DNA of 64,000 nucleotides, taken from positions 1-64,000 of the forward strand of contig VEFU01000003.1 in the NCBI GenBank assembly GCA_007679095.1. Direction: 5' to 3'. The stretch is from Paenibacillus bovis. GTDB lineage: Bacteria; Bacillota; Bacilli; Bacillales; Bacillaceae_C. The position numbers and the translations under genes were made by a program. The notes beneath the pieces are model-generated. The model saw only the letters and a list, made by a program, of their open reading frames with translations, was not told the origin of the DNA and did no database searches. Below are positions 1 to 64,000 of this stretch, in pieces (the first letter of the stretch is position 1; each line of letters begins with the position of its first letter).

Positions 1-32
1 TATTTAAACAATATTGAAAGCAAATGGAACGA

Positions 33-61
33 GCACAACTAACTCATTGTGTTAGTTGTGC
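33..61. repeat. Perfect inverted repeat at the window edge
   Basis: An 11-bp arm GCACAACTAAC pairs with GTTAGTTGTGC across a 7-base loop. Neither strand has a T-run after the hairpin, so it is not an obvious intrinsic terminator. It lies just beyond the terminator of the 56-aa gene and may belong to whatever lies outside the window. Confidence 0.5.
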
Positions 62-75
62 CGTGTAAGAAAAAA

Positions 76-106
76 AATGCCACACAATATAGTGGATTGT
101 GGCATT
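76..106 (-). terminator. Intrinsic terminator of the module cluster
   Basis: The arms AATGCCACA and TGTGGCATT form a hairpin followed on the minus strand by a run of Ts (positions 70-75). It lies right after the stop of the 56-aa gene and would end transcription of the whole four-gene cluster. Confidence 0.8.
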
Positions 107-113
107 AGCAAAT

Positions 114-284
114 TTACTTTATTTCATCCAGTAAGGTGGATAATATTATCTCTTTCTTTATCATTAATTTCGTAAAGTTCTCGACATTTTCTGGGGTTCC
201 AGTTTGCGAAACTGCATTTAGAGCATTAGCCAACGATTTTTCTAAATGAGTGACAGCCTGAATAAATTCCTGCTTTCTTGACAT
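114..284 (-). CDS. 56-aa single-module helical protein of unknown function
   Basis: I do not recognise a named family. The gene starts ATG at 284 after a good ribosome binding site (AAAGGAG, 7 bases upstream) and ends TAA just before a terminator, so it looks genuine despite its size. The protein is one copy of a helical module shared with the three genes upstream: residues about 9-55 include a LE pair (14-15), an A..A heptad-like stretch, a turn with TGTPENVE, then KLMIKKEIIL and LLDEI. It is predicted to be cytosolic, with no signal peptide and no Cys. Sharing the module with neighbours that carry extra domains suggests that it co-assembles with them. A spore-surface role is inference only. 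Confidence 0.75.
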   Translation of the reverse strand: MSRKQEFIQAVTHLEKSLANALNAVSQTGTPENVENFTKLMIKKEIILSTLLDEIK

Positions 285-374
285 ATTGATATTCTCCTTT
301 AGATGAACAGTTTTTACTTAATTTGCATACAATGCTAGTAATTAATGGGTGTTTTACCCTTTGAGTATGCACTA

Positions 375-396
375 AGGCAGCTCAAAAAAGCTGCCT
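375..396 (-). other. Hairpin between the P-domain gene and the 56-aa gene
   Basis: The arms AGGCAGCT and AGCTGCCT form an 8-bp stem just after the stop of the P-domain gene. No clear T-run follows on the minus strand, so I read it as an mRNA-stabilising or leaky terminator hairpin within the cluster. Confidence 0.5.
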
Positions 397-407
397 CTTA
401 TAATATA

Positions 408-1790
408 TTAATTAGGACCAACGTTTTCTGAACAATCTCCGATGAACGTACGTGCAGATACTGGTGCAGTGAAAGTGGTAAAGAAAGTCGTGCTCTCATC
501 AAAACTCGTAGCATTAATTACCCATGTACCAGTACCATTTTGGTTATCTGTGAATTCTATAGAAACATTAAAATCTCCTGAAAGTAGGTTTCCAGTTGCT
601 TGTGCAGTTCCTAATAAGTTGGCTTCTGTTCCATCAACACAAGATATCAATGTTCGTCTTCCTTGAGTAAAGTTTATTGTTGTACCATTATCTCCGAAAT
701 TAATATTAAATTGGTCTACACTTGGATTACACATGCGCGCTCCTGTAAAGCATTGTTCTGCCGATACATTAATTGTACCTGTGAAGCTACTATTAGGTTG
801 GCTAGGTTGCGATACAAAAACGGTTGTTGGGGCACTATTCCCTTGAATACCTAAGCGGAATTTACATGGACATTCATCACCATTGCCACCATTTCCGTTG
901 CCGTTGCCGTTTTCATCAATTTCTTCAACAATCATAAGGAGCAATAATTCCTTATTAATCAACAACTTTAGGAATCTTTCAATTTGATTTGGATTACCAG
1001 CATCAAGAATTACTTGAAATGCTCTCGATAATTCAGATTCTAAATGAAATACAGCTGAATTAATATCATCAGGTTCTACTTGATCTACACCAGGTGCTGG
1101 TTCTTGAACTCCAACACAAGGGTTTGTCGTAATTGTTAAATCCCAACCTTCGGCAATGCTTCCATTATCAAAAGCAGAATCATCGAATACATATAAACTC
1201 CACGTTCCATTTGGATCTGTACCATTAAATACACTAAGCGTGGATCCATATGGTGGTCCAGGAGCAGGGGCAGGAAATACTTCTACACCTTCATAATTTG
1301 TTGGTTTGTACGTGCCAGATACAATTCCGCTTGAATCTGGCAAAAAGTCAGCTGCATTATCATCAAATTCTAACGTAACATTATTAATATTGGTGGAACC
1401 ACCAGCGTCAGACATTAGTACGACACTTTGTCCTTGTGGTCCAACGAGTAATATGTCCAAATCATCTGGCCAAGTATGAGTTAATCCATATAAAGTGACT
1501 GTTACATGTCTTACAGCTCCATCTAAATCTGACACCGTTATATTGGAAGGGTAAGGGGTTGCTGGCCCTTCTGCATTTCCATTAATTATAATCTCATCAG
1601 GATTCTCAAAAGTTGTGTCTTCTGCGTCACAAAGTTCGTCGATAAGTGCCTCAATTAATTTTTCCTTTAATATGATTAAATCTCCAACTCTTTCGATTTG
1701 ATCAAGGTCACCGTTTTCTCTTACAATTCGCATAGCTTCTCCGAATTGCGTCTCCAACGCTGCAATCGTATTTTCAAAACTATTTGGCAT
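408..1790 (-). CDS. Two-module protein with proprotein-convertase P-domain and Cys-containing C-terminal domain
   Basis: The 460-aa protein is a mosaic. Residues 6-53 are copy 1 of the cluster's helical module (LE, LDQIERV, LKEKLIEALIDEL). Residues about 68-222 look like a P-domain, the beta-sandwich found beside subtilisin-like convertases, with DLDILLVGP, a following S.AGG and a closing FNGTDPNGTWSLYVFDD...GW.L.I. Residues 243-291 are module copy 2 (NQIERFLKLLINKE). A GN-rich linker (294-305) leads to a C-terminal domain with CPC (307-309) and Cys at 347, 354, 384 and 453. No protease domain, signal peptide or membrane segment is present, so the P-domain is not serving a neighbouring protease here. 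I infer a structural or self-assembling protein, possibly on the spore surface. Its function is unknown. Confidence 0.85.
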   Translation of the reverse strand: MPNSFENTIAALETQFGEAMRIVRENGDLDQIERVGDLIILKEKLIEALIDELCDAEDTTFENPDEIIINGNAEGPATPYPSNITVSDLDGAVRHVTVTLYGLTHTWPDDLDILLVGPQGQSVVLMSDAGGSTNINNVTLEFDDNAADFLPDSSGIVSGTYKPTNYEGVEVFPAPAPGPPYGSTLSVFNGTDPNGTWSLYVFDDSAFDNGSIAEGWDLTITTNPCVGVQEPAPGVDQVEPDDINSAVFHLESELSRAFQVILDAGNPNQIERFLKLLINKELLLLMIVEEIDENGNGNGNGGNGDECPCKFRLGIQGNSAPTTVFVSQPSQPNSSFTGTINVSAEQCFTGARMCNPSVDQFNINFGDNGTTINFTQGRRTLISCVDGTEANLLGTAQATGNLLSGDFNVSIEFTDNQNGTGTWVINATSFDESTTFFTTFTAPVSARTFIGDCSENVGPN

Positions 1791-1826
1791 TTACTATTTT
1801 CTCCTTTCTTTCATAAAATATTGGAC

Positions 1827-1991
1827 TTAAAATCTATTAACATCCATGATGATTAATTTGAGCACAATTTCTTTCTTAATGAGCAAGCGAACAAATCTTT
1901 CGATTCTATCTGGATCTGCATCATCTATAATTGCACTCAAAGCATTCGTTAATTCCGTTTCTAAATCAACAACAGCATCAGCAAATGGCAT
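1827..1991 (-). CDS. 54-aa single-module helical protein of unknown function
   Basis: This small gene starts ATG at 1991, 11 bases after AAAGGAG, and stops TAA at 1827, 36 bp before the P-domain gene. The protein is essentially one helical module: AVVDLETELTNAL, then a turn with DPDRIERF, then VRLLIKKEIVLKLII. It is closest by eye to the second module of the downstream P-domain protein, sharing LE.EL, P..IERF, LLI.KE and the following hydrophobic run. It has no Cys and no signal peptide. It is probably co-transcribed with its neighbours. The role is unknown; partner or spacer subunit of the larger proteins is an inference. Confidence 0.75.
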   Translation of the reverse strand: MPFADAVVDLETELTNALSAIIDDADPDRIERFVRLLIKKEIVLKLIIMDVNRF

Positions 1992-2017
1992 TTTTCATCA
2001 TTCTCCTTTCTTCTTCC

Positions 2018-2074
2018 TACAATCAATTTATTCGACATTTTTCTTTCCGTAATGTGCGATACAATCAATTTATT
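2018..2074 (-). repeat. 15-bp direct repeat upstream of the 54-aa gene
   Basis: TACAATCAATTTATT occurs at 2018-2032 and again at 2060-2074, in the leader between the Cys-rich gene and the 54-aa gene. It could be a small duplication or a paired regulatory site. I see no consensus promoter here. Confidence 0.6.
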
Positions 2075-2091
2075 TAAAATAAGGATTTAGA

Positions 2092-2490
2092 CTAGCTTTG
2101 CTCTGAAAAACGTTTTTCTCTCCTTTTTCTTCTTCTACAGTGATAGCAATTACAGTATTTATCACATTTCCGCTTTGGTAATTCTTTCTTACACCTACAT
2201 TTGCATTTGCAATCATCATGACAATCATGATCATCACATTTTTCTGGACATTTTTTTATTTCGTCTAAAAGAAACTCGAGTATTATTTCCTTTTTAATTA
2301 CAAGCTTTAAAATATGCTCTAAATTCTCATTAAAATGTCTTAATTCTTCCGCTGTAAATCGGTCTTTATTTTGCCTAAGCACTTCTGCTTCTTCGTTAAT
2401 AATATTTGCAAATGCATGTTCTAATTCAATAAGCGATCTTATGAAATCATCTACATTTTCATGGTGATTATCCTGCATTAACAAGTCCAT
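2092..2490 (-). CDS. Module protein with Cys/His-rich basic tail (132 aa), unknown function
   Basis: Residues about 16-79 are a variant of the cluster's helical module (LIELEHAFANII, NLEHILKLVIKKEIIL, LLDEIKK), with a roughly ten-residue insertion in the turn. Residues 81-118 hold eleven Cys, several His and many Lys/Arg, in patterns such as CKCKCRC and CDKYCNCYHC, followed by a run of Arg/Lys. Such tails occur in spore coat and metal-binding proteins, but no named family is evident. The start ATG follows AAGGAGAGG, and a SigmaK-like promoter lies about 30 bp upstream. It is first in the four-gene cluster. I infer a cross-linkable spore-surface protein; metal binding is an alternative. Confidence 0.8.
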   Translation of the reverse strand: MDLLMQDNHHENVDDFIRSLIELEHAFANIINEEAEVLRQNKDRFTAEELRHFNENLEHILKLVIKKEIILEFLLDEIKKCPEKCDDHDCHDDCKCKCRCKKELPKRKCDKYCNCYHCRRRKRREKRFSEQS

Positions 2491-2518
2491 ATTCGCACCT
2501 CTCCTTATATTGATTATG

Positions 2519-2546
2519 TATTTTATGCGACGTCCTAAAAATTGTT
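2519..2546 (-). promoter_or_regulatory. Candidate SigmaK-type promoter of the module cluster
   Basis: On the minus strand, CATAAAATA (2519-2527) fits the mother-cell -10 pattern CATAnnnTA, with an AC-containing -35 (2544-2545) 16 bases upstream. The predicted start is just before the ribosome binding site. The same AC-16-CATA layout precedes dpaA in this window, a gene expected to be SigmaK dependent. SigmaE and SigmaK sites are hard to tell apart by eye. Confidence 0.4.
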
Positions 2547-2618
2547 TAGGTATACATCTTTACAATGAGGATTATAGTTATATAACTACTATCTTCCTTG
2601 TTAAAAGAACAAAAAAAA

Positions 2619-2651
2619 GAGATGCTTTGGAAACATACCCAAAAACATCTC
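2619..2651 (-). terminator. Terminator of spoVS
   Basis: The arms GAGATG and CATCTC enclose a partly paired loop, and the minus strand continues with eight Ts (2611-2618). It separates spoVS from the unknown cluster, which supports the cluster having its own promoter. Confidence 0.75.
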
Positions 2652-2701
2652 ATTATCTAAATAAAACAACTTTTTCTATTAAATTCATCACGCTATTCTT
2701 T

Positions 2702-2962
2702 CTATCTAGGTTCAACAATCAGCTTTATGGCTGTCCGTTCCTCACCATCAATTAAAATATCAGTAAAAGCAGGTATACAAATGAGATCAACACCACCAGG
2801 GGCGACAAATCCTCTTGCGATTGCTACTGCTTTCACTGCTTGATTTAATGCTCCTGCGCCGATTGCCTGAATTTCTGCACCGCCTCTTTCACGGAGAACA
2901 CCTGCTAGCGCACCCGCCACGGAATTAGGATTGGATTTTGCTGAAACTTTTAATATCTCCAT
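2702..2962 (-). CDS. spoVS: Stage V sporulation protein S
   Basis: The 86-aa product has the very conserved SpoVS sequence throughout: MEILKVSAKSNPNSVAGALA at the start, GAGALNQAVKA in the middle and an AIKLIVEPR-type end. SpoVS is a small Alba-like protein needed for normal coat assembly and progress through stage V in B. subtilis. The length matches the family. The start ATG follows AAGGAGG. The gene sits in its usual place after rny and ymdB. Confidence 0.97.
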   Translation of the reverse strand: MEILKVSAKSNPNSVAGALAGVLRERGGAEIQAIGAGALNQAVKAVAIARGFVAPGGVDLICIPAFTDILIDGEERTAIKLIVEPR

Positions 2963-3040
2963 TTCTTGTTCCTCCTTGTCATTTCCCCATAGCGATTGTC
3001 CTTTTTATCACAACCGCAGTAAACCCTTCCAATGCTACTA

Positions 3041-3066
3041 TATTCAGGAGAAATGGGAACTATTCC
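3041..3066 (-). promoter_or_regulatory. Candidate SigmaH-type promoter of spoVS
   Basis: On the minus strand GGAATA (3061-3066) and GAATA (3041-3045) resemble the -35 and -10 of SigmaH promoters, and spoVS is SigmaH dependent in B. subtilis. The match is partial and the spacing approximate. Confidence 0.35.
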
Positions 3067-3100
3067 GGATTGTCCAAAACTAAAAATGGCGAATGATGTA

Positions 3101-3901
3101 TTATTCATCTAGAAAGGGTTGGTCATCATTAATTAATATTGGTTTTATACTTTTTGCCTTTCCACTAACATCATCAGCAATAATTAGACAAGCACTTAAC
3201 TGTTTCCTTCCACTTTTCGGAACCTCAAATCGAGCTGGCAATGATGTTAGAAACTTATGTAGCACTGCCTCTCGTTCCATTCCTAATATTCCATCATATG
3301 GTCCAGTCATTCCTACATCTGTCATATACGCTGTCCCATTAGGTAAAATACGATTATCTGCAGTTTGAACATGAGTGTGTGTCCCTACAACAGCAGTTAC
3401 CTTTCCGTCTAAATACCATCCCATCGCTTGTTTTTCACTAGTCGCTTCTGCATGAAAATCAACAAAGATAATATTTGTACGTTTTTTCGCTATTGCAATT
3501 AATTCATCTGCTTTTTTAAACGGACAATCTAGTGGCGGCATAAAAGTTCTGCCTTGTAAATTGATGACTGCAATTTCTTGGGTATTCATTTTTATAAATA
3601 CTAATCCTGTCCCAGGTGTATCTTCAGGAAAATTTGCAGGTCGAGCCATATATTTGGCATCATCAATAAATTCAAAAATACCTTTATTATCCCAAGCGTG
3701 ATTGCCTAACGTAATAGCGTTTGCTCCTGCTTCTAAAAATTGTTTGTAAATCGCCTCTGTAATTCCTCTTCCACCAGCTGCATTTTCACCATTTACGATT
3801 GTAATGTGTGGGCGATATCTTCTTTTCATTTTCGGTAAATATTCTTTTATCATATCTCTACCTGGTGACCCGACAACATCCCCAACAAATAAAATGTCCA
3901 T
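3101..3901 (-). CDS. ymdB: YmdB, 2',3'-cyclic-nucleotide phosphodiesterase / developmental regulator
   Basis: The 266-aa protein belongs to the calcineurin-like metallophosphoesterases. The di-metal ligands are all present: D8, E39, N40, N67, H68, H150, H175 and H177. In B. subtilis YmdB hydrolyses 2',3'-cAMP in vitro, controls the choice between motility and biofilm, and is needed for nanotube formation. The length equals the family norm. It lies directly downstream of rny, as in relatives. The start ATG is preceded by a moderate AAAGGAA-like ribosome binding site. Confidence 0.95.
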   Translation of the reverse strand: MDILFVGDVVGSPGRDMIKEYLPKMKRRYRPHITIVNGENAAGGRGITEAIYKQFLEAGANAITLGNHAWDNKGIFEFIDDAKYMARPANFPEDTPGTGLVFIKMNTQEIAVINLQGRTFMPPLDCPFKKADELIAIAKKRTNIIFVDFHAEATSEKQAMGWYLDGKVTAVVGTHTHVQTADNRILPNGTAYMTDVGMTGPYDGILGMEREAVLHKFLTSLPARFEVPKSGRKQLSACLIIADDVSGKAKSIKPILINDDQPFLDE

Positions 3902-3971
3902 ATTAATTCCTTTCTAACAATAGATATATTATTATTCCAGTTCATTTTACCATTAATTTAAGACACAAAAA

Positions 3972-3994
3972 AAGTGGTGAGAATTACACCACTT
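3972..3994 (-). terminator. Terminator of rny
   Basis: AAGTGGTG pairs with CACCACTT, and the minus strand continues into a run of Ts. The stem abuts the rny stop codon. Confidence 0.75.
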
Positions 3995-5559
3995 TATTTT
4001 GCATATTCAACTGCTCTTGTTTCACGAATTACAGTTACTTTAATATGGCCTGGATAATCTAAGTCATTTTCAATTCGCTTACGAATATCTCTCGCAAGTT
4101 TATGAGATTCTAGGTCATTGATTTGTTCTGGCTTAACAATGACACGAACTTCTCTACCCGCTTGGATAGCAAACGATTTTTCAACACCATCATAAGACTC
4201 AGAAATTTCTTCCAATTTTTCTAATCGTCGAATATAGTTTTCTAGTGTTTCACTTCGAGCACCTGGTCTTGCTGCAGATAATGCATCAGCAGCAGCTACT
4301 AGGACAGAAATAGTGGAAGTTGGTTCTGTGTCTCCATGGTGAGACGCAATACTGTTAATGACCACTTCATGTTCTTTATACTTGGTCGCAAGCTCAATTC
4401 CAATTTCTACGTGACTTCCTTCTACTTCGTGATCAATTGCTTTACCAATATCATGAAGTAAGCCAGCACGGCGGGCAAGCGTTTCATCCTCACCTAGCTC
4501 AGCAGCTAATAATCCAGAAAGGAATGCCACTTCCATTGAATGCTTGAGAACATTTTGACCATAACTTGTCCGATATTTTAGGCGACCGAGTATTTTGATT
4601 AAATCAGGATGTAAACCATGAACTCCAACTTCAAATGTTGTTTGTTCTCCAACTTCCCTAATATATTCATCTACTTCACGGCGCGCTTTATCGACCATCT
4701 CTTCAATTCGAGCAGGATGGATGCGACCATCTTGAACAAGTTTTTCTAAAGCGATTCGAGCGGTTTCGCGTCTAATCGGATCAAATCCAGATAGGATAAC
4801 TGCTTCTGGTGTATCGTCAATGATGAGATCAATCCCTGTTAATGTTTCGAGAGTACGAATATTTCTACCTTCACGACCAATGATACGACCTTTCATTTCA
4901 TCATTAGGTAGTGTTACAACAGAAACGGTTGTCTCAGCAACATGTTCCGCTGCACAACGTTGGATGGCAAGAGAAAGAATATTCTTCGCTTTTTTATCAG
5001 CTTCTTCTTTCGCACGCATTTCGCTCTCTTTCACCATTAATGCAGTTTCATGGGCTAGTTCATTTTCAACGCCTGACAAAATAATTGCTTTCGCTTCATC
5101 ACGAGTCAGACCTGAAATTCTTTCAAGCTCTTGTGTTTGTTTGCGGATCATCTCATCCACTTTGCTTTCCATCTCTTCAATATGTTGTTGTTTTTCATTT
5201 ATTGCTGCTTCCTTCTTTTCAAGCTGACTTTCCCGCTTGTCCAGAGTCTCGTCTTTTCGGTCGAGGTTTTCCTCCTTTTGCAATAAGCGATTTTCTTGTT
5301 TTTGCAATTCGGTTCTTCTTTCCCGAAGTTCACGTTCAGTTTCAATACGAAGTTTATGATTTTCATCCTTCGCTTCCAACAGGGCTTCTTTCTTTAATGC
5401 CTCTGCATCCCGTTCAGCATTTTTGATGATTTGTTCCGCTTCAGAATGTGCGCCTGTTATTTTCACTTTAGCAACTTTTTTCATTATGAAATAGCCAACA
5501 ACTACACAGACGATAAGGATAGCTAAAATGGAGATGAGTATGATATTTAAAGTATCCAT
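3994..5559 (-). CDS. rny: Ribonuclease Y
   Basis: This membrane-anchored endoribonuclease initiates decay of much of the mRNA in Firmicutes. The 521-aa protein has one N-terminal membrane helix (about 5-26), a long charged coiled coil (about 40-200), a KH domain with [12 protein letters not shown], and an HD domain with [12 protein letters not shown] near residue 369. Length and order match B. subtilis RNase Y (520 aa). The start ATG follows GAGGGGGTGAAC. It has its own SigmaA promoter and is separated from recA by a terminator. Confidence 0.97.
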
Positions 5560-5699
5560 AAGTTCACCCCCTCTTGCTATTAACTTGTATCATGCTTCTA
5601 ACATGTCGGCTGGTACATTGGTACATTTTTACATAGGTTTCAATATACAGAGCCAAGCTCAAAAATTTTCAAGTGAAAAAATGTAAAATATACATACTA

Positions 5700-5728
5700 A
5701 TTTTATATTTGTGGCGTTTTATTGTCAA
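5700..5728 (-). promoter_or_regulatory. SigmaA promoter of rny
   Basis: On the minus strand TTGACA (5723-5728) and TAAAAT (5700-5705) are separated by exactly 17 bp. This gives a leader of about 130 nt before the rny start. Confidence 0.75.
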
Positions 5729-5759
5729 GAGATGGTCAATATTGAAAGAAAAAAATAAA

Positions 5760-5780
5760 GCAAAGCCAATCTGGCCTTGC
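5760..5780 (-). terminator. Terminator of recA
   Basis: On the minus strand GCAAGGCCA pairs with TGGCTTTGC (one G-T wobble), followed by a T-rich run. It ends the recA transcript before the rny promoter. Confidence 0.8.
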
Positions 5781-5794
5781 TTCTGTTGCTTTAC

Positions 5795-6859
5795 TTATTC
5801 ATCTAATAAACTGAATTCTTCTTCAAAGTTGTCTTTAAATTCTTCCTCAGCTTCTAAAGGGGCTACTTTCTCTCCATCTAATCCGTAATGTTCACGAATC
5901 TTGAGCATAATTTCATTTCGGATTTCAGGGTTTTCTTTAAGGAATTGTTTAGCATTTTCACGGCCTTGTCCAATTCGTTCTTCATTATATGAGTACCATG
6001 AACCACTTTTTTGCATAATGTCTAACTCAGAACCCATATCAACTATTTCACCTTCTCGTGAAATACCTTCACCATACATAATATCGACTTCTGCAACACG
6101 GAAAGGTGGTGCTACTTTATTCTTTACAACTTTTACTTTTGTTTTGTTACCTACAATGTCTTGACCTTGTTTTAATTGCTCAGCACGGCGTACTTCCAAT
6201 CTTACAGAAGAATAGAATTTCAATGCACGACCACCTGGTGTTGTCTCAGGGTTTCCGAACATAACACCGACTTTTTCACGAATTTGATTAATGAAAATAG
6301 CGATTGTATTTGATTTATTAATTGCGCCTGAAAGCTTACGTAGTGCTTGGGACATTAAGCGTGCTTGAAGTCCTACATGGGCATCTCCCATTTCCCCTTC
6401 AATCTCCGCTTTTGGCACTAAAGCAGCAACTGAATCGATAACAATGATTTCGATTGCTCCACTACGAACTAATGCTTCTGCAATTTCAAGTGCTTGCTCA
6501 CCAGTGTCAGGTTGAGAAAGTAACAATTCATCAATATTAACACCTAATTTTTGCGCATATACTGGATCAAGAGCATGCTCTGCATCTATAAATGCTGCTT
6601 GTCCACCTTTTGCCTGAACTTCTGCAATAGCATGGAGTGCAACTGTTGTTTTACCAGAACTTTCTGGTCCATAGATTTCTATTACTCTACCTCTTGGGTA
6701 TCCACCCACTCCTAAAGCTATATCCAATGCTAAAGATCCACTAGGAACGGTAGATATCTTTCTATCTGTTTGCTCTCCTAATTTCATAATTGAACCTTTA
6801 CCAAATTGTTTTTCAATTTGTTTTAACGCCATATCTAAGGCTTTTTGACGATCACTCAC
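5795..6859 (-). CDS. recA: Recombinase RecA
   Basis: RecA forms ATP-dependent filaments on single-stranded DNA for strand exchange and triggers LexA self-cleavage. The 354-aa protein has Walker A GPESSGKT (64-71), Walker B EIIVIDSV (137-144) and the conserved [12 protein letters not shown] stretch. I place the start at GTG 6859 because AAGGAGG lies 8 bases upstream and the protein then begins [10 protein letters not shown], as in B. subtilis. The open frame extends upstream to 6970, but that part covers the promoter. It is monocistronic here: the IS element lies between it and cinA. Confidence 0.97.
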
Positions 6860-6926
6860 ACAAGTTCCTCCTTGAAAATCATATATTCTATATTGTAATA
6901 TGCATTTCATATCAAAAGCTAACTTT

Positions 6927-6955
6927 AGTATACAGGTTTTCTTATCATTTGCCAA
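6927..6955 (-). promoter_or_regulatory. SigmaA promoter of recA
   Basis: TTGGCA (6950-6955) and TATACT (6927-6932) on the minus strand are 17 bp apart. The leader to the GTG start is about 60 nt. Confidence 0.8.
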
Positions 6956-6963
6956 GCAAAAAG

Positions 6964-6977
6964 CGAACATTTATTCG
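6964..6977. promoter_or_regulatory. LexA (SOS) box of recA
   Basis: CGAACATTTATTCG differs from the Gram-positive SOS box CGAAC-N4-GTTCG at one base. It ends 8 bp upstream of the -35 of recA, a suitable position for repression by LexA. Confidence 0.75.
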
Positions 6978-7190
6978 TTAATTTTTCTACCAATATTTAT
7001 AGCAAAAAATGAAACTTTCACTAGACTAAAATTGAAGATTAAGAGACATTTTATATGGGAAAATTGATTTTTCATGAATTTTTTTTTTATAAAAATATCT
7101 TTTAGAATTAATTCCCTTTTCATTCATGCATTAAGCTAAAGTAAGTAAATTGGTACATAAAAAAGAATGGGACATAAGAATAAATATAAA
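6978..7190. other. AT-rich spacer upstream of recA
   Basis: I see no gene, strong hairpin or promoter in this stretch beyond the recA control region. It is very A/T-rich, with long T and A runs near 7078-7090. Confidence 0.5.
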
Positions 7191-7320
7191 AAACCGAACT
7201 ACCAATTTATAATCAAGATAGTTCGGTTTGATATTCAGCCTTAAAATAATGTTCGCACTGGGTGGTACTGTCTGACATACGATTATATAGTTTTTAGCGG
7301 AGAAAATACACGAAGACTCC
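7191..7320. repeat. Dispersed intergenic repeat with terminator hairpin (copy 1)
   Basis: The arms AAACCGAACTA (7191-7201) and TAGTTCGGTTT (7219-7229) form a hairpin that works as an intrinsic terminator on the minus strand, where Ts follow. About 65 bases further on lies a core AGCGGAGAAAATACACG followed by AAGACTCC (7296-7320). The same two blocks in the same order recur at 25807-25896, and the core also occurs inverted at 33331-33352. Confidence 0.65.
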
Positions 7321-7479
7321 CTCAGAAAAAGTTGATTTGACGGGGGTTTTCCTCTTTTTATTGACCCGAAAAAAATTTTTTAAACACAATCCTCCGAGAT
7401 TCAATTACACATAATGGTAGTTTATGAAAAATATGGATTTGTTTTAGACGCGTTGCCGTGGGAGTGTGTAAAATACTTC
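7321..7479. other. Intergenic stretch between repeat and IS element
   Basis: No convincing gene is present. It contains an A/T-rich tract near 7360-7385 and leads into the structured tail of the IS110 element. The exact end of the element cannot be set from this sequence. Confidence 0.4.
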
Positions 7480-7705
7480 CAGCTTATACTTATTCGCACG
7501 AGTGATCTCTGCTCACGTCAGGGGACTTACCCTCCCATATCTCCTGGCATCGAGTGCCTACATTCCTTCGTTGGGTCTTGCCTAACGCAGAGCTCGGCCC
7601 TATACTCCTGCATGGACTGACCATAATAGGTCGTCTAAAGTCTCCATTTACCGAATCTCTGTGCCTCATTGTAACGAAATATGAAGAAAAGATTAGCACT
7701 TCTAA
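7480..7705 (-). ncRNA. Structured non-coding tail of the IS110 element, candidate bridge RNA
   Basis: The roughly 225 bases after the transposase stop are clearly less A/T-rich than the genome around them and hold several short hairpins on the minus strand: GTGA-GCAGAGA-TCAC, GGCA-CTCGA-TGCC, CGTT-AGGCAAGACCC-AACG and TTAG-AAGTG-CTAA. IS110-family elements encode a bridge (seek) RNA in a non-coding end that pairs with target and donor DNA. In the IS1111 branch it lies downstream of the transposase, which fits this layout. The small open frame across it (7490-7699) looks accidental. The RNA itself is an inference. Confidence 0.45.
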
Positions 7706-8989
7706 TTAGGCTGCTATTTTAGTCGCCTCGATATAGGTGAGGTCTCCTAACATCCTTTCAGGATTAAATACAGTTTGGTGAACACTCAGTCCATGTAACA
7801 CTTGAATTAACTTTCTGCACACTACGACCATCGCTTCTTTTTTCTTTAATGGATTATCCTCACGTGAATGATAATAGGTGTACACTTTATGAAATGCTGT
7901 GTTGTTCCGAATCAATGGGAGGATTGCTTTATAAAGAAGCCTTCGTAGCCCTCTTCTTCCTCTTTTTGAAATCTTTTTGGTACCTTGGTGTTTACCAGAA
8001 CTGTTTTCTCGTAATGTTAATCCCGCTAGTTTAATAATTTGGCGTGGATGATTATAGTTTTGAAGAGAGCCTGTTTCAGCCAACAATTCGCTAACAGTGT
8101 TCTCACTAATACCTTTAATAGAAACGAGAAAATTAAACTCTGGTAAGTTCTTTGCTTGTTCCACCATTTCAGTTGTAATCTCTTCGAGCTGAGATTGTAA
8201 AAGTTCTAATTGATCGATAAGAGCTTTTATTTCAATTTTTGCTATATATGCACCGTCCGTGATTCCAATAGAATGCTTAGCCAATTGGATAAGTTTGGCC
8301 ATTTTAGGCTTTCCTGCATACTTAGCACCTGCATCCTTTTGTTGCTTTACCAAATCCTCGACAGAGGCATTTTTGATATCCTCTGGGAGAGGAGTTAGCT
8401 TTAGAACGGTCCGTTCTTGTTGACCATAGTGCTTAAAAACTTGTCTAAACTCTGGAAAGTAAAGGTCAATCCACCGTTGTATACGATTCTTAACTGCACC
8501 AATATCTTTACGAATTCGTTCTCGTATTGATGAACCTTGCCGTAGATTATGATCTACAATTGACATGTCCCTTGGGACACTGAAGTAACCATTCGGAATT
8601 AGTTTTGCGATAACGCGGGCATCTTTCACATCATTCTTTGTTTGTAAATTATCATCCATTTCCTTAGATTGCTTGACGTGTAAAGGGTTCACCAGCACAA
8701 ATGGTATATCGGAGATTTTTAAATAAAACGCTATGTTCTTCCAATAGTGACCTGTTGCTTCAAATCCTATAAGGACTTCTGTTTTATCATGTTGTTCCAT
8801 TAACTCTCGAATAGCGTTATTCAAATAAAGGAAGCCTTCTCTCGATTGAGAAAAATTCCAGACTTTCGCTAATTCTCTTCCCCGACTATCAACTGCACAA
8901 GCATAATGTTTCTCTTTAGCAATATCAATACCAATCACTAGTGTGTTTTCATGTACTTGATTAATTCGTTCATTTCTATTATTCTTCAA
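7706..8989 (-). CDS. IS110-family transposase (DEDD recombinase)
   Basis: The 427-aa protein has an N-terminal RuvC-like DEDD domain: VIGIDIAKEKHY near residue 20, GFEATGHY near 75, and KNDVKDARVIA near 120. These are followed by a helical region and a C-terminal Transposase_20 domain (SIKGISENTVSELLAETG, LAGLTLRENSSGKHQG, KRGRRGLRRLLY). The full-length frame suggests an active enzyme. The start is TTG at 8989, with AAGGAGG 7 bases upstream. That ribosome binding site lies within the 3' arm of a 10-bp hairpin, so translation may be blocked on read-through transcripts. Confidence 0.93.
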   Translation of the reverse strand: MKNNRNERINQVHENTLVIGIDIAKEKHYACAVDSRGRELAKVWNFSQSREGFLYLNNAIRELMEQHDKTEVLIGFEATGHYWKNIAFYLKISDIPFVLVNPLHVKQSKEMDDNLQTKNDVKDARVIAKLIPNGYFSVPRDMSIVDHNLRQGSSIRERIRKDIGAVKNRIQRWIDLYFPEFRQVFKHYGQQERTVLKLTPLPEDIKNASVEDLVKQQKDAGAKYAGKPKMAKLIQLAKHSIGITDGAYIAKIEIKALIDQLELLQSQLEEITTEMVEQAKNLPEFNFLVSIKGISENTVSELLAETGSLQNYNHPRQIIKLAGLTLRENSSGKHQGTKKISKRGRRGLRRLLYKAILPLIRNNTAFHKVYTYYHSREDNPLKKKEAMVVVCRKLIQVLHGLSVHQTVFNPERMLGDLTYIEATKIAA

Positions 8990-9043
8990 GTGGGATCCTC
9001 CTTATGGTTGTTTTTTCGACAATTGCATCATATAGGAGGATCC
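8990..9043 (-). promoter_or_regulatory. Hairpin covering the transposase ribosome binding site
   Basis: GGATCCTCCT and AGGAGGATCC are perfect 10-bp arms (8993-9002 and 9034-9043). The arm nearest the start codon contains the AGGAGG Shine-Dalgarno sequence. RNA started outside the element would fold and hide the site, while RNA started inside the loop would not. Such folding limits transposase made from outside transcription in several IS families. Its use here is an inference. Confidence 0.6.
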
Positions 9044-9059
9044 TTTTCTTTTCAAGTGC

Positions 9060-9434
9060 GTTAAGACTAATTCAACAGGAATGCTCCTGCGGGATGTACG
9101 GTAGCCGGAAGACCCCACAGGCGCACAAAGCGCCGAGGAGGCTTCCGAACCTTGTCTAGTTCAGGCTCCTAGTGGCTAGTGAATCTTCGGTCACTTCCCT
9201 ACGAAAAGTCATCATCGACGGAGGAACGTCGACTAAGATCGGCACATCGTGTGCCAACGTCGACGTGATCCACATCCTGTGGACCTCTCGTCGTGAGTCC
9301 TTTATCTCAGTCAGTGTCCTAGAAAATTCATACGCCACTTGACAGTCGCCTTCACTTTTCTAAGCCCGCGGAAAGCGAAGTGTATTTTCGTAGCGGTATA
9401 GTTACACAAATATTGTTCAGAATTACATCCAGTT
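9060..9434. repeat. GC-richer folded intergenic element between IS110 and cinA
   Basis: This 375-bp stretch differs in composition from its neighbours and has no credible gene. It holds a hairpin CAGGA-ATGC-TCCTG (about 9076-9090), a nested stem CGGAAG (9106-9111)/CTTCCG (9142-9147) around GGCGC-ACAAA-GCGCC, and a three-way junction at 9216-9293. Near 9365 it carries CCCGCGGAAAGCGAAGTGTA, which recurs with a one-base difference, inverted, at 33314-33333. I infer a dispersed non-coding repeat common in this group of bacteria. Confidence 0.6.
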
Positions 9435-10700
9435 CTAATAGTTTGGTCCCATCCCCTCTTCATTTGCCTGTAATTCTTTTAGAAGGTAGTGACAACCATA
9501 CTTCACTGATCTTTTTTGATTTCCGTTTCTAGAACCAGACAATTGTAATTTATAAGCTTTGGCTGGTTTTCCTTCGAATGAAATACCAATCCAAACTGTA
9601 CCTGCAGGATGACCTTCCAGCGAATCAGGTCCAGCAACTCCTGTAAAACTTATTCCAATACTCGTTCCTAATAAGTTGCGAACATTTTCTGCAAGTTCTT
9701 CTGCACATTGCTCACTTACTACACCGTACGTATTTATTGTCTCTTCTTTCACATTGAGAAGCTTCATTTTAGATTTATTGGAATAACATACTACTCCACC
9801 AATTAACATTGTACTTACACCAACAATAGAAGTCATTTCAGACTGAAATAGTCCTCCTGTTAAACTTTCGGCTGCAGCAATCGTTAATTTTCTTTCTTGT
9901 AGCACTTTCAGTAATTCTTTCATTATAGTTGTTTGATCGTAGCCATAAAAGTATTGGCCCACGCGCTCATTTACTCGTTTTTCCATTGAATCTATTAGTT
10001 TCGTAGCTTCTTCCTCAGACTGATGACGTGCAGTAATCCGCAATGTTACCTCGTTATCTCCTGCTAAAGGTGCAATGGTAGGATTTGACTGTTCATCAAG
10101 TATATCCTCTATCTCTACTTCTAACTGAGACTCGCCAATACCAAAATAACGTAAGACACGTGAAACTATTTTCTCTTTTACCTCTATTTCATCAAGTATA
10201 GCCGGTAAACCAAATTTACGAAACATTGGTTGCATTTCATGAGGTGGGCCAGGAAGTAGCATATAAAACTTTGATTGATTTTTGACAAACATCCCAGGTG
10301 CCATCCCATGTTCATTTGGTAGAACATGGGAACCTTCTATTACGAGTGCTTGTTTCCTATTATTTTCAGTCATTGTTCTATTTGTTTTTTGGAAATATTC
10401 CATTATTGTTTGTATCGCATGTTTGTCTTCTATTAGTTTACTGTTTAAATGATTTGCAATCGTATCTTTCGTTAAATCATCTTTTGTTGGTCCCAAACCA
10501 CCTGTAAAAATAAGTAAATCAGCCCTTGACTCAGCAACTTCGATAACTTCTCTTAATCGATTCGGATTATCACCTACAGCCGTATGATGATAAACATTAA
10601 CACCAATTTCTGCTAATTGCTCAGATAAATATTTAGCATTTGAATTTACTATTTGTCCTAAAAGTAATTCCGTACCTACTGCAATAATCTCCGCATTCAT
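9435..10700 (-). CDS. cinA: CinA: competence/damage-inducible protein A
   Basis: The 421-aa protein has the CinA two-domain layout: an N-terminal MoCF-biosynthesis-like domain ([29 protein letters not shown]) and a C-terminal domain of the nicotinamide-nucleotide deamidase (PncC) type ([16 protein letters not shown]-like region, GVAGP). It is linked to competence and to NAD-cycle repair; the exact activity of the Bacillus protein is uncertain. The length matches the family. It is usually just upstream of recA, from which it is separated here by the IS110 element. It follows pgsA closely (26 bp). Confidence 0.95.
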
Positions 10701-10726
10701 TATTCAAAAACCTTTCTGTTATAGAG

Positions 10727-11305
10727 TTATTTTGAATTTTTAAAAACTGCTTTGTTCTTAGCAAAGTACTCATATCCTGACCAGATCGTAAAGACGAGTG
10801 CTACCCAAAGTGCAATTGTTGCAAATGGAAAATCTATTGCCTCAAAGAAGATATTATTCAAAAGCAATGCAGATATTGCAATTATCTGGCTCCAAGTTTT
10901 AATTTTCCCTAATATATTTGCAGCTACAACCTCACCAGTCCCAGCTAAAATTAAGCGAAGGCCCGTTACCGCAAATTCTCGGCTAATAATGAGAATCACG
11001 ATCCAAGATGGTGCAAGTTGCATTTCAACTAATACAATCAATGCAGCAGAAACAAGAAGTTTGTCTGCAAGTGGGTCTAAAAATTTCCCTAAATCCGTTA
11101 CTAAATTATATTTTCTAGCAAAATAACCATCAACCCAATCTGTGACAGAAGCAAAGATAAATACTAGTGCTCCAATAAAATGGGCTACTTCCATTTCTGT
11201 ACCTGGCAATTTAATGATTCCCCAATTAAATGGTACAAGCATTAAAATTAAAAAAACTGGGATTAAAAATATCCGAGAGATGGTAATTTTATTAGGTAAA
11301 TTCAT
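10727..11305 (-). CDS. pgsA: CDP-diacylglycerol-glycerol-3-phosphate 3-phosphatidyltransferase
   Basis: This membrane enzyme makes phosphatidylglycerol phosphate from CDP-diacylglycerol and glycerol 3-phosphate. The CDP-alcohol transferase motif DG-x2-AR-x8-G-x3-D-x3-D is complete (D59, G60, A63, R64, G73, D77, D81). Several hydrophobic helices span the 192 residues, and the length equals that of B. subtilis PgsA. It sits between rodZ and cinA as in relatives. A small hairpin separates it from rodZ. Confidence 0.97.
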   Translation of the reverse strand: MNLPNKITISRIFLIPVFLILMLVPFNWGIIKLPGTEMEVAHFIGALVFIFASVTDWVDGYFARKYNLVTDLGKFLDPLADKLLVSAALIVLVEMQLAPSWIVILIISREFAVTGLRLILAGTGEVVAANILGKIKTWSQIIAISALLLNNIFFEAIDFPFATIALWVALVFTIWSGYEYFAKNKAVFKNSK

Positions 11306-11348
11306 ACATATCCTCCCAATCTAAAAGCATAAGATTCATTAAAAAATG

Positions 11349-11368
11349 AACCGCCAAAGTCGGCGGTT
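11349..11368 (-). terminator. Hairpin terminator between rodZ and pgsA
   Basis: AACCGCC pairs with GGCGGTT, and the minus strand continues CATTTTTTAA. Given its place between closely spaced genes, it may be partial. Confidence 0.6.
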
Positions 11369-11381
11369 TTAATAAATTCCT

Positions 11382-12338
11382 TTAGTCTTGCTTTGTGAAG
11401 TTAATTTGTATATCTTGTCTTACTGGCTCTGATTGAAATTCGATGGGCTCACCATTGATCAGAATTTCAGTATCAAGAGTTCTTCCTACTACTATATATG
11501 CACTATCTTCTTCCGTAAAATCAAAGGTTTTACTTTCCCCATCCTTAATTTCACCTTGGAAGAACATTGTATTTTGACCATTCTTCACACTAATCCAGCT
11601 TCTACCAGAATCCGAAGCTTTTATTTCAAATTCAAATTTATCCGTATTCGTTAATCTAAAGGTAGAAACATAACCATTAACATTTTCGAGTGTAAGTTCT
11701 TGTTCCACTATCTGTTCCTCATTATCTGAGTCGTCTAATTCGGAATCTGATCCTTCATCATTAACATTGTCAGGATTTTCACCTTGCGTATCGTCTGACT
11801 CATCCGTATTTCCGTCCGAATTATCATTTGAATTATCAGTATTAGTATCTTCATTATTATCAGGTACTACATCATCTGATTCGGTTATATCTACTGTTTT
11901 ATTATTATCATCCGTAGGTTTTTCTCCGAAATCAACATACTTCATGACGAGAGTATAAATTAAAAATATAACTGCAATGACAAATACAGCCGTTAATATT
12001 TTCGGAAATAATTCCATAAACTTTGATGTAGTTGGTGAAACAGCTTTTCTGTTTTGAATTCTAGAAAGCCTTTCCGGTATATCATTTTCATTTGTTAGTG
12101 GTATTTCATTTCTATACTCATCAAAAAGTATCTCGGGTTCAAGGCCTACTGCCTCCGCATACTGTTTAATAAAGGCTCGTGCATAGAACTTACCAGGTAA
12201 TATCTCGTATTTCCCTTCTTCTATCGCAACTAAATATCTTTTTTGGATTCTTGTAATATTTTGAAGCTCGTCTAAAGTAAGGCTTTTCTCTTCTCTTGCC
12301 ATGCGCAGTCGGCTTCCTAATTCTGTCAATGAAAACAC
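11382..12338 (-). CDS. rodZ: RodZ-like cell-shape protein (YmfM)
   Basis: RodZ links MreB to the cell-wall elongation machinery. The 318-aa protein has an N-terminal helix-turn-helix of the XRE type (LGSRLRMAREEKSLTLDELQ, residues 6-75), one membrane helix (about 111-131), a low-complexity Asp/Asn/Ser/Glu linker (about 142-210) and a C-terminal beta domain (about 215-318). The linker gives simple-sequence DNA around 11720-11900. It is 10 bp downstream of ymfK, as in B. subtilis. Confidence 0.93.
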   Translation of the reverse strand: MFSLTELGSRLRMAREEKSLTLDELQNITRIQKRYLVAIEEGKYEILPGKFYARAFIKQYAEAVGLEPEILFDEYRNEIPLTNENDIPERLSRIQNRKAVSPTTSKFMELFPKILTAVFVIAVIFLIYTLVMKYVDFGEKPTDDNNKTVDITESDDVVPDNNEDTNTDNSNDNSDGNTDESDDTQGENPDNVNDEGSDSELDDSDNEEQIVEQELTLENVNGYVSTFRLTNTDKFEFEIKASDSGRSWISVKNGQNTMFFQGEIKDGESKTFDFTEEDSAYIVVGRTLDTEILINGEPIEFQSEPVRQDIQINFTKQD

Positions 12339-12347
12339 CTGCCAATC

Positions 12348-13136
12348 CTAAAAGTCGAAACCAAAACCTGGTGCATCGAATAAGTTGTTTTTCTCTGCAA
12401 TTTCATATGTAATTTCCTCATCACGATCATTTCTAAGTTCAATAATATAATCAAAATCGTCCATTGAGTACTCCGAATGTTGAACAAAAATATCTGGATG
12501 TTCAATCACTTTCACGGCTGGAATTTTCATAATTTCTCTAACTAATTGAAGATGACGTTCATCTGCTCTCGTTCTAGATACAATACCGTCAATAATAAAA
12601 ATATTGTTAGAATTGTATTCATCTTTTATTAGTTCTTTTCGAATAGTTTGTTTTAATAGAGTGGATGAGACAAACAGCCATTTTTTATTAGCACTAACAC
12701 TTGAGGCAACAATAGATTCTGTCTTTCCTACTCGAGGCATTCCTCTAATCCCAACTAGTTTATGTCCTTCTTGCTTAAACAATTCAGCCATAAAATCAAC
12801 TAATAATCCCAGTTCATCCCTTACAAAACGGAATGTTTTTTTATCATCCATATCTCGTTCAATATATCTTCCGTGCCGAACGGCTAATCGATCTAGTAAC
12901 TTAGGCTCACGCATTTTTGTTACTCTAATCGTTTCAACTGTTTTCAAAATAGACTCAAGGCGAATAATTTGTTCCTCATTTTTTGCCCGGATTAATAAAC
13001 CTCTTCGTCCTCTATCAATACCATTTATACTTATAATGTTTATGGACAACATTCCTAATAATGAAGAAATATCACCTAATAAACCCGGACGATCGATTGT
13101 AATCTCATATTCCAAATACCATTCTTTTCTTTCCAT
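12348..13136 (-). CDS. ymfK: YmfK, DUF3388 protein with ACT-like and P-loop segments
   Basis: The function is unknown. The 262-aa protein has an ACT-like N-terminal segment (YEITIDRPGLLGDISSLLG, residues 10-75) and a later P-loop GMPRVGKT (132-139), so small-molecule sensing coupled to nucleotide binding is plausible. I choose ATG 13136 because GGGAGAGGG lies just upstream. The frame reaches a TTG at 13151, but that codon has no ribosome binding site and precedes the one used here. It is conserved in Bacillaceae between ymfJ and rodZ. Confidence 0.9.
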   Translation of the reverse strand: MERKEWYLEYEITIDRPGLLGDISSLLGMLSINIISINGIDRGRRGLLIRAKNEEQIIRLESILKTVETIRVTKMREPKLLDRLAVRHGRYIERDMDDKKTFRFVRDELGLLVDFMAELFKQEGHKLVGIRGMPRVGKTESIVASSVSANKKWLFVSSTLLKQTIRKELIKDEYNSNNIFIIDGIVSRTRADERHLQLVREIMKIPAVKVIEHPDIFVQHSEYSMDDFDYIIELRNDRDEEITYEIAEKNNLFDAPGFGFDF

Positions 13137-13315
13137 CTTACCCTCTCCCAATAAGGTAATAAATCCGGATTTGGTTAATTAAACAATAATGTCTCGATTA
13201 TATAATAGCTGAAATAAATAAAATATGAAAGTATAAGGTATGATTTTACGCCAAATTCTTACAAAAATATTATCGTTTATTATTCATGAATGATTCCATT
13301 ATGCTGATATTAAAA

Positions 13316-13391
13316 AAGACTGTTCTTTAAAATTCTTTGCCATTTTCACACAATTGTATGATAGGAAAGAGTAATTTAAAGGAACAGTCTT
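13316..13391 (-). terminator. Large-loop terminator after ymfJ
   Basis: AAGACTGTTC plus TTTAAA on one side and the complementary TTTAAAGGAACAGTCTT on the other form a stem of about 16 bp with one bulge and a loop of roughly 43 bases. The minus strand then runs into Ts. Confidence 0.7.
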
Positions 13392-13400
13392 ATTTCATTT

Positions 13401-13658
13401 TTATTTTGTACTGTTGTTTTCAACAAGTTTAACCATTACTTTAGCAATTGCTTCTTGTTCTTCTGGTGAAGCAACAGACCATAAATCAGATAGTACCCGT
13501 TGTTGTTCATTTTTAGGATCAACATTATGCGCTAAATAATCCCCAACATGTGTTGCCATTTTATCTATCACATTTTGGGACATACCTTGATTTTGTGCAT
13601 CATCTAAACGGTCACCTAAGAAATTCTTCCATTGCTCCCAATTATCCAGAATGGACAT
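13401..13658 (-). CDS. ymfJ: YmfJ, DUF3243 family protein
   Basis: This is an 85-aa, acidic, helical protein of the DUF3243 family, recognisable from NWEQWKNFLGDRLDDAQNQG, the DYLAHNVDPKN turn and SPEEQEAIAKVMVKLVE. The function is not known to me. The start ATG follows AAGGAGG at good spacing. It stands between ymfI and ymfK with its own terminator, as in other Bacillaceae. Confidence 0.9.
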   Translation of the reverse strand: MSILDNWEQWKNFLGDRLDDAQNQGMSQNVIDKMATHVGDYLAHNVDPKNEQQRVLSDLWSVASPEEQEAIAKVMVKLVENNSTK

Positions 13659-13764
13659 TCACACTTCCTCCTTTGTTGATAAACTTACAATGAATAGTAT
13701 GCTCAAGAGGAATTTGCGTTATGCATGGAAAAGAAAAGTGTAATAGAAGGTAATAAAGCTAATT

Positions 13765-14487
13765 CTATATGTACCAACCACCATTCACACTTAGTGTTTG
13801 TCCCGTTATATACGATGATTTTGACGAAAGAAGAAAAGAAATAGCTTCTGACACTTCCTCTGGCATTGCAAGACGACCTAATGGAATTTCAGATTCAATC
13901 TCTTCTATTTCCTCTTCCGTAAAACGATTCATCATACTTGTCTTCACTGCCCCAGGAGCAACACAATTAATTCGTAAACCATTACTCGCCATCTCTTTGC
14001 TTAGAGCTTTCACAAAGGAAATTTGCGCACCTTTTACAGTGGAATACATCACTTCACATGCGGCTCCTGTTTGTCCCCAAATAGAGCTAATGATGACAAT
14101 ACTAGAATCATGAAACTTCATAAGTTTAGGTAATAGCTTTTTTATCAATAGAAGTGGGCTCTTTACATGTATTTGGAGCAAATCATCTATTGTATTCTCA
14201 TCTAAATCCGTAAATAAACTGTATGATGATGTTCCACTACAAATGACAATTGCATGTAACTGAAATATGGATTCAATAATTTTATGGACACCCTCATTTG
14301 TACGTAGATCAGCTTGAATAGTGATTAATTCAATATTATATGCTTCTAGTTGCTGCACTAATGTATTCATTTTTTCTATATTGGAATGGTAGTGTAAGTA
14401 TAAATTCCATCCCTCACTTGCCAGTTTCAAAGCAGTGGTTGCACCTATACCACCACTTGCTCCAGTTATTAAAGCAAACTTCTTCAC
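13765..14487 (-). CDS. ymfI: YmfI, SDR-family EF-P 5-aminopentanone reductase
   Basis: This is a short-chain dehydrogenase of 240 aa with the cofactor motif TGASGGIG (8-15), catalytic Tyr148 and Lys152 in YSTVK, and Ser134/135 upstream. In B. subtilis YmfI reduces the 5-aminopentanone group on elongation factor P to 5-aminopentanol, which aids translation of proline-rich proteins and swarming. The assignment rests on family and gene neighbourhood (ymfF-ymfH-ymfI-ymfJ). A FabG-like reductase is the alternative. Confidence 0.88.
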   Translation of the reverse strand: MKKFALITGASGGIGATTALKLASEGWNLYLHYHSNIEKMNTLVQQLEAYNIELITIQADLRTNEGVHKIIESIFQLHAIVICSGTSSYSLFTDLDENTIDDLLQIHVKSPLLLIKKLLPKLMKFHDSSIVIISSIWGQTGAACEVMYSTVKGAQISFVKALSKEMASNGLRINCVAPGAVKTSMMNRFTEEEIEEIESEIPLGRLAMPEEVSEAISFLLSSKSSYITGQTLSVNGGWYI

Positions 14488-14511
14488 AATACTCTCTCCC
14501 TAACGTAAAAA

Positions 14512-14536
14512 ACCCGGATAATAACTTTCCGGGTTC
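14512..14536 (-). terminator. Terminator of ymfF-ymfH
   Basis: AACCCGG pairs with CCGGGTT, and the minus strand continues with six Ts. It lies between ymfH and ymfI. Confidence 0.85.
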
Positions 14537-14549
14537 AAGTATACTCTAC

Positions 14550-15839
14550 TTATTTCTTTGGTACAACTTGGCAAACTGTCATCTGACTTTCATCAATAAA
14601 TTTATTCGCTACCTCAAGAATATCAGCAAATGTTAATTCCTCTAAAACTGGGACAACATCAAAGAAGTTCATTTCATTAAAAGAATAACGTGTGAACTGA
14701 TTAGCGATATATTCTTGTGAATTAATCGCTCTTAAAAAATTACCAATTTTCTTTTTTCGAGTTCTTTCTAAAGCTTCTTCAGTCAAATGTTTACCATCTT
14801 TTGCTTCGAGTAATATCGACTGAATTTTTTCTGCAAAAACATCTGGTTGTGCTGAATCACTACCGATAATAGCAAATCCGAATCCTTGCTCTTGGGAATA
14901 ATCATATTGGAAAGTGTCATCAATTAACTGTTCGTTCACTAATTCTTCGTAGTTTTGCGTGCTTTTTCCAAAAAGCATTTCTAACAAAATATTGATGGAA
15001 AGTTCTTGTTTTAACATTTCCTTCCCACTCTGTTGTACTTCTCTAGCTTTTACACCGACATATGATTTTGGTATTTGGACGTTCATTTCTAAAACTTGTT
15101 TTTTCGTTGCCACTGCTTCAGGCTCTTCTTCAAAATGCCGTTCTATTTCAGGTGCTGCATTATAATTTTTAGCTTGTTGATTTGTTTGAATTATATTTAA
15201 TATTTCTTTCGGATCAACTGGTCCTGTTATAAACAAGAGCATATTACTTGGGTGGTAGAATGTTTCATAACATTCGTATAATAACTCAGCAGTTATATTA
15301 GAGATTGATTCCACTGTTCCCGCGATGTCAATTTTCACTGGGTGATGATGGTACATGTTTTCGATTACACCAAAATACACTCTCCAATCAGGATTATCGT
15401 CATACATCATGATTTCCTGACCAATAATACCTTTTTCCTTCTCTACCGTTTTTTCAGTAAAATATGGTTCCTGTACCATATTCATTAACGTGTTTAAATT
15501 TAATTCGGTATCAGTTGTACTAGAAAATAAGTAAGCTGTTCTCGTAAATGAAGTAAAAGCATTTGCGGATGCACCTTGTTTACCAAACTGTTGGAATACA
15601 TCCCCATCTTCTTTTTCAAATAATTTGTGTTCTAGAAAATGCGCAATACCATCAGGAACATTGACAAACTCATTCTTATTTAGTGGCTTAAATTGTTGAT
15701 CAATAGAGCCGTATTTGGTTGTAAAAGTCGCATATGTTTTATTAAATCCTTCTTTAGGTAAAATATAGACATCCAATCCATTTTCTAGTTTTTCATAGAA
15801 GAGTGTTTCATTAATTTGGTTGAATTCAATTTTTTTCAT
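14550..15839 (-). CDS. ymfH: YmfH, M16-family zinc peptidase (active-type subunit)
   Basis: The 429-aa M16 (pitrilysin/processing-peptidase) protein keeps the inverted zinc motif HFLEH (H67, E70, H71) and a downstream Glu region (EKGIIGQEI), so it should be catalytic. Its start overlaps the stop of ymfF by one base, so the two are translated together and probably form a heterodimer, as known for M16 pairs. The substrate is unknown. The length is typical for the family. Confidence 0.93.
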   Translation of the reverse strand: MKKIEFNQINETLFYEKLENGLDVYILPKEGFNKTYATFTTKYGSIDQQFKPLNKNEFVNVPDGIAHFLEHKLFEKEDGDVFQQFGKQGASANAFTSFTRTAYLFSSTTDTELNLNTLMNMVQEPYFTEKTVEKEKGIIGQEIMMYDDNPDWRVYFGVIENMYHHHPVKIDIAGTVESISNITAELLYECYETFYHPSNMLLFITGPVDPKEILNIIQTNQQAKNYNAAPEIERHFEEEPEAVATKKQVLEMNVQIPKSYVGVKAREVQQSGKEMLKQELSINILLEMLFGKSTQNYEELVNEQLIDDTFQYDYSQEQGFGFAIIGSDSAQPDVFAEKIQSILLEAKDGKHLTEEALERTRKKKIGNFLRAINSQEYIANQFTRYSFNEMNFFDVVPVLEELTFADILEVANKFIDESQMTVCQVVPKK

Positions 15840-17116
15840 TATTGATCACCACCCTTTCCAGCTAGGAAATAAATCGTATCCAGTTCTACTTTATTTGCTA
15901 CACTAACGATTTCTTCTTTCGTCGTGCTATTAATTTTATCAATCCAATCTTGTAATGATACGTTAGAATCAGCAACAATATTGTGATAAAGTAATTCAAT
16001 TAATCCTCTTGCTGAATCATTCGTTTCAAGAAATTGATTTTTTAATACTGCCTTCGTTTGATCAATATCCTGATCCGTAAAAGAACCTTGCCTCATCGAT
16101 TCTAGCTGTTCTTTAATAATAGAAACCGCTTTATCATAATTCTGATTATCAATTCCAGACATAATCATTAGTAATCCTTTATGACTTTCCACTCTACTTG
16201 CTGCATAATATGCTAAACTTTCTTTTTCTCTTACATTTACAAACAATTTAGAATGTGGGAATCCACCAAAAATACCATTAAACATTTGTAAGGCAAAGTA
16301 ATCAGGATCTCCATACGTAATGTTTGTTCGGCAACCTAAATTTAATTTTCCTTGCTTCAAATCTTGCGTTTCTTTTATTTCCTTAATTTCACTTATTTGG
16401 TTTGAATTTCGATTAGTTACTTTAGTGTTAGGACGATTTTCAAATTGAAAAGAAGAACAGTAGTTTTCCACATCGGTTACATCTACATCCCCAATTATAT
16501 AAAAATCCATTTCATCTTCGGCAAATGCTTTTTTATAATAATGGTAGAGAGATTCATTTGTAATCTCGTCTACTTTTTCAATTAGACCGTGTTGAGGTAA
16601 TTCATAAGGTTCCCCTTTACACATTTCTTGGACAAGCCTTACACTAGCATAACGCATTTTATCATCAAAAACTGCTTGTATCCGTTGTTTCAAGTTACGC
16701 TTCTCTTTCTCCATCGTGCGTGCATCAAAAGCGTCATTTGTAACATTAGGATTCAGTAAAACTTCACGGAATAATTCCATTGCTCTTTGTAATAGAGGGT
16801 TATTATCTTGCAAATACTTTTCGTTCGCAATTTCTAAGATGAAATCTATTACATGAAATTCTCCTTTTTTACTCAGGTTCACATAAAATGATGCACCGTA
16901 TAAATCATCTAAATAGGATCGAAATTCACCTGTAGAAGGATAATTTTTCGTGTTACTTTGTAAGACGTAAGGTAATAATGCTCGGCTTGTTACCGATTCT
17001 GCGTCTAATGGAGCCTTCATTCTCCACATAAGAGTATTTGTTTTATATTTTTCAGTTGGAATCACGTGCAATGTATATCCGGACTTCTCGATTATTTGTT
17101 CATTTCCAAGATTCAT
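15839..17116 (-). CDS. ymfF: YmfF, M16-family protein lacking the zinc motif
   Basis: The 425-aa protein has M16 fold features (YLDDLYGASFYVNLSKKGE, GIFGGFPHSKLFVNVREKESLAYYA) but no HxxEH motif near the N-terminus, where LPYVLQSNTKNYP stands instead. It is expected to be the non-catalytic partner of YmfH. In paired M16 enzymes, one subunit supplies zinc and the other the R/Y substrate-binding residues, and the R..ESLAYY stretch here fits that. The start ATG follows GGAGG, and it is first in the two-gene unit. Confidence 0.92.
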   Translation of the reverse strand: MNLGNEQIIEKSGYTLHVIPTEKYKTNTLMWRMKAPLDAESVTSRALLPYVLQSNTKNYPSTGEFRSYLDDLYGASFYVNLSKKGEFHVIDFILEIANEKYLQDNNPLLQRAMELFREVLLNPNVTNDAFDARTMEKEKRNLKQRIQAVFDDKMRYASVRLVQEMCKGEPYELPQHGLIEKVDEITNESLYHYYKKAFAEDEMDFYIIGDVDVTDVENYCSSFQFENRPNTKVTNRNSNQISEIKEIKETQDLKQGKLNLGCRTNITYGDPDYFALQMFNGIFGGFPHSKLFVNVREKESLAYYAASRVESHKGLLMIMSGIDNQNYDKAVSIIKEQLESMRQGSFTDQDIDQTKAVLKNQFLETNDSARGLIELLYHNIVADSNVSLQDWIDKINSTTKEEIVSVANKVELDTIYFLAGKGGDQ

Positions 17117-17273
17117 TCAGCAATCCTCCAATTAAACAATATTTACCAATAACTTTATCTGATTTTTGCGAAAGCAACAAGTATGAAGAATTCAAGTTTA
17201 CATAACAATATTATGTAATACTCATTGCCTATCATAGGTCTATCTAATCTATTTATTCTATAAATATCCAAAT

Positions 17274-17299
17274 AATTCGGTCGTATTCCAGACCGAATT
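17274..17299 (-). terminator. Hairpin at the end of the nucleoside transporter operon
   Basis: AATTCGGTC and GACCGAATT form a 9-bp stem overlapping the stop codon of the last permease gene. On the minus strand ATTTGGATATTTATAG follows, a weak T-rich tail. Confidence 0.6.
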
Positions 17300-18257
17300 A
17301 TCTTTTTCCTTTGATGTATGGTGTTCCTGATGCCTTTGGTGCATCAGCACGACCAATAAATCCAGCTAGTGCTAAGATAGTTAAGACGTATGGAGCAATG
17401 AGTAGGTATACAGATGGCACATTTTCTAATATCGGGATTCGCGAACCGATAATACTTAAACTTTGGGCAAATCCAAAAAATATTGCAGCCCCCATTGCCC
17501 CTAATGGATGCCACTTCCCAAATATCATTGCTGCAAGTGCCATGAACCCTTGCCCAGTAATAGTTGTATTACTAAAATTAAGGGTAATGGATTGTGAGTA
17601 AACTGCACCACCTGCGCCACCTAAAATTCCTGAAATAATAACACCAATATATCGTAGTTTTGTTACATTAATTCCCATTGTATCTGCTGCCAATGGATGT
17701 TCCCCTACAGAACGGATTCGTAAACCAAAAGGTGTTTTAAATAGTACGTACCAAGCTATGACGGAAACAATAATCGTTGTATATGCAACATATGATACAT
17801 TTCTGAAAAATATCTCACCGATAAAGGGAATTTCACTTAAAAAAGGAATATTGATTTTTCTTATATTCGCTAAGATCATATCTGTTTGACCTTTTCCATA
17901 CATATTCTTCACCAAGAAGAGAGAAAGGCCTAATGCTAAGAAATTAATGGCAACACCACTAACAACTTGATCCGCTCGAAATGTAATAGAAGCTACTGCA
18001 TGTAATAATGAAAAAATTGCTCCAATAAACATAGCGAATAAAATTGCAATCCAGCTAGTAGCCTCTCCGAAAATATGGGCAGTACTTAAATTAAAGACAA
18101 CCGCACTAAACGCTCCAATAACCATTAATCCTTCTAGTCCGATATTTACTACTCCTGCCCTTTCTGAGAAAACACCTCCAAGTGCGGTTAAAATTAGTGG
18201 AGCTGCAGCCATAATGGTGGAGGAGATAATAAGAGATAGTAATGTAGTAATTTCCAC
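17298..18257 (-). CDS. nupQ: Nucleoside ABC transporter permease (NupQ type)
   Basis: This 319-aa membrane protein belongs to the BPD_transp_2 family used by BMP-type nucleoside importers, shown by VFSERAGVVNIGLEGLMV near the N-terminus and LRIRSVGEHPLAADTMGI in the cytoplasmic loop. It pairs with the larger permease upstream, directly abutting it. The start is GTG at 18257, with AAGGAG upstream inside the previous gene. Substrate is inferred from similarity to B. subtilis NupNOPQ (guanosine and other nucleosides). Confidence 0.9.
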   Translation of the reverse strand: MEITTLLSLIISSTIMAAAPLILTALGGVFSERAGVVNIGLEGLMVIGAFSAVVFNLSTAHIFGEATSWIAILFAMFIGAIFSLLHAVASITFRADQVVSGVAINFLALGLSLFLVKNMYGKGQTDMILANIRKINIPFLSEIPFIGEIFFRNVSYVAYTTIIVSVIAWYVLFKTPFGLRIRSVGEHPLAADTMGINVTKLRYIGVIISGILGGAGGAVYSQSITLNFSNTTITGQGFMALAAMIFGKWHPLGAMGAAIFFGFAQSLSIIGSRIPILENVPSVYLLIAPYVLTILALAGFIGRADAPKASGTPYIKGKR

Positions 18258-19298
18258 TTATTTCACGCTCCTTTTGAAGCGAGCAATTACCCACTTAATA
18301 AAATAGCTAGATGCCACAAAGAAAATAATGAAGGCAATGACAATTTCAACTAACTCTTCTGGAACATTGGCAATTGGCATTTTTAATGCACCTACTTTTA
18401 AGCCACCAAATAAAAAAGCTGATAATACAACCCCAATAGCTGTATTACTACCTAGTAATGCAACTGCAATTCCATCAAAACCAACTCCGGAAAATGCAGT
18501 ATGTATAAAGGCATTTCCAAAAGTCCCTAACCCTTCCATTGCTCCAGCAAGACCTGCAAAAGCGCCAGATATCATCATCGAAGCAATAATATTTCGGTTA
18601 ACATTCATCCCTGCGTATTCAGAGGCATGCTGGTTTAAGCCAACTGATCTTAATTCAAAACCAGTCTTTGTCTTTTCAACAATAAACCACATAACCAATG
18701 CAGAAAATAGTGCTATAAAAACACCATAATGCAATGTGGAATACTCTGTGATTTGCTCAAAATAGGGAGATGCTAATGATGCTGTTTCATTCACTCGTGG
18801 GGTAGAATCTCGATGATCAGATAGTACATGCCTAGTGAAGTAATTTGTGACATGTAAAGCAATATAATTCATCATAATTGTGACAATTACTTCATGTACA
18901 CGTAATCTCGCCTTTAAAAATCCAGGAACAAATCCCCAGATTGCTCCTGCAATACCTGCTGCGATAATTGCCAATGGTAGGTGGATTATTTTAGGTAGTT
19001 CGAAGGAAATCCCCACCCAAACAGCAGCAATCCATCCGACTAACAGTTGTCCTTCAACTCCAATATTAAATAGGCCTGTACGAAAGGCAAAAGCCACGGC
19101 GAGACCTGCAAATATATAAGGAGTCATCTGTCTTAGAGTCTCACCTAAGTAATAAGAATCACCGACCGCTCCCTCTATTAAAGCACCATAACCAGCTATT
19201 GGATTATAGCCACTTATTAACATAACTATTGCACCTGCTAAAAGACCAAGAATAACCGCAATCGCTGGTATTAGAAAGTTTGATAATCGATTAGACAT
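18258..19298 (-). CDS. nupP: Nucleoside ABC transporter permease (NupP type)
   Basis: The 346-aa permease of the same family as its neighbour is larger, with FRTGLFNIGVEGQLLVGW near residues 70-90 and LRSVGLNQHASEYAGM before the last helices. It overlaps the end of the ATPase gene by 8 bp, typical of a tightly coupled transporter operon. It forms the heterodimeric channel with NupQ. Confidence 0.9.
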   Translation of the reverse strand: MSNRLSNFLIPAIAVILGLLAGAIVMLISGYNPIAGYGALIEGAVGDSYYLGETLRQMTPYIFAGLAVAFAFRTGLFNIGVEGQLLVGWIAAVWVGISFELPKIIHLPLAIIAAGIAGAIWGFVPGFLKARLRVHEVIVTIMMNYIALHVTNYFTRHVLSDHRDSTPRVNETASLASPYFEQITEYSTLHYGVFIALFSALVMWFIVEKTKTGFELRSVGLNQHASEYAGMNVNRNIIASMMISGAFAGLAGAMEGLGTFGNAFIHTAFSGVGFDGIAVALLGSNTAIGVVLSAFLFGGLKVGALKMPIANVPEELVEIVIAFIIFFVASSYFIKWVIARFKRSVK

Positions 19299-20826
19299 GA
19301 ATATCGTCCTCCGTTTTTTCTTTCTTTAAGCCAGCCATTAATAAGCCTAGCTCTTGTTCTGTAGTCTCTTTAGCATTAACAATAGCAATTATTTTTCCTT
19401 CAAAAATAACTGCAATTTTATCACTTAAATTTAAGATTTCATCCAATTCAAATGAAACGAGCAAGACTGCCTTACCTTTATCTCGTTGATCAATTATTTT
19501 TTGATGGATAAACTCTATAGCACCAACATCGAGACCTCTAGTAGGTTGAGCAGCAATCAGTAGATCTGGATCACGATCCACTTCCCTACCAATAATTGCT
19601 TTCTGTTGGTTACCACCAGATAATGATCGAGCTAACGTATATTCACTAGGGGTACGTACGTCATATTCTGTAATTAACTGTTTTGCTTTCTTATAAATCT
19701 CCTTAAAATTTAATATTCCTGACCTTGAAAACGGTGGTCGATAGTAAGATTGCAATACAATATTTTCACCTATTGGAAAGTCTAAAACTAAACCATGTTT
19801 ATGTCGGTCCTGTGGAATATGACCCAGCCCTGTTTCTGTAATTTTTCTTGGACTTAGATTTTTTATGTCCTTTCCATTTAATTTGATACTTCCTTTACTT
19901 ATTTTTCTTAACCCTGTAATTGCTTCAATTAATTCTGTCTGTCCATTTCCATCTACACCTGCAATACCAACTATTTCACCAGCGCGTACAGTTAAATTCA
20001 AGTTGTCGACAATTTCTACCCCTCTACTATCCTTTACAACCAAATCACTAACTTCTAACACATCATGAGTAGGATTGGCTTCTGTTTTTTCCGTCGTAAA
20101 TACAACTTCTCTTCCTACCATTAAATTAGCAAGTTCTTTCGTATTGGTATTTTCTACTTCTAAAGTTCCGATTCCGACACCTTTTCTAATAACCGTTACT
20201 CGATCACAAATTTCCATTATTTCCTTTAATTTATGAGTGATTAATATAATCGATTTTCCTTCTTTTATAAGAGCTTTCATTATAAAACTTAGCTCTTTAA
20301 TTTCTTGTGGAGTGAGCACTGCAGTCGGCTCATCAAATATTAATATTTCAGCACCTCTATATAAGGTTTTAAGAATTTCTACTCTCTGTTGCATTCCAAC
20401 TGAAATATCGGCAATTTTTGCAGCAGGATCGACGGATAAACTATATTTTTCTGATATTTCTCTTACTTCTTGTTCTGCAGTCTTTCTATCAATCGCTAAG
20501 CCTTTCTTTGGTTCTTCACCAAGGATAATATTTTCGGTTACAGTAAATGGTTCTACTAACATAAAATGTTGATGCACCATACCAATCCCAAGTTCATTTG
20601 CAATCGTAGGACTTGTGATATGTACCTTTTTTCCATTTACTCTAATCTCACCTTGCTCTGGTTGATATAAACCAAAAAGGACGTTCATTAAAGTAGATTT
20701 CCCAGCTCCATTTTCACCCAATAATGCGTGGATTTCTCCTCGTTTTAACTGTAGAGTGATATTATCATTTGCTACTATACCTGGGAATTCCTTACGAATA
20801 TTTAGCATTTCAATTACATAATCCAT
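19291..20826 (-). CDS. nupO: Nucleoside ABC transporter ATPase (NupO type, two ABC domains)
   Basis: The 511-aa protein has two fused ABC domains. The first has Walker A GENGAGKST and Walker B ILIFDEPTAVLTP with an ISVGMQQRVE signature. The second has a degenerate Walker A (GVDGNGQTE), a good LSGGNQQK signature and AAQPTRGLD, where Gln replaces the usual Glu. Such asymmetry is normal in the RbsA/NupO family. The start ATG follows TAGGAGATAG. Confidence 0.93.
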   Translation of the reverse strand: MDYVIEMLNIRKEFPGIVANDNITLQLKRGEIHALLGENGAGKSTLMNVLFGLYQPEQGEIRVNGKKVHITSPTIANELGIGMVHQHFMLVEPFTVTENIILGEEPKKGLAIDRKTAEQEVREISEKYSLSVDPAAKIADISVGMQQRVEILKTLYRGAEILIFDEPTAVLTPQEIKELSFIMKALIKEGKSIILITHKLKEIMEICDRVTVIRKGVGIGTLEVENTNTKELANLMVGREVVFTTEKTEANPTHDVLEVSDLVVKDSRGVEIVDNLNLTVRAGEIVGIAGVDGNGQTELIEAITGLRKISKGSIKLNGKDIKNLSPRKITETGLGHIPQDRHKHGLVLDFPIGENIVLQSYYRPPFSRSGILNFKEIYKKAKQLITEYDVRTPSEYTLARSLSGGNQQKAIIGREVDRDPDLLIAAQPTRGLDVGAIEFIHQKIIDQRDKGKAVLLVSFELDEILNLSDKIAVIFEGKIIAIVNAKETTEQELGLLMAGLKKEKTEDDIHV

Positions 20827-20889
20827 AAAACTATCTCCTAACTGAAAGCGTGATGCTTATTGTCGGATAAATATTAGACATTAAATATA

Positions 20890-20934
20890 TACAAAAGGGT
20901 CTGACTTAAAGGACTTAAGCCGGACTCTTTTGTA
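20890..20934 (-). other. Intercistronic hairpin between binding-protein gene and ATPase gene
   Basis: TACAAAAGAGTCCGGCTTAA pairs with the downstream strand through about 18 bp including G-T wobbles, with a short T/A-rich tail. Hairpins here usually protect the abundant binding-protein mRNA or partly terminate, giving more lipoprotein than transporter. Confidence 0.65.
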
Positions 20935-20959
20935 TAGAAGCATGACGAAATATCCATGA

Positions 20960-22027
20960 TTAAGGTTTGGATGGAACTTCAATTTCACCATTTTTTATTT
21001 TTTCTTCTACTTCTTTGACTTTATTAAGAATTTCTTCATTTAAATGTTCTTGTGAATCAGATATCTTAATGCCATTTTCTTCAAGACCGTATTCTAAAAT
21101 TTCACCGCCTGGAAAATCACCGTTTTTACCTAAATTAGCTATATCTTGAACTGCTACATCTACTCGCTTGACCATGGAAGTTAACGTAATATTTTCTGTT
21201 TTATCTCCAATTTGAACATTACCTTCCTCGTGTTGGTCTCTGTCCACTCCAATTACCCAGATTTCTCTATCAGGATCATTTTGTTTTAAGTTCTTCGCCT
21301 CAGTAAATACTCCTAAGCCAGCCCCACCTGCTGCATGATAAATGATATCTACACCTGAACTATACTGTGCTGCAGCAATTGCGGCACCTTTTGATGAATC
21401 TGTGAAAGTACCAGCAAATTGTTTTTGAACTTGAGCATCTGGATTGACATGTTTTACACCTGCTTCAAATCCAGCATAAAATTTATTGATTAATTCACTG
21501 TCATCTCCACCAACAAATCCTACTTTATTCGATTTAGTCTTTAGCCCAGCAATGACACCAACAAGGAAAGATCCCTCATGTTCCTTAAATGTAAGACTGG
21601 CAACATTATCATATCCTTCAATCACATCGTCGACGATTACGAAGTGATTATCCTTGCGTTGATTTGCTATTCTCTCCACTGCACTCTTTAACTTAAATCC
21701 AACTCCAAATACGATATTAAACTTATCTCGTACAGCAGAGTTTAGATTAGTTGAAAAATCAGCCTCATTGCTTGATTGATAATAGTGGTATCCATTTAAT
21801 CCTTTTTCAAGGTTATGTTCTTCTCCAAAAGCAACTAAACCTTCCCAAGCTGATTGGTTAAAAGATTTATCATCTACTCCACCTTCATCTGTAACCATTG
21901 CTACAGTATAATTCCCATCATTATTATCACCAGAGTTGCCGTCATTATCACCTGTTCCACAAGCACCAAGTATTGTTCCAACTAACAAAATCAATAATAG
22001 TATGATACTTATACGTTTTTTCTTCAT
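20960..22027 (-). CDS. nupN: Nucleoside-binding lipoprotein, BMP family (NupN type)
   Basis: The 355-aa protein starts with a lipoprotein signal peptide with lipobox ILGAC, Cys23 being the lipidated residue, then an Asp/Asn/Gly-rich linker and a periplasmic-binding fold of the BMP family (VAMVTDEGGVDDKSFNQSAWEG; FVIVDDVIEGYDNVASLTFKEHEGSFLVG in two parts). It is the extracellular substrate receptor for the three genes downstream. The start ATG follows TAGGAGG. In B. subtilis this operon is elsewhere on the chromosome. Confidence 0.92.
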   Translation of the reverse strand: MKKKRISIILLLILLVGTILGACGTGDNDGNSGDNNDGNYTVAMVTDEGGVDDKSFNQSAWEGLVAFGEEHNLEKGLNGYHYYQSSNEADFSTNLNSAVRDKFNIVFGVGFKLKSAVERIANQRKDNHFVIVDDVIEGYDNVASLTFKEHEGSFLVGVIAGLKTKSNKVGFVGGDDSELINKFYAGFEAGVKHVNPDAQVQKQFAGTFTDSSKGAAIAAAQYSSGVDIIYHAAGGAGLGVFTEAKNLKQNDPDREIWVIGVDRDQHEEGNVQIGDKTENITLTSMVKRVDVAVQDIANLGKNGDFPGGEILEYGLEENGIKISDSQEHLNEEILNKVKEVEEKIKNGEIEVPSKP

Positions 22028-22185
22028 GAGTTATCCTCCTATGCATAAATATATGTTTTAGAACAACGAATCACCTTTCTGTAAAAAGCAATTCGTTTAT
22101 ATACTCCTCTTATCATTCCTGATTATGAAAGATACTATTACAATTTTGTTTTTTAATGTAATAGGTAATGTAGTATTAAAATAAA

Positions 22186-22228
22186 AAAGCTATTTGAAGA
22201 GTCATATATCAACTCTTCAAATAGCTTT
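22186..22228 (-). terminator. Terminator of spoIIIE
   Basis: A perfect 17-bp stem from AAAGCTATTTGAAGAGT and its complement with a 9-base loop is followed on the minus strand by TTTTTTATTTT. Confidence 0.9.
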
Positions 22229-22241
22229 CATTTTACTTTGT

Positions 22242-24554
22242 TTATGACGAATGTTCATCAGCAGGTTTTGGAATTAGTACTGTTCGTGGTTTACTACCTT
22301 CATACGGCCCAACGATTCCTCTAGCTTCCATTTCATCAATTAAGCGTGCTGCTCTCGTATAACCAACCCGAAAACGTCGCTGTAGCATGGACACAGAAGC
22401 TGTTTGCATTTCTGCTACTAACTGAACCGCATCTTCATATAATTCATCCTCTACCTCCGTTGAAACTTCAGGAATATCGTCCGGAATCATATTTTCTTCA
22501 TATTGAGCTTTTTGTTGCCCAATTACAAACTCTACTACTTCCTCTACCTCTTGATCAGATAGGAAAGCACCTTGAACTCTAACAGGCTTTGAGGCCCCTA
22601 CTGGAAGAAATAACATATCACCACGACCCAAAAGCTTTTCAGCTCCACCTGTATCTAGAATAGTTCGTGAATCTGTAGCGGATGAAACAGCAAAGGCAAT
22701 TCTAGAGGGAATATTAGCCTTTATTACGCCTGTAATAACATCCACCGAAGGCCTTTGTGTTGCAATTATCAAATGAATTCCAGCTGCTCGTGCCATTTGT
22801 GCTAATCTAGTAATTGAATCCTCGACATCATTAGATGCAACCATCATTAAATCTGCTAATTCATCAACAATAACAACTATATATGGTAATAATGGTTGGA
22901 CTTCCTCAGATTCAGCATTTTGTCTCGCGATAAATTCATTATATCCTGTAATATTCCTCGTTCCAGTATGGGAGAATAGCTCGTATCTTCTTTCCATCTC
23001 ATTAACGACTTTCATTAACGCCTGTGAAGCTTTTTTCGGATCAGTTACTACAGGAGCCAATAAATGAGGAATCCCATTATACACATTAAGTTCTACCATC
23101 TTAGGATCAATCATCATCATTTTTACTTCATGTGGTTTTGCTCGCATTAATATACTTGTAATTATGCCATTTATACAAACACTCTTTCCACTTCCTGTAG
23201 CACCAGCAACCAATAAGTGAGGCATTTTATTCAATTCTGCTACTACTGCTTGTCCCGTAATATCTCTTCCTAGACCAATTTGCAGTTTTGCTTCAGGTCT
23301 ATCATTTTCTTTCGAATCTAACACCTCACGCAAAGATACCATTGCTACCTCTGAATTCGGCACTTCAATACCAATGGCGGATTTTCCTGGAATAGGCGCT
23401 TCTATTCTTATCCCTTTTGCAGCAAGAGCAAGTGCTATATCGTCACTTAGGCTTACAATTCTACTTACCTTTACGCCCGCCTCTGGATGAACTTCATATT
23501 TAGTTACTGCTGGACCTAGATGCACTTGTGTTACTTTTGCCTTTACTCCAAAACTATGGAATGTTCTTTCAAGTTTAGCTGCATTTTCGTGAATTAATTT
23601 ATACTCACTACTTTGATCGGTTGCCTTCGGTCTAGTAAGTAAAGAAATAGGTGGAAGTTCATAATCCTTATTCTCATGCTCCGTAAAAGCCATTGGCGGT
23701 ACTACTTCTTCCTCTTCATTGTCAGATATATCCGTTACTTCTTCTGTTCTTTCCTCTTCTTCAGGAAATGCCTTTTCTGTAAAACTGGATATAATTGGTT
23801 CAGAGACTATATCTTCTTCATCTACATCCGGCACTTGTAATGGTAGTAAAGATTCCTCATTTTTTTGTTTTTTAGCAGTTAATGTGTTCTTCTCTTTTTT
23901 CTTTTCCTTCCGCTCCTCATTCCACTCTTTCATATCAATAAGGAAGGCTTCCCATTGGTTCTTAATAAATTCTCCAAGTTTCTTTCCGATTTTCCCTAAT
24001 ACTTCACCTAATGATTTACCAGTTACGAGAATTACCCCAACAATCATTAGAAAGAAGCTTAAGATTTTTGTACCTAATGATCCAAATATAAGATATGTAG
24101 CCGAAGTAAAAACAGCACCGATCATACCTCCACCAAAATCATTAGTAGAAGTTTGTCCACTTACAATGCGGGTAAAATCTGTGTATGTATTTGCAAGAAT
24201 ACTTGTACCTTTAATATTGTTCATTTCCATTTTCAAATCAAACAGCTTCATATGAGTCAGTAATAAGAAACATGAAACAATAATATAAAAGCCGATTAAG
24301 CGAGGATTTGAAAAACGTGGCATTTGCCGTTTTACAATCAAATAACCACCCAATCCGATACCAAATAATGGACCTACAATATGCCATTCTCCTAATAGAA
24401 AATAAAATGGGTAGTTCAATGGAAATAGCTTATCGCCGTTTACATTTACTATAATAATTAAGCATAAAGCTACTAGAATAATTCCAGAAATTTCATATTT
24501 TAAAATTGTATTCAATTTATTAGCTGAACGCGATCTCCGCTTCTTTTTCACCAT
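22242..24554 (-). CDS. spoIIIE: DNA translocase SpoIIIE/FtsK
   Basis: The translocase pumps the forespore chromosome through the septum during sporulation. The 770-aa protein has N-terminal membrane helices (about 20-180), an acidic linker (about 215-300), the motor with Walker A GATGSGKS (451-458) and Walker B-type [10 protein letters not shown], the [21 protein letters not shown] stretch in two parts, and a C-terminal winged-helix gamma domain ([19 protein letters not shown]) that reads SRS sites. The length is close to the 787 aa of B. subtilis. The start ATG follows AAGGTGAT. Confidence 0.96.
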
Positions 24555-24610
24555 ATAATCACCTTATCACTTGACCTTATATTCATTATTCAAATCAATA
24601 TATCTAATAT

Positions 24611-24619
24611 ATTATAGCA
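24611..24619 (-). promoter_or_regulatory. Extended -10 promoter of spoIIIE
   Basis: The minus strand reads TGCTATAAT, a perfect TATAAT with the TGn extension. The -35 region is poor, which an extended -10 tolerates. Confidence 0.5.
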
Positions 24620-24662
24620 CATAACCTGATTTCCCTATATGGCCATGTGAAAGAATTACAAA

Positions 24663-24700
24663 AAACCTCTTCTTAACAAAATTTATTAATGAAGAGGTTT
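24663..24700 (-). terminator. Terminator of tepA-ylzJ
   Basis: AAACCTCTTC pairs with GAAGAGGTTT; the minus strand continues with Ts. It lies right after the ylzJ stop and upstream of the spoIIIE promoter. Confidence 0.85.
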
Positions 24701-24716
24701 AGAAGGCTATAATTTT

Positions 24717-24929
24717 TTATTCATATAAGCTAATATACGCACCGGGGCAAATATCATCTCGCAAATAATCACACGGATTACTACTCATTATCCGAACGAC
24801 TTTGTACATATCCCCAGATTGTTCCACTATCATCGGAACACCATTTCTTACTAACGGTATTTGATTAGAAAATTGTTCTTCTTGATTAGGAAAAATCAAC
24901 TCAGGAGGAACAATGGAATGTATTATCAT
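24717..24929 (-). CDS. ylzJ: YlzJ-like small protein
   Basis: This 70-aa protein resembles B. subtilis YlzJ in size and position, with the PPELIF near the N-terminus, a central [22 protein letters not shown] stretch in two parts and a tyrosine-rich end. No function is known. It overlaps the end of tepA by 4 bp (ATGA), so translation is coupled. The terminator follows at once. Confidence 0.85.
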
Positions 24930-25681
24930 TGGATAAGCCCACCTTCTTCAGGAGAATGATTTTTTCCAGCTGCAATAAGTTCATTTAATTTTTTTATTGC
25001 CATCCCAATTCCACCCACTTCATCTATTAACCCATATTTAACAGCATCAGGACCAATTACGTTTGTCCCAATATCCCTTGTTAAATTTCCTTTTGCAAAC
25101 ATTAAATCTTTAAATACTTCCTCTGAAATATTAGAATTCTTCGTTACAAAATTTACTACGCGCTCTTGCATCTTGTCCATGTATTCAAATGATTGAGGTA
25201 CACCAATTACTAAACCAGTCAATCGAATAGGATGTATCGTCATCGTAGCAGTTTCAGCAATAAAAGAATAAGAACATGAAACAGCAATTGGTACTCCTAT
25301 CGAATGACCGCCACCTAATACTATGGACACAGTAGGTTTAGATAATGTCGATATCATTTCTGAAATAGCTAAACCTGCTTCCACATCTCCTCCAACAGTA
25401 TTTAATACAACTAATAGTCCTTCTATTTTCGGATTTTGCTCAATCGCTACTAACTGTGGAATGATGTGTTCATATTTAGTTGTTTTATTTTGAGGTGGCA
25501 ATTGCATATGGCCTTCTATTTGTCCAATAATAGTCAAGCAATGGATATTTGTATCTTGTGAAAGCTGTGGCACATTAGTTTGTCCGAGTTGTGATATCTT
25601 ATCAAGTATTCCTTGCTTTGCATCGTTACCTTTATTCTTATCATCCTCAACCTCAGTTTTGGACATCTTTTCTTGATCCAT
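24926..25681 (-). CDS. tepA: TepA, ClpP-like translocation-enhancing protease
   Basis: The 251-aa ClpP-fold protein has a nucleophile Ser in GGGHSIGVP (S127) and a His in TMTIHPIR (H150), similar to B. subtilis TepA, reported to aid protein export and to degrade spore SASPs with ClpP-like activity. I choose ATG 25681 because AAGGAGG lies 5 bases upstream. The more upstream in-frame ATG (25696) sits before this Shine-Dalgarno and lacks one of its own. The N-terminus is charged and probably disordered. Confidence 0.9.
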
Positions 25682-25806
25682 AGTGTCCTCCTTCATTAAT
25701 ACTATTTCATACTTATAGTATGGACACGTGTCTTAAATTCATCCAAAATTTAAGTTTAATCAAAAATAATAAAAGAGAGGAACAATGGAATACAGATGAA
25801 ATAAAA

Positions 25807-25896
25807 AAACCGAACTATCTTTTAATCAACCTTGTGATAGTTCGGTTTTCATTATACGAATTAAAAATTACTAGCGGAGGAAAAACACGAGACTCC
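25807..25896. repeat. Dispersed intergenic repeat with terminator hairpin (copy 2)
   Basis: The arms of 13 bases AAACCGAACTATC (25807-25819) and the complement (25836-25848) make an intrinsic terminator on the minus strand after rnjB, with Ts following. After 24 bases comes AGCGGAGGAAAAACACGAG and ACTCC (25873-25896). The layout repeats that of 7191-7320. The terminator of rnjB thus comes from a mobile or dispersed repeat. Confidence 0.7.
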
Positions 25897-25963
25897 TGTG
25901 ATATTTACACTAAAAATTGTCCTGATTTGCATCTGTACAATTCGTTTTGTCTCATCCTCTTTA

Positions 25964-27637
25964 TTATACTTCCATAATAATTGGCAAAATCATTGGTCTT
26001 CTCTTTGTTTTTTCATATAAATATTGATTCAATTGATCTCTTATATCTTGTTTAAAACTCGACCAATCAAACCCATCGCCTGATATAGCTTCTTCTGCAA
26101 TGGTACGAACAATCTTAGCAGCTTCGTCTAGTAATTGTTCTGATTCACGTACATATACAAAACCTCTTGAAATAATCTCAGGTCCTGAAACTATTTTCTT
26201 TAAGCGCTTATTTATTGTAACAACAACAGTAAAGATACCATCTTGAGACAAAAGTTTGCGATCACGGAGAACGATATTTCCTACATCCCCAACACCGATT
26301 CCATCAATTAATATGTTGCCTGCAGGAACCTTGTTAGATGAAAACATTTCTCCATTTTTATATTCTATCACTTCGCCTTTTCCTAGAATAAAAATTTGAT
26401 CTTTTTTCATACCTACGTCTTGCGCTACTTTCGCATGTGCAAATAACATTCTATATTCACCTTGAATAGGTACGAGATATTTTGGTTTCATTAAGTTAAG
26501 CATTAACTTTAAATCTTCTTGACCGGCATGCTCTGAAACATTGCCTTTGCGTTTGTTCGAATTAAAAACAGTTGCTCCAGCACGATAAAGCATGTCCATT
26601 GTCTTTGCTAAACTAATTTCTAAAGCTGCAGAAGGAGTCGCAGTAATTAGTACCGTATCACCCTTCGATATATTTACATATTTGTGATTATTTTTAGCCA
26701 TTTTTTGTAAAGCTTCAATCGGTTCACCCATATGGCCTGTAGACATAATGACGATTTCATTCTTTTCGTATTTTTCAATATCTTGAATTGGAATGATAAA
26801 ATCCTTATCATTCACTTCTAAGAATCCTAATTTAAGTGCTAGATGGATACTTTGTTCAATACTTTTTCCTACGACCGCTACTTTTCTTCCTGATTCATAT
26901 GCAGCATCTAGTGATTGCTGGATTCTTATAAAATTGGAAGCTGGACATGCGACTATAATTCTCCCTGTTGCCATATGAAATGCATTAGAAATATCACGTG
27001 CAATTAGAGATTCGGATGTAGCATGACCTTGATGTTCCGCTCCGGTACTATCTGATAAAAGGCAAAGCACACCAGATTCTCCAATGTTTGCCATTTTACC
27101 GATATCAGATCGATACAAACCAGTTGCTGCCTGGTCAAATTTAAAATCACCTGTATGAACGATACAACCTTCAGAAGTATGTATACATACACCTAATGAG
27201 TCTGGAATACTATGGGTAGTATGAAAGAAACTTACTTGTATAGTATTGAATTTAAGCCTTGAATTCGCCTTAACTGTGTGAAAAACAGCATCCACTTTAT
27301 GCGTTTGCTCTTTTAATTTTTCTTTTGCTAAAGCAACGGTTAATTTAGATCCATATACTGGAACATTTATTTTACGTAGGACAAATGGTAATGCACCGAT
27401 TGCATCTTCATGCCCGTGGGTTAAAAAGATCGCTTTTATACGATCTTTCTGGCTCTCTAACCAGGAAATGTCCGGTATTACCATATCAATACCTAACATC
27501 TCATTTTCAGGAAACATTAGTCCAGCATCGATAATAAATAATTCCGTATCCACTTCGATGACGTACATATTATTTCCTAATTCCCCTACCCCTCCCAAGG
27601 GAATAACTTTTATTATTTCATTTTTTATTTTTGACAA
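25964..27637 (-). CDS. rnjB: Ribonuclease J2
   Basis: The 557-aa protein belongs to the metallo-beta-lactamase/beta-CASP RNases J, which act in mRNA decay and rRNA maturation. The metal motif reads HGHEDA (H74, H76, D78, A79): the last His of HxHxDH in RNase J1 is replaced, as is typical for the poorly active J2 partner. The C-terminal end MILPIIMEV matches J2. The start is TTG at 27637, with AGGAGG 8 bases upstream. It is followed by the repeat-borne terminator. Confidence 0.94.
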   Translation of the reverse strand: MSKIKNEIIKVIPLGGVGELGNNMYVIEVDTELFIIDAGLMFPENEMLGIDMVIPDISWLESQKDRIKAIFLTHGHEDAIGALPFVLRKINVPVYGSKLTVALAKEKLKEQTHKVDAVFHTVKANSRLKFNTIQVSFFHTTHSIPDSLGVCIHTSEGCIVHTGDFKFDQAATGLYRSDIGKMANIGESGVLCLLSDSTGAEHQGHATSESLIARDISNAFHMATGRIIVACPASNFIRIQQSLDAAYESGRKVAVVGKSIEQSIHLALKLGFLEVNDKDFIIPIQDIEKYEKNEIVIMSTGHMGEPIEALQKMAKNNHKYVNISKGDTVLITATPSAALEISLAKTMDMLYRAGATVFNSNKRKGNVSEHAGQEDLKLMLNLMKPKYLVPIQGEYRMLFAHAKVAQDVGMKKDQIFILGKGEVIEYKNGEMFSSNKVPAGNILIDGIGVGDVGNIVLRDRKLLSQDGIFTVVVTINKRLKKIVSGPEIISRGFVYVRESEQLLDEAAKIVRTIAEEAISGDGFDWSSFKQDIRDQLNQYLYEKTKRRPMILPIIMEV

Positions 27638-27739
27638 ACCTATATCCTCCTATCAATTGTTTCCGATCTTCATCAGTTAGTCTCATTATACTTGAAGTTC
27701 AAATGTGTGTACAATTTATTATTCAAAAATAATTAAAAA

Positions 27740-27769
27740 GAAGCTAATCCCATATGTGGAACTAGCTCC
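27740..27769 (-). terminator. Terminator of the dapG-dapA unit
   Basis: GGAGCTAGTTCC pairs with GGGATTAGCTTC, with wobble pairs, and is followed on the minus strand by TTTTTAATT. Confidence 0.7.
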
Positions 27770-27788
27770 TTTTATTTGCAATAAATTT

Positions 27789-28664
27789 TTATCTTATTAA
27801 TTCAAGTAAAGAGGCTAAGTTAGATCTTTCTTGTTCAGTTAATGGAACTAAAGGTAGACGAACAGAGCCTACATCAAATCCTGTCAACTGTAATGCTGTT
27901 TTTACTGGAACTGGATTTGGTGCCGTAAATAAGCCTTGCATAATTGGCAACAGCTTACGATGCTGAGCAGCGGCACTCTCTGTCTTTCCTTCTATGAAAC
28001 TATGAATCATCTCTTGCATTTGTTTACCAATAATATGACTAGCAACAGATACTATTCCTGTTCCACCGATAGAAAGTGTTGGCAATGTTAAGGAATCATC
28101 CCCGCTATAAACTAAGAAGTTTTCATCTGTTTCTTCAATAATTTTGGACATAGCGTTTAAATCACCACTAGCTTCTTTTGCTGCTACAACATTGTCAATT
28201 TTCGATAATTCAATCATTGTTTCAGGATTTATATTTATTACAGATCGACCAGGAATATTATAAATCATAATTGGTAGTTTAGTAGATTTTGCGATAGCAT
28301 GAAAGTGCTCATATAGACCTTTTTGATTAGGATTATTATAATATGGTGCAACTAACATGATTGCATCTACACCGGCATCTTCTGCTTTTTTTGTCAATTC
28401 AATGGATGCGTACGTATTATTACTACCGGTTCCTGCAATAATTGGAACTCTATTTTCGTTCACTTTTACAACATGGCGATATAATGCTACCTTTTCTTCA
28501 GATGATAGAACAGGTGACTCACCTGTAGTTCCTGCAACTACAAGTGAATCTGAACCATTTTTAATTAAGTGATTAACTAGCTTTGTTGTTTTTGGAAAAT
28601 CAATATTACCTTTACTGTCAAATGGTGTAACCATTGCAGTGGACAAACGTCCGAAATGAATCAT
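27789..28664 (-). CDS. dapA: 4-hydroxy-tetrahydrodipicolinate synthase
   Basis: DapA condenses aspartate semialdehyde with pyruvate, the first step committed to lysine, diaminopimelate and dipicolinate. The 291-aa protein keeps the Schiff-base Lys163 (VAAKEASGD), Tyr135 (IYNIPGR) and GTTGE (45-49). It follows dapG after only 17 bp. The location beside dpaA-dpaB-asd supplies substrate for dipicolinate in the mother cell. Confidence 0.97.
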   Translation of the reverse strand: MIHFGRLSTAMVTPFDSKGNIDFPKTTKLVNHLIKNGSDSLVVAGTTGESPVLSSEEKVALYRHVVKVNENRVPIIAGTGSNNTYASIELTKKAEDAGVDAIMLVAPYYNNPNQKGLYEHFHAIAKSTKLPIMIYNIPGRSVININPETMIELSKIDNVVAAKEASGDLNAMSKIIEETDENFLVYSGDDSLTLPTLSIGGTGIVSVASHIIGKQMQEMIHSFIEGKTESAAAQHRKLLPIMQGLFTAPNPVPVKTALQLTGFDVGSVRLPLVPLTEQERSNLASLLELIR

Positions 28665-28681
28665 CCTTTACCACCTCAACC

Positions 28682-29917
28682 TTAGCGTTCATCTTCCATC
28701 TTTTCATTCTGCAGGTCAAATACATCATGCAGGGCATTCACTGCGTCAACTAATCTTTCACCTTCAACTAATACCCAAATTGTAGTATGACTATCAGCTG
28801 ATTGGAGAATTCTAATATCCTTTTCAGATAGTGCTGTAACGATTTTAGCTGTTACTCCTGGAACCCCACTTATCCCAGCACCTACAACAGAAACTTTTGA
28901 ACAATTTCTCTCCACTATTGGCTGATAACCTGCAGCTTCCAGAATGGTCGTTGCTTTATCAATTGCTTCATCAGGCACTGTATATACGACACCATTAGGT
29001 GAAATATTTATAAAATCTACACTAATATTTTCATTAGCCATTGCCTTAAATACATCTGATTGAATATTATATTGACCTTCACTAGCAGACACTTTTATTT
29101 GTGACACATTTGGAACATAAGCAATACCTGTTACAATTCGTTCACTAACATCTGCAACTTGATCTAACTTTGACATGGATGTTACTAATGTTCCGGCTGA
29201 ATCAGAATACGTTGACTTAATTCTAATTGGGATTTTCGCTTGCATTGCGATCTCGACTGCTCGTGGATGTATTACTTTTGCCCCTTGATAAGCCATATTT
29301 GAAACTTCATTATAGGTTACTACTGTTAAAGATCTAGCATTTTCCACTATTCTAGGATCCGCAGTCATCATTCCATCAACATCTGTAAAAATATCAATCC
29401 ATTCAGCATTTAATGCAGCACCTAATGCTGCAGCTGAAGTGTCACTTCCGCCTCGTCCTAGAGTAGTTATATCACCAATTTTCGTAATACCTTGAAAACC
29501 AGCAACTACAACTACATCATGATACTCTAACTCCTGTAACAATCTAGTACAGTCCATTTTCAATATCTTTGCATTTGTATGATCGTCATTTGTTATAAAT
29601 CCTGCTTGTGCCCCAGTTAAGGCTGCCGCATGAACATCATTTTCTAGCAACTCTTGTGTGAAAACTACACTTGAAATAGTCTCACCACATGATAGAAGGA
29701 CATCCTGTTCTCGTTTGGATAATAATGTTGATTGCCCACCAATTAAAGAAATTAACGTATCTGTTGCATATGGAGCTCCACTTCTACCCATTGCAGAAAC
29801 TACAACTACAACTTTGTATCCTTCTTCAATAGCTTTCTTAATATGTCCAATTGCATATTGCCTTGTCTCTTGATCCTGGACAGAAGTACCTCCAAATTTT
29901 TGAACGATTACTTTCAT
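28682..29917 (-). CDS. dapG: Aspartokinase I (DapG)
   Basis: The kinase phosphorylates aspartate at the head of the lysine/DAP/threonine pathway. The 411-aa protein starts KFGGTSV (7-13), has GRGGSDTSA in the kinase domain and two C-terminal ACT domains (about 265-400), which in B. subtilis aspartokinase I bind meso-DAP for feedback control. It lies between asd and dapA as in B. subtilis. Confidence 0.96.
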   Translation of the reverse strand: MKVIVQKFGGTSVQDQETRQYAIGHIKKAIEEGYKVVVVVSAMGRSGAPYATDTLISLIGGQSTLLSKREQDVLLSCGETISSVVFTQELLENDVHAAALTGAQAGFITNDDHTNAKILKMDCTRLLQELEYHDVVVVAGFQGITKIGDITTLGRGGSDTSAAALGAALNAEWIDIFTDVDGMMTADPRIVENARSLTVVTYNEVSNMAYQGAKVIHPRAVEIAMQAKIPIRIKSTYSDSAGTLVTSMSKLDQVADVSERIVTGIAYVPNVSQIKVSASEGQYNIQSDVFKAMANENISVDFINISPNGVVYTVPDEAIDKATTILEAAGYQPIVERNCSKVSVVGAGISGVPGVTAKIVTALSEKDIRILQSADSHTTIWVLVEGERLVDAVNALHDVFDLQNEKMEDER

Positions 29918-29949
29918 GCTTTCACCTCATCTGCAATACAAAACTACAA

Positions 29950-31005
29950 TTACTTATTTGTTACTAATCCTAATTTGATTAAACTCTCTGCAATTTGAAT
30001 CGTATTCAGCGCAGCACCTTTCAGTAAGTTGTCTGAAACAACCCAAAAATGAAACCCTGTTGCTTCATCTAAATCCTTCCGTATTCTCCCTACGAATACA
30101 TCATCTTTCCCAACCGCCATTGCTGGCATAGGGTAAACCTGATTGGAAGGATCATCTTGTAATGTCACTCCAGGAGCTTTTGCTAAAACTTTCTTTATAT
30201 CATCCACTTGCACATTTGCCTGTTCCGTTTCTATATAAACGGACTCAGAATGTCCTGTTACAACTGGTAGTCTGACACAAGTTGCTGCAACTTTCAAATC
30301 TGACATTCCAAGAATCTTTTTCGTTTCATTAATCATTTTCATTTCTTCAAAAGTAAAACCATTATCGGTAAATTTATCAATTTGTGGGATTGCATTGAAT
30401 GCAATTTGATAATGTTTTTCTGCACTACCTACAGGTAAAATTTCAGGAGTAAAATCCTTTTTACTAATAATAGCTTCTGTTTGCTCATGTAATTCGTTAA
30501 TTGCTGCAGCACCAGCACCAGAAACAGCTTGATATGTGGATACTACAACTTTATTTAACCCGAAAGCTTCTTTAATAGGTTTTAATGCTGCAACCATTTG
30601 TATCGTAGAGCAGTTTGGATTTGCAATAATACCATTATGATTATGAAGTGCATCTTCGTTTACTTCAGGAACAACAAGTGGTACATCCGCCTGCATTCTA
30701 AACGCACTAGTATTATCTATTACAATCGCTCCACGTTTCACTGCTTCAGGAGCGAATATTTCCGATATACTTCCACCAGCACTAAAGAGTGCAATATCTA
30801 CGCCATTAAAGGAATCCGGCTTTGCTTCTTCAACTGTAATGTTTTCACCATTAAATGTAATCTGTTTGCCTGCAGAACGGGCAGAAGAAAGTAAAGTCAA
30901 TTTATGAATTGGAAAGTTTCTTTCTTCCAACTTTTTTATGATTTGTTGGCCTACTGCTCCTGTTGCACCCATTACTGCTACATGATAGCCTTGTAACTCG
31001 GACAT
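29950..31005 (-). CDS. asd: Aspartate-semialdehyde dehydrogenase
   Basis: Asd reduces aspartyl phosphate to the semialdehyde. The 351-aa product has the NADP-binding GATGAVGQ (13-20) and the active-site Cys132 in NPNCSTIQ. I choose ATG 31005, which follows GGAAGGGGA; the upstream in-frame ATG at 31029 precedes that ribosome binding site and would add eight residues. It heads asd-dapG-dapA and is preceded by a hairpin after dpaB. Confidence 0.96.
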   Translation of the reverse strand: MSELQGYHVAVMGATGAVGQQIIKKLEERNFPIHKLTLLSSARSAGKQITFNGENITVEEAKPDSFNGVDIALFSAGGSISEIFAPEAVKRGAIVIDNTSAFRMQADVPLVVPEVNEDALHNHNGIIANPNCSTIQMVAALKPIKEAFGLNKVVVSTYQAVSGAGAAAINELHEQTEAIISKKDFTPEILPVGSAEKHYQIAFNAIPQIDKFTDNGFTFEEMKMINETKKILGMSDLKVAATCVRLPVVTGHSESVYIETEQANVQVDDIKKVLAKAPGVTLQDDPSNQVYPMPAMAVGKDDVFVGRIRKDLDEATGFHFWVVSDNLLKGAALNTIQIAESLIKLGLVTNK

Positions 31006-31174
31006 AAATATTCCCCTTCCACTCCACATACACTAGATTCTTGATGCAAAATATTAAAATCATTAATTTATATATTACCACATTTACATTAGCTATCGAA
31101 ATTATTTTCAAAATTTCTATTGAATAATACCACAATTTACTTAATATTTATACATATTTATATTTTTCTAATAG

Positions 31175-31206
31175 AATCAGGTAGAGAATATATTCACTAC
31201 CTGATT
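31175..31206 (-). terminator. Hairpin after dpaAB
   Basis: The arms AATCAGGTAG and CTACCTGATT extend inward through AGAGAATATATTCACT. The tail on the minus strand is only weakly T-rich (CTATTAG), so termination may be partial and asd could receive sporulation transcripts. Confidence 0.55.
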
Positions 31207-31234
31207 TCAACATAATAGCATCATATTTTGTTGT

Positions 31235-31828
31235 TTATTCATCCTTATATTCACGGATAACTGGCTGAAGCTGGTATCCATTAATTGCAGCTAATACAGC
31301 ATCTGATAATAAGTCCATATGTGCAACCATTGAATTTGGTTTTTTTATAGGATCATCTTGCCCATATGGTATAAAATAAATATTTTTCGTTGCCATCAAT
31401 CTCATTAAATTTACTCCATTTAAACCTAATGCATCATTTGTTGAAATTCCTAATACAACTGGTCGACGGTTTCTCAACGTAGCCTTAGCAGCCATTAAAA
31501 CAGGACTATCTGTTAATGCATTTGCAAACTTACTCATAGAGTTCCCTGTTAATGGGGCAATAACCATACAATCTAATGGTTCTTTAGGCCCAAGAGGCTC
31601 AGCATCGACAATGGAAGCTATTACTTTTCTACCTGCAGCAGTTTCTATTTTTTCAATCCAATCCTCAGCATCGCCAAATTTAGTGTCTGTTGTTTTTAAT
31701 GTATATGTCACTACGGGTACTACTTCGGCACCCTGTTGGACTAACTTTTCTATTTGAGGCAACACAGCATCATACGTACAATGTGACCCTGTCATACCAA
31801 AACCAATTCTTTTTCCTGCTAAACTCAT
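31235..31828 (-). CDS. dpaB: Dipicolinate synthase subunit B
   Basis: The 197-aa flavoprotein-like subunit works with DpaA to turn the DapA product into dipicolinic acid in the mother cell. GKRIGFGMTGSHCTYD at the N-terminus, APLTGNSMSKFANALTDSPV in the centre and LGISTNDALGLNGVN are characteristic. It overlaps dpaA by 4 bp. Also called spoVFB. Confidence 0.96.
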   Translation of the reverse strand: MSLAGKRIGFGMTGSHCTYDAVLPQIEKLVQQGAEVVPVVTYTLKTTDTKFGDAEDWIEKIETAAGRKVIASIVDAEPLGPKEPLDCMVIAPLTGNSMSKFANALTDSPVLMAAKATLRNRRPVVLGISTNDALGLNGVNLMRLMATKNIYFIPYGQDDPIKKPNSMVAHMDLLSDAVLAAINGYQLQPVIREYKDE

Positions 31829-32727
31829 GATTTATTCCCCTTCCGATTCTCATAATCTTCTGCTATAAGCTGTGCCAATACATTTGCTAATATCTGCCCA
31901 GCTGTTTTTGGAGCTACGATACCTGGCAATCCAGGTGCAAGAAGTGCTTTAATTCCCCGTTTTTCTGCATAGCGAAAATCTGTTCCGCCTGGCTTGGAAG
32001 CCAAATCAATTATTAACGTATTTGGTGGCATTTTTGCTAGAACACCAGCATTTAATACTAGATGTGGTATTGTGTTAATACAGATATCCAAATCTGAAAC
32101 TTCATCTTTTAAGTTTCTTAAATGGAAAGGTGTTAATGCCATTTCAGTAATTCTTGCTAAATGCGCGCTTGATCTAGCACCTACTTTAACTTTTGCTCCT
32201 AATAGGGAAAATGTTCTTGCAACACTCATCCCAGTACGTCCAAATCCTAGAACTGCTACTTTAGATTGGTGAATCGTGATGTCTGTATTTTGAATTGCCA
32301 TCATAATGGTTCCTTCTACAGTTGGAATCGAATTATAAATAGCAACATCATCTCGCTGAAATAATTGAACTAACTTTCGTTTTGATTGATTTACGATTTC
32401 ATCTAAATATGAATTACTAATTCCTGAATATATAGTGCAGTACGAGGGTGTCTTATTTAAGATTTCTTCCGTTAAAACAACTTTGTCACTAGAGAAGATA
32501 GTATCAACTTCTCCTTCAAGATTTGTACCCGGTACAGGTAAAATAATACAATCCAATTGCGAAAAATCTACATCCTCTATTTTTTCTTTATATGCGCCTG
32601 AAAATGGTTGTGCTAGCTGTTCAAAACCAATTAAATACAGTTTCGCATCTAGTTCAGTTAACTTTTTTATTATTTCTAACTGTCTAGCATCCCCACCGAT
32701 AACAGCTATGTGCATACCCGTCAACAT
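31825..32727 (-). CDS. dpaA: Dipicolinate synthase subunit A
   Basis: The 300-aa oxidoreductase-type subunit has an N-terminal domain (MHIAVIGGDARQLEI) and a Rossmann domain with VLGFGRTGMSVARTF, then SKPGGTDF and LLAPGLPGIVAPKTAG. The protein from ATG 32727 begins MLTG like B. subtilis SpoVFA, so I use that start. A TTG codon lies immediately upstream. GGTGAA is the ribosome binding site. A SigmaK-like promoter lies about 45 bp upstream. Confidence 0.96.
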   Translation of the reverse strand: MLTGMHIAVIGGDARQLEIIKKLTELDAKLYLIGFEQLAQPFSGAYKEKIEDVDFSQLDCIILPVPGTNLEGEVDTIFSSDKVVLTEEILNKTPSYCTIYSGISNSYLDEIVNQSKRKLVQLFQRDDVAIYNSIPTVEGTIMMAIQNTDITIHQSKVAVLGFGRTGMSVARTFSLLGAKVKVGARSSAHLARITEMALTPFHLRNLKDEVSDLDICINTIPHLVLNAGVLAKMPPNTLIIDLASKPGGTDFRYAEKRGIKALLAPGLPGIVAPKTAGQILANVLAQLIAEDYENRKGNKS

Positions 32728-32773
32728 CAAGATTCTTCACCTTCTTTATGCATGCTGAATAACACCGCACAAT

Positions 32774-32800
32774 CATTGTATGTAGATTACATTAGGCTGT
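32774..32800 (-). promoter_or_regulatory. SigmaK-type promoter of dpaA-dpaB
   Basis: The minus strand has CATACAATG (32774-32782), an excellent mother-cell -10, and AC (32799-32800) 16 bases upstream. In B. subtilis spoVF is SigmaK dependent, which supports the assignment. Confidence 0.6.
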
Positions 32801-32854
32801 GCATGACTTAATAAGAAAACGATACTCGCTCTAATAACCTATTAAGACACAAAA

Positions 32855-32876
32855 AAAAGGCGAATCATTCGCCTTT
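32855..32876 (-). terminator. Terminator of ylmC/ymxH
   Basis: AAAAGGCGAAT and ATTCGCCTTTT make a tight hairpin with a one-base centre. The minus strand continues with a run of Ts. Confidence 0.85.
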
Positions 32877-32901
32877 TCTCATTCGTAAATATTTTTTACA
32901 T

Positions 32902-33147
32902 TTAATAAGTATTGTTTTCTGGGACCTCCAAAATGATCATGTCAGTTCCAATTGTTCGAATGAAATGCCATGGAACTTTTATTTCATTTAGCCCTTTACG
33001 GCCCATCCACTTACCAGAAGGGATTATCAAATGATTTATCGCCCCTGTTTTTGTGTCAATTTCTAAGTCTGTTTGCCCTAGTACACCCAAGCGTTTCGCT
33101 TTGTTATAATCGACGATTTCTTTTCCTCCTAACTCACTGAGTCTCAT
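32902..33147 (-). CDS. ymxH: YlmC/YmxH-family PRC-barrel sporulation protein
   Basis: The 81-aa protein is a small PRC-barrel of the YlmC/YmxH family: MRLSELGGKEIVDYNKAKRL at the N-terminus, LGQTDLEID, then IKVPWHFIRTIGTDMIIL. The genes are linked to sporulation, but the precise role is unknown. The start ATG follows AGGAGGGG. Position between mlpA and dpaA matches B. subtilis ymxH. Confidence 0.92.
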   Translation of the reverse strand: MRLSELGGKEIVDYNKAKRLGVLGQTDLEIDTKTGAINHLIIPSGKWMGRKGLNEIKVPWHFIRTIGTDMIILEVPENNTY

Positions 33148-33279
33148 AATTCCCCTCCTTTACAAGCTCCTAATATTATATATAGGATGGCTCTTGGTGA
33201 TTTAGAATTAAGAAGTACAAAAGTATGGACAAAATAAATATACAAAATGAATATACAAAATGGACTATTTAAAAATAAA

Positions 33280-33394
33280 GCTCTGTTAAACTCTGTTGTT
33301 GATTTTCGCTCCTGTACACTCGCTTTCCGCGGGAGTCTCGTGTACATCCGCTACAATCAACTAAGTTGTTAACAACAATGAACTTTAACAGAGC
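33280..33394. repeat. 115-bp MITE-like element with 11-bp terminal inverted repeats
   Basis: GCTCTGTTAAA (33280-33290) and TTTAACAGAGC (33384-33394) bound the element. Inside are a nested palindrome TGTACAC/GTGTACA (33313-33319 and 33340-33346) and a core CGCTTTCCGCGGGAGTCTCG. The core recurs in part at 7296-7320, 9365-9384 and 25873-25896. There is no gene within it. The rest of the 33148-33468 gap holds A/T-rich sequence and the mlpA terminator. Confidence 0.7.
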
Positions 33395-33412
33395 CAAAAA
33401 TAAAAATGGAAT

Positions 33413-33457
33413 AAGGGTTGCCCAATCAATTTTTTTACGACTGATTGAACAACCCTT
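33413..33457 (-). terminator. Terminator of mlpA
   Basis: AAGGGTTG and CAACCCTT with inner pairing CAATCA/TGATTG form a long stem. On the minus strand ATTCCATTTTTATTTTT follows. Confidence 0.8.
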
Positions 33458-33468
33458 AGTTATTGTAA

Positions 33469-34710
33469 TTAGTTTTTATTGTTTTCTGGTAAGCGATTAT
33501 CAGGACTAATTATTGCAACAGTATAATCTTCTGTAAAGATTTTTCGTGCCATTTCATTCACACTATCAATTGTTACTTTATCAATATCTTCTATCATATC
33601 ATCCAGAGTACGATGTCGATTTAATAAAAGTTCATTCTTACCATTTCGACTCATTCTGTTATTTGTACTCTCTAGTCCGAGCATTAAGTTACCTTTAATT
33701 TGTTCTTTGCTATTCTTTAATTCCTTATCTGTAATTCCATTATTTTTTAATTTATCCAAGGTGTTTTGTATAGTAGAAAACAGCTCATCCATTTGATTGG
33801 CTGCAGTTCCTCCATAAATTGTCACTAGACCTGTATCTTTAAAGGAAGAGTGATAGGAGAATACGGAATATGCTAGTCCTTTTTCTTCCCTTACTTCTTG
33901 GAATAATCGTGATGACATGCTTCCACCAAAGATATTATTCATGATCATTAAATCATAAATATTTTTATGTCCTATTGGTAATCCCTCAAAACCGATACAA
34001 AGATGTGCCTGTTCTGTTTCTTTCTGTTTGATTACCTTATTTAGATGAAATTCTGGAGCTATATCAGCATTCTGTTTATTTCCTCGTACAAATGTTCCAA
34101 AGTATTTCTCAATATGTTCAATAAAATCTTCCTCTATATTACCTGCAATCGAAATTACAACATTATCAGGTGTATACATGTCATGGATATATTCTCTTAA
34201 TGAATCACTTGTAAAAGTAGCCAATGTCTCTTCTGTACCAAGAATCGGATATCCTAATGAGTGTGTTTCATATGCTGCTTTACTAAGCATATCGTGCACA
34301 ATATCATCAGGCGTATCTTCATACATTTTTATTTCTTCTAAGACGACATTTTTTTCTTTTTCTAGTTCGTCATCATTAAATGTAGAATTGAAAAACATAT
34401 CAGCTAGTACATCTAATGCATACAAGGCATGGTTATCCAACACTTTTGCATAGTAGCAAGTATATTCCTTTGAGGTAAATGCATTCACTTGACCACCGAT
34501 AGAGTCAAATGATTCCGCAATTTCCCTTGCTGAACGAGTTTCAGTACCTTTAAAGTACATATGTTCTAAGAAATGTGAAATACCATTGTTACTGTCAGTT
34601 TCATCACGAGATCCAGTCCCAATCCATATTCCGATTGCAACAGACCTGACTGTTGGAATTGTTTCAAGGACAACTCTAACTCCATTTTGGCATTTATGTT
34701 TCTTCAGCAT
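33469..34710 (-). CDS. mlpA: MlpA (YmxG), M16 zinc processing peptidase
   Basis: The 413-aa protein has the zinc motif HFLEH (H46, E49, H50), the downstream EKNVVLEEIKMYEDTP and the substrate-binding REEKGLAYSVFSYH in the C-terminal half, so it should be active as a homodimer. In B. subtilis MlpA is linked to processing or control of extracellular protease production. The start ATG follows AGGAGG. It lies downstream of ylxY with a short gap. Confidence 0.95.
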   Translation of the reverse strand: MLKKHKCQNGVRVVLETIPTVRSVAIGIWIGTGSRDETDSNNGISHFLEHMYFKGTETRSAREIAESFDSIGGQVNAFTSKEYTCYYAKVLDNHALYALDVLADMFFNSTFNDDELEKEKNVVLEEIKMYEDTPDDIVHDMLSKAAYETHSLGYPILGTEETLATFTSDSLREYIHDMYTPDNVVISIAGNIEEDFIEHIEKYFGTFVRGNKQNADIAPEFHLNKVIKQKETEQAHLCIGFEGLPIGHKNIYDLMIMNNIFGGSMSSRLFQEVREEKGLAYSVFSYHSSFKDTGLVTIYGGTAANQMDELFSTIQNTLDKLKNNGITDKELKNSKEQIKGNLMLGLESTNNRMSRNGKNELLLNRHRTLDDMIEDIDKVTIDSVNEMARKIFTEDYTVAIISPDNRLPENNKN

Positions 34711-34771
34711 TGTAATTCCTCCTATTCATGGTGCAAAAACATGCCATTTGTCCATATCAGTGGAAAACACA

Positions 34772-35770
34772 TTATGGATGTTGCGTATTTTCTTCCATGT
34801 CTAATTCTTCTCTTTTTATGATACGCTCTTCATCCATTAATTTCGTAACAGTACCAATTCTTAAGTTTTTTGAACGAATTTCCGAAATTAACGTATTTAA
34901 AGCTTTTTCTGTTGCCTTAGTTGGATGCATAAGAATCATCGCACCTGGATGTACCTTGGATATTACCCGCTGGATCAATTGTTCAGGTGTTGGTTCTCGC
35001 CAATCAATTGTGTCAACAGTCCACATTACTGTTTTCATATGTAAAGAATCAGCAATAAGAACAGTTTCTTCTCGAAATGCACCTGCCGGAGGACCAAACC
35101 ATGTTACTGTTTTTCCAGTTGTAGCTTCGATGATTTCGTTCGTTTTCACTAATTCTTCTTTCATTCTATATGAACTAATATTTGCCATGTTGGGATGACT
35201 ATAGGAATGATTTCCTATTTCATGTCCACCATCAGCAATCATTTTTGCAAGATCTGGATTTTCTTTAACCCAGCGTCCTTCCAAAAAGAAGGTAGCATGT
35301 ACTTTATTTTCCTTAAGCGTTGCCAATATGGAAGGTAAATATTCATTCCCCCATGCAACATTGATTAGGAAACTAACAGCTGGTTTTTCTGGATGTCCTC
35401 TATAAATAGGTGATGGTGGCAAATCCTCCAAATGTATTTTGGGTGGTATTTGTTTAAATACTATCTTTTGTACATCAAAGGCTTTTTCTTTTATCATCTT
35501 ATTATATGATGCCTCTACATCCACTTCTAATCCATTATATCCTGGCATTGCTTTCCAAACTCGGTCGATTTTAGCATCAGATGGCGCTTTATTGAACTTT
35601 TTAGCTGCTGCTTCAATCAGATCTTGTAGATTTGACACATCTTGAGTACTTACATATACACTATTACTTCTTAATTCACTAATATACGTTTTACTAAATG
35701 GATTAAAAATTACAGACACTGATAGAATAACAATCACAACAAAGCCAATCAAGCTTTTTGCCCGAATCAC
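34772..35770 (-). CDS. ylxY: YlxY, polysaccharide-deacetylase-fold sporulation protein
   Basis: The 332-aa protein has an N-terminal membrane/signal segment, a spacer (about 30-110) and a NodB-type domain. The His pair is kept (HEIGNHSYSHPNM), but the usual DD motif reads INVAWGNEYL, so catalysis is doubtful. I choose GTG 35770, because AAGGAGG is 8 bases upstream and the product starts MIRAKSLIGF; frames from 35848 or 35791 include that site. A CATATTTTA motif just upstream may be a mother-cell -10. Confidence 0.88.
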   Translation of the reverse strand: MIRAKSLIGFVVIVILSVSVIFNPFSKTYISELRSNSVYVSTQDVSNLQDLIEAAAKKFNKAPSDAKIDRVWKAMPGYNGLEVDVEASYNKMIKEKAFDVQKIVFKQIPPKIHLEDLPPSPIYRGHPEKPAVSFLINVAWGNEYLPSILATLKENKVHATFFLEGRWVKENPDLAKMIADGGHEIGNHSYSHPNMANISSYRMKEELVKTNEIIEATTGKTVTWFGPPAGAFREETVLIADSLHMKTVMWTVDTIDWREPTPEQLIQRVISKVHPGAMILMHPTKATEKALNTLISEIRSKNLRIGTVTKLMDEERIIKREELDMEENTQHP

Positions 35771-35863
35771 ATGCAAAACCTCCTTCCTCATAAAATATGA
35801 ATAGGAAGGACAAGTTAGAACATCTAGCTCTATATGTTTAGTTTGCAATTTATGTAAATAGAA

Positions 35864-35887
35864 AATGCCAGGATTACTCCTGGCATT
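35864..35887 (-). terminator. Terminator of pnp
   Basis: AATGCCAGG pairs with CCTGGCATT, and the minus strand runs on TTCTATTT. It lies just after the pnp stop. Confidence 0.75.
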
Positions 35888-35896
35888 AATTTACTT

Positions 35897-38017
35897 TTAC
35901 TTCGCTTTTTCTTCTTTTTCTTTCTGCTCTTTTAGAACTGCTTTCCTTGAAACATTTACTCGACCTTGATTATCAATTTCAAGTACTTTTACAAGGATTT
36001 CATCGCCGATTGAAACAACGTCTTCCACTTTATTCACACGTTCTTCAGCTAATTGAGATATATGAACTAAACCGTCTTTTCCAGCGAATAGTTCTACAAA
36101 CGCACCAAATTTTTCAATTCTCTTTACTTTTCCAAGATACATTTGTCCAACTTCTACTTCTCTTACAATATCTTCTATAATCTTTCTTGCTTTCACATTC
36201 ATTTCTTCGTCTGAGGAAGCAATAAAGACCTTACCATCTTGCTCTATATCAATTTTTACGCCAGTTTCATCAATAATTTTATTGATTTGTTTTCCACTTG
36301 GTCCAATTACATCCCTAATCTTATCTGGATTTATTGTCATAGTAAGAATCTTCGGAGCGTACTTAGATAAATGCTCTCTAGGTGTTGAGATTGTTGCCAG
36401 CATAGATTTTAATATATGCATACGTCCTTCTTTTGCTTGAAGCAATGCTTCTTCAAGTATTTGACGAGACAATCCCTCAATTTTTATATCCATCTGCAAT
36501 GCAGTAACACCTTTTTCAGTTCCTGCAACTTTAAAGTCCATATCACCTAAATGGTCTTCCATTCCTTGGATATCTGTAAGTACTGTATAATGATCACCAG
36601 ATTTTACTAGTCCCATTGCAATACCTGCCACTGGAGCTTTAATTGGAACACCTGCATCCATCATTGCCAAAGTACTTGCACAAATACTTGCTTGTGATGT
36701 GGAGCCATTTGATTCTAATACTTCAGATACGAGACGGATTGTATAAGGGAAATCCGCTTCATTAGGGATTACTGGCTCTAATGCACGTTCGCCTAAAGCA
36801 CCGTGACCAATTTCTCTTCGACCTGGTCCACGAATTGGTCCAGTTTCCCCAACACTAAAGTGAGGGAAATTATAATGGTGCATAAATCGTTTCGTCTCTT
36901 CTACTCCCAATCCATCAAGAATTTGAACATCTCCTAATGCACCGAGAGTACAAATGCTTAATGCTTGTGTTTGGCCTCGAGTAAACAAGCCAGAACCATG
37001 TGTACGTGGTAAAAGATTCACTTCGGATGATAATGGTCGAATTTCGTCCGGCTTTCTACCATCTGGACGTACCTTTTCCACTGTAATTAATCTACGAACT
37101 TCTTCTTTCACCAAATTACTCAAAATTTGAGAAACTTGTTTTAGTGTATCTTCATCTATATCTTCACGTTCATTAAACTCTAAAATAACTCTTTCCTTCA
37201 CTGCACTAATTGCATCTTCTCTTGCATGTTTTTCTTCTACTTGGATTGCAGCAACTAGATCTTTTTCACACATGCTACGTACTACTTGATCAAGCTCCTT
37301 GTCCACTTCATAAAGAGTTACTTCCATTTTCTCTTTACCAACAGCGCGAACAATTTCTTCTTGGAATGCAATCAATTTTTTGATTTCTTCATGACCAAAC
37401 ATTATTGCTTCTAACATTGTTTCTTCAGGTACTTCAAGAGCTCCTGCTTCCACCATATTTATAGCATCTTTTGTTCCAGCTACAGTTAATGTGATATCGC
37501 TTTTTTCCATTTGTTCAACAGTTGGGTTCACAATAAAATTACCATCTACTCTACCAACTTCAACACCAGCTATTGGCCCTTCAAATGGTATATCAGATGT
37601 ACTTAAAGCTAGGGATGAACCAAACATTGCTGCCATTTCTGAAGAGCAATTTTGATCCACACTCATTACGATACTTATTACTTGTACATCGTTTCTGAAA
37701 CCATCCGCAAATAATGGACGAATAGGACGGTCAATTAAACGGCTTGCTAGAATGGCTTTTTCACTTGGACGTCCCTCTCTCTTAATGAAACCTCCAGGAA
37801 TTTTCCCAACTGCATATAATCTTTCTTCATAATTTACAGTTAAAGGGAAGAAATCAACTGCTTTTGCTTCTTTAGACGCAGTTGCAGTACAAAGTACAGC
37901 AGTTTCACCATAGCGAATTAGTACTGCACCGTTTGCTTGTTTTGCTAATTGGCCAACTTCTACTGTTAGGTTTCTGCCAGCCCAGTCCATGCTAAATGTT
38001 TGTTTCTGTTGTTCCAT
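35897..38017 (-). CDS. pnp: Polynucleotide phosphorylase
   Basis: PNPase degrades RNA 3' to 5' using phosphate. The 706-aa protein has two RNase PH domains (about 10-320 with helical insert; 325-545, including [18 protein letters not shown]), a KH domain (about 553-615, [15 protein letters not shown]) and an S1 domain (about 620-690, [17 protein letters not shown]). I choose ATG 38017, after GTGAGGATTA. The frame from 38044 adds nine residues without a good ribosome binding site. A 10-bp hairpin lies in the leader. Confidence 0.96.
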
Positions 38018-38047
38018 ATAGATAATCCTCACTTTCGATTCCATGCT

Positions 38048-38088
38048 GGACTTATTTATTATTGTTTACGAAAAATAAAAATAAGTCC
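38048..38088 (-). promoter_or_regulatory. Leader hairpin upstream of pnp
   Basis: GGACTTATTT and AAATAAGTCC form a 10-bp stem with a 21-base loop, some 30 bases before the pnp start. The rest of the 38089-38418 gap is A/T-rich; I see only a weak possible promoter (TTGATT-16-TATTTA near 38110-38140) and no gene. Confidence 0.5.
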
Positions 38089-38418
38089 TTGTAATTTGTT
38101 GGAATCACCGTTCATGACTTCACACTGAACATTAGACATAAATATGATTGATGACAATTGAATCAATTTCTAATTGTTTTCTTTCATTTGATAAAGTGTT
38201 TTCTTCTTCAAATGTAAATAATACTTATGGCCTTATAATATTACTCCATCTGGTTTATTTCATTATTGAATTTACAAAACGATAGAGCAACAAGTCTTCA
38301 CATTTCTTATCATATGTATGTCCAATGTTCAGTTCTGCCATTTTCATGACAGTTCTTTAGATGATTGGTTTGTCAATAAACGGTTATCCAATTTTTACTA
38401 GTTTGGTTAATCCTAAAA

Positions 38419-38446
38419 AAAAGCGGGAATGTACTCCCCGCTTTTT
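38419..38446 (-). terminator. Terminator of rpsO
   Basis: AAAGCGGG and CCCGCTTT form a GC-rich stem followed by eight Ts on the minus strand. Confidence 0.9.
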
Positions 38447-38462
38447 CTGACGGCGCATTGTC

Positions 38463-38732
38463 TTATCGACGAAGGCCAAGTTTGTTAATTAGATCACGAT
38501 AACGTTGAACATCTTTATTACGAAGATACGTTAAAAGATTACGGCGTCGGCCTACCATTTTCAATAATCCACGTCTTGAATGATGGTCCTTTTTGTGTAC
38601 ACGAAGATGCTCGTTCAATTTGTTGATTTCTTCTGTTAAAACCGCAATTTGAACTTCCGGAGATCCGGTATCAGTTTCATGAATCTTGTATTGGTTGATG
38701 ATTTCATTTTTTTGTTGTTGAGAAATCGCCAT
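38463..38732 (-). CDS. rpsO: 30S ribosomal protein S15
   Basis: S15 binds the 16S rRNA three-way junction and organises the platform. The 89-aa product has the family core [30 protein letters not shown] and [10 protein letters not shown] choose ATG 38732 because AGGAGGTGA lies 7 bases upstream and the length then equals that of B. subtilis S15. The upstream ATG would start inside the ribosome binding site. Confidence 0.98.
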
Positions 38733-38805
38733 CCTAGTCACCTCCTAATTTTCTATCCCCTATTACCTAGCAAACGTTGGTGAGGCGTATTGCCAAGCAA
38801 AGGTT
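38733..38805 (-). promoter_or_regulatory. Candidate S15 autoregulatory leader
   Basis: The mRNA leader carries TCACC (38779-38783) that can pair with GGTGA of the ribosome binding site (38738-38742), plus a TTGG/CCAA stem around it. Structured rpsO leaders bound by S15 are known in Firmicutes and other bacteria. Whether this is one needs structure comparison. Confidence 0.35.
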
Positions 38806-38845
38806 CTTGTTACTGTAATAGAATATCATCTTTCATAGGGTAAAA

Positions 38846-39796
38846 TCAAGTTTCTTTATCGAGTTTTTTAAAGTAATCCCTTGCAGTTTCCACATCTTTA
38901 TTCATTTCAGCTATTAAATCATCGACATTCTCGAATTTTAACTCATCTCGAATTCTTTCATGCCATTCAATAGCAACTTTTTCCCCATAAATATATTGAT
39001 TATAATCCAAAATAAAAACTTCTATAGATAATTGCTTTCTATCAGTGAATGTAGGATTATAACCAACATTACATACACCATTTTCCCATTTTCCTGAAAC
39101 AAAGAATTTTACCGAATATATTCCACCCTTCGGAGTTAAATAATCCCCTTCAAGTGCTACATTCGCTGTTGGAAAACCAATCGTTCTACCACGTTTATCA
39201 CCGTTTACTACGGTACCCTCTGTAATATAGTAGCGGCCTAATAGTTTTCTAGCGCCTTGCATATCACCATTATTAATTAATTGTCTAATCGCGGTTGAAC
39301 TAATCTTTTCATTATTCTTCTCGAGTTTTGATATCGTTGTAACATCAAAATTCCCTTTACTATGTTTTGGTAACAATTCCATATTTCCTTTGCCGAATTT
39401 ACCATAGGAATAATCAAAGCCTGCAATAACATGCTTTACATTTAAATTAATTAAATATTGATCAACAAATTCTTCTGGTTCTAGACTTGAAAAAGCTGAA
39501 GTAAATCGGATAACAAATAAATAATCTACACCAAGAGTATTAATAAATTTAATTTTATCTTCTAAAGGAGTTATATACTGAACGGGCTTTTTTCCTTTAC
39601 CTAAAACTACAGAAGGATGTGGATCAAAGGTCATCACAGCACTTTTCCAATTATTTTCTTTAGCGATGGATGTTGCAGTAGAAATTACTTTCTGATGTCC
39701 CATATGTACTCCATCAAAGAATCCTAGTGCTATTGCTAGCTCAGGGTATTCTCCTTTTTGAAATTGATGAGGATGATGTATCATTTTAACTTGCAA
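38846..39796 (-). CDS. ribC: Bifunctional riboflavin kinase / FAD synthetase
   Basis: The 316-aa enzyme converts riboflavin to FMN and FAD. The N-terminal FAD synthetase domain has GFFDGVHMGHQ (25-35), and the C-terminal kinase domain has GDKRGRTIGFPTANV. The start is TTG at 39796, with AGGTGA close upstream, and the product MQVKMIHHPHQF aligns with B. subtilis RibC; the next ATG (39784) is further from the site. Known as ribC in Bacillus and ribF elsewhere. Confidence 0.95.
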   Translation of the reverse strand: MQVKMIHHPHQFQKGEYPELAIALGFFDGVHMGHQKVISTATSIAKENNWKSAVMTFDPHPSVVLGKGKKPVQYITPLEDKIKFINTLGVDYLFVIRFTSAFSSLEPEEFVDQYLINLNVKHVIAGFDYSYGKFGKGNMELLPKHSKGNFDVTTISKLEKNNEKISSTAIRQLINNGDMQGARKLLGRYYITEGTVVNGDKRGRTIGFPTANVALEGDYLTPKGGIYSVKFFVSGKWENGVCNVGYNPTFTDRKQLSIEVFILDYNQYIYGEKVAIEWHERIRDELKFENVDDLIAEMNKDVETARDYFKKLDKET

Positions 39797-39822
39797 TTTT
39801 TATCACCTATTTTCGTTGAATC

Positions 39823-40728
39823 TTAAGTATTACGTAAAATTTTAACCGGCTTTATAACATTTTCTTTATTTGGATGGAGTTGATATATTGCAAATGCTTC
39901 CGAATTATATTCCATCACCACATGTCCATCTGGCCAATCTACTGGTTTTGGTAATACCGCTCCATTTTTAATTCTCAACACTAAACTATCATCTAAAATG
40001 TATTTCGGCAAATATGAAATACCCGTCTCTAATGGATAAATATTATCCATTAGTTCGCCATTTAACATGAATTTCTCGATGTCTTCGAACGATAAACAAT
40101 GTTCTGACGTAAACGAAGCGGAAGCAATTCTCGTTAACTTTGACATATGAGCCGGATAACCTAGTTTTTCACCTATTGTTACGGCCAGTGTTCTAATATA
40201 AGTACCTTTACTACATTTCACTCGAAAAGAAAATATACATTTTCCATCTTTCATTTTTATCGAATCTTCATCTAGACTAATTTGATAAATATGAACTTTT
40301 CGTGTTGGTCTTTCTACTGTAATACCTGCTCGGGCATATTCATATAATTTTTTCCCATTTACTTTGACCGCCGAATACATTGGAGGTGTTTGTTCTATTT
40401 CACCTGTTAGTGTCTGCAACACATTTTTTATTGCTTGTATAGAAATAGGATCTTCTATCTTTTTCGACTCTACTATTTCACCATGAGCATCTTCCGTTGT
40501 TGTCGAATATCCGATTGTTACTTCACCTATGTATTCTTTACCTGCATCTGTAATATACTCAGCCACTTTTGTTGCTCTACCTATACAAATTGGTAGTACA
40601 CCATCTACTTCTGGGTCTAATGTTCCTGTATGACCAACTTTTTTCATTTTTAATATTTTACGGATTTTAAAAACACAGTCATGGGATGTCATTCCCCTCG
40701 GTTTCCAAAGAGGTATAATACCGTCCAT
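39823..40728 (-). CDS. truB: tRNA pseudouridine-55 synthase
   Basis: TruB makes pseudouridine 55 in the T-loop of tRNAs. The 301-aa protein has the catalytic Asp38 in GHTGTLDPEVDGVLP and the KGTYIRTLAVTIGEKLG motif. The start ATG follows GGAGGTTACA. It is downstream of rbfA behind a palindromic terminator. Confidence 0.96.
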   Translation of the reverse strand: MDGIIPLWKPRGMTSHDCVFKIRKILKMKKVGHTGTLDPEVDGVLPICIGRATKVAEYITDAGKEYIGEVTIGYSTTTEDAHGEIVESKKIEDPISIQAIKNVLQTLTGEIEQTPPMYSAVKVNGKKLYEYARAGITVERPTRKVHIYQISLDEDSIKMKDGKCIFSFRVKCSKGTYIRTLAVTIGEKLGYPAHMSKLTRIASASFTSEHCLSFEDIEKFMLNGELMDNIYPLETGISYLPKYILDDSLVLRIKNGAVLPKPVDWPDGHVVMEYNSEAFAIYQLHPNKENVIKPVKILRNT

Positions 40729-40755
40729 TGTAACCTCCTATATTCATCAATAAAA

Positions 40756-40779
40756 ATGGATAGACATATGTCTATCCAT
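40756..40779 (-). terminator. Palindromic terminator between rbfA and truB
   Basis: A perfect 24-bp palindrome centred on CATATG is followed on the minus strand by TTTTTATTG. It may only partly stop the long rimP-infB transcript. Confidence 0.7.
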
Positions 40780-40795
40780 GTTCATTGAATAATGA

Positions 40796-41137
40796 TTAAT
40801 CATTTTTAATTTCCTTTAATAATGTTTCGATTCGATTTCCATAATCGATTGATTCGTCGAATTCAAAAATTAGTTCAGGAGTTTTTCGCAAACGAATTCT
40901 TTGACCAATTTCTGACCTAATAAACCCTTTTGCTTTTTCGAGGCCTTTTAGCGTATTTTCCTTCTGATCATCATCACCTAGTACTGAAATATATACGGTC
41001 GCTTGTTGGAGATCACCTGTAACATGTACATCTGTAATCGTAACAAAACCTACTCTAGGGTCTTTTAGTTTTCTGGTGATGATGTCACCAAGTTCCTTTT
41101 TCATTTGTTCGCCAACTCGGTTTGCACGTACACTCAT
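40796..41137 (-). CDS. rbfA: Ribosome-binding factor A
   Basis: RbfA helps mature the 5' end of 16S rRNA at low temperature. The 113-aa KH-like protein begins [20 protein letters not shown] and has [19 protein letters not shown] in the centre. I choose ATG 41137, after GAGGTG. The ATG three codons upstream would sit too close to that site. Confidence 0.96.
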
Positions 41138-41155
41138 GTATAACACCTCATTAAT

Positions 41156-41434
41156 TTACAGCCACTCGAAATTCGTTTCTATTCTCTCCCATTCTGGAAA
41201 AGAATCCATAAATTTCAAGGCGTTAAGTAATTCACGCTCACATTGTTTTTTTGAGGATGAAACAGTTACTAATGCTATCTTGGTAATATTCCACATATCT
41301 TGATGTCCGATTTCAGAAACAGCAATATTATACTTCTGTTTCAACCTCATGATTACTCTTTGTAAAACCGCACGTTTTTCTTTAAGGGATTGAGCATGAA
41401 ATATGGTAATTTCACATTCAACATATCCTATCAA
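41156..41434 (-). CDS. ylxP: YlxP, DUF503 protein
   Basis: The 92-aa ferredoxin-like-fold protein of the DUF503 family has [20 protein letters not shown] near residues 18-37 and a C-terminal [11 protein letters not shown]. It is found between infB and rbfA across Firmicutes and is probably linked to ribosome assembly; the function is unproven. It overlaps infB by 4 bp. Confidence 0.92.
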
Positions 41435-43695
41435 GTGCGTTCAATCTCTTCCATTAAGAAGGCTTCAATAACATCTTCTTCTTTAATATCATTAAAGTTC
41501 TTAATTGTTATACCACATTCATAACCTTGACTTACTTCTTTTACATCGTCTTTATAGCGTTTGAGGTCATCAATAACCCCTTCAAAAATGACGATTCCAT
41601 TTCTAATTAATCGTACGCCACTATCACGTGTAATCTTTCCATCCGTTACATATGAACCAGCGATTGTACCAATTTTAGAAACTTTGAATGTTTGGCGAAC
41701 TTCTGCTTGCCCAATTACTTTTTCTTCATATTCTGGGTCAAGCATACCTTTCATTGCTGCCTCAATTTCTTCAATTGCTTTATAAATAACACGATGTAGG
41801 CGAACTTCTACTTTTTCAGCTTCAGCAGCGCGTTTTGCATTCACATCAGGTCTAACATTAAATCCAATAACAATTGCATTGGAAGCTGCTGCTAAAGTAA
41901 TATCAGATTCATTAATTGCACCAACTGCAGTATGGATTATTTTAATATTAACCCCTTCTACATCAATCTGTCTTAGTGCTGCTGCTAGAGCTTCTACAGA
42001 TCCTTGAACATCTGCTTTCACAATAACATTTAGATCTTTCATCTCGCCTTGTTTCATTTGCTCAAATAATGTATCAAGGCTAACACGAGAACTTTCATTT
42101 CTGGAAGCTAGTAATGCTTCTTGTGCACGAATTTCTCCAATTTGCCTTGCTGTCTTCTCATCATCAAAAACAACAAATCTGTCTCCAGCTTGTGGAACAT
42201 CATTAAGACCTGTAATTTCTACTGGAGTCGATGGTCCTGCAGTTTTCACTCGACGTCCGACATCATTTACCATTGCTCGGACACGACCAAAGGTACTTCC
42301 AACAACAATCGGATCACCGATTTTCAACGTACCATTTTGGACTAGAAGTGTTGCAACAGATCCACGACCTTTATCTAATTGTGCTTCTATTACTGTTCCT
42401 ATAGCGTTACGGTTAGGATTTGCCTTTAACTCTTCAACCTCACTAACTAAAAGGACCATTTCAAGTAAATTGTCAATTCCTTCGCCTTTTAGTGCTGAGA
42501 TTGGAACAAAGATAGTATCTCCACCCCAATCTTCCGGAATTAAGCCGTGTTCTGTTAATTCTTGCATAACTCGATCCGGATTTGCAGTCGGTTTATCCAT
42601 TTTATTTACAGCAACAATAATTGGAACTTCAGCTGCTTTAGCATGATTAATTGCTTCCACAGTTTGTGGCATAACACCATCATCGGCTGCAACAACTAAT
42701 ATGGTAATATCGGTAACTTTTGCCCCTCTTGCACGCATTGTTGTAAACGCTGCGTGACCAGGTGTGTCTAGGAATGTAATTTTCTTTTCGTTACTTACGA
42801 TTTGATAGGCACCAATATGTTGCGTGATACCCCCAGCTTCACCAGCAGTTACTTTTGTATTTCTTAATGAGTCTAGTAATGTGGTTTTACCATGGTCAAC
42901 GTGACCCATAATTGTAACTACTGACGGACGCTCCACTAAGTCTTCCTCATTATCATCATTAAAATACACTTCAAGATCAGTTGTATCGATTTGAATTTCT
43001 TCTTCAACTTCTACGCCATATTCTGAACAAATTAATTCAATCGCATCTTTATCTAGATCTTGATTAATAGTAGCAATTACACCTAGCATAAATAACTTTT
43101 TAATGATTTCAGAAGGCTCTCTATGGATTTTTTTTGCTAATTCACCAACTGTAAGTGAACCGGAAAAGATAATTTTCTCTGGTAATTCTTTTTGCTTTGG
43201 TGGAGCCGGTTGATGTTGCTGTGGCTTTTGCCTTTGTTTTGAATTATTGTTATTACCTTTTTTATTACTATTGTTATTTTTGTTTCCCCAATTATCTTTC
43301 TGCTGCCTATTTTTAGGTTGGTTACCGGTACTATTTTTCATATTAGGTTTATTTTGCCTCATCTCATTGCGTGGATTTGCTTTTTTGTCTGTTTTATCAT
43401 TCGAACGTTTTACCGCATTATCGCTATTATTTGATTGCGTTTTATTTTGAATGTTCGTTGCAGTATTACTCTTATTTCGAGTATGTTGATTATTATTAGC
43501 AGTATTTTTCCCGCTATTATTTGGCTGACTTGCTTGTTTTCCATTAAAAATATTATCTAATTTATTCGCTGTATCACGATCAATCATCGACATATGGTTT
43601 GATACTGTAACATTCAAACCTTTAAGCTTTTCAATAATATCCTTACTGGAAGTGTTTTGTTTTTTAGCATATTCATATACACGTATTTTACTCAT
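41431..43695 (-). CDS. infB: Translation initiation factor IF-2
   Basis: IF-2 brings initiator tRNA to the ribosome. The 754-aa protein has an N-terminal IF2N helix domain ([12 protein letters not shown]), a long Asn/Lys/Gln-rich disordered stretch (about 52-165), a second IF2N domain (about 172-225), the G domain with GHVDHGKT (264-271), DTPGH and NKMD, and C-terminal domains II-IV. The low-complexity stretch is richer in Asn than in B. subtilis. The start ATG follows GGGGGTGAA. Confidence 0.97.
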
Positions 43696-43710
43696 TGGTT
43701 CACCCCCGTT

Positions 43711-44016
43711 TTATTCATCGAGCATGGAAGAAAGTTTCTGTGCAAAACCTTCATCCAAGACCGCTACAACTACTCTTTCAAACTTTCCTATAGCATGGCC
43801 TAATTGATTTCTTGACTGTACGAATCGGAAAGGAATTTTGTAGAATGTACATTTGTCCTGGATTTTTTTAGTAGTATTAATGGAAGCATCTTTAGATATA
43901 AGTACTAGCTTTGCTTTATTACTCTTTATTTCCTTCACTACTAACTCTTCTCCAGAAATAATCTTTCTAGCTCGATTTGCCAATCCAAGCAGTGACATCC
44001 ATTTCTCTTGTTGCAT
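43711..44016 (-). CDS. rplGA: RplGA (YlxQ), L7Ae-family RNA-binding protein
   Basis: The 101-aa protein of the L7Ae/L30e family has [20 protein letters not shown] and [11 protein letters not shown], and probably binds kink-turn RNA. I choose ATG 44016 by comparison with B. subtilis YlxQ. The ATG at 44034 would add six residues and overlap rnpM by 14 bases; both are possible. It lies within the nusA-infB operon. Confidence 0.92.
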
Positions 44017-44020
44017 TATC

Positions 44021-44296
44021 TCACTTACTTTCATTATCTACTAATGCAAGTAGTTCTTCATATACGGATTCATCAACTTCAGTATTAAGTTGGCTAGCAA
44101 ACAAATTCTTTTGTTTTGCCTTCATTATTGCTTCGCGATCTAAAGATACGTATGCTCCTCGACCTGGTTTTTTCCCTGTTACGTCGACGGAGACTTCACC
44201 TTCTTTAGAACGTACGATTCTAATCATCTCTTTTTTTGGCTTCATTTCCCCTGTTGCTAAACATTTTCTCATCGGAATCTTTCTTTGTTTCGCCAA
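44021..44296 (-). CDS. rnpM: RnpM (YlxR), RNase P modulator
   Basis: The 91-aa basic protein of the YlxR family has [20 protein letters not shown] and GRGAYVS. In B. subtilis the protein binds RNase P RNA and tunes its activity. It is 12 bp downstream of nusA and overlaps or nearly touches rplGA. Confidence 0.94.
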
Positions 44297-44308
44297 ACCT
44301 ATTCACCT

Positions 44309-45436
44309 CTATTCGATGTCGTCCTCATTGAAATTAAAATCATCATTTGAGTCATCGTCATCAAAAAGTAAAAGCGGTTCTTCACGTGGATAAATACCAG
44401 CTTCACGAGCATCTGTTTCACTCTTAATATCGATTTTCCAACCTGTTAATTTAGCTGCTAGTCGTGCATTTTGTCCTCTTTTCCCTATCGCTAGAGAAAG
44501 TTGGTAATCTGGAACGACGACAGTGGTTGCTTTTTCTTCCTCATTAACCGCAACATCTAGAACCTTGGATGGACTTAATGCATTCGCTACGAAGACTACA
44601 GGATCTTGTGACCATTCCACAATATCAATTTTTTCGCCTTTTAACTCGTTTACAATTGCCTGAACACGAGTCCCTTTTGGTCCAACACAGGATCCAACTG
44701 GATCAATTTCTGGATTATCTGTACCTACAGAAATTTTAGAGCGGTCTCCAGCTTCACGTGCTACAGACTTAATTTCAACTGTACCATCAAAAATTTCAGG
44801 TACTTCAATTTCAAATAGTCTTTTTAATAAACCAGGATGTGTTCTCGATACATATATTTGCGGACCTTTTGTTGTTTTCTCTACCTTTGTAATGAAAACC
44901 TTAATACGATCATGTGGCTTATATGTTTCATTTGGCATTTGCTCACTTTGTGGTAATAAAGCTTCAATCTTACCAAGACTCACATAAATATAGCGAGAGT
45001 CATAACGTTGAACAATTCCTGTCATGATGTCCTCTTCGCGATCGATAAATTCAGAATATATGATTCCTCTTTCTGCCTCGCGAACTCGTTGTGTAACAAC
45101 TTGTTTAGCAGTTTGAGCAGCGATTCTACCAAAATCCTTTGGTGTAACTTCCAGCTCTACAATATCTCCTATTTCATAGGATGGATTTAGTTTTTTCGCT
45201 TCGTCTATGGAGATTTCTAACCTAGAATCAAAAACACCCTCAACGATTTCTTTACGAGCAAATACTCTCATGGTACCAGTCTCTAAATTTAAGTCAACAC
45301 GGACATTTTGTGCTTGATTAAAGTTTCGTTTATAAGCAGAAACAAGGGCTGCTTCTATCGCTTCAATCAAAACATTTCGACTAATCCCTTTTTCTTTTTC
45401 CAATATAATGAGAGCATCTAATAACTCTGAGCTCAT
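44309..45436 (-). CDS. nusA: Transcription termination/antitermination factor NusA
   Basis: NusA binds RNA polymerase and nascent RNA. The 375-aa protein has the N-terminal polymerase-binding domain (about 1-125), S1 (about 130-200), and KH1 and KH2 (about 205-345, with [14 protein letters not shown] and [19 protein letters not shown]), ending in an acidic Asp-rich tail. No C-terminal acidic repeats like those of E. coli are present, as expected for Firmicutes. Confidence 0.97.
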
Positions 45437-45477
45437 TCAAATGTCATCCCCTTTTAACTTACGTTAGTAAGTAATTA

Positions 45478-45513
45478 TTGGCATTCATTCAATCAGTTGT
45501 GATGAATGGCCAA
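45478..45513 (-). other. Hairpin between rimP and nusA
   Basis: TTGGCATTCAT and ATGAATGGCCAA pair with a single bulge. No T-run follows on the minus strand, so it is more likely a processing or stability element than a terminator. Confidence 0.45.
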
Positions 45514-45524
45514 TTTCATATTTT

Positions 45525-45992
45525 TTAAAATACAATTGCCAATCTGGCACTCGCTATTTTATCGGTAGGTACTTCAACTATGCTCGTTCTAGTCTTCACC
45601 TTAATTTCCATCGTTAATTTGCCTTCGATAAAATCAATAAGTTTGCCTTCAAAAGACTTTTCACCATTTAAAGGTTCATATGTTTTGACAAATATGTTTT
45701 TTCCTATCGCTTTTTTAAAATCTGCTTCTTTTTTCAGTGGTCGTTCTGCACCTGGTGAAGAAACTTCTAAAAAATAGTTATGAGGTATTGGATCAAGCTT
45801 ATCTAGGTGTTCACTCAATCGCTCACTCACAATGCCACATTCCTCGATATCTATACCCTCGTCCTTATCAATGAATATACGGAGAAACCAGTTCTTACCT
45901 TCCTTAACATATTCCACATCAACGAGTTCAAGATTCATATCTGCGATTATGGGCGTTACGAGTTCTTCAACTAAGTCGGTTACTTTGCTCAT
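45525..45992 (-). CDS. rimP: Ribosome maturation factor RimP
   Basis: RimP assists assembly of the 30S subunit. The 155-aa protein shows [20 protein letters not shown] in the N-terminal domain and [15 protein letters not shown] at the domain border. I choose ATG 45992, with GGAGGT 5 bases upstream. The frame from 46010 starts before that site. It heads the rimP-nusA-infB operon. Confidence 0.96.
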
Positions 45993-46046
45993 AATTACCT
46001 CCATGTCCACAAGTTCAAGGTGTATTGGTTAATTTTCCAGTACAAT

Positions 46047-46077
46047 ACGAAAGAGTGGGGGGCGCCCACTCTTTCGT
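46047..46077 (-). other. Strong GC-rich hairpin in the rimP leader
   Basis: ACGAAAGAGTGGG pairs with CCCACTCTTTCGT (13 bp) around a short GGGCG-type loop. It lies about 30 bases after the predicted start of transcription and lacks a T-run, so it is not an intrinsic terminator. Confidence 0.65.
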
Positions 46078-46110
46078 CAATAGAGAGTTATTTACAGTAT
46101 TTCCATAAAA

Positions 46111-46140
46111 AATATACCATACTCATCTTTATTTTGCAAA
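46111..46140 (-). promoter_or_regulatory. SigmaA promoter of the rimP-nusA-infB operon
   Basis: TTTGCA (46135-46140) and TATATT (46111-46116) on the minus strand are 18 bp apart, giving a leader of about 110 nt that contains the GC-rich hairpin. Confidence 0.55.
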
Positions 46141-46161
46141 TAAACCCTTTGTTTATAGGAT

Positions 46162-49100
46162 TTAGAATAATGATAATTGGTTTTGATCTGGTAGTGATTC
46201 TAAACAACCATGTTTGTCCAAATACTCGATAATCGTTTTTGAAACTTTACCACGTTGCTGAAGGTCTTCTTTTGAAAGAAATTCTCCATCCTCACGTGCC
46301 TTTACAATGTTAATAGCAGCATTTGTCCCTAAGCCAGGTATTGCATTAAATGGTGGAATCAGTGAATCACCGTCAATAATAAATTCCGATGCTTTTGAGC
46401 GGTATAAATCTACTTTTTGAAAACTGAAGCCTCTTTCACACATTTCCAAAGCTATTTCTAAAACTGTAAGTAAGTTTTTCTCTTTTGTTGATGCTTCTAG
46501 ACCTTTTGCATTAATTTCTTCAATTCTAGCACGCAAAGTTTGAGAGCCTCTGACCATTGCTTCTAAATCGAAATCATCTGCTCTTACAGTAAAATAGGAT
46601 GCATAATAATATAGTGGGTAATGTACTTTAAAATATGCAATTCTAACTGCCATTAAAACATATGCGGCAGCATGGGCTTTCGGGAACATATATTTAATCT
46701 TTTTACAAGAATCAATATACCATTCTGGTACATTATTTTTTCTCATTTCATCTTCCCATTCAGGTGTTAAACCTTTCCCTTTACGAACTGATTCCATTAT
46801 TTTAAATGCTAAGGATGGTTCTAATCCTTGATAAATGAGATACACCATTATATCGTCCCGGCAACCAATAACTTCAGATAGGGTACATGTTTTATCATGG
46901 ATAAGCTCCTGTGCATTACCTAACCAAACATCCGTTCCATGTGATAATCCAGAAATTTGCACTAGTTCTGAGAAGGTTGTTGGCTTCGTATCTTCAAGCA
47001 TTTGCCTTACAAACCTTGTCCCAAATTCTGGAATTCCCAAAGTACCAGTTTTACACATAATTTGCTCTTCCGTTACCCCTAGTGATTCAGTACCACTAAA
47101 TATCTTCATTACTTCGGAATCATCGGTTGGGATAGTTTTAGGATCAATTCCACTTAAATCCTGTAACATCCGAATCATGGTCGGATCATCGTGACCTAGA
47201 ATGTCTAGTTTTAGTAAATTATCATGGATGGAATGGAAATCAAAATGGGTAGTTTTCCATTCGGACTCACTATCATCAGCTGGAAATTGAATTGGTGAAA
47301 AATCATATATCTCCATATCATCCGGAACAACGATAATACCACCCGGGTGCTGCCCCGTCGTTCTCTTTACCCCTGTACAACCTTGAACTAAACGGTCAAT
47401 TTCCGCTCCTCGAAGATGAACATTATTGTCTTGAGCATATCCCTTCACATAACCAAATGCCGTTTTCTCTGCTACTGTTCCAATTGTTCCTGCTCGATAT
47501 ACGTAATCTTCTCCAAATAAAACCTTTGTATAGTTGTGTGCTATTGGTTGATATTCTCCTGAGAAGTTTAAATCAATATCTGGTACTTTATCGCCTTTAA
47601 ATCCAAGGAATGTTTCAAATGGTATATCATGTCCATCTTTTTTGAATGCAGACCCACAATGAGGACAATCTTTATCTGGTAAATCAAATCCTGAACCGAC
47701 AGAACCATCATCAAAAAACTCTGATTGTTTACAATTAGGACACACATAGTGTGGAGGTAGTGGATTTACTTCCGTGATTTCTGTCATTGTCGCAACAAAT
47801 GATGAACCTACTGAACCACGGGAACCAACTAGATAGCCATCATCGAGTGACTTCTTAACAAGTTTATGAGAAATTAAATAAATGACCGCAAAACCATGAC
47901 CAATAATACTTTTTAATTCTTTCTCAAGTCTTGCTTCAATTATTTCCGGAAGTTCATCTCCATAAATACTTCTTGCCATGTTATAACTCATGGAACGAAT
48001 TTCTTCGTCAGCACCTTCAATCTTAGGAGTATATAAGTCATCCTTAATTGGCTTTATGACATCGATTTTATCAGCAATTGCATTAGTATTCGTTACAACG
48101 ATTTCCTTCGCCTTATCTGCTCCTAAAAATGCAAACTCTGAAAGCATTTCATTTGTTGTCCGGAAGTGCACATCAGGTAATTCATTTCGATTTAATGGAT
48201 TAGCACCACCTTGTGAATTAATTAAGATTTTCCGATAAATTTTATCTACTTCATTCAAATAATGTACATTACCAGTTGCAACAACTGGAATATCAAGCTT
48301 TTCACCTAGGTTCACGATATTTTTTATTATATCTTCTAAGTCTGCTTCATCTCTTACTAGTTCTGCTTCAATTAATGGTGCATATACAGGTTTCGGATGA
48401 ACTTCTAAATAATCATAAAAAGCAGCTGCCTTTTCTGCCTCCGCACTCCCTTTTTGCATCATTGCCTCAAAGACTTCCCCTTTATCACAACCTGAACCAA
48501 CGAGTATCCCTTCACGATGTTTTTCTAACAAGGATCTTGGAATACGTGGAACGCGATAAAAGTAATTTAAATGTGAAATAGAAACAAGTTTAAATAAGTT
48601 CTTTAAACCAGCCTCTGTTTGCGCCAATAATGTACAATGGCTAGGTCTTGCTCGTTTATAAGCATCGCCAACACCCATATAATCATTAAATTGATCATGA
48701 TATTCAATCCCTTTTTCTGTTGCATCTTTTAACATTTTTAGGAATAAATAACCTGTTGCTTCTGCATCATAAATCGCACGGTGATGCTGAGTTAATTCAA
48801 TATCAAATTTTTTCGCTAATGTGTTTAGGCGATGATTTTTAAATTGTGGATATAGAAACCTCGCTAATTCTAATGTATCTATAACAGGATTAGTAGCTTT
48901 TCCTACACCGATTTTTTGGTATCCAGTGTTCAAGAAGCCCATATCAAAAGAAGCGTTATGTGCTACATATATCCCATCTTTTGACCATTCGTAAAATTTC
49001 TGAAGCATTTCTTCTACTTCAGGAGCATCTCTAACCATATCATCCGTTATCCCAGTTAGTTCTATCGTTGTTGCGGACAATGGATGATGAGGATTAGCAA

Positions 49101-50484
49101 AGCTTTCAAACTTATCGACAACTTCTCCCCCGCGGATTTTTACCGCTGCCAACTCAATAATCGTATCGTAAATTGCAGATAGTCCAGTTGTCTCAACGTC
49201 AAATACAATATACTCAGCTGTTTCTAATAATTGATGGGTACTGTTATATGCAATTGGAACTCCATCATCGATTAGGTTTGCTTCCAATCCATATAAAATT
49301 TTTATGTCGTTCTTCTTACCAGCGCTATAAGCTTCTGGGAATGATTGAACTACGGCATGATCCGTTATTGCGATAGCTTTATGACCCCATTTTTTCGCTT
49401 GCTCTACATATTTCGAAACAGAAGTTACAGCATCCATTTGACTCATCGGTGAATGAAGATGGAGTTCTACACGCTTTTCATCTTCATCTGCAAGGTCATG
49501 TCGAGACTTTGGTTTTATCTCATTAATATCATTTGCGATCATCACTAGATCGCGCACAAACGTATCATTTTGCACGCTACCGCGAACTCTGACCCACATA
49601 CCTTTTTTTACACGGTTAAGTAATTCGGCATCTTCTTTATCACGTGAAAACATCTTGATTAAGATAGAATCGGTATAATCAGTAAGTTTGAAGGTTAATA
49701 AAGTCCTTCCACTTCTTAACTCTCTTGTTTCCGCATCAAAAATATAACCCTCCAGCGCAATTCTACGTTCTTCATCCACAATTTCTTCAATCTTTTTGAA
49801 ATCCTCATCATTTTTTATCGTAATACCTATCGACAGTGGCCCAGCAGAAGCAGCATCTTCTTTATCTTTCGAGTTATCTTGCTGCATATCTATAACAGCT
49901 TGTCTTGCACGTTCTTGATCTTCTTTCTGCTTCGCTTCTAGGAATCTTTGATAGTCTTCATTTACTTCTTCCAATTCCACAACATTTGCATCTAGTTGTA
50001 GCGGTGGAAAGCCTACATTTTCAAATGCTTGTTGAACAATTTCACTATATTTCGTTTTTAATGTTCTCGCTTCTGTATCGTTATTGGCATTAACTAGAAG
50101 CTTATTCCCTTTTAATGTCGGTAATTGCTCATTTAATAATTTTAGTAGAATTGGTGAAATGCCATCGATTTCTTGTATGCAATAAGTCCAATAATCATGA
50201 ACTAATTGTTCCGTAATTTCATTGTTTCTGACCTTTATATTAAAACTTACAGAGGCAATATGTTGAAAGGATTGTTTTAGATGAAGTGAAAAATGTTGTA
50301 ATACGTTACAAGGTATTATCTTTTCCATCAAAAATGTAAAATGCCATCTTCTCTGTTTTCGATCTACAATCAACTTTGCTATTTCAGCATTAGAAAAGTG
50401 AATCATAAAAGCATCATCCGTCAATTGTAGTTGTTGTAATAGTAATTGAAATCTTTCTTTTGATTCAGTGGAGTTAATTGCCAC
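46162..50484 (-). CDS. polC: DNA polymerase III PolC
   Basis: This is the replicative polymerase of Firmicutes. The roughly 1440-aa protein has an N-terminal region, an OB domain (about 230-330), a PHP domain split by the 3'-5' exonuclease (VFDVETTGL near 430), a polymerase core ([36 protein letters not shown]) and a zinc-finger [10 protein letters not shown]...CPHC. I prefer GTG 50484, with GGGAGAG upstream, over the ATG at 50499, which lacks a site; this is not certain. Confidence 0.96.
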
Positions 50485-50525
50485 AATACTCTCTCCCATC
50501 CACTTTATTTCATTTTTTTAATCGA

Positions 50526-50555
50526 AGGAAGGTACCTAAAAATAGGTACCCTCCT
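50526..50555 (-). other. Hairpin between proS and polC
   Basis: AGGAGGGTACCT and its complement AGGTACC-TTCCT form a stem of 11-12 bp with one bulge. The minus strand continues TCGATTAAAAAAA, without Ts, so termination is unlikely. Confidence 0.5.
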
Positions 50556-50564
50556 CAACCTTTA

Positions 50565-52268
50565 TTACATTTGTAGTAATTTTTTCAATAATGGAAGTAA
50601 GTCATCTTTTGATACTTCTAACATTTCACCTGTTTTTCTATCTTTAACTTCTACGATACCTTCCGATGCTTTTTTACCAATTGTAATTCTAACTGGCAAC
50701 CCAATTAAATCAGAGTCTTTAAATTTCACCCCAGGACGCTCGTTGCGATCATCATGAAGAACTTCATATCCATTTTGTTTTAAAGAATCGTACAGATCAT
50801 TTGATAATTGAACTTGTACATCATCTTTCACATTAACAGAAATTAAATGAATATGATAAGGTGCTAAATCTACAGGCCAAACTAACCCATTATCATCGTT
50901 ACATTGCTCCGCTACTGCTGTAAGTGTTCGTGAAATACCAATACCATAACAACCCATAATATAACTTTGAGCTCGTCCATTTTCATCTAGGAATTTCGCA
51001 TCCATAGAGTCACTATATTTAGTTCCCAGTTTGAAAATATGACCTACTTCAATTCCGCGTGCAAATCGGATTGTACCTTGTCCGTCTGGTGAAGGATCTC
51101 CTTCTTGAATAAAGCGGAAATCTGCATAACTTTCTACTGAAAAATCTCTATTAGGAACTACGTTAATATAGTGATAGTTATTTTCGTTAGCACCACATGT
51201 AGCGTTAATCATTGCTTGTACAGCATTGTCTGCATATACTTTTATTGTTTCAGGTAAACCCACTGGACCAATGGAGCCAAAAGAGCATCCCAGTAGTTCC
51301 TCTACTTCGGATTCGTCCGCAAACTCAACCAAACTCGCATTTAAAACATTTTTTACTTTAATATCATTTACTTCATGATCACCACGAACTAAGACCATGA
51401 CAAATTCATCATCCACTTTAAGGACAAGTGATTTTATACATTCTCTAGGTGATACATTTAAAAAACTAGAAACTTGTTCAATTGTTTTCTGGTTTATCGT
51501 TTCTACTTTTTCTAACGTTTTTTCTTCTACAGATGGTTTGTCATCGTTACATACCACTTCTGCCATTTCTATGTTTGCTGCATAATCAGTTGCATCAGAA
51601 TACGCAATTGTATCTTCACCAATATCGGAAAGGACCATAAATTCTTGTGAATCTTTTCCTCCTATTGCTCCTGAATCTGCAAGTACTGCTCTAAAATCAA
51701 GACCACATCTAGTAAAAATATTCTTATATGCAGTATACATTTTATCATACACTTCATCGAGACTTTCCTTTGAAGTATGGAAAGAGTATGCATCCTTCAT
51801 GATAAATTCACGGCCGCGTAAAAGACCAAATCGTGGACGTTGTTCATCTCTAAACTTTGTTTGTATTTGATAAATATTTAAAGGTAACCGTTTATAGGAT
51901 TGAACGACATCTTTTATGATAGATGTGATAACTTCCTCATGTGTTGGTCCAAGTGCAAATTCCCGACCGTGACGATCTTTCATGCGCATTAATTCTGGTC
52001 CATATGAGTACCATCGTTCAGATTCTTGCCATAGTTCAGCAGGTTGTAATGATGGCATCAGCACTTCAGCTGCACCAGCATTTTCCATTTCTTCTCGTAC
52101 AATTTTTTCTACTTTATCTAACGTTCTTTTTGCAAGTGGTAAGTATGTATAAATACCACTTGCAATTTGTTTAATAAAACCTGCTCTTAGGAGGAGCTGA
52201 TGGCTTTTAATTTCTGCATCAGCAGGTACCTCTCTAAGCGTAGGAATAAGTGTCATACTTTGTCTCAT
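50565..52268 (-). CDS. proS: Prolyl-tRNA synthetase
   Basis: This class II synthetase charges tRNA-Pro. The 567-aa bacterial-type enzyme has motif 2-like [22 protein letters not shown] in two parts, an INS editing domain (about 230-390) and a C-terminal anticodon domain (about 460-567). I choose ATG 52268, with GAGGTG 6 bases upstream, as in B. subtilis (MRQS). The frame from 52277 uses a GTG inside the ribosome binding site. Confidence 0.97.
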
Positions 52269-52289
52269 ACCTTGCACCTCATTACAAAA

Positions 52290-53561
52290 TCAATTTATAA
52301 AGAATCGTTGAATGTCATTCCACGTCACTACTATCATTAATAACATTAATAGTGCAAATCCAATAAAGTGAACCAACCCTTCTTTTTGGCGGTCTATCGG
52401 TTTTCCTCTAAGAGCTTCTACACCAAAGAATAATAGACGACCACCATCCAACGCTGGGATTGGCAATAGATTCATAATTCCAAGATTAATACTTAGTAAT
52501 GCTGTCCATCTCATTAAATTAATAATTCCTGCTTTCGCTACTTCCTCCGTAGAAACATAAATACCTACAGGACCTGATAACATATCAATGGAAAATTGCC
52601 CTGTGACTAATTTCCCAAGTAGTCGTATAATTTCAATTGTCCAGTGGTATGTTTCTTGAAAACCATAGATAGCCAATTTACCGAATGATTTATCTAAGTC
52701 TGCTTGGACGCCTATTTGTCCAAATTCCATTTCTTCCTGAACAATTCTATTCGGTGTAACTGGAATTTCATGCGTTTGTCCATTACGATCAATTGTAAAA
52801 ATTAATTCCTCATTAGGATGTTCTCTCACAATTTTAGTCATATCAGCAAAGCTTGATACTTCAGAACCGTCAATACTTAAAACAAGATCATTTTCCTGAA
52901 GTCCCGCTTCTTGTGCTGCTCCTTCAGGCAATATCTTCCCTAGTACCGGATCTTCCACAGGAACTCCTTGTATAATACCAATAATAGTAAAAACAAATAG
53001 TGCTAATATAAAATTAAACAGTGGTCCAGCAAATATCGTCATTGCTCTTTGACTTAATTTTTTGGAAGCAAATTGACGATCCCAAGGAGCAATTTGAGTT
53101 TCAATTTGATTATCAACTATTATTGCTTCACGTGAGAGATAAAAAGTTTTTAATGTTCCTTCCTCTTCATCTTCACTATCTTCATAACCGCGAATAAATA
53201 ATTGATGCTCTAATTCAGCTTTTTCAACTTCAATTGTTCGAGCATTAGGAAAACGATCTTTTCCCGCAATGACAATTTTTGATACTTTTTCATTATCATC
53301 AAATAAAAGTGCGACTCTTTGACCGGGCTTAATATCAACCATTTCTGGGTCTTCTCCAGCCATTCGTACAAAGCCACCAATTGGAAGAAGTCTTATCGTA
53401 TAGGTTGTTTCCTTTTTCTTGCTAGAAAAGATCTTAGGACCAAATCCAATTGCAAATTCTCTAACAAGAATTCCCGACCGTTTTGCAAAAATAAAATGGC
53501 CAAGTTCGTGGAAAAACACGAGAGCACCGAAAATGACAATAAAGGATATCACTGTATTCAT
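52290..53561 (-). CDS. rasP: Site-2 intramembrane protease RasP
   Basis: RasP cleaves the membrane anti-sigma factor RsiW, FtsL and signal-peptide remnants. The 423-aa protein has HELGH (H18-H22) in the first helix, a PDZ domain (about 205-275, EAGLQENDLVLSIDG), and the third-ligand motif LLPIPALDGGRL near 365. The length equals that of B. subtilis RasP. It lies between dxr and proS with small gaps. Confidence 0.96.
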   Translation of the reverse strand: MNTVISFIVIFGALVFFHELGHFIFAKRSGILVREFAIGFGPKIFSSKKKETTYTIRLLPIGGFVRMAGEDPEMVDIKPGQRVALLFDDNEKVSKIVIAGKDRFPNARTIEVEKAELEHQLFIRGYEDSEDEEEGTLKTFYLSREAIIVDNQIETQIAPWDRQFASKKLSQRAMTIFAGPLFNFILALFVFTIIGIIQGVPVEDPVLGKILPEGAAQEAGLQENDLVLSIDGSEVSSFADMTKIVREHPNEELIFTIDRNGQTHEIPVTPNRIVQEEMEFGQIGVQADLDKSFGKLAIYGFQETYHWTIEIIRLLGKLVTGQFSIDMLSGPVGIYVSTEEVAKAGIINLMRWTALLSINLGIMNLLPIPALDGGRLLFFGVEALRGKPIDRQKEGLVHFIGFALLMLLMIVVTWNDIQRFFIN

Positions 53562-53576
53562 TTCAGATTACCACCT

Positions 53577-54725
53577 TTATTTACAGAGTGAGTGAATAAA
53601 ATTTCTCGTTTCTACATCAACATCTTGAATAGTTGATAGATCCGGATTATCGATATTGTTATGGCGGCCGAGTGCTTGTTCAATCATATCTTCAATTGCA
53701 AGGAATGAAATTCTTCCTTCTAAAAAGGCATTTACAGCAACTTCGTTGGCCGCATTTAAAACTGTCGGCAGTGTCCCTCCAGCTTTTCCAGCATCATATG
53801 CAAATTGTAAACATTTATAGCGATTAAAGTCCATCTCTTCAAAATGCAGTTTTCCCACTTCCGCTAAGTTCAATCTACTACTTGATTGCAACGGTAATCG
53901 TTCAGGGTAAGTAAGTGCATATTGGATAGGAACTCTCATATCTGGCGTCCCTAATTGGGCAATTACACTGCTATCTACATATTCTACCATAGAATGGATA
54001 ATACTTTCTCGATGTAATAAGACATCAATTTTTTCATATGGTAAATCAAATAACCAATGTGCCTCAATTACTTCTAGGCCTTTATTCATCATTGTAGCAG
54101 AGTCAATTGTAATTTTGGAACCCATTGACCAATTGGGATGACTAAGTGCCTGCTCAACTGTTACAGAAGCTAATTGTTCTCGGTTTAAATCACGAAAACT
54201 TCCTCCTGAAGCAGTAATTATTAACCGTTCAACATCTTGAAGTTTTTCTCCTTGTATGCATTGAAAGATAGCAGAATGCTCACTATCCACTGGTAGTATT
54301 GGTACTTTACACTCTCGGGCAAGATTCATAACAATATGTCCTGCTGTTACAAGTGTTTCCTTATTAGCAATAGCGATAGTCTTTTTTTCCTTAATAGCAG
54401 CTAATGTTGGTGCAAGTCCAATGCTTCCCATTACTGCATTGAGGAGTATATCAGCCTTTTCATAAACAGCAACTTCTAGCAAACCTGAAGTGCCGGAACA
54501 GAAATCAATTCCTGGAAACTCTGCTTTTAAAACATCCATATCACTTTTTTCTTGTACGGATACTAATTGTGGGTTAAACTCCGTTATTATTTTTCTAACG
54601 AGGTTAATATTCTTTCCTGCAGAAATGGCAACTAATGAAAACTTGTCATGATTGTTTCTAATAATATCTAATGCTTGTGTGCCAATCGAACCTGTAGCCC
54701 CAAGCAAACTTAAACTCTTCATCAT
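53577..54725 (-). CDS. dxr: 1-deoxy-D-xylulose 5-phosphate reductoisomerase
   Basis: Dxr is the second step of the MEP isoprenoid pathway. The 382-aa protein has [14 protein letters not shown] (9-22), [11 protein letters not shown] and the metal/substrate region [12 protein letters not shown]. Two ATGs are adjacent at the start; AGGAG lies 6 bases before the first. It lies between cdsA and rasP. Confidence 0.97.
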
Positions 54726-54749
54726 TTTTTCTCCTTGCTTTACAAATCA

Positions 54750-55523
54750 TTAAAACACATGGAAAAAGCTTAAAAGCGGTAATACAAATAACCAGCTATC
54801 ACAACGGTCAAGAATACCACCATGGCCAGGGAAAATATTCCCTGAATCTTTCACACCATAATGTCGTTTCAAAGCAGATTCTACTAAGTCACCTAATTGA
54901 CCGAATATCGATAATACTACTGTTATAAGCATTAAATTAATAAATGGAATATCTAAATCTGTAAAGATAATAAATAGTATAGCTATAATTAAAGCTGATA
55001 TAATTCCTCCAACAAATCCTTCTACTGTTTTGTTTGGACTAATTTCTGGCCACAACTTCTTCCTTCCAAACTTTCTTCCTACAAAATATGCACCTGAATC
55101 TGTAACCCAGACTACAAATAATGCATAAAGAAGATAGATTAGTCCAGCTTCTCGAGTATGTACTAAATAATAAAACCCTATGCCTACATAGAAAATGGAA
55201 ATAAGTAAAAATCCGACATCAGCAAATGAAAATTTGTTTTTTACGACGACCGAATAAGATAGAAGAAGTAATATACCAGCACTAATAAGTTCAAGTTTAA
55301 TTTCAAGGTTTACAAAATCATTCGGAATTAGAAATATCCATAACATTAATAGCGCAATAAAACCTTTTATTGAAAATATGGATAGCTTTCTCATAGCGAA
55401 TAATTCATATAAGCCAATGGTCGCCATTATGTAGGTTAAAATTAAAAATGGAATACCACCTATAATGACTAAGGGTAGAAAAATTGCAATTAATATTGCT
55501 GCAGTAATAATTCTTTGCTTCAT
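54750..55523 (-). CDS. cdsA: Phosphatidate cytidylyltransferase
   Basis: This membrane enzyme forms CDP-diacylglycerol. The 257-aa protein has about seven to eight membrane helices and the C-terminal signature SALKRHYGVKDSG-NIFPGHGGILDRCDS. It is slightly shorter than in B. subtilis. It overlaps uppS by 4 bp. Confidence 0.96.
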   Translation of the reverse strand: MKQRIITAAILIAIFLPLVIIGGIPFLILTYIMATIGLYELFAMRKLSIFSIKGFIALLMLWIFLIPNDFVNLEIKLELISAGILLLLSYSVVVKNKFSFADVGFLLISIFYVGIGFYYLVHTREAGLIYLLYALFVVWVTDSGAYFVGRKFGRKKLWPEISPNKTVEGFVGGIISALIIAILFIIFTDLDIPFINLMLITVVLSIFGQLGDLVESALKRHYGVKDSGNIFPGHGGILDRCDSWLFVLPLLSFFHVF

Positions 55524-56317
55524 TTTTTTGACTCCTCAACATGTAATGCTCCATACCTTCTAGATCGCTTTTGGTATGCATCAACTGCTGCGAGCAAATG
55601 ACTTTCCGAAAAATCAGGCCATAATACATCCGTAAACCAAAGTTCGGTATAAGCAATTTGCCATAGCATAAAATTACTAATTCTTAATTCACCACTAGTT
55701 CTTATGAGCAAATCAGGATCTGGATGTGATTTTGTCATTAAATAATTTGCAATACACGTATCATCAATATTTTGGATATTTAAATCACCATTTTTAACAT
55801 CTCTTGAAATACTTCTAACCGCATCTACGATTTCCGCACGCCCACCATAATTAAGTGCAAAAATTAATTGAAGACCAGTATTTTGTGCAGTTTCTTCAAT
55901 TGCTTTCCTTACTGCACGTTGTGTACTTTGTGGAAGATCATCTAAGTAACCAATGACACAAACTTTCACATTTTCTTCTATTAACTCTGGTAAGTATGTA
56001 CCAAGAAATTTTTCTGGAAGACCTAATAGGTAGTCAACTTCATTTTTTGGTCGTTTCCAATTTTCAGTTGAAAAAGCATATAACGTTAAAGTTTTTACGT
56101 TTAACTTATTAGCAACCATTGTTATCTTTTTGACGGTTTTCATACCTTCATGGTGTCCAGCAATACGAGGTAATGCCCGTTTCTTCGCCCAACGACCGTT
56201 TCCATCCATAATAATAGCTATATGTTCAGGGATGGGAAGCTTTGTAATTTGATCATATGTTTCGTCATCAACCGTTACTGATGGCGTTTTTTTCCAAAAC
56301 TTAATTTTTTCAAACAT
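55520..56317 (-). CDS. uppS: Undecaprenyl diphosphate synthase
   Basis: This cis-prenyltransferase makes the lipid carrier for cell-wall building. The 265-aa protein has IIMDGNGRWAKKR (D38), the SFSTENWKRP-type loop (AFSTENW) and the late DLLIRTSGE-RISNF motif. I choose ATG 56317, 8 bases after GGAGG; the frame from 56332 begins within that site. Confidence 0.97.
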   Translation of the reverse strand: MFEKIKFWKKTPSVTVDDETYDQITKLPIPEHIAIIMDGNGRWAKKRALPRIAGHHEGMKTVKKITMVANKLNVKTLTLYAFSTENWKRPKNEVDYLLGLPEKFLGTYLPELIEENVKVCVIGYLDDLPQSTQRAVRKAIEETAQNTGLQLIFALNYGGRAEIVDAVRSISRDVKNGDLNIQNIDDTCIANYLMTKSHPDPDLLIRTSGELRISNFMLWQIAYTELWFTDVLWPDFSESHLLAAVDAYQKRSRRYGALHVEESKK

Positions 56318-56486
56318 GAAAGGGTCCTCCATTAGAGTTACTTCCTAATGTATAATTAAACATATCGTAACATAATTTCTTCTCATTCGCTCATACTCTT
56401 ATATTTATGTACAAGTCATGTTAACTATTATAAAGAAAATATCTGTTTTTGAATAGTGATTATCCTTGTTGAAATTCAATAAAAAA

Positions 56487-56511
56487 ACTCCCATCAAATA
56501 ATGAAGGGAGC
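56487..56511 (-). terminator. Terminator of frr
   Basis: CTCCCTTCAT pairs with ATGGGAG, followed on the minus strand by seven Ts. Confidence 0.8.
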
Positions 56512-56555
56512 GATTTTTCCAATAAACTCACCGATGTCCTATTACTATTGCGCTA

Positions 56556-57113
56556 TTACACGGCTAAAATTTCTTGTTCTTTTTCTTTTGTAAGTTGATC
56601 TATTTCTTTAATATGATCATCTGTTAATTTTTGAACGTCATCAGAATATGCTCTTAACTCATCTTCTGTGATGTCGCCATTCTTTTCTAATTTCTTCAAA
56701 TCTTCATTTCCATCACGACGAACATTACGGATGGCAATCTTCGCTTCTTCTCCAGCTTTTTTCACTACTTTAACTAGCTCTTTTCTTCTTTCCTCTGTTA
56801 ATTGAGGAATTGTAAGTCTAATTAATGATCCATCATTAGAAGGAGTTAATCCGAGATCAGATTTCAGAATTGCTTTTTCAATATCACCAAGTACGGATTT
56901 ATCATATGGTTGAATAACAAGTAAACGTGCTTCAGGAACAGAAATAGACGCTATTTGATTTACTGGCGTAGGTGCACCATAGTAATCAATAGAAAGACGA
57001 TCTAATAATGAAGCATTTGCTCTACCTGCTCTTATTCCTGCTAATTCACGAGTATAAGCTTGAATTGCTTTTTCCATTTTACCTTTTGTTGCAGCTACTA
57101 CTTGCTTTGGCAT
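56556..57113 (-). CDS. frr: Ribosome recycling factor
   Basis: RRF splits post-termination ribosomes with EF-G. The 185-aa protein has [21 protein letters not shown] and [14 protein letters not shown]. It starts where pyrH stops (one-base overlap, TAATG), with AAGGGGG as ribosome binding site. Confidence 0.97.
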
Positions 57114-57838
57114 TATTTATTCCCCCTTACAATTGTTCCAATATTTTCTCCCATTACTGCCCTTTTAACATTACCCTCTTCTGTGAATGAAAAAACAATT
57201 AATGGTATATCATTATCCATACATAAAGAAGATGCTGTTGAATCCATAACACCTAATCCTTCTTTAAGTACATCTAAATAAGATAGTTGCTCATACTTCA
57301 CGGCATTCTTATCTAGTTTAGGATCAGCATTATACACTCCATCTACATTGTTTTTCGCCATGAGAATTACCTCAGCCTCAATCTCTGCTGCTCTAAGAGC
57401 CGCTGTCGTATCAGTAGTAAAGTATGGATTACCAGTTCCGGCAGCGAAGATTACTACACGTTTTTTCTCTAGATGTCGGATTGCTCTTCTTCGAATATAA
57501 GGCTCTGCAACTTGACGCATATCAATTGATGTTTGAACTCGAGTTTCAATACCTAAATGTTCCAGACTATCCTGTAAAGCAAGTGAATTCATGACAGTAG
57601 CTAGCATTCCCATATAGTCTGCTGTTGCTCTGTCCATTCCCATCTCGCTTCCAACTTTTCCGCGCCAAATATTACCTGCACCTACAACAACTGCTACTTC
57701 AACATTTAACTCAACTACTTCTTTAATTTGACCAGCAATTGATTTAATAATATCTGGACTAATTCCAAATCCTTGTTGTCCTGCTAAAGCTTCACCGCTG
57801 AGTTTTAATACTACTCTTTTGTATTTTGGATTACCCAT
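57113..57838 (-). CDS. pyrH: Uridylate kinase
   Basis: PyrH phosphorylates UMP to UDP. The 241-aa protein has [23 protein letters not shown] and [16 protein letters not shown] choose ATG 57838, 6 bases after GGAGG, giving the B. subtilis length; the frame from 57850 begins with TTG within the site. It forms a unit with frr. Confidence 0.97.
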
Positions 57839-57877
57839 TTGATCCTCCAATATTGTTCTATGTAGTTAATTCTTGTA

Positions 57878-57907
57878 AAAATAGGGAACACATGGTGTCC
57901 CCTATTT
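57878..57907 (-). terminator. Terminator of rpsB-tsf
   Basis: AAATAGGGGACAC pairs with GTGTTCCCTATTT over a 4-base loop, followed by Ts on the minus strand. Confidence 0.85.
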
Positions 57908-57924
57908 GGTTTTATGCAATATGC

Positions 57925-58806
57925 TTACTTTTTAATTTGGCTCATTACTTCATCAGCGAAGTTCTCTTGGCGCTTTTCAATTCCTTCTCCAACTTCATAA
58001 CGTGTAAATCCTACTACTTCAGCACCACTTGCTTCAACAAATTGGCGAACTTTTTGATCTGGATTTTTAACGAAAGGTTGGTCTAATAAGCAAATTTCTT
58101 CGAAGAATTTTCTTAGACGACCTTCAACCATTTTCGCAACAATATTTTCTGGTTTACCTTCATTTAATGCTTGTTGAGTTAAGATTTGACGCTCATGTTC
58201 TGTTTCTTCCTCTGATACTTGATCACGAGAAACATATTTCGGGTTAATAGCAGCGATGTGCATTGCAACATCTTTTGCTATATTTTCATCTGTAGAGCCT
58301 TCAATTACTGTTAATACGGCGATACGACCACCCATATGTAAGTATTCGCCAAATGCACCATTATCAGATTTAGTTTTCACTTCAAAACGACGAAGTGTAA
58401 GTTTTTCACCGATTTTTGCAATAGCAGAATTAATAAATTCATTTACTGTTTGTCCATTTGTCATTGTTTGTTCTAATGCTTCTTCTACTGATGCTGGTTT
58501 GTTTGTAATCAAATGCTCAGCAATTTCAGAAACTAAGTTTTGGAAGTTTTCATTCTTAGCAACAAAATCTGTTTCAGCATTTACTTCTAAGATTACTGCA
58601 TCATTACCTTTACTTAAAATGTGTGTAATACCTTCTGCAGCAACACGATCTGCTTTCTTAGCAGCGGAAGCAATACCTTTTTCACGTAGGAAATCAATTG
58701 CTTTTTCCATATCTCCATTTGTCTCTGTTAATGCTTTTTTACAATCCATCATGCCTGCGCCTGTTTTTTCACGCAACTCTTTAACCATTTGTGCTGTAAT
58801 TGCCAT
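57925..58806 (-). CDS. tsf: Elongation factor Ts
   Basis: EF-Ts recycles EF-Tu. The 293-aa protein has [20 protein letters not shown] at the N-terminus and [14 protein letters not shown] (about residues 75-90). The start ATG follows AAGGAGG. It lies after rpsB behind a terminator that must be partial, or it may have its own promoter. Confidence 0.98.
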
Positions 58807-58851
58807 TTGCTATGTCCTCCTTATGTTCACATCTAGTAAATGATTGTTAAA

Positions 58852-58888
58852 AAAAGGTGATAAGTGTAAATCACTCTTATCACCTTTT
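58852..58888 (-). terminator. Terminator/attenuator between rpsB and tsf
   Basis: AAAAGGTGATAAG and its complement form a 13-bp stem with a run of Ts after it on the minus strand. It probably adjusts the S2 to EF-Ts ratio. Confidence 0.85.
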
Positions 58889-58909
58889 ATCGAATTGATA
58901 CAGATTTGC

Positions 58910-59638
58910 TTATGCGTTAGCTGTTTCAGCAGTTTCAGCTGCTTCTTCTGCTTCCTCTTCTTGTTTTACTTCCATTAATGCGTCAGCCATTTTAGCAGTT
59001 AATAATTTAACAGCTCTAATTGCATCGTCATTTGCTGGAATAACATAATCAATTTCATCTGGATCACAGTTAGTATCAACGATACCGACGATAGGAATAT
59101 TTAATTTGCGAGCTTCAGCAACAGCAATTCTTTCTTTACGAGGGTCAATGATAAACATTGCATCTGGTAGACCCTTCATATCTTTAATACCACCTAAGAA
59201 TTTAACAAGTTTGTCATGTTCTTTTTTCAACATAACTACTTCTTTCTTAGGAAGTACGTCGAATGTGCCGTCTTCTTCCATTTTTTCTATTGCTTTTAAA
59301 CGATCAATACGTTTTTGAATAGTTTCAAAGTTAGTTAAAGTACCACCTAACCAACGATGGTTAACATAGTAATGACCTGCACGCTCTGCTTCTTCTTTAA
59401 CAGAATCTTGAGCTTGTTTTTTTGTACCTACGAAAAGAACTTTTCCGTTGTTTTCTCCAAGTTCTCTCATAAAGTTATAAGCTTCTTCAACCTTTTTAAC
59501 TGTTTTTTGAAGGTCGATGATGTAAATACCGTTACGCTCCGTGAAAATATATTTTTTCATTTTTGGATTCCAACGGCGTGTTTGGTGTCCGAAATGTACA
59601 CCAGCTTCAAGCAATTGCTTCATTGAAATTACTGACAT
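58910..59638 (-). CDS. rpsB: 30S ribosomal protein S2
   Basis: The 242-aa protein has [20 protein letters not shown] and FIDPRKE-type sequence ([16 protein letters not shown]), ending in an acidic Glu/Ala tail. Two copies of GGAGGATAAAA precede the start, the nearer one serving as ribosome binding site. It has its own SigmaA promoter. Confidence 0.98.
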
Positions 59639-59642
59639 AGTG

Positions 59643-59669
59643 TTTTATCCTCCTTGGTTTTTATCCTCC
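59643..59669 (-). repeat. Duplicated ribosome-binding-site block in the rpsB leader
   Basis: GGAGGATAAAA occurs twice, at 59643-59653 and 59659-59669. The first is correctly placed for the rpsB start; the second may be a standby site or a remnant of duplication. Confidence 0.6.
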
Positions 59670-59753
59670 GCTCCGCTCATATTTTGTACAAACTGTAATT
59701 AAACAGCACCTTGCACGAAAATCACGAAACGTGTGTAATTAACACCATCATTG

Positions 59754-59782
59754 AATATAGCATAAATCCAAACCTCTATCAA
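59754..59782 (-). promoter_or_regulatory. SigmaA promoter of rpsB
   Basis: TTGATA (59777-59782) and TATATT (59754-59759) on the minus strand are 17 bp apart, giving a leader of about 105 nt. The -35 abuts the end of the swrB-like gene. Confidence 0.75.
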
Positions 59783-59785
59783 GTA

Positions 59786-60340
59786 TTACTTCATATTTCG
59801 TCGAAATTTCAGTAATAACTCAATTTCTGTCTTTCCTTTACCAGTTATTTTGGCAATTTCTTCCGCATTATAACCAGACTCATGTAATGTGATGATTCTT
59901 TGTTCTGTTGATTCTTCTGGTTGTTCATCGATTTTTTCTTCAGTATCTTTCGGATCAATCACATTTTCGGTGTTTTTTTCTTTATTCTGATACTTTTGTG
60001 TTGCGAGCATTCGAGAATAAACTTCATTCGTAATAGCTTGCTCTTTATTAGACTGTGATGTAACGTCTGAATATGTAAAATTATTGGATTGTGGATTAGA
60101 TTCCGCTTCTGTTGTAATTTTATTAATTTTGTCTTGCATGTTATTTAATTTTGTCACAAACTGTTCATTTTCTTCTTTTAACTCTACTAAAAATGCAGCA
60201 AGCAATTCTTCGGATTCCTCTTGTATCTTCTTCAAGTTTTTCTCTGCCTCTATAAAACGATTTTGCCTTAAGTATAGAAGGATAATCGCTAATATAATAA
60301 AGACTATTATCAAGTATAAAAAAAATATTAGTATAGGCAT
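59786..60340 (-). CDS. swrB: SwrB-like membrane-anchored protein
   Basis: The 184-aa protein has one N-terminal membrane helix (about 3-24), a coiled coil (about 30-75), a polar linker (about 76-145) and a C-terminal helix-turn-helix-like end (GYNAEEIAKITGKGKTEIELLL). In B. subtilis SwrB (YlxL) sits here after sigD and promotes flagellar basal body maturation and swarming. Sequence identity is modest by eye, so position weighs heavily. Confidence 0.75.
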   Translation of the reverse strand: MPILIFFLYLIIVFIILAIILLYLRQNRFIEAEKNLKKIQEESEELLAAFLVELKEENEQFVTKLNNMQDKINKITTEAESNPQSNNFTYSDVTSQSNKEQAITNEVYSRMLATQKYQNKEKNTENVIDPKDTEEKIDEQPEESTEQRIITLHESGYNAEEIAKITGKGKTEIELLLKFRRNMK

Positions 60341-60351
60341 TTATATTATCC

Positions 60352-60663
60352 CTACCCACTATAATCAATTGATTTTCCTTTATAAGGATGGATTGGTTCT
60401 TGCATTTTCTGCTGTTGTTTCTTATTTTGATTCTGTTTTCCTTCGTACTGACTTGAAGCCTGATCATCATCCGTATGTTGCCAGAGCTTGTGCCCTTTTT
60501 CCATTTCGACAACAGATTGGCGATTTTGTGTATCCTTCCATTTCATATCATCGGTGGCATGATCGATTATTTGTTGCCCTCGTTGTTGTAATTGCTCTGA
60601 TATTTTTGCGGAATCAACCGATCTCGGGAGTGCTATCTGCATCTCAATAGATTTTAGACTCAC
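60352..60663 (-). CDS. Unknown 103-aa protein between sigD and swrB
   Basis: I do not recognise a named family. The start is GTG at 60663, 7 bases after GGAGG. The N-terminal half looks conserved and helical (MSLKSIEMQIALPRSVDSAK, EQLQQRGQQIIDHA), the rest is Gln/Lys/Asn-rich and probably disordered, with a short PIHPYKGKSIDYSG end. It lies 13 bp after sigD and 11 bp before the swrB-like gene, so it belongs to the fla/che operon. B. subtilis has no gene at this place as far as I recall. A role in flagellar assembly is inference. Confidence 0.75.
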   Translation of the reverse strand: MSLKSIEMQIALPRSVDSAKISEQLQQRGQQIIDHATDDMKWKDTQNRQSVVEMEKGHKLWQHTDDDQASSQYEGKQNQNKKQQQKMQEPIHPYKGKSIDYSG

Positions 60664-60676
60664 ATTATTTCCTCCA

Positions 60677-61438
60677 TTACTTTCTCTTCAGTAGAATCGC
60701 TCTTATTTTGACAAGTGCTTTTGAATGGATTTGTGAAATTCTTGATGTAGATAATTGCATGACTTCTCCAATTTCAGTTAATGTTAATTCTTCATTATAA
60801 AAGAGACTTAAGACTAACTGTTCTTTTTCATTTAATTCCTGTACTGCTTCAGCTAATTCTTGTAACCATTCACTCTTTATGATTTGTGCTTCTGGAGTGA
60901 AGGTATTTTCATCCTTCAATACAAAGAAGTGGCTATCTTCATCTTGGTCATTACTCTGCTCATCAATTGATAATATATTTGCAAAGAAATCCTCATTTAA
61001 TGTCTTACTTACTTCTTTTTCTGAAAAACCAGTTTCCTCTGCAATTTCAGCAGGAGTAGGGTATCTCATTAACAATTGTTCTAACTTATTTGTAACTTCG
61101 TCAATTTTCTTCACTTTTTCACGCGTATTTCTAGGAAGCCAATCCTCTTTTCTAAGTCCATCCATAATAGCACCTTTTATTCGAAAAGAAGCATAGGTGT
61201 CAAATTTTATATCACGTGAGTAATCATATTTATGTAATGCGTCTAATAATCCAACCATTCCTAAGCTTTTAATTTCTTCTCTACTGATATTGCGTGGAAG
61301 GCCAACTGATATGCGTTGTACATGAAATAACACTAATGGCATATATCTTTCTACCAAGAAATTTCCAGCATCAGCATCCCGTGAATGAACCCATCGTTCC
61401 CACTGTTTTTGCTCCTCTATCGGTGGTGAATTTGCCAT
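60677..61438 (-). CDS. sigD: RNA polymerase sigma factor SigD (FliA type)
   Basis: SigD directs transcription of flagellin, motor, chemotaxis and autolysin genes. The 253-aa protein has region 2 (GLLDALHKYDYSRDIKFDTY, FRIKGAIMDGLRKEDWLPR in the FliA style), region 3 (PTPAEIAEETG) and region 4 (LNEKEQLVLSLFYNEELTLT, STSRISQIHSKAL). The start ATG follows GGAGGAGG. Position after cheD is standard. Confidence 0.97.
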   Translation of the reverse strand: MANSPPIEEQKQWERWVHSRDADAGNFLVERYMPLVLFHVQRISVGLPRNISREEIKSLGMVGLLDALHKYDYSRDIKFDTYASFRIKGAIMDGLRKEDWLPRNTREKVKKIDEVTNKLEQLLMRYPTPAEIAEETGFSEKEVSKTLNEDFFANILSIDEQSNDQDEDSHFFVLKDENTFTPEAQIIKSEWLQELAEAVQELNEKEQLVLSLFYNEELTLTEIGEVMQLSTSRISQIHSKALVKIRAILLKRK

Positions 61439-61484
61439 TTAAATACCTCCTCCAGTGTAAAGCCCTTTTTGATCGAATGCTGTC

Positions 61485-61976
61485 TTAAATTTCTTTCGTT
61501 TCTTGATTCACTGTTTTTATTAGTAACATATTTGTTTCAGGATCAAATTCGATTGTTCTCCCACTATGTCCGCCAGTATCTTCTGCTACCAATTTTATCT
61601 TTAATGTTTGGAGCATCTCCTTGATCGCTTCTACATTTCGAGGGCCAATTCGCATTTGGTTACTTGTTGGGGTAAATTGAAACATCTGTGATCCACCTGC
61701 AATTTTGGCCTGAATACGATTTTGGGAAGCTCCAGCCAAGAGAAGCCCATCTAATAATGCTGTAATTGCTGTATCTGCAAACTTCGCTGGGTGAAACTGT
61801 TTATTTCTTGCTAAACTCGAATCTGGGAGCATTACATGTGCTAGACCAGCAACTTTCAATACATCATCATATAAAACTACTCCTACACAAGAACCAAGGC
61901 CAGAAGTTCTGACTTTAGTGGGGGAATGAACTATCTTCATGTCAGCAATACTGACTTTTTCAACCAAATTAATCAT
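61485..61976 (-). CDS. cheD: Chemoreceptor glutamine deamidase CheD
   Basis: CheD deamidates receptor Gln residues and binds CheC. The 163-aa protein has the catalytic Cys30 (GLGSCVGVVLYD) and His47 (AGLAHVMLPD), and GGSQMF plus GPRNVEAI downstream. It overlaps cheC by 4 bp. Confidence 0.97.
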   Translation of the reverse strand: MINLVEKVSIADMKIVHSPTKVRTSGLGSCVGVVLYDDVLKVAGLAHVMLPDSSLARNKQFHPAKFADTAITALLDGLLLAGASQNRIQAKIAGGSQMFQFTPTSNQMRIGPRNVEAIKEMLQTLKIKLVAEDTGGHSGRTIEFDPETNMLLIKTVNQETKEI

Positions 61977-62608
61977 ATTTCTACACCTAAGGAACGAAAG
62001 ATATGATCAAATGAATCTGGATCAGGAAGCAGGAAAAAATGCCCTTTTACCGTGTTACTCACTTCTTTTATTTCTTCTCTTAATGCTGTATCAATGACAA
62101 TGGCATAATCCTGCGTTTGAGATAATTCAATTATTCCAGAACTAATGATTGCACCTGCCATATCCACATTTAATGAAGGAATGGATGGCATAAGGTTTAA
62201 GCTTGTAAAGTCAGATAGTGCTGTTAAATAAGATCCAGCAAGTATATTACCTAACTCCTGCATAGAAGAAAGACCTATTTCTGAATATGGTGGATTCTCA
62301 AAAGAAAATGCAGTATCACCTGTTAATGTTTGAACATATTTTGTAGCTTGTTCTAATGGCAATACGACAAACATACTTCCAGATATATCACCTTCTACCC
62401 TTAAAAAGACAGCTGTTACAATATTTTCATATCCCCCAGCTAATTCAATCATTTCATCAAATGTAACAATCTTAACTGTTGGAACTTTCATATCAATAGG
62501 TTTCCCAATTAAATTTGAGAGTGCAGTAGCTGCATTTCCAGCACCTATATTACCTATTTCTTTCAAAACATCGATATGAAATTCTGTAATATTTGATTTA
62601 TTATCCAT
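61973..62608 (-). CDS. cheC: CheY-P phosphatase CheC
   Basis: The 211-aa protein has the two phosphatase motifs EIGNIGAGNAATALS and ELGNILAGSYLTALS, in a pseudo-symmetric arrangement. I choose ATG 62608, 9 bases after AAGGA; a TTG two codons upstream is too near that site. Its start lies within the last codons of cheW. Confidence 0.96.
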   Translation of the reverse strand: MDNKSNITEFHIDVLKEIGNIGAGNAATALSNLIGKPIDMKVPTVKIVTFDEMIELAGGYENIVTAVFLRVEGDISGSMFVVLPLEQATKYVQTLTGDTAFSFENPPYSEIGLSSMQELGNILAGSYLTALSDFTSLNLMPSIPSLNVDMAGAIISSGIIELSQTQDYAIVIDTALREEIKEVSNTVKGHFFLLPDPDSFDHIFRSLGVEI

Positions 62609-63068
62609 TCGCAATGTTCCTTGTTTCTAATGGAGTTATTATTTTATCCATATCCATGATAATTAAAAGACGCTTTTCTATATTAGCAACACCATTAATA
62701 TACTCGGATAAAGATTGTTCAACTGTATCTGGACATGGTCCTATTAAACTTGTAGGAATATCTAACACATCATTCGCCTTATCTACCATTAATCCGATTG
62801 TTATATTATCCTTAGATACAATAATAATACGAGTATTATTATCCTCTACTACATTTCCAAGATGAAATTGATTTTTTAAATCAATAATTGGAACTATCAT
62901 TCCCCGTAAATTGACTACTCCTTTTACATAGGATGGTACATTGGGGACTCTAGTAATTGGTAGCATTTTCTCAATAGCAATCACGTAGTCCACATCGATG
63001 GCATACTCTCTTTGTTCAAGATTAAATACAACAACTTTACGTTCAGAATTTTCTAATTCAGTGCTCAT
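62601..63068 (-). CDS. cheW: Chemotaxis coupling protein CheW
   Basis: CheW links receptors to CheA. The 155-aa protein has the SH3-like fold with VFNLEQREYAIDVDYVIAIE and GVVNLRGMIVPIIDLKNQF. I choose ATG 63068 (MSTELENSERK), 9 bases after AAGGA; the frame from 63077 starts on that site. It overlaps cheC by 8 bp. Confidence 0.96.
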   Translation of the reverse strand: MSTELENSERKVVVFNLEQREYAIDVDYVIAIEKMLPITRVPNVPSYVKGVVNLRGMIVPIIDLKNQFHLGNVVEDNNTRIIIVSKDNITIGLMVDKANDVLDIPTSLIGPCPDTVEQSLSEYINGVANIEKRLLIIMDMDKIITPLETRNIANG

Positions 63069-63087
63069 TTGTCCCATTCCTTATTCA

Positions 63088-64000
63088 TTATTTAATAAGT
63101 GCATTGCTATCAATAATTAGTGCTACCGAACCATCCCCAAGTATAGTTGCACCAGATATAGCAAACACATCTGTTAAGTAGTTTCCAAGCGACTTAAGAA
63201 CAATTTCTTGTTGACCTATGAAAGAGTCTACTACTAGAGCTGTCATTTTTTCTCCCTTACGAACGTAAACGATCGAATAAAATTCATCTTCTCTATCAGT
63301 TTCTATATTAAAAATAGAAGTTAGATATACAAGGGGTACTAATTTACCTCTTAAGTCAACTACATGTTGATTATGCGCAGTTAATATATCAGTTTTCTTA
63401 ATAATTGCAGTTTCCATTATAGATGATAATGGGATTGCGTATTTTTCGTGACCAACTTCTACTAGCATTGCAGAAATAATAGATAGAGTTAATGGCAATT
63501 GTATAGAGAATCTTGTTCCTTTACCAATGGCTGATTCAATAGAGATAGAACCACCAATTGAATTAATTGTTGACTTAACAACGTCGAGCCCAACTCCTCT
63601 ACCAGATACATCTGAAATTACTTCAGCAGTCGAGAATCCAGGTTCCATTATTAATGCAAAAGCCTCAGTATCACTTAAATTTGCGCCTTCACTTTGAGAA
63701 ATTATACCTTTTTCAATTGCCTTATTAATTATTTTACTCCGGTTAATTCCTGCTCCATCATCTTCGATGTCAATGAATACATGATTTCCACTATGGTAAG
63801 CTTGTAATACTACTTTTCCAACCTTAGATTTACCATTTTTCTCTCGATCAGAAGGATTTTCAATACCATGATCGATCGCATTTCTTAATAAATGGACAAT
63901 AGGATCCCCAATCTCATCAATTACTGTGCGATCAAGTTCGGTGTCTGCGCCTAAAATCTCAAGATCAATTTCTTTACCTAATTCTCTAGAGAGTTTCCGA
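63088..64000 (-). CDS. cheA: Chemotaxis histidine kinase CheA, C-terminal part, runs off the window
   Basis: The frame is open from the stop at 63088 to the window edge, about 304 codons. It contains the kinase N box (HLLRNAIDHGIENPSDRE), G1 (DIEDDGAGI), G2 (SGRGVGLDVVK) and the C-terminal CheW-like regulatory domain (about the last 140 residues). The phosphotransfer and dimerisation domains lie outside the window. An internal Met at 63648 is not the start. Confidence 0.96.
   Translation of the reverse strand, partial: RKLSRELGKEIDLEILGADTELDRTVIDEIGDPIVHLLRNAIDHGIENPSDREKNGKSKVGKVVLQAYHSGNHVFIDIEDDGAGINRSKIINKAIEKGIISQSEGANLSDTEAFALIMEPGFSTAEVISDVSGRGVGLDVVKSTINSIGGSISIESAIGKGTRFSIQLPLTLSIISAMLVEVGHEKYAIPLSSIMETAIIKKTDILTAHNQHVVDLRGKLVPLVYLTSIFNIETDREDEFYSIVYVRKGEKMTALVVDSFIGQQEIVLKSLGNYLTDVFAISGATILGDGSVALIIDSNALIK

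Follow-up and report, generated by a model that had tools for sequence, protein, structure and literature searches.

A predicted helical hairpin repeated in four adjacent genes of Paenibacillus bovis and its possible role at the spore surface

Relation to described spore-surface proteins

The exosporium collagen-like glycoproteins of the BclA and BclB type are built from an N-terminal part for attachment, a stalk, and a display domain at the C terminus. A comparable layout is proposed for a four-gene cluster that we analyzed within a 64,000-nucleotide stretch of Paenibacillus bovis DNA (the window; GenBank assembly GCA_007679095.1, contig VEFU01000003.1), but the presumed attachment part is here a predicted helical hairpin, which is found by itself and in tandem as well. 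None of the four window proteins matched an NCBIfam model at E 1 and therefore none matched the exosporium leader-peptide model, which we take that library to include. Nor was the leader motif, in the form quoted in the available extract of PMC10987987, seen in them by eye. The four proteins also had no match to Pfam Collagen (Gly-X-Y repeats) and, lacking leader or collagen matches, they were rejected as members of the BclA type. Alternative N-terminal domains precede the collagen repeats of B. megaterium BclA1 and BclA2 (NTTRR-F1, NF033675; N_to_GlyXaaXaa, NF033172), an arrangement similar to that of the hairpin. Comparison with hhalign against our long-hairpin profile A3 indicates, however, that these domains are unrelated to it (E 0.69 and 0.24), and we rejected Priestia BclA1 and BclA2 as family members on these values; the BclA1 domain also appears beta-rich by eye, in contrast to the helical hairpin.

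Among endospore appendages, S-ENA subunits are linked to DUF3992. In the available extract of PMC11952670, the subunit of the F-ENA appendages, which occur with F-Anchor and F-BclA, is a DUF4183 protein that has a beta-barrel neck. Like the cluster, these appendages combine plain subunits with fusions serving as anchors or caps. Neither DUF4183 nor DUF3992 had a match in the four window proteins (Pfam, E up to 1), and membership among F-ENA or S-ENA subunits was rejected on this basis. The CotY/CotZ/ExsY proteins (PF10612) offer a Cys-rich outer-layer setting, and their genes adjoin tailed hairpin genes in two genomes; the 132-aa window protein differs from them in containing the hairpin and in having no PF10612 match in a Pfam scan, so we rejected this membership as well.

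The hairpin module and its four genes

The ORF listing places the four ORFs at 114-2490, all on the minus strand, as the first-pass annotation had them (Table 1). That annotation had read from the letters five copies of a module of approximately 45 residues, one each in the 56-, 54- and 132-aa proteins and two in the 460-aa protein. An HMM built from eight short modules of other genera and zero window sequences (Z = 5000) recovered all five, matching the 460-aa protein twice (domain E 6.8e-7 and 4.4e-8) and the 132-aa protein at E 3e-9; for the 54- and 56-aa genes, it agreed with the ORFs that they consist of the module alone, as had been claimed. A search of the whole P. bovis genome with the 54-aa protein recovered the remaining copies with E values of 5.7e-9, 2.5e-8 and 0.0095, matched the 132-aa copy weakly (E 1.85) and returned no further copies at E <= 10. 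In a leave-one-out test with 2000 shuffles per copy that kept the hydrophobic/polar pattern, no shuffle reached the real score for any of the five copies (0/2000 each), in keeping with the expectation that the segments are more alike than random helices of the same pattern. The margin of the 132-aa copy was thin (26.1 bits, the best shuffle reaching 25.0), and hhalign linked that protein with the remaining four copies at E 1.1e-8. Judged from sequence, homology of the five modules is near certain. AlphaFold2 predicts a helical hairpin for the module, all structure predictions being of monomers. Pfam and NCBIfam hold no model for it, a search of PDB sequences with the 460-aa protein as query gave no described family, and the module is undescribed in the literature searched (open-licence PubMed Central only).

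Table 1. Features of the hairpin cluster, in window coordinates.
Feature	Position	Strand	Basis
SigK-like promoter motif AC-N16-CATAAAATA, lying upstream of the 132-aa gene, the first of the cluster	2519..2545	minus	script scans
132-aa gene: long helical hairpin followed by a basic tail rich in Cys and His (proposed as base/adaptor)	2092..2490	minus	ORF, hhalign, HMM, AF2
Module copy 1, long-turn form, inside the 132-aa protein	2251..2451	minus	hhalign, AF2
Cys/His-rich basic tail of the 132-aa protein	2095..2250	minus	sequence, residue counts
54-aa gene: module alone, plain subunit	1827..1991	minus	ORF; HMM of other genera, E 4.9e-16
460-aa gene, decorated subunit: module, P-domain, module, Gly/Asn linker, C-terminal domain	408..1790	minus	ORF, Pfam
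N-terminal module copy of the 460-aa protein	1620..1790	minus	profile match
P-domain (PF01483) region of the 460-aa protein	1110..1601	minus	Pfam, E 1.9e-9
Second module copy of the 460-aa protein	906..1076	minus	profile match
C-terminal domain of the 460-aa protein	414..872	minus	homologues elsewhere, including stand-alone
56-aa gene: module alone, plain subunit	114..284	minus	ORF; HMM of other genera, E 1.8e-19
Terminator-like hairpin and T-run, after the 56-aa gene	70..106	minus	sequence; fold

The first-pass description of the module make-up was right about the five copies and overlooked the longer turn of the 132-aa copy, its Cys/His-rich tail, the P-domain and the C-terminal domain of the 460-aa protein. 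The turn of the 132-aa copy exceeds that of the other copies by about 14 residues, with AF2 helices at residues 8-40 and 47-79, and the tail comes after the hairpin in a protein with 11 Cys and 8 His. This protein aligns with a family of long hairpins (hhalign E 8.9e-9; profile A3 HMM, E 8.1e-7 over profile positions 16-96 of 98), and a Foldseek search of its model against the PDB gave no match at E <= 0.001. In the 460-aa protein, the P_proprotein match scores 37.9 bits against a Pfam gathering cut-off of 21, and module and P-domain together share 45% identity, across 227 columns, with a module protein of 623 aa from a different genus. The C-terminal domain is 51% identical to a stand-alone 155-aa match in a congener and 55-58% identical to homologues in five Priestia plasmids. 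Three of the plasmid records were opened: the domain is an ORF of 160-161 aa in two and the N-terminal part of a 370-aa ORF in the third, and in two of the three it lies near spore coat protein, YheC/YheD and YjcZ annotations. The same domain found no relative in viral_contigs. The AlphaFold model of the 460-aa protein was poor (mean pLDDT 45.6) and was therefore left out of the fold search. The terminator-like hairpin that follows the 56-aa gene (fold -10.7 kcal/mol, z -3.8) was missed by a pattern scan with a loop limit of 8.

Short and long hairpins in other genomes

The short module was found in seven genomes besides that of P. bovis, and Pfam and NCBIfam placed it in no known family. The short form is rare, with matches in 7 of 397 genomes of the order and 1 of 398 genomes of the class, own genome included in each case; within the taxonomic family, profile A2 matched 1 of 34 genomes, that of P. 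bovis itself. As a single-sequence query, the 54-aa protein found no relative besides its own genome among 60 genomes and none in genome_contigs, and a 74-aa relative found no match in plasmids. Two weak matches (L016 and L011) were judged by eye to be an unrelated small protein family, and the locus around one weak match outside the own genome (L060) looked unrelated on reading.

Across the eight short-system genomes compared (the window's and seven others), a Cys-bearing or long-turn partner is present in all eight. Seven of these partners have at least six Cys; the G175 partner has two, and in G154 the partner contains Cys but its turn is nearly short. A plain hairpin occurs in five of the eight genomes (two of these carrying short tails, roughly 10 and 20 residues long) and a decorated hairpin protein in six. 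The division into plain and decorated subunits proposed for the window is well supported, recurring among seven other short-module genomes and in the long family, but it had left unseparated a third class, the Cys/His-rich long hairpin. Eight cargo pieces compared by blastp paired strongly only between two P-domains and, as judged from these alignments, cargo is exchanged while the hairpin stays. The 623-aa protein carries three modules in tandem, and the module is C-terminal in a 233-aa protein of G158 and a 238-aa protein of G269. Module genes lie about 31 kb apart in G334 and about 657 kb apart in G269; therefore, the set is not always clustered.

The long form, a domain of about 75-100 residues for which Pfam and NCBIfam have no model, is more widespread: profile A3, which contains no window sequences, matched 56 of 397 genomes of the order, counting that of P. 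bovis, in 38 of 135 genera. A long-hairpin protein used as query found no relative among phages. The A3-A5 (E 7e-9) and A4-A5 (E 3.1e-15) profile comparisons and the match of A3 to the 132-aa protein suggest that long and short forms are joined through intermediates; compared directly, A3 and the short profile A4 align at E 7.7e-6 over only 26 columns, in helix 2. The window modules form a single branch within a larger family that has no name and also takes in collagen-like proteins bearing exosporium features. The earlier statement that no described family has this make-up therefore stands for Pfam, NCBIfam and PDB sequences (460-aa query only), although it had not placed the set in this family. 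Among 62 long-hairpin ORFs in 40 chosen loci, we counted 22 plain, 16 collagen, 2 TTS-repeat, 15 Cys/His-tailed and 7 other proteins, using cut-offs for the tail classes that were set after examples were seen. Pfam Collagen is present in long-hairpin relatives, and where collagen fusions were seen, the hairpin stood on the N-terminal side of the stalk.

A candidate spore-surface assembly and alternative readings

In G158 and G269, a CotZ-family gene is the immediate neighbor of a Cys/His-tailed hairpin gene on the same strand, with gaps of 142 and 158 bp. CotZ (PF10612) was missing at threshold in three of the seven short-module genomes searched (G154, G170 and G175) and present yet non-adjacent in G000 and G334; it is therefore not an obligatory partner. 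One of five collagen fusions scanned (one of them cut by the locus end) carries a BclB-type exosporium domain at its end (TIGR03721, scoring above cut-off at E 7.5e-36). Furthermore, a SigK-like motif, scanned with what we take to be the SigK consensus, is enriched within 200 nt upstream of hairpin ORFs (18/81, against 14/219 control ORFs of the same 52 loci; one-sided Fisher p 2e-4), 63 of the 81 being without it. A first count on a hand-picked set had given 7/28 against 10/135 (p 0.012). According to the available extract of PMC4674009, the N-terminal domain of B. megaterium BclA1, which has no leader motif, localises GFP to the forespore. A spore-surface role of the hairpin proteins is likely, and those of P. 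bovis would be located there too.

We favor, with a probability of about 0.6, the reading that the cluster is a spore-surface docking and assembly kit, expressed late and displaying cargo, which would build and decorate the outermost spore layer. The 132-aa protein would be the base, its Cys/His-rich tail serving as the fixing part in a cysteine-rich outer layer via cross-links or metal and its long hairpin as the docking site. By hairpin-hairpin binding, the bare 54- and 56-aa proteins would fill or extend the assembly, a co-assembly in the sense of the first-pass "assembly system", and the two hairpins of the 460-aa protein would plug into it to show the P-domain and second domain outward. 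Transcription would proceed from the SigK-type promoter, late and in the mother cell. The same logic could apply widely across the order, where the hairpin domain is longer and the cargo is often a collagen stalk. More tentatively, at somewhat less than even odds, the hairpin may be a general unnamed polymerisation and docking unit of Bacillales spore surfaces, used as a tailed base, as a plain layer or fibre, and in fusions with collagen, TTS repeats, P-domains or other parts.

Alternatively, the module may act much as the exosporium leader peptide does, as a one-way anchor held by an unrelated receptor in the outer layer with no hairpin-hairpin binding, and the plain copies would then be competitors, spacers or remnants. 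The hairpin does precede the stalk in collagen fusions, where BclA proteins bear their leader, and N-terminal localisation domains are known (extract of PMC4674009). Plain copies are, however, common (22/62), and the paired modules of the 460-aa protein, the tandem of three in the 623-aa protein and the C-terminal modules of G158 and G269 better fit an interaction unit, making such an anchor unlikely. Less probable still is a place on the vegetative cell surface or in biofilms, suggested by analogy with the collagen-like proteins of B. amyloliquefaciens FZB42, which are needed for biofilm and root adhesion in the available extract of PMC4319854; no signal peptide was seen by eye in the short proteins, and the CotZ neighbors in two genomes, the BclB-type domain and the SigK-like motifs indicate the spore. 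We give very little weight to a metal-binding or redox function in which the Cys/His-rich proteins are central and the hairpins merely dimerise them: the tails of 15/62 long-family ORFs and the Cys content of seven of the eight short-system partners would agree with it, but plain and most decorated hairpins have no such tail and the tail sequences differ by eye. That the five segments are unrelated amphipathic helices alike by chance, as the thin shuffle margin of the 132-aa copy might suggest, is scarcely credible and is in our view refuted because the other-genera HMM matches all five, in agreement with the hhalign result for that copy.

If the hairpin is such a general unit of Bacillales spore surfaces, it would give proteins a third way of reaching the spore surface, besides the leader-peptide and ENA routes. 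A role would follow for many hypothetical proteins encoded beside collagen-like genes, and the attachment of exosporium-like naps lacking a leader peptide would become a testable question. The hairpin of 54-56 residues could also be a small tag for spore display of proteins.

Window base 1 is also the end of the contig. The window neighbors that we read from sequence as presumably ymdB, rny and recA are general and give no pointer to sporulation; a spoVS-like gene neighbors the cluster and, besides it, the only pointer to sporulation within the window is the motif upstream of the 132-aa gene.

Homology of the modules in a four-gene cluster

The first-pass annotation proposed that four adjacent genes carry five copies of one helical module of approximately 45 residues, two of them in the 460-aa protein. 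This reading held: in the strongest of the homology tests, an HMM trained on eight short modules, all taken from other genera, recovered all five copies in the window. When chance likeness was checked by leave-one-out HMM scoring, each copy scored above all 2000 pattern-keeping shuffles, the margin being thin for the copy in the 132-aa protein. Further, hhalign matched the four short copies to the 132-aa protein with an E value of 1.1e-8, and a search of the window's own genome with the 54-aa protein recovered the other copies and no further match at E <= 10. Judged from sequence, the modules are homologous. AlphaFold2, given an input of 7 sequences, predicted two helices in the 132-aa protein (residues 8-40 and 47-79; block pLDDT 82-93 across residues 11-80). 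The model of the 460-aa protein was poor overall; both of its short modules were predicted as helix-turn-helix.

All four starts are preceded by a GGAG that, by eye, resembles a ribosome-binding site. Past the last gene (56 aa), fold calculations gave a terminator-like hairpin with a T-run at 70-106 (-10.7 kcal/mol, z -3.8), which was not among the results of a terminator pattern scan. A second terminator-like inverted repeat lies beyond it, at 32-62. Because the first base of the window is also the first base of its contig (C332), sequence past the cluster on that side is missing. The genes on the other side are presumably spoVS, ymdB, rny and recA. A 427-aa ORF at 7706-8989, flanked by recA and a cinA-like gene (both named by eye), reads as an IS110-type transposase.

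Coordinates of the cluster ORFs and of homologues of the 460-aa C-terminal domain
Feature	Position	Strand or replicon	Basis
132-aa ORF	2490-2092	minus strand	ORF reading
54-aa ORF	1991-1827	minus strand	ORF reading
460-aa ORF	1790-408	minus strand	ORF reading
56-aa ORF	284-114	minus strand	ORF reading
C-terminal-domain homologue, stand-alone, among spore-coat genes	L150 8986-9471	Priestia plasmid	
C-terminal-domain homologue, stand-alone, among spore-coat genes	L151 8986-9468	Priestia plasmid	
C-terminal-domain homologue, N-terminal part of 370-aa ORF	L152 1000-2112	Priestia plasmid	

Relatives of the short module and a long-hairpin family

Of 397 genomes in the order, the window's own counted, a four-row window profile matched 6 at E <= 5e-4 and a 12-row profile matched 7 at 1e-4. 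In a sample of the class, the own genome was the single match among 398, and none of 15 congeners matched the short module. A scan of named contigs located it in Cytobacillus praedii, Oceanobacillus arenosus and Metabacillus iocasae. With the window's genome and C. praedii included, eight genomes carry the short-module system, and all eight have a Cys-bearing or long-turn partner. The partner has 6 or more Cys in seven (2 in G175), and its turn is clearly longer in seven (the exception is G154). The earlier proposal of plain and decorated subunits is also well supported, as hairpins alone were found in five of the eight genomes (two with short tails) and hairpins fused to cargo in six. The module genes are widely separated in G334 (~31 kb) and G269 (~657 kb). 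In G175, a 623-aa protein combines an N-terminal part, weakly like the choice-of-anchor domain NF038133 (below cut-off), with three tandem modules and a P-domain; where module and P-domain align with those of the 460-aa protein in the window, identity is 45% (2e-50). All-against-all blastp of eight pieces revealed no sequence similarity among the other cargo parts beyond one weak pair (E 0.03-0.05).

Taking the 132-aa protein as lead, we found a domain of ~75-100 residues in congeners and other genera. A profile of this long hairpin (A3), built without any window sequence, matches the 132-aa protein at 8.1e-7. Within the order it matches at least 56 of 397 genomes, own included, from at least 38 of 135 genera, with at most 12 candidates scored per genome, so that copies may be missed. 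The domain occurs in 62 ORFs from 40 loci hand-chosen among those fetched, which by class cut-offs set after seeing examples comprise 22 plain hairpins, 16 collagen fusions (assigned by pattern; one, L125, is doubtful), 2 TTS-repeat fusions, 15 with a Cys/His-rich tail and 7 others. NCBIfam models were run on five of the collagen fusions (L052, L055, L107, L109 and L153; the L107 ORF is cut by the locus end), and one of them, L055, has at its end a BclB-type exosporium domain (TIGR03721, scoring above cut-off at E 7.5e-36). Genes read as glycosyltransferases lie near hairpin genes in six loci (L052, L053, L055, L056, L078 and L105), and one gene near a hairpin gene in B. velezensis NZ_CP083716 is annotated as such.

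The view that no described family with this make-up is known held likewise for Pfam and NCBIfam. For 16 long-hairpin (A3) members, Pfam gave weak matches to unrelated families in two cases (best E 0.0025) and NCBIfam did so in one (E 0.0099); none of 12 members of the short-module profile (A4) matched Pfam at E 0.01. Neither the hairpin domain nor its three-part use was found in the libraries searched or in the open-licence PubMed Central papers searched.

In L053 8410-9210 and L113 940-1803 the hairpin is followed by extended Thr/Ser repeats of the TTS type, which may form a glycosylated, non-collagen stalk. In L153 4929-7010 (an IMG/VR contig) it precedes collagen repeats plus a YVTN beta-propeller region. 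Asp/Pro-rich repeat tails occur in L067 9722-10321, which is near a collagen fusion, L129 1174-1779 and L130 1501-2019. At G346:C35:55010-55273 and G287:C1:1930037-1930282 the long hairpin belongs to giant proteins, whose reading frames run to 4897 and 4922 aa.

Candidate role at the spore surface

The three classes most likely operate as an attachment kit. The Cys/His-tailed hairpin would be fixed in a cysteine-rich outer spore layer, and plain and decorated hairpins would attach to it through helix packing, forming a bundle in which one decorated chain may occupy several positions. Proteins with tandem modules, two in the case of the 460-aa protein and three in that of the 623-aa protein, fit such a multi-position bundle. 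Modular spore-surface attachment is already known. F-ENA follows the same logic with a different fold (PMC11952670). In Bacillus megaterium, forespore localisation is possible for a BclA1 domain that lacks the leader motif (PMC4674009); by profile comparison, BclA1 and BclA2 of that strain both lack the hairpin.

Gene neighbourhoods also point to spores. Two genomes, G158 and G269, have a CotZ-family (PF10612) gene directly beside the one for the Cys/His-tailed hairpin, on the same strand and with gaps of 142 and 158 bp. PF10612 was present in four of seven short-module genomes searched (G000, G158, G269 and G334) and absent at threshold from G154, G170 and G175; CotZ is, therefore, no fixed partner. 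Homologues of the 460-aa C-terminal domain, 55-58% identical, are encoded on five Priestia plasmids. Annotations for spore coat protein, YheC/YheD and YjcZ lie near the homologue in two of three plasmid records opened, and no spore-type annotation was found near it in the third (L152).

A SigK-like promoter motif lies 55 nt upstream of the 132-aa gene start; none was found upstream of the 54-, 460- and 56-aa genes. Using the SigK consensus and related, hence not independent, genes, we counted the motif in 8 of 30 hand-picked genes, two CotZ genes included, vs 1.8 expected from shuffles, and in 7 of 28 vs 10 of 135 for controls (p 0.012). A recount, again with related genes that are not independent, took in every distinct hairpin ORF that had 200 nt of upstream sequence (52 loci; starts set mechanically) and gave 18 of 81, vs 14 of 219 for control ORFs (p 2e-4, one-sided).
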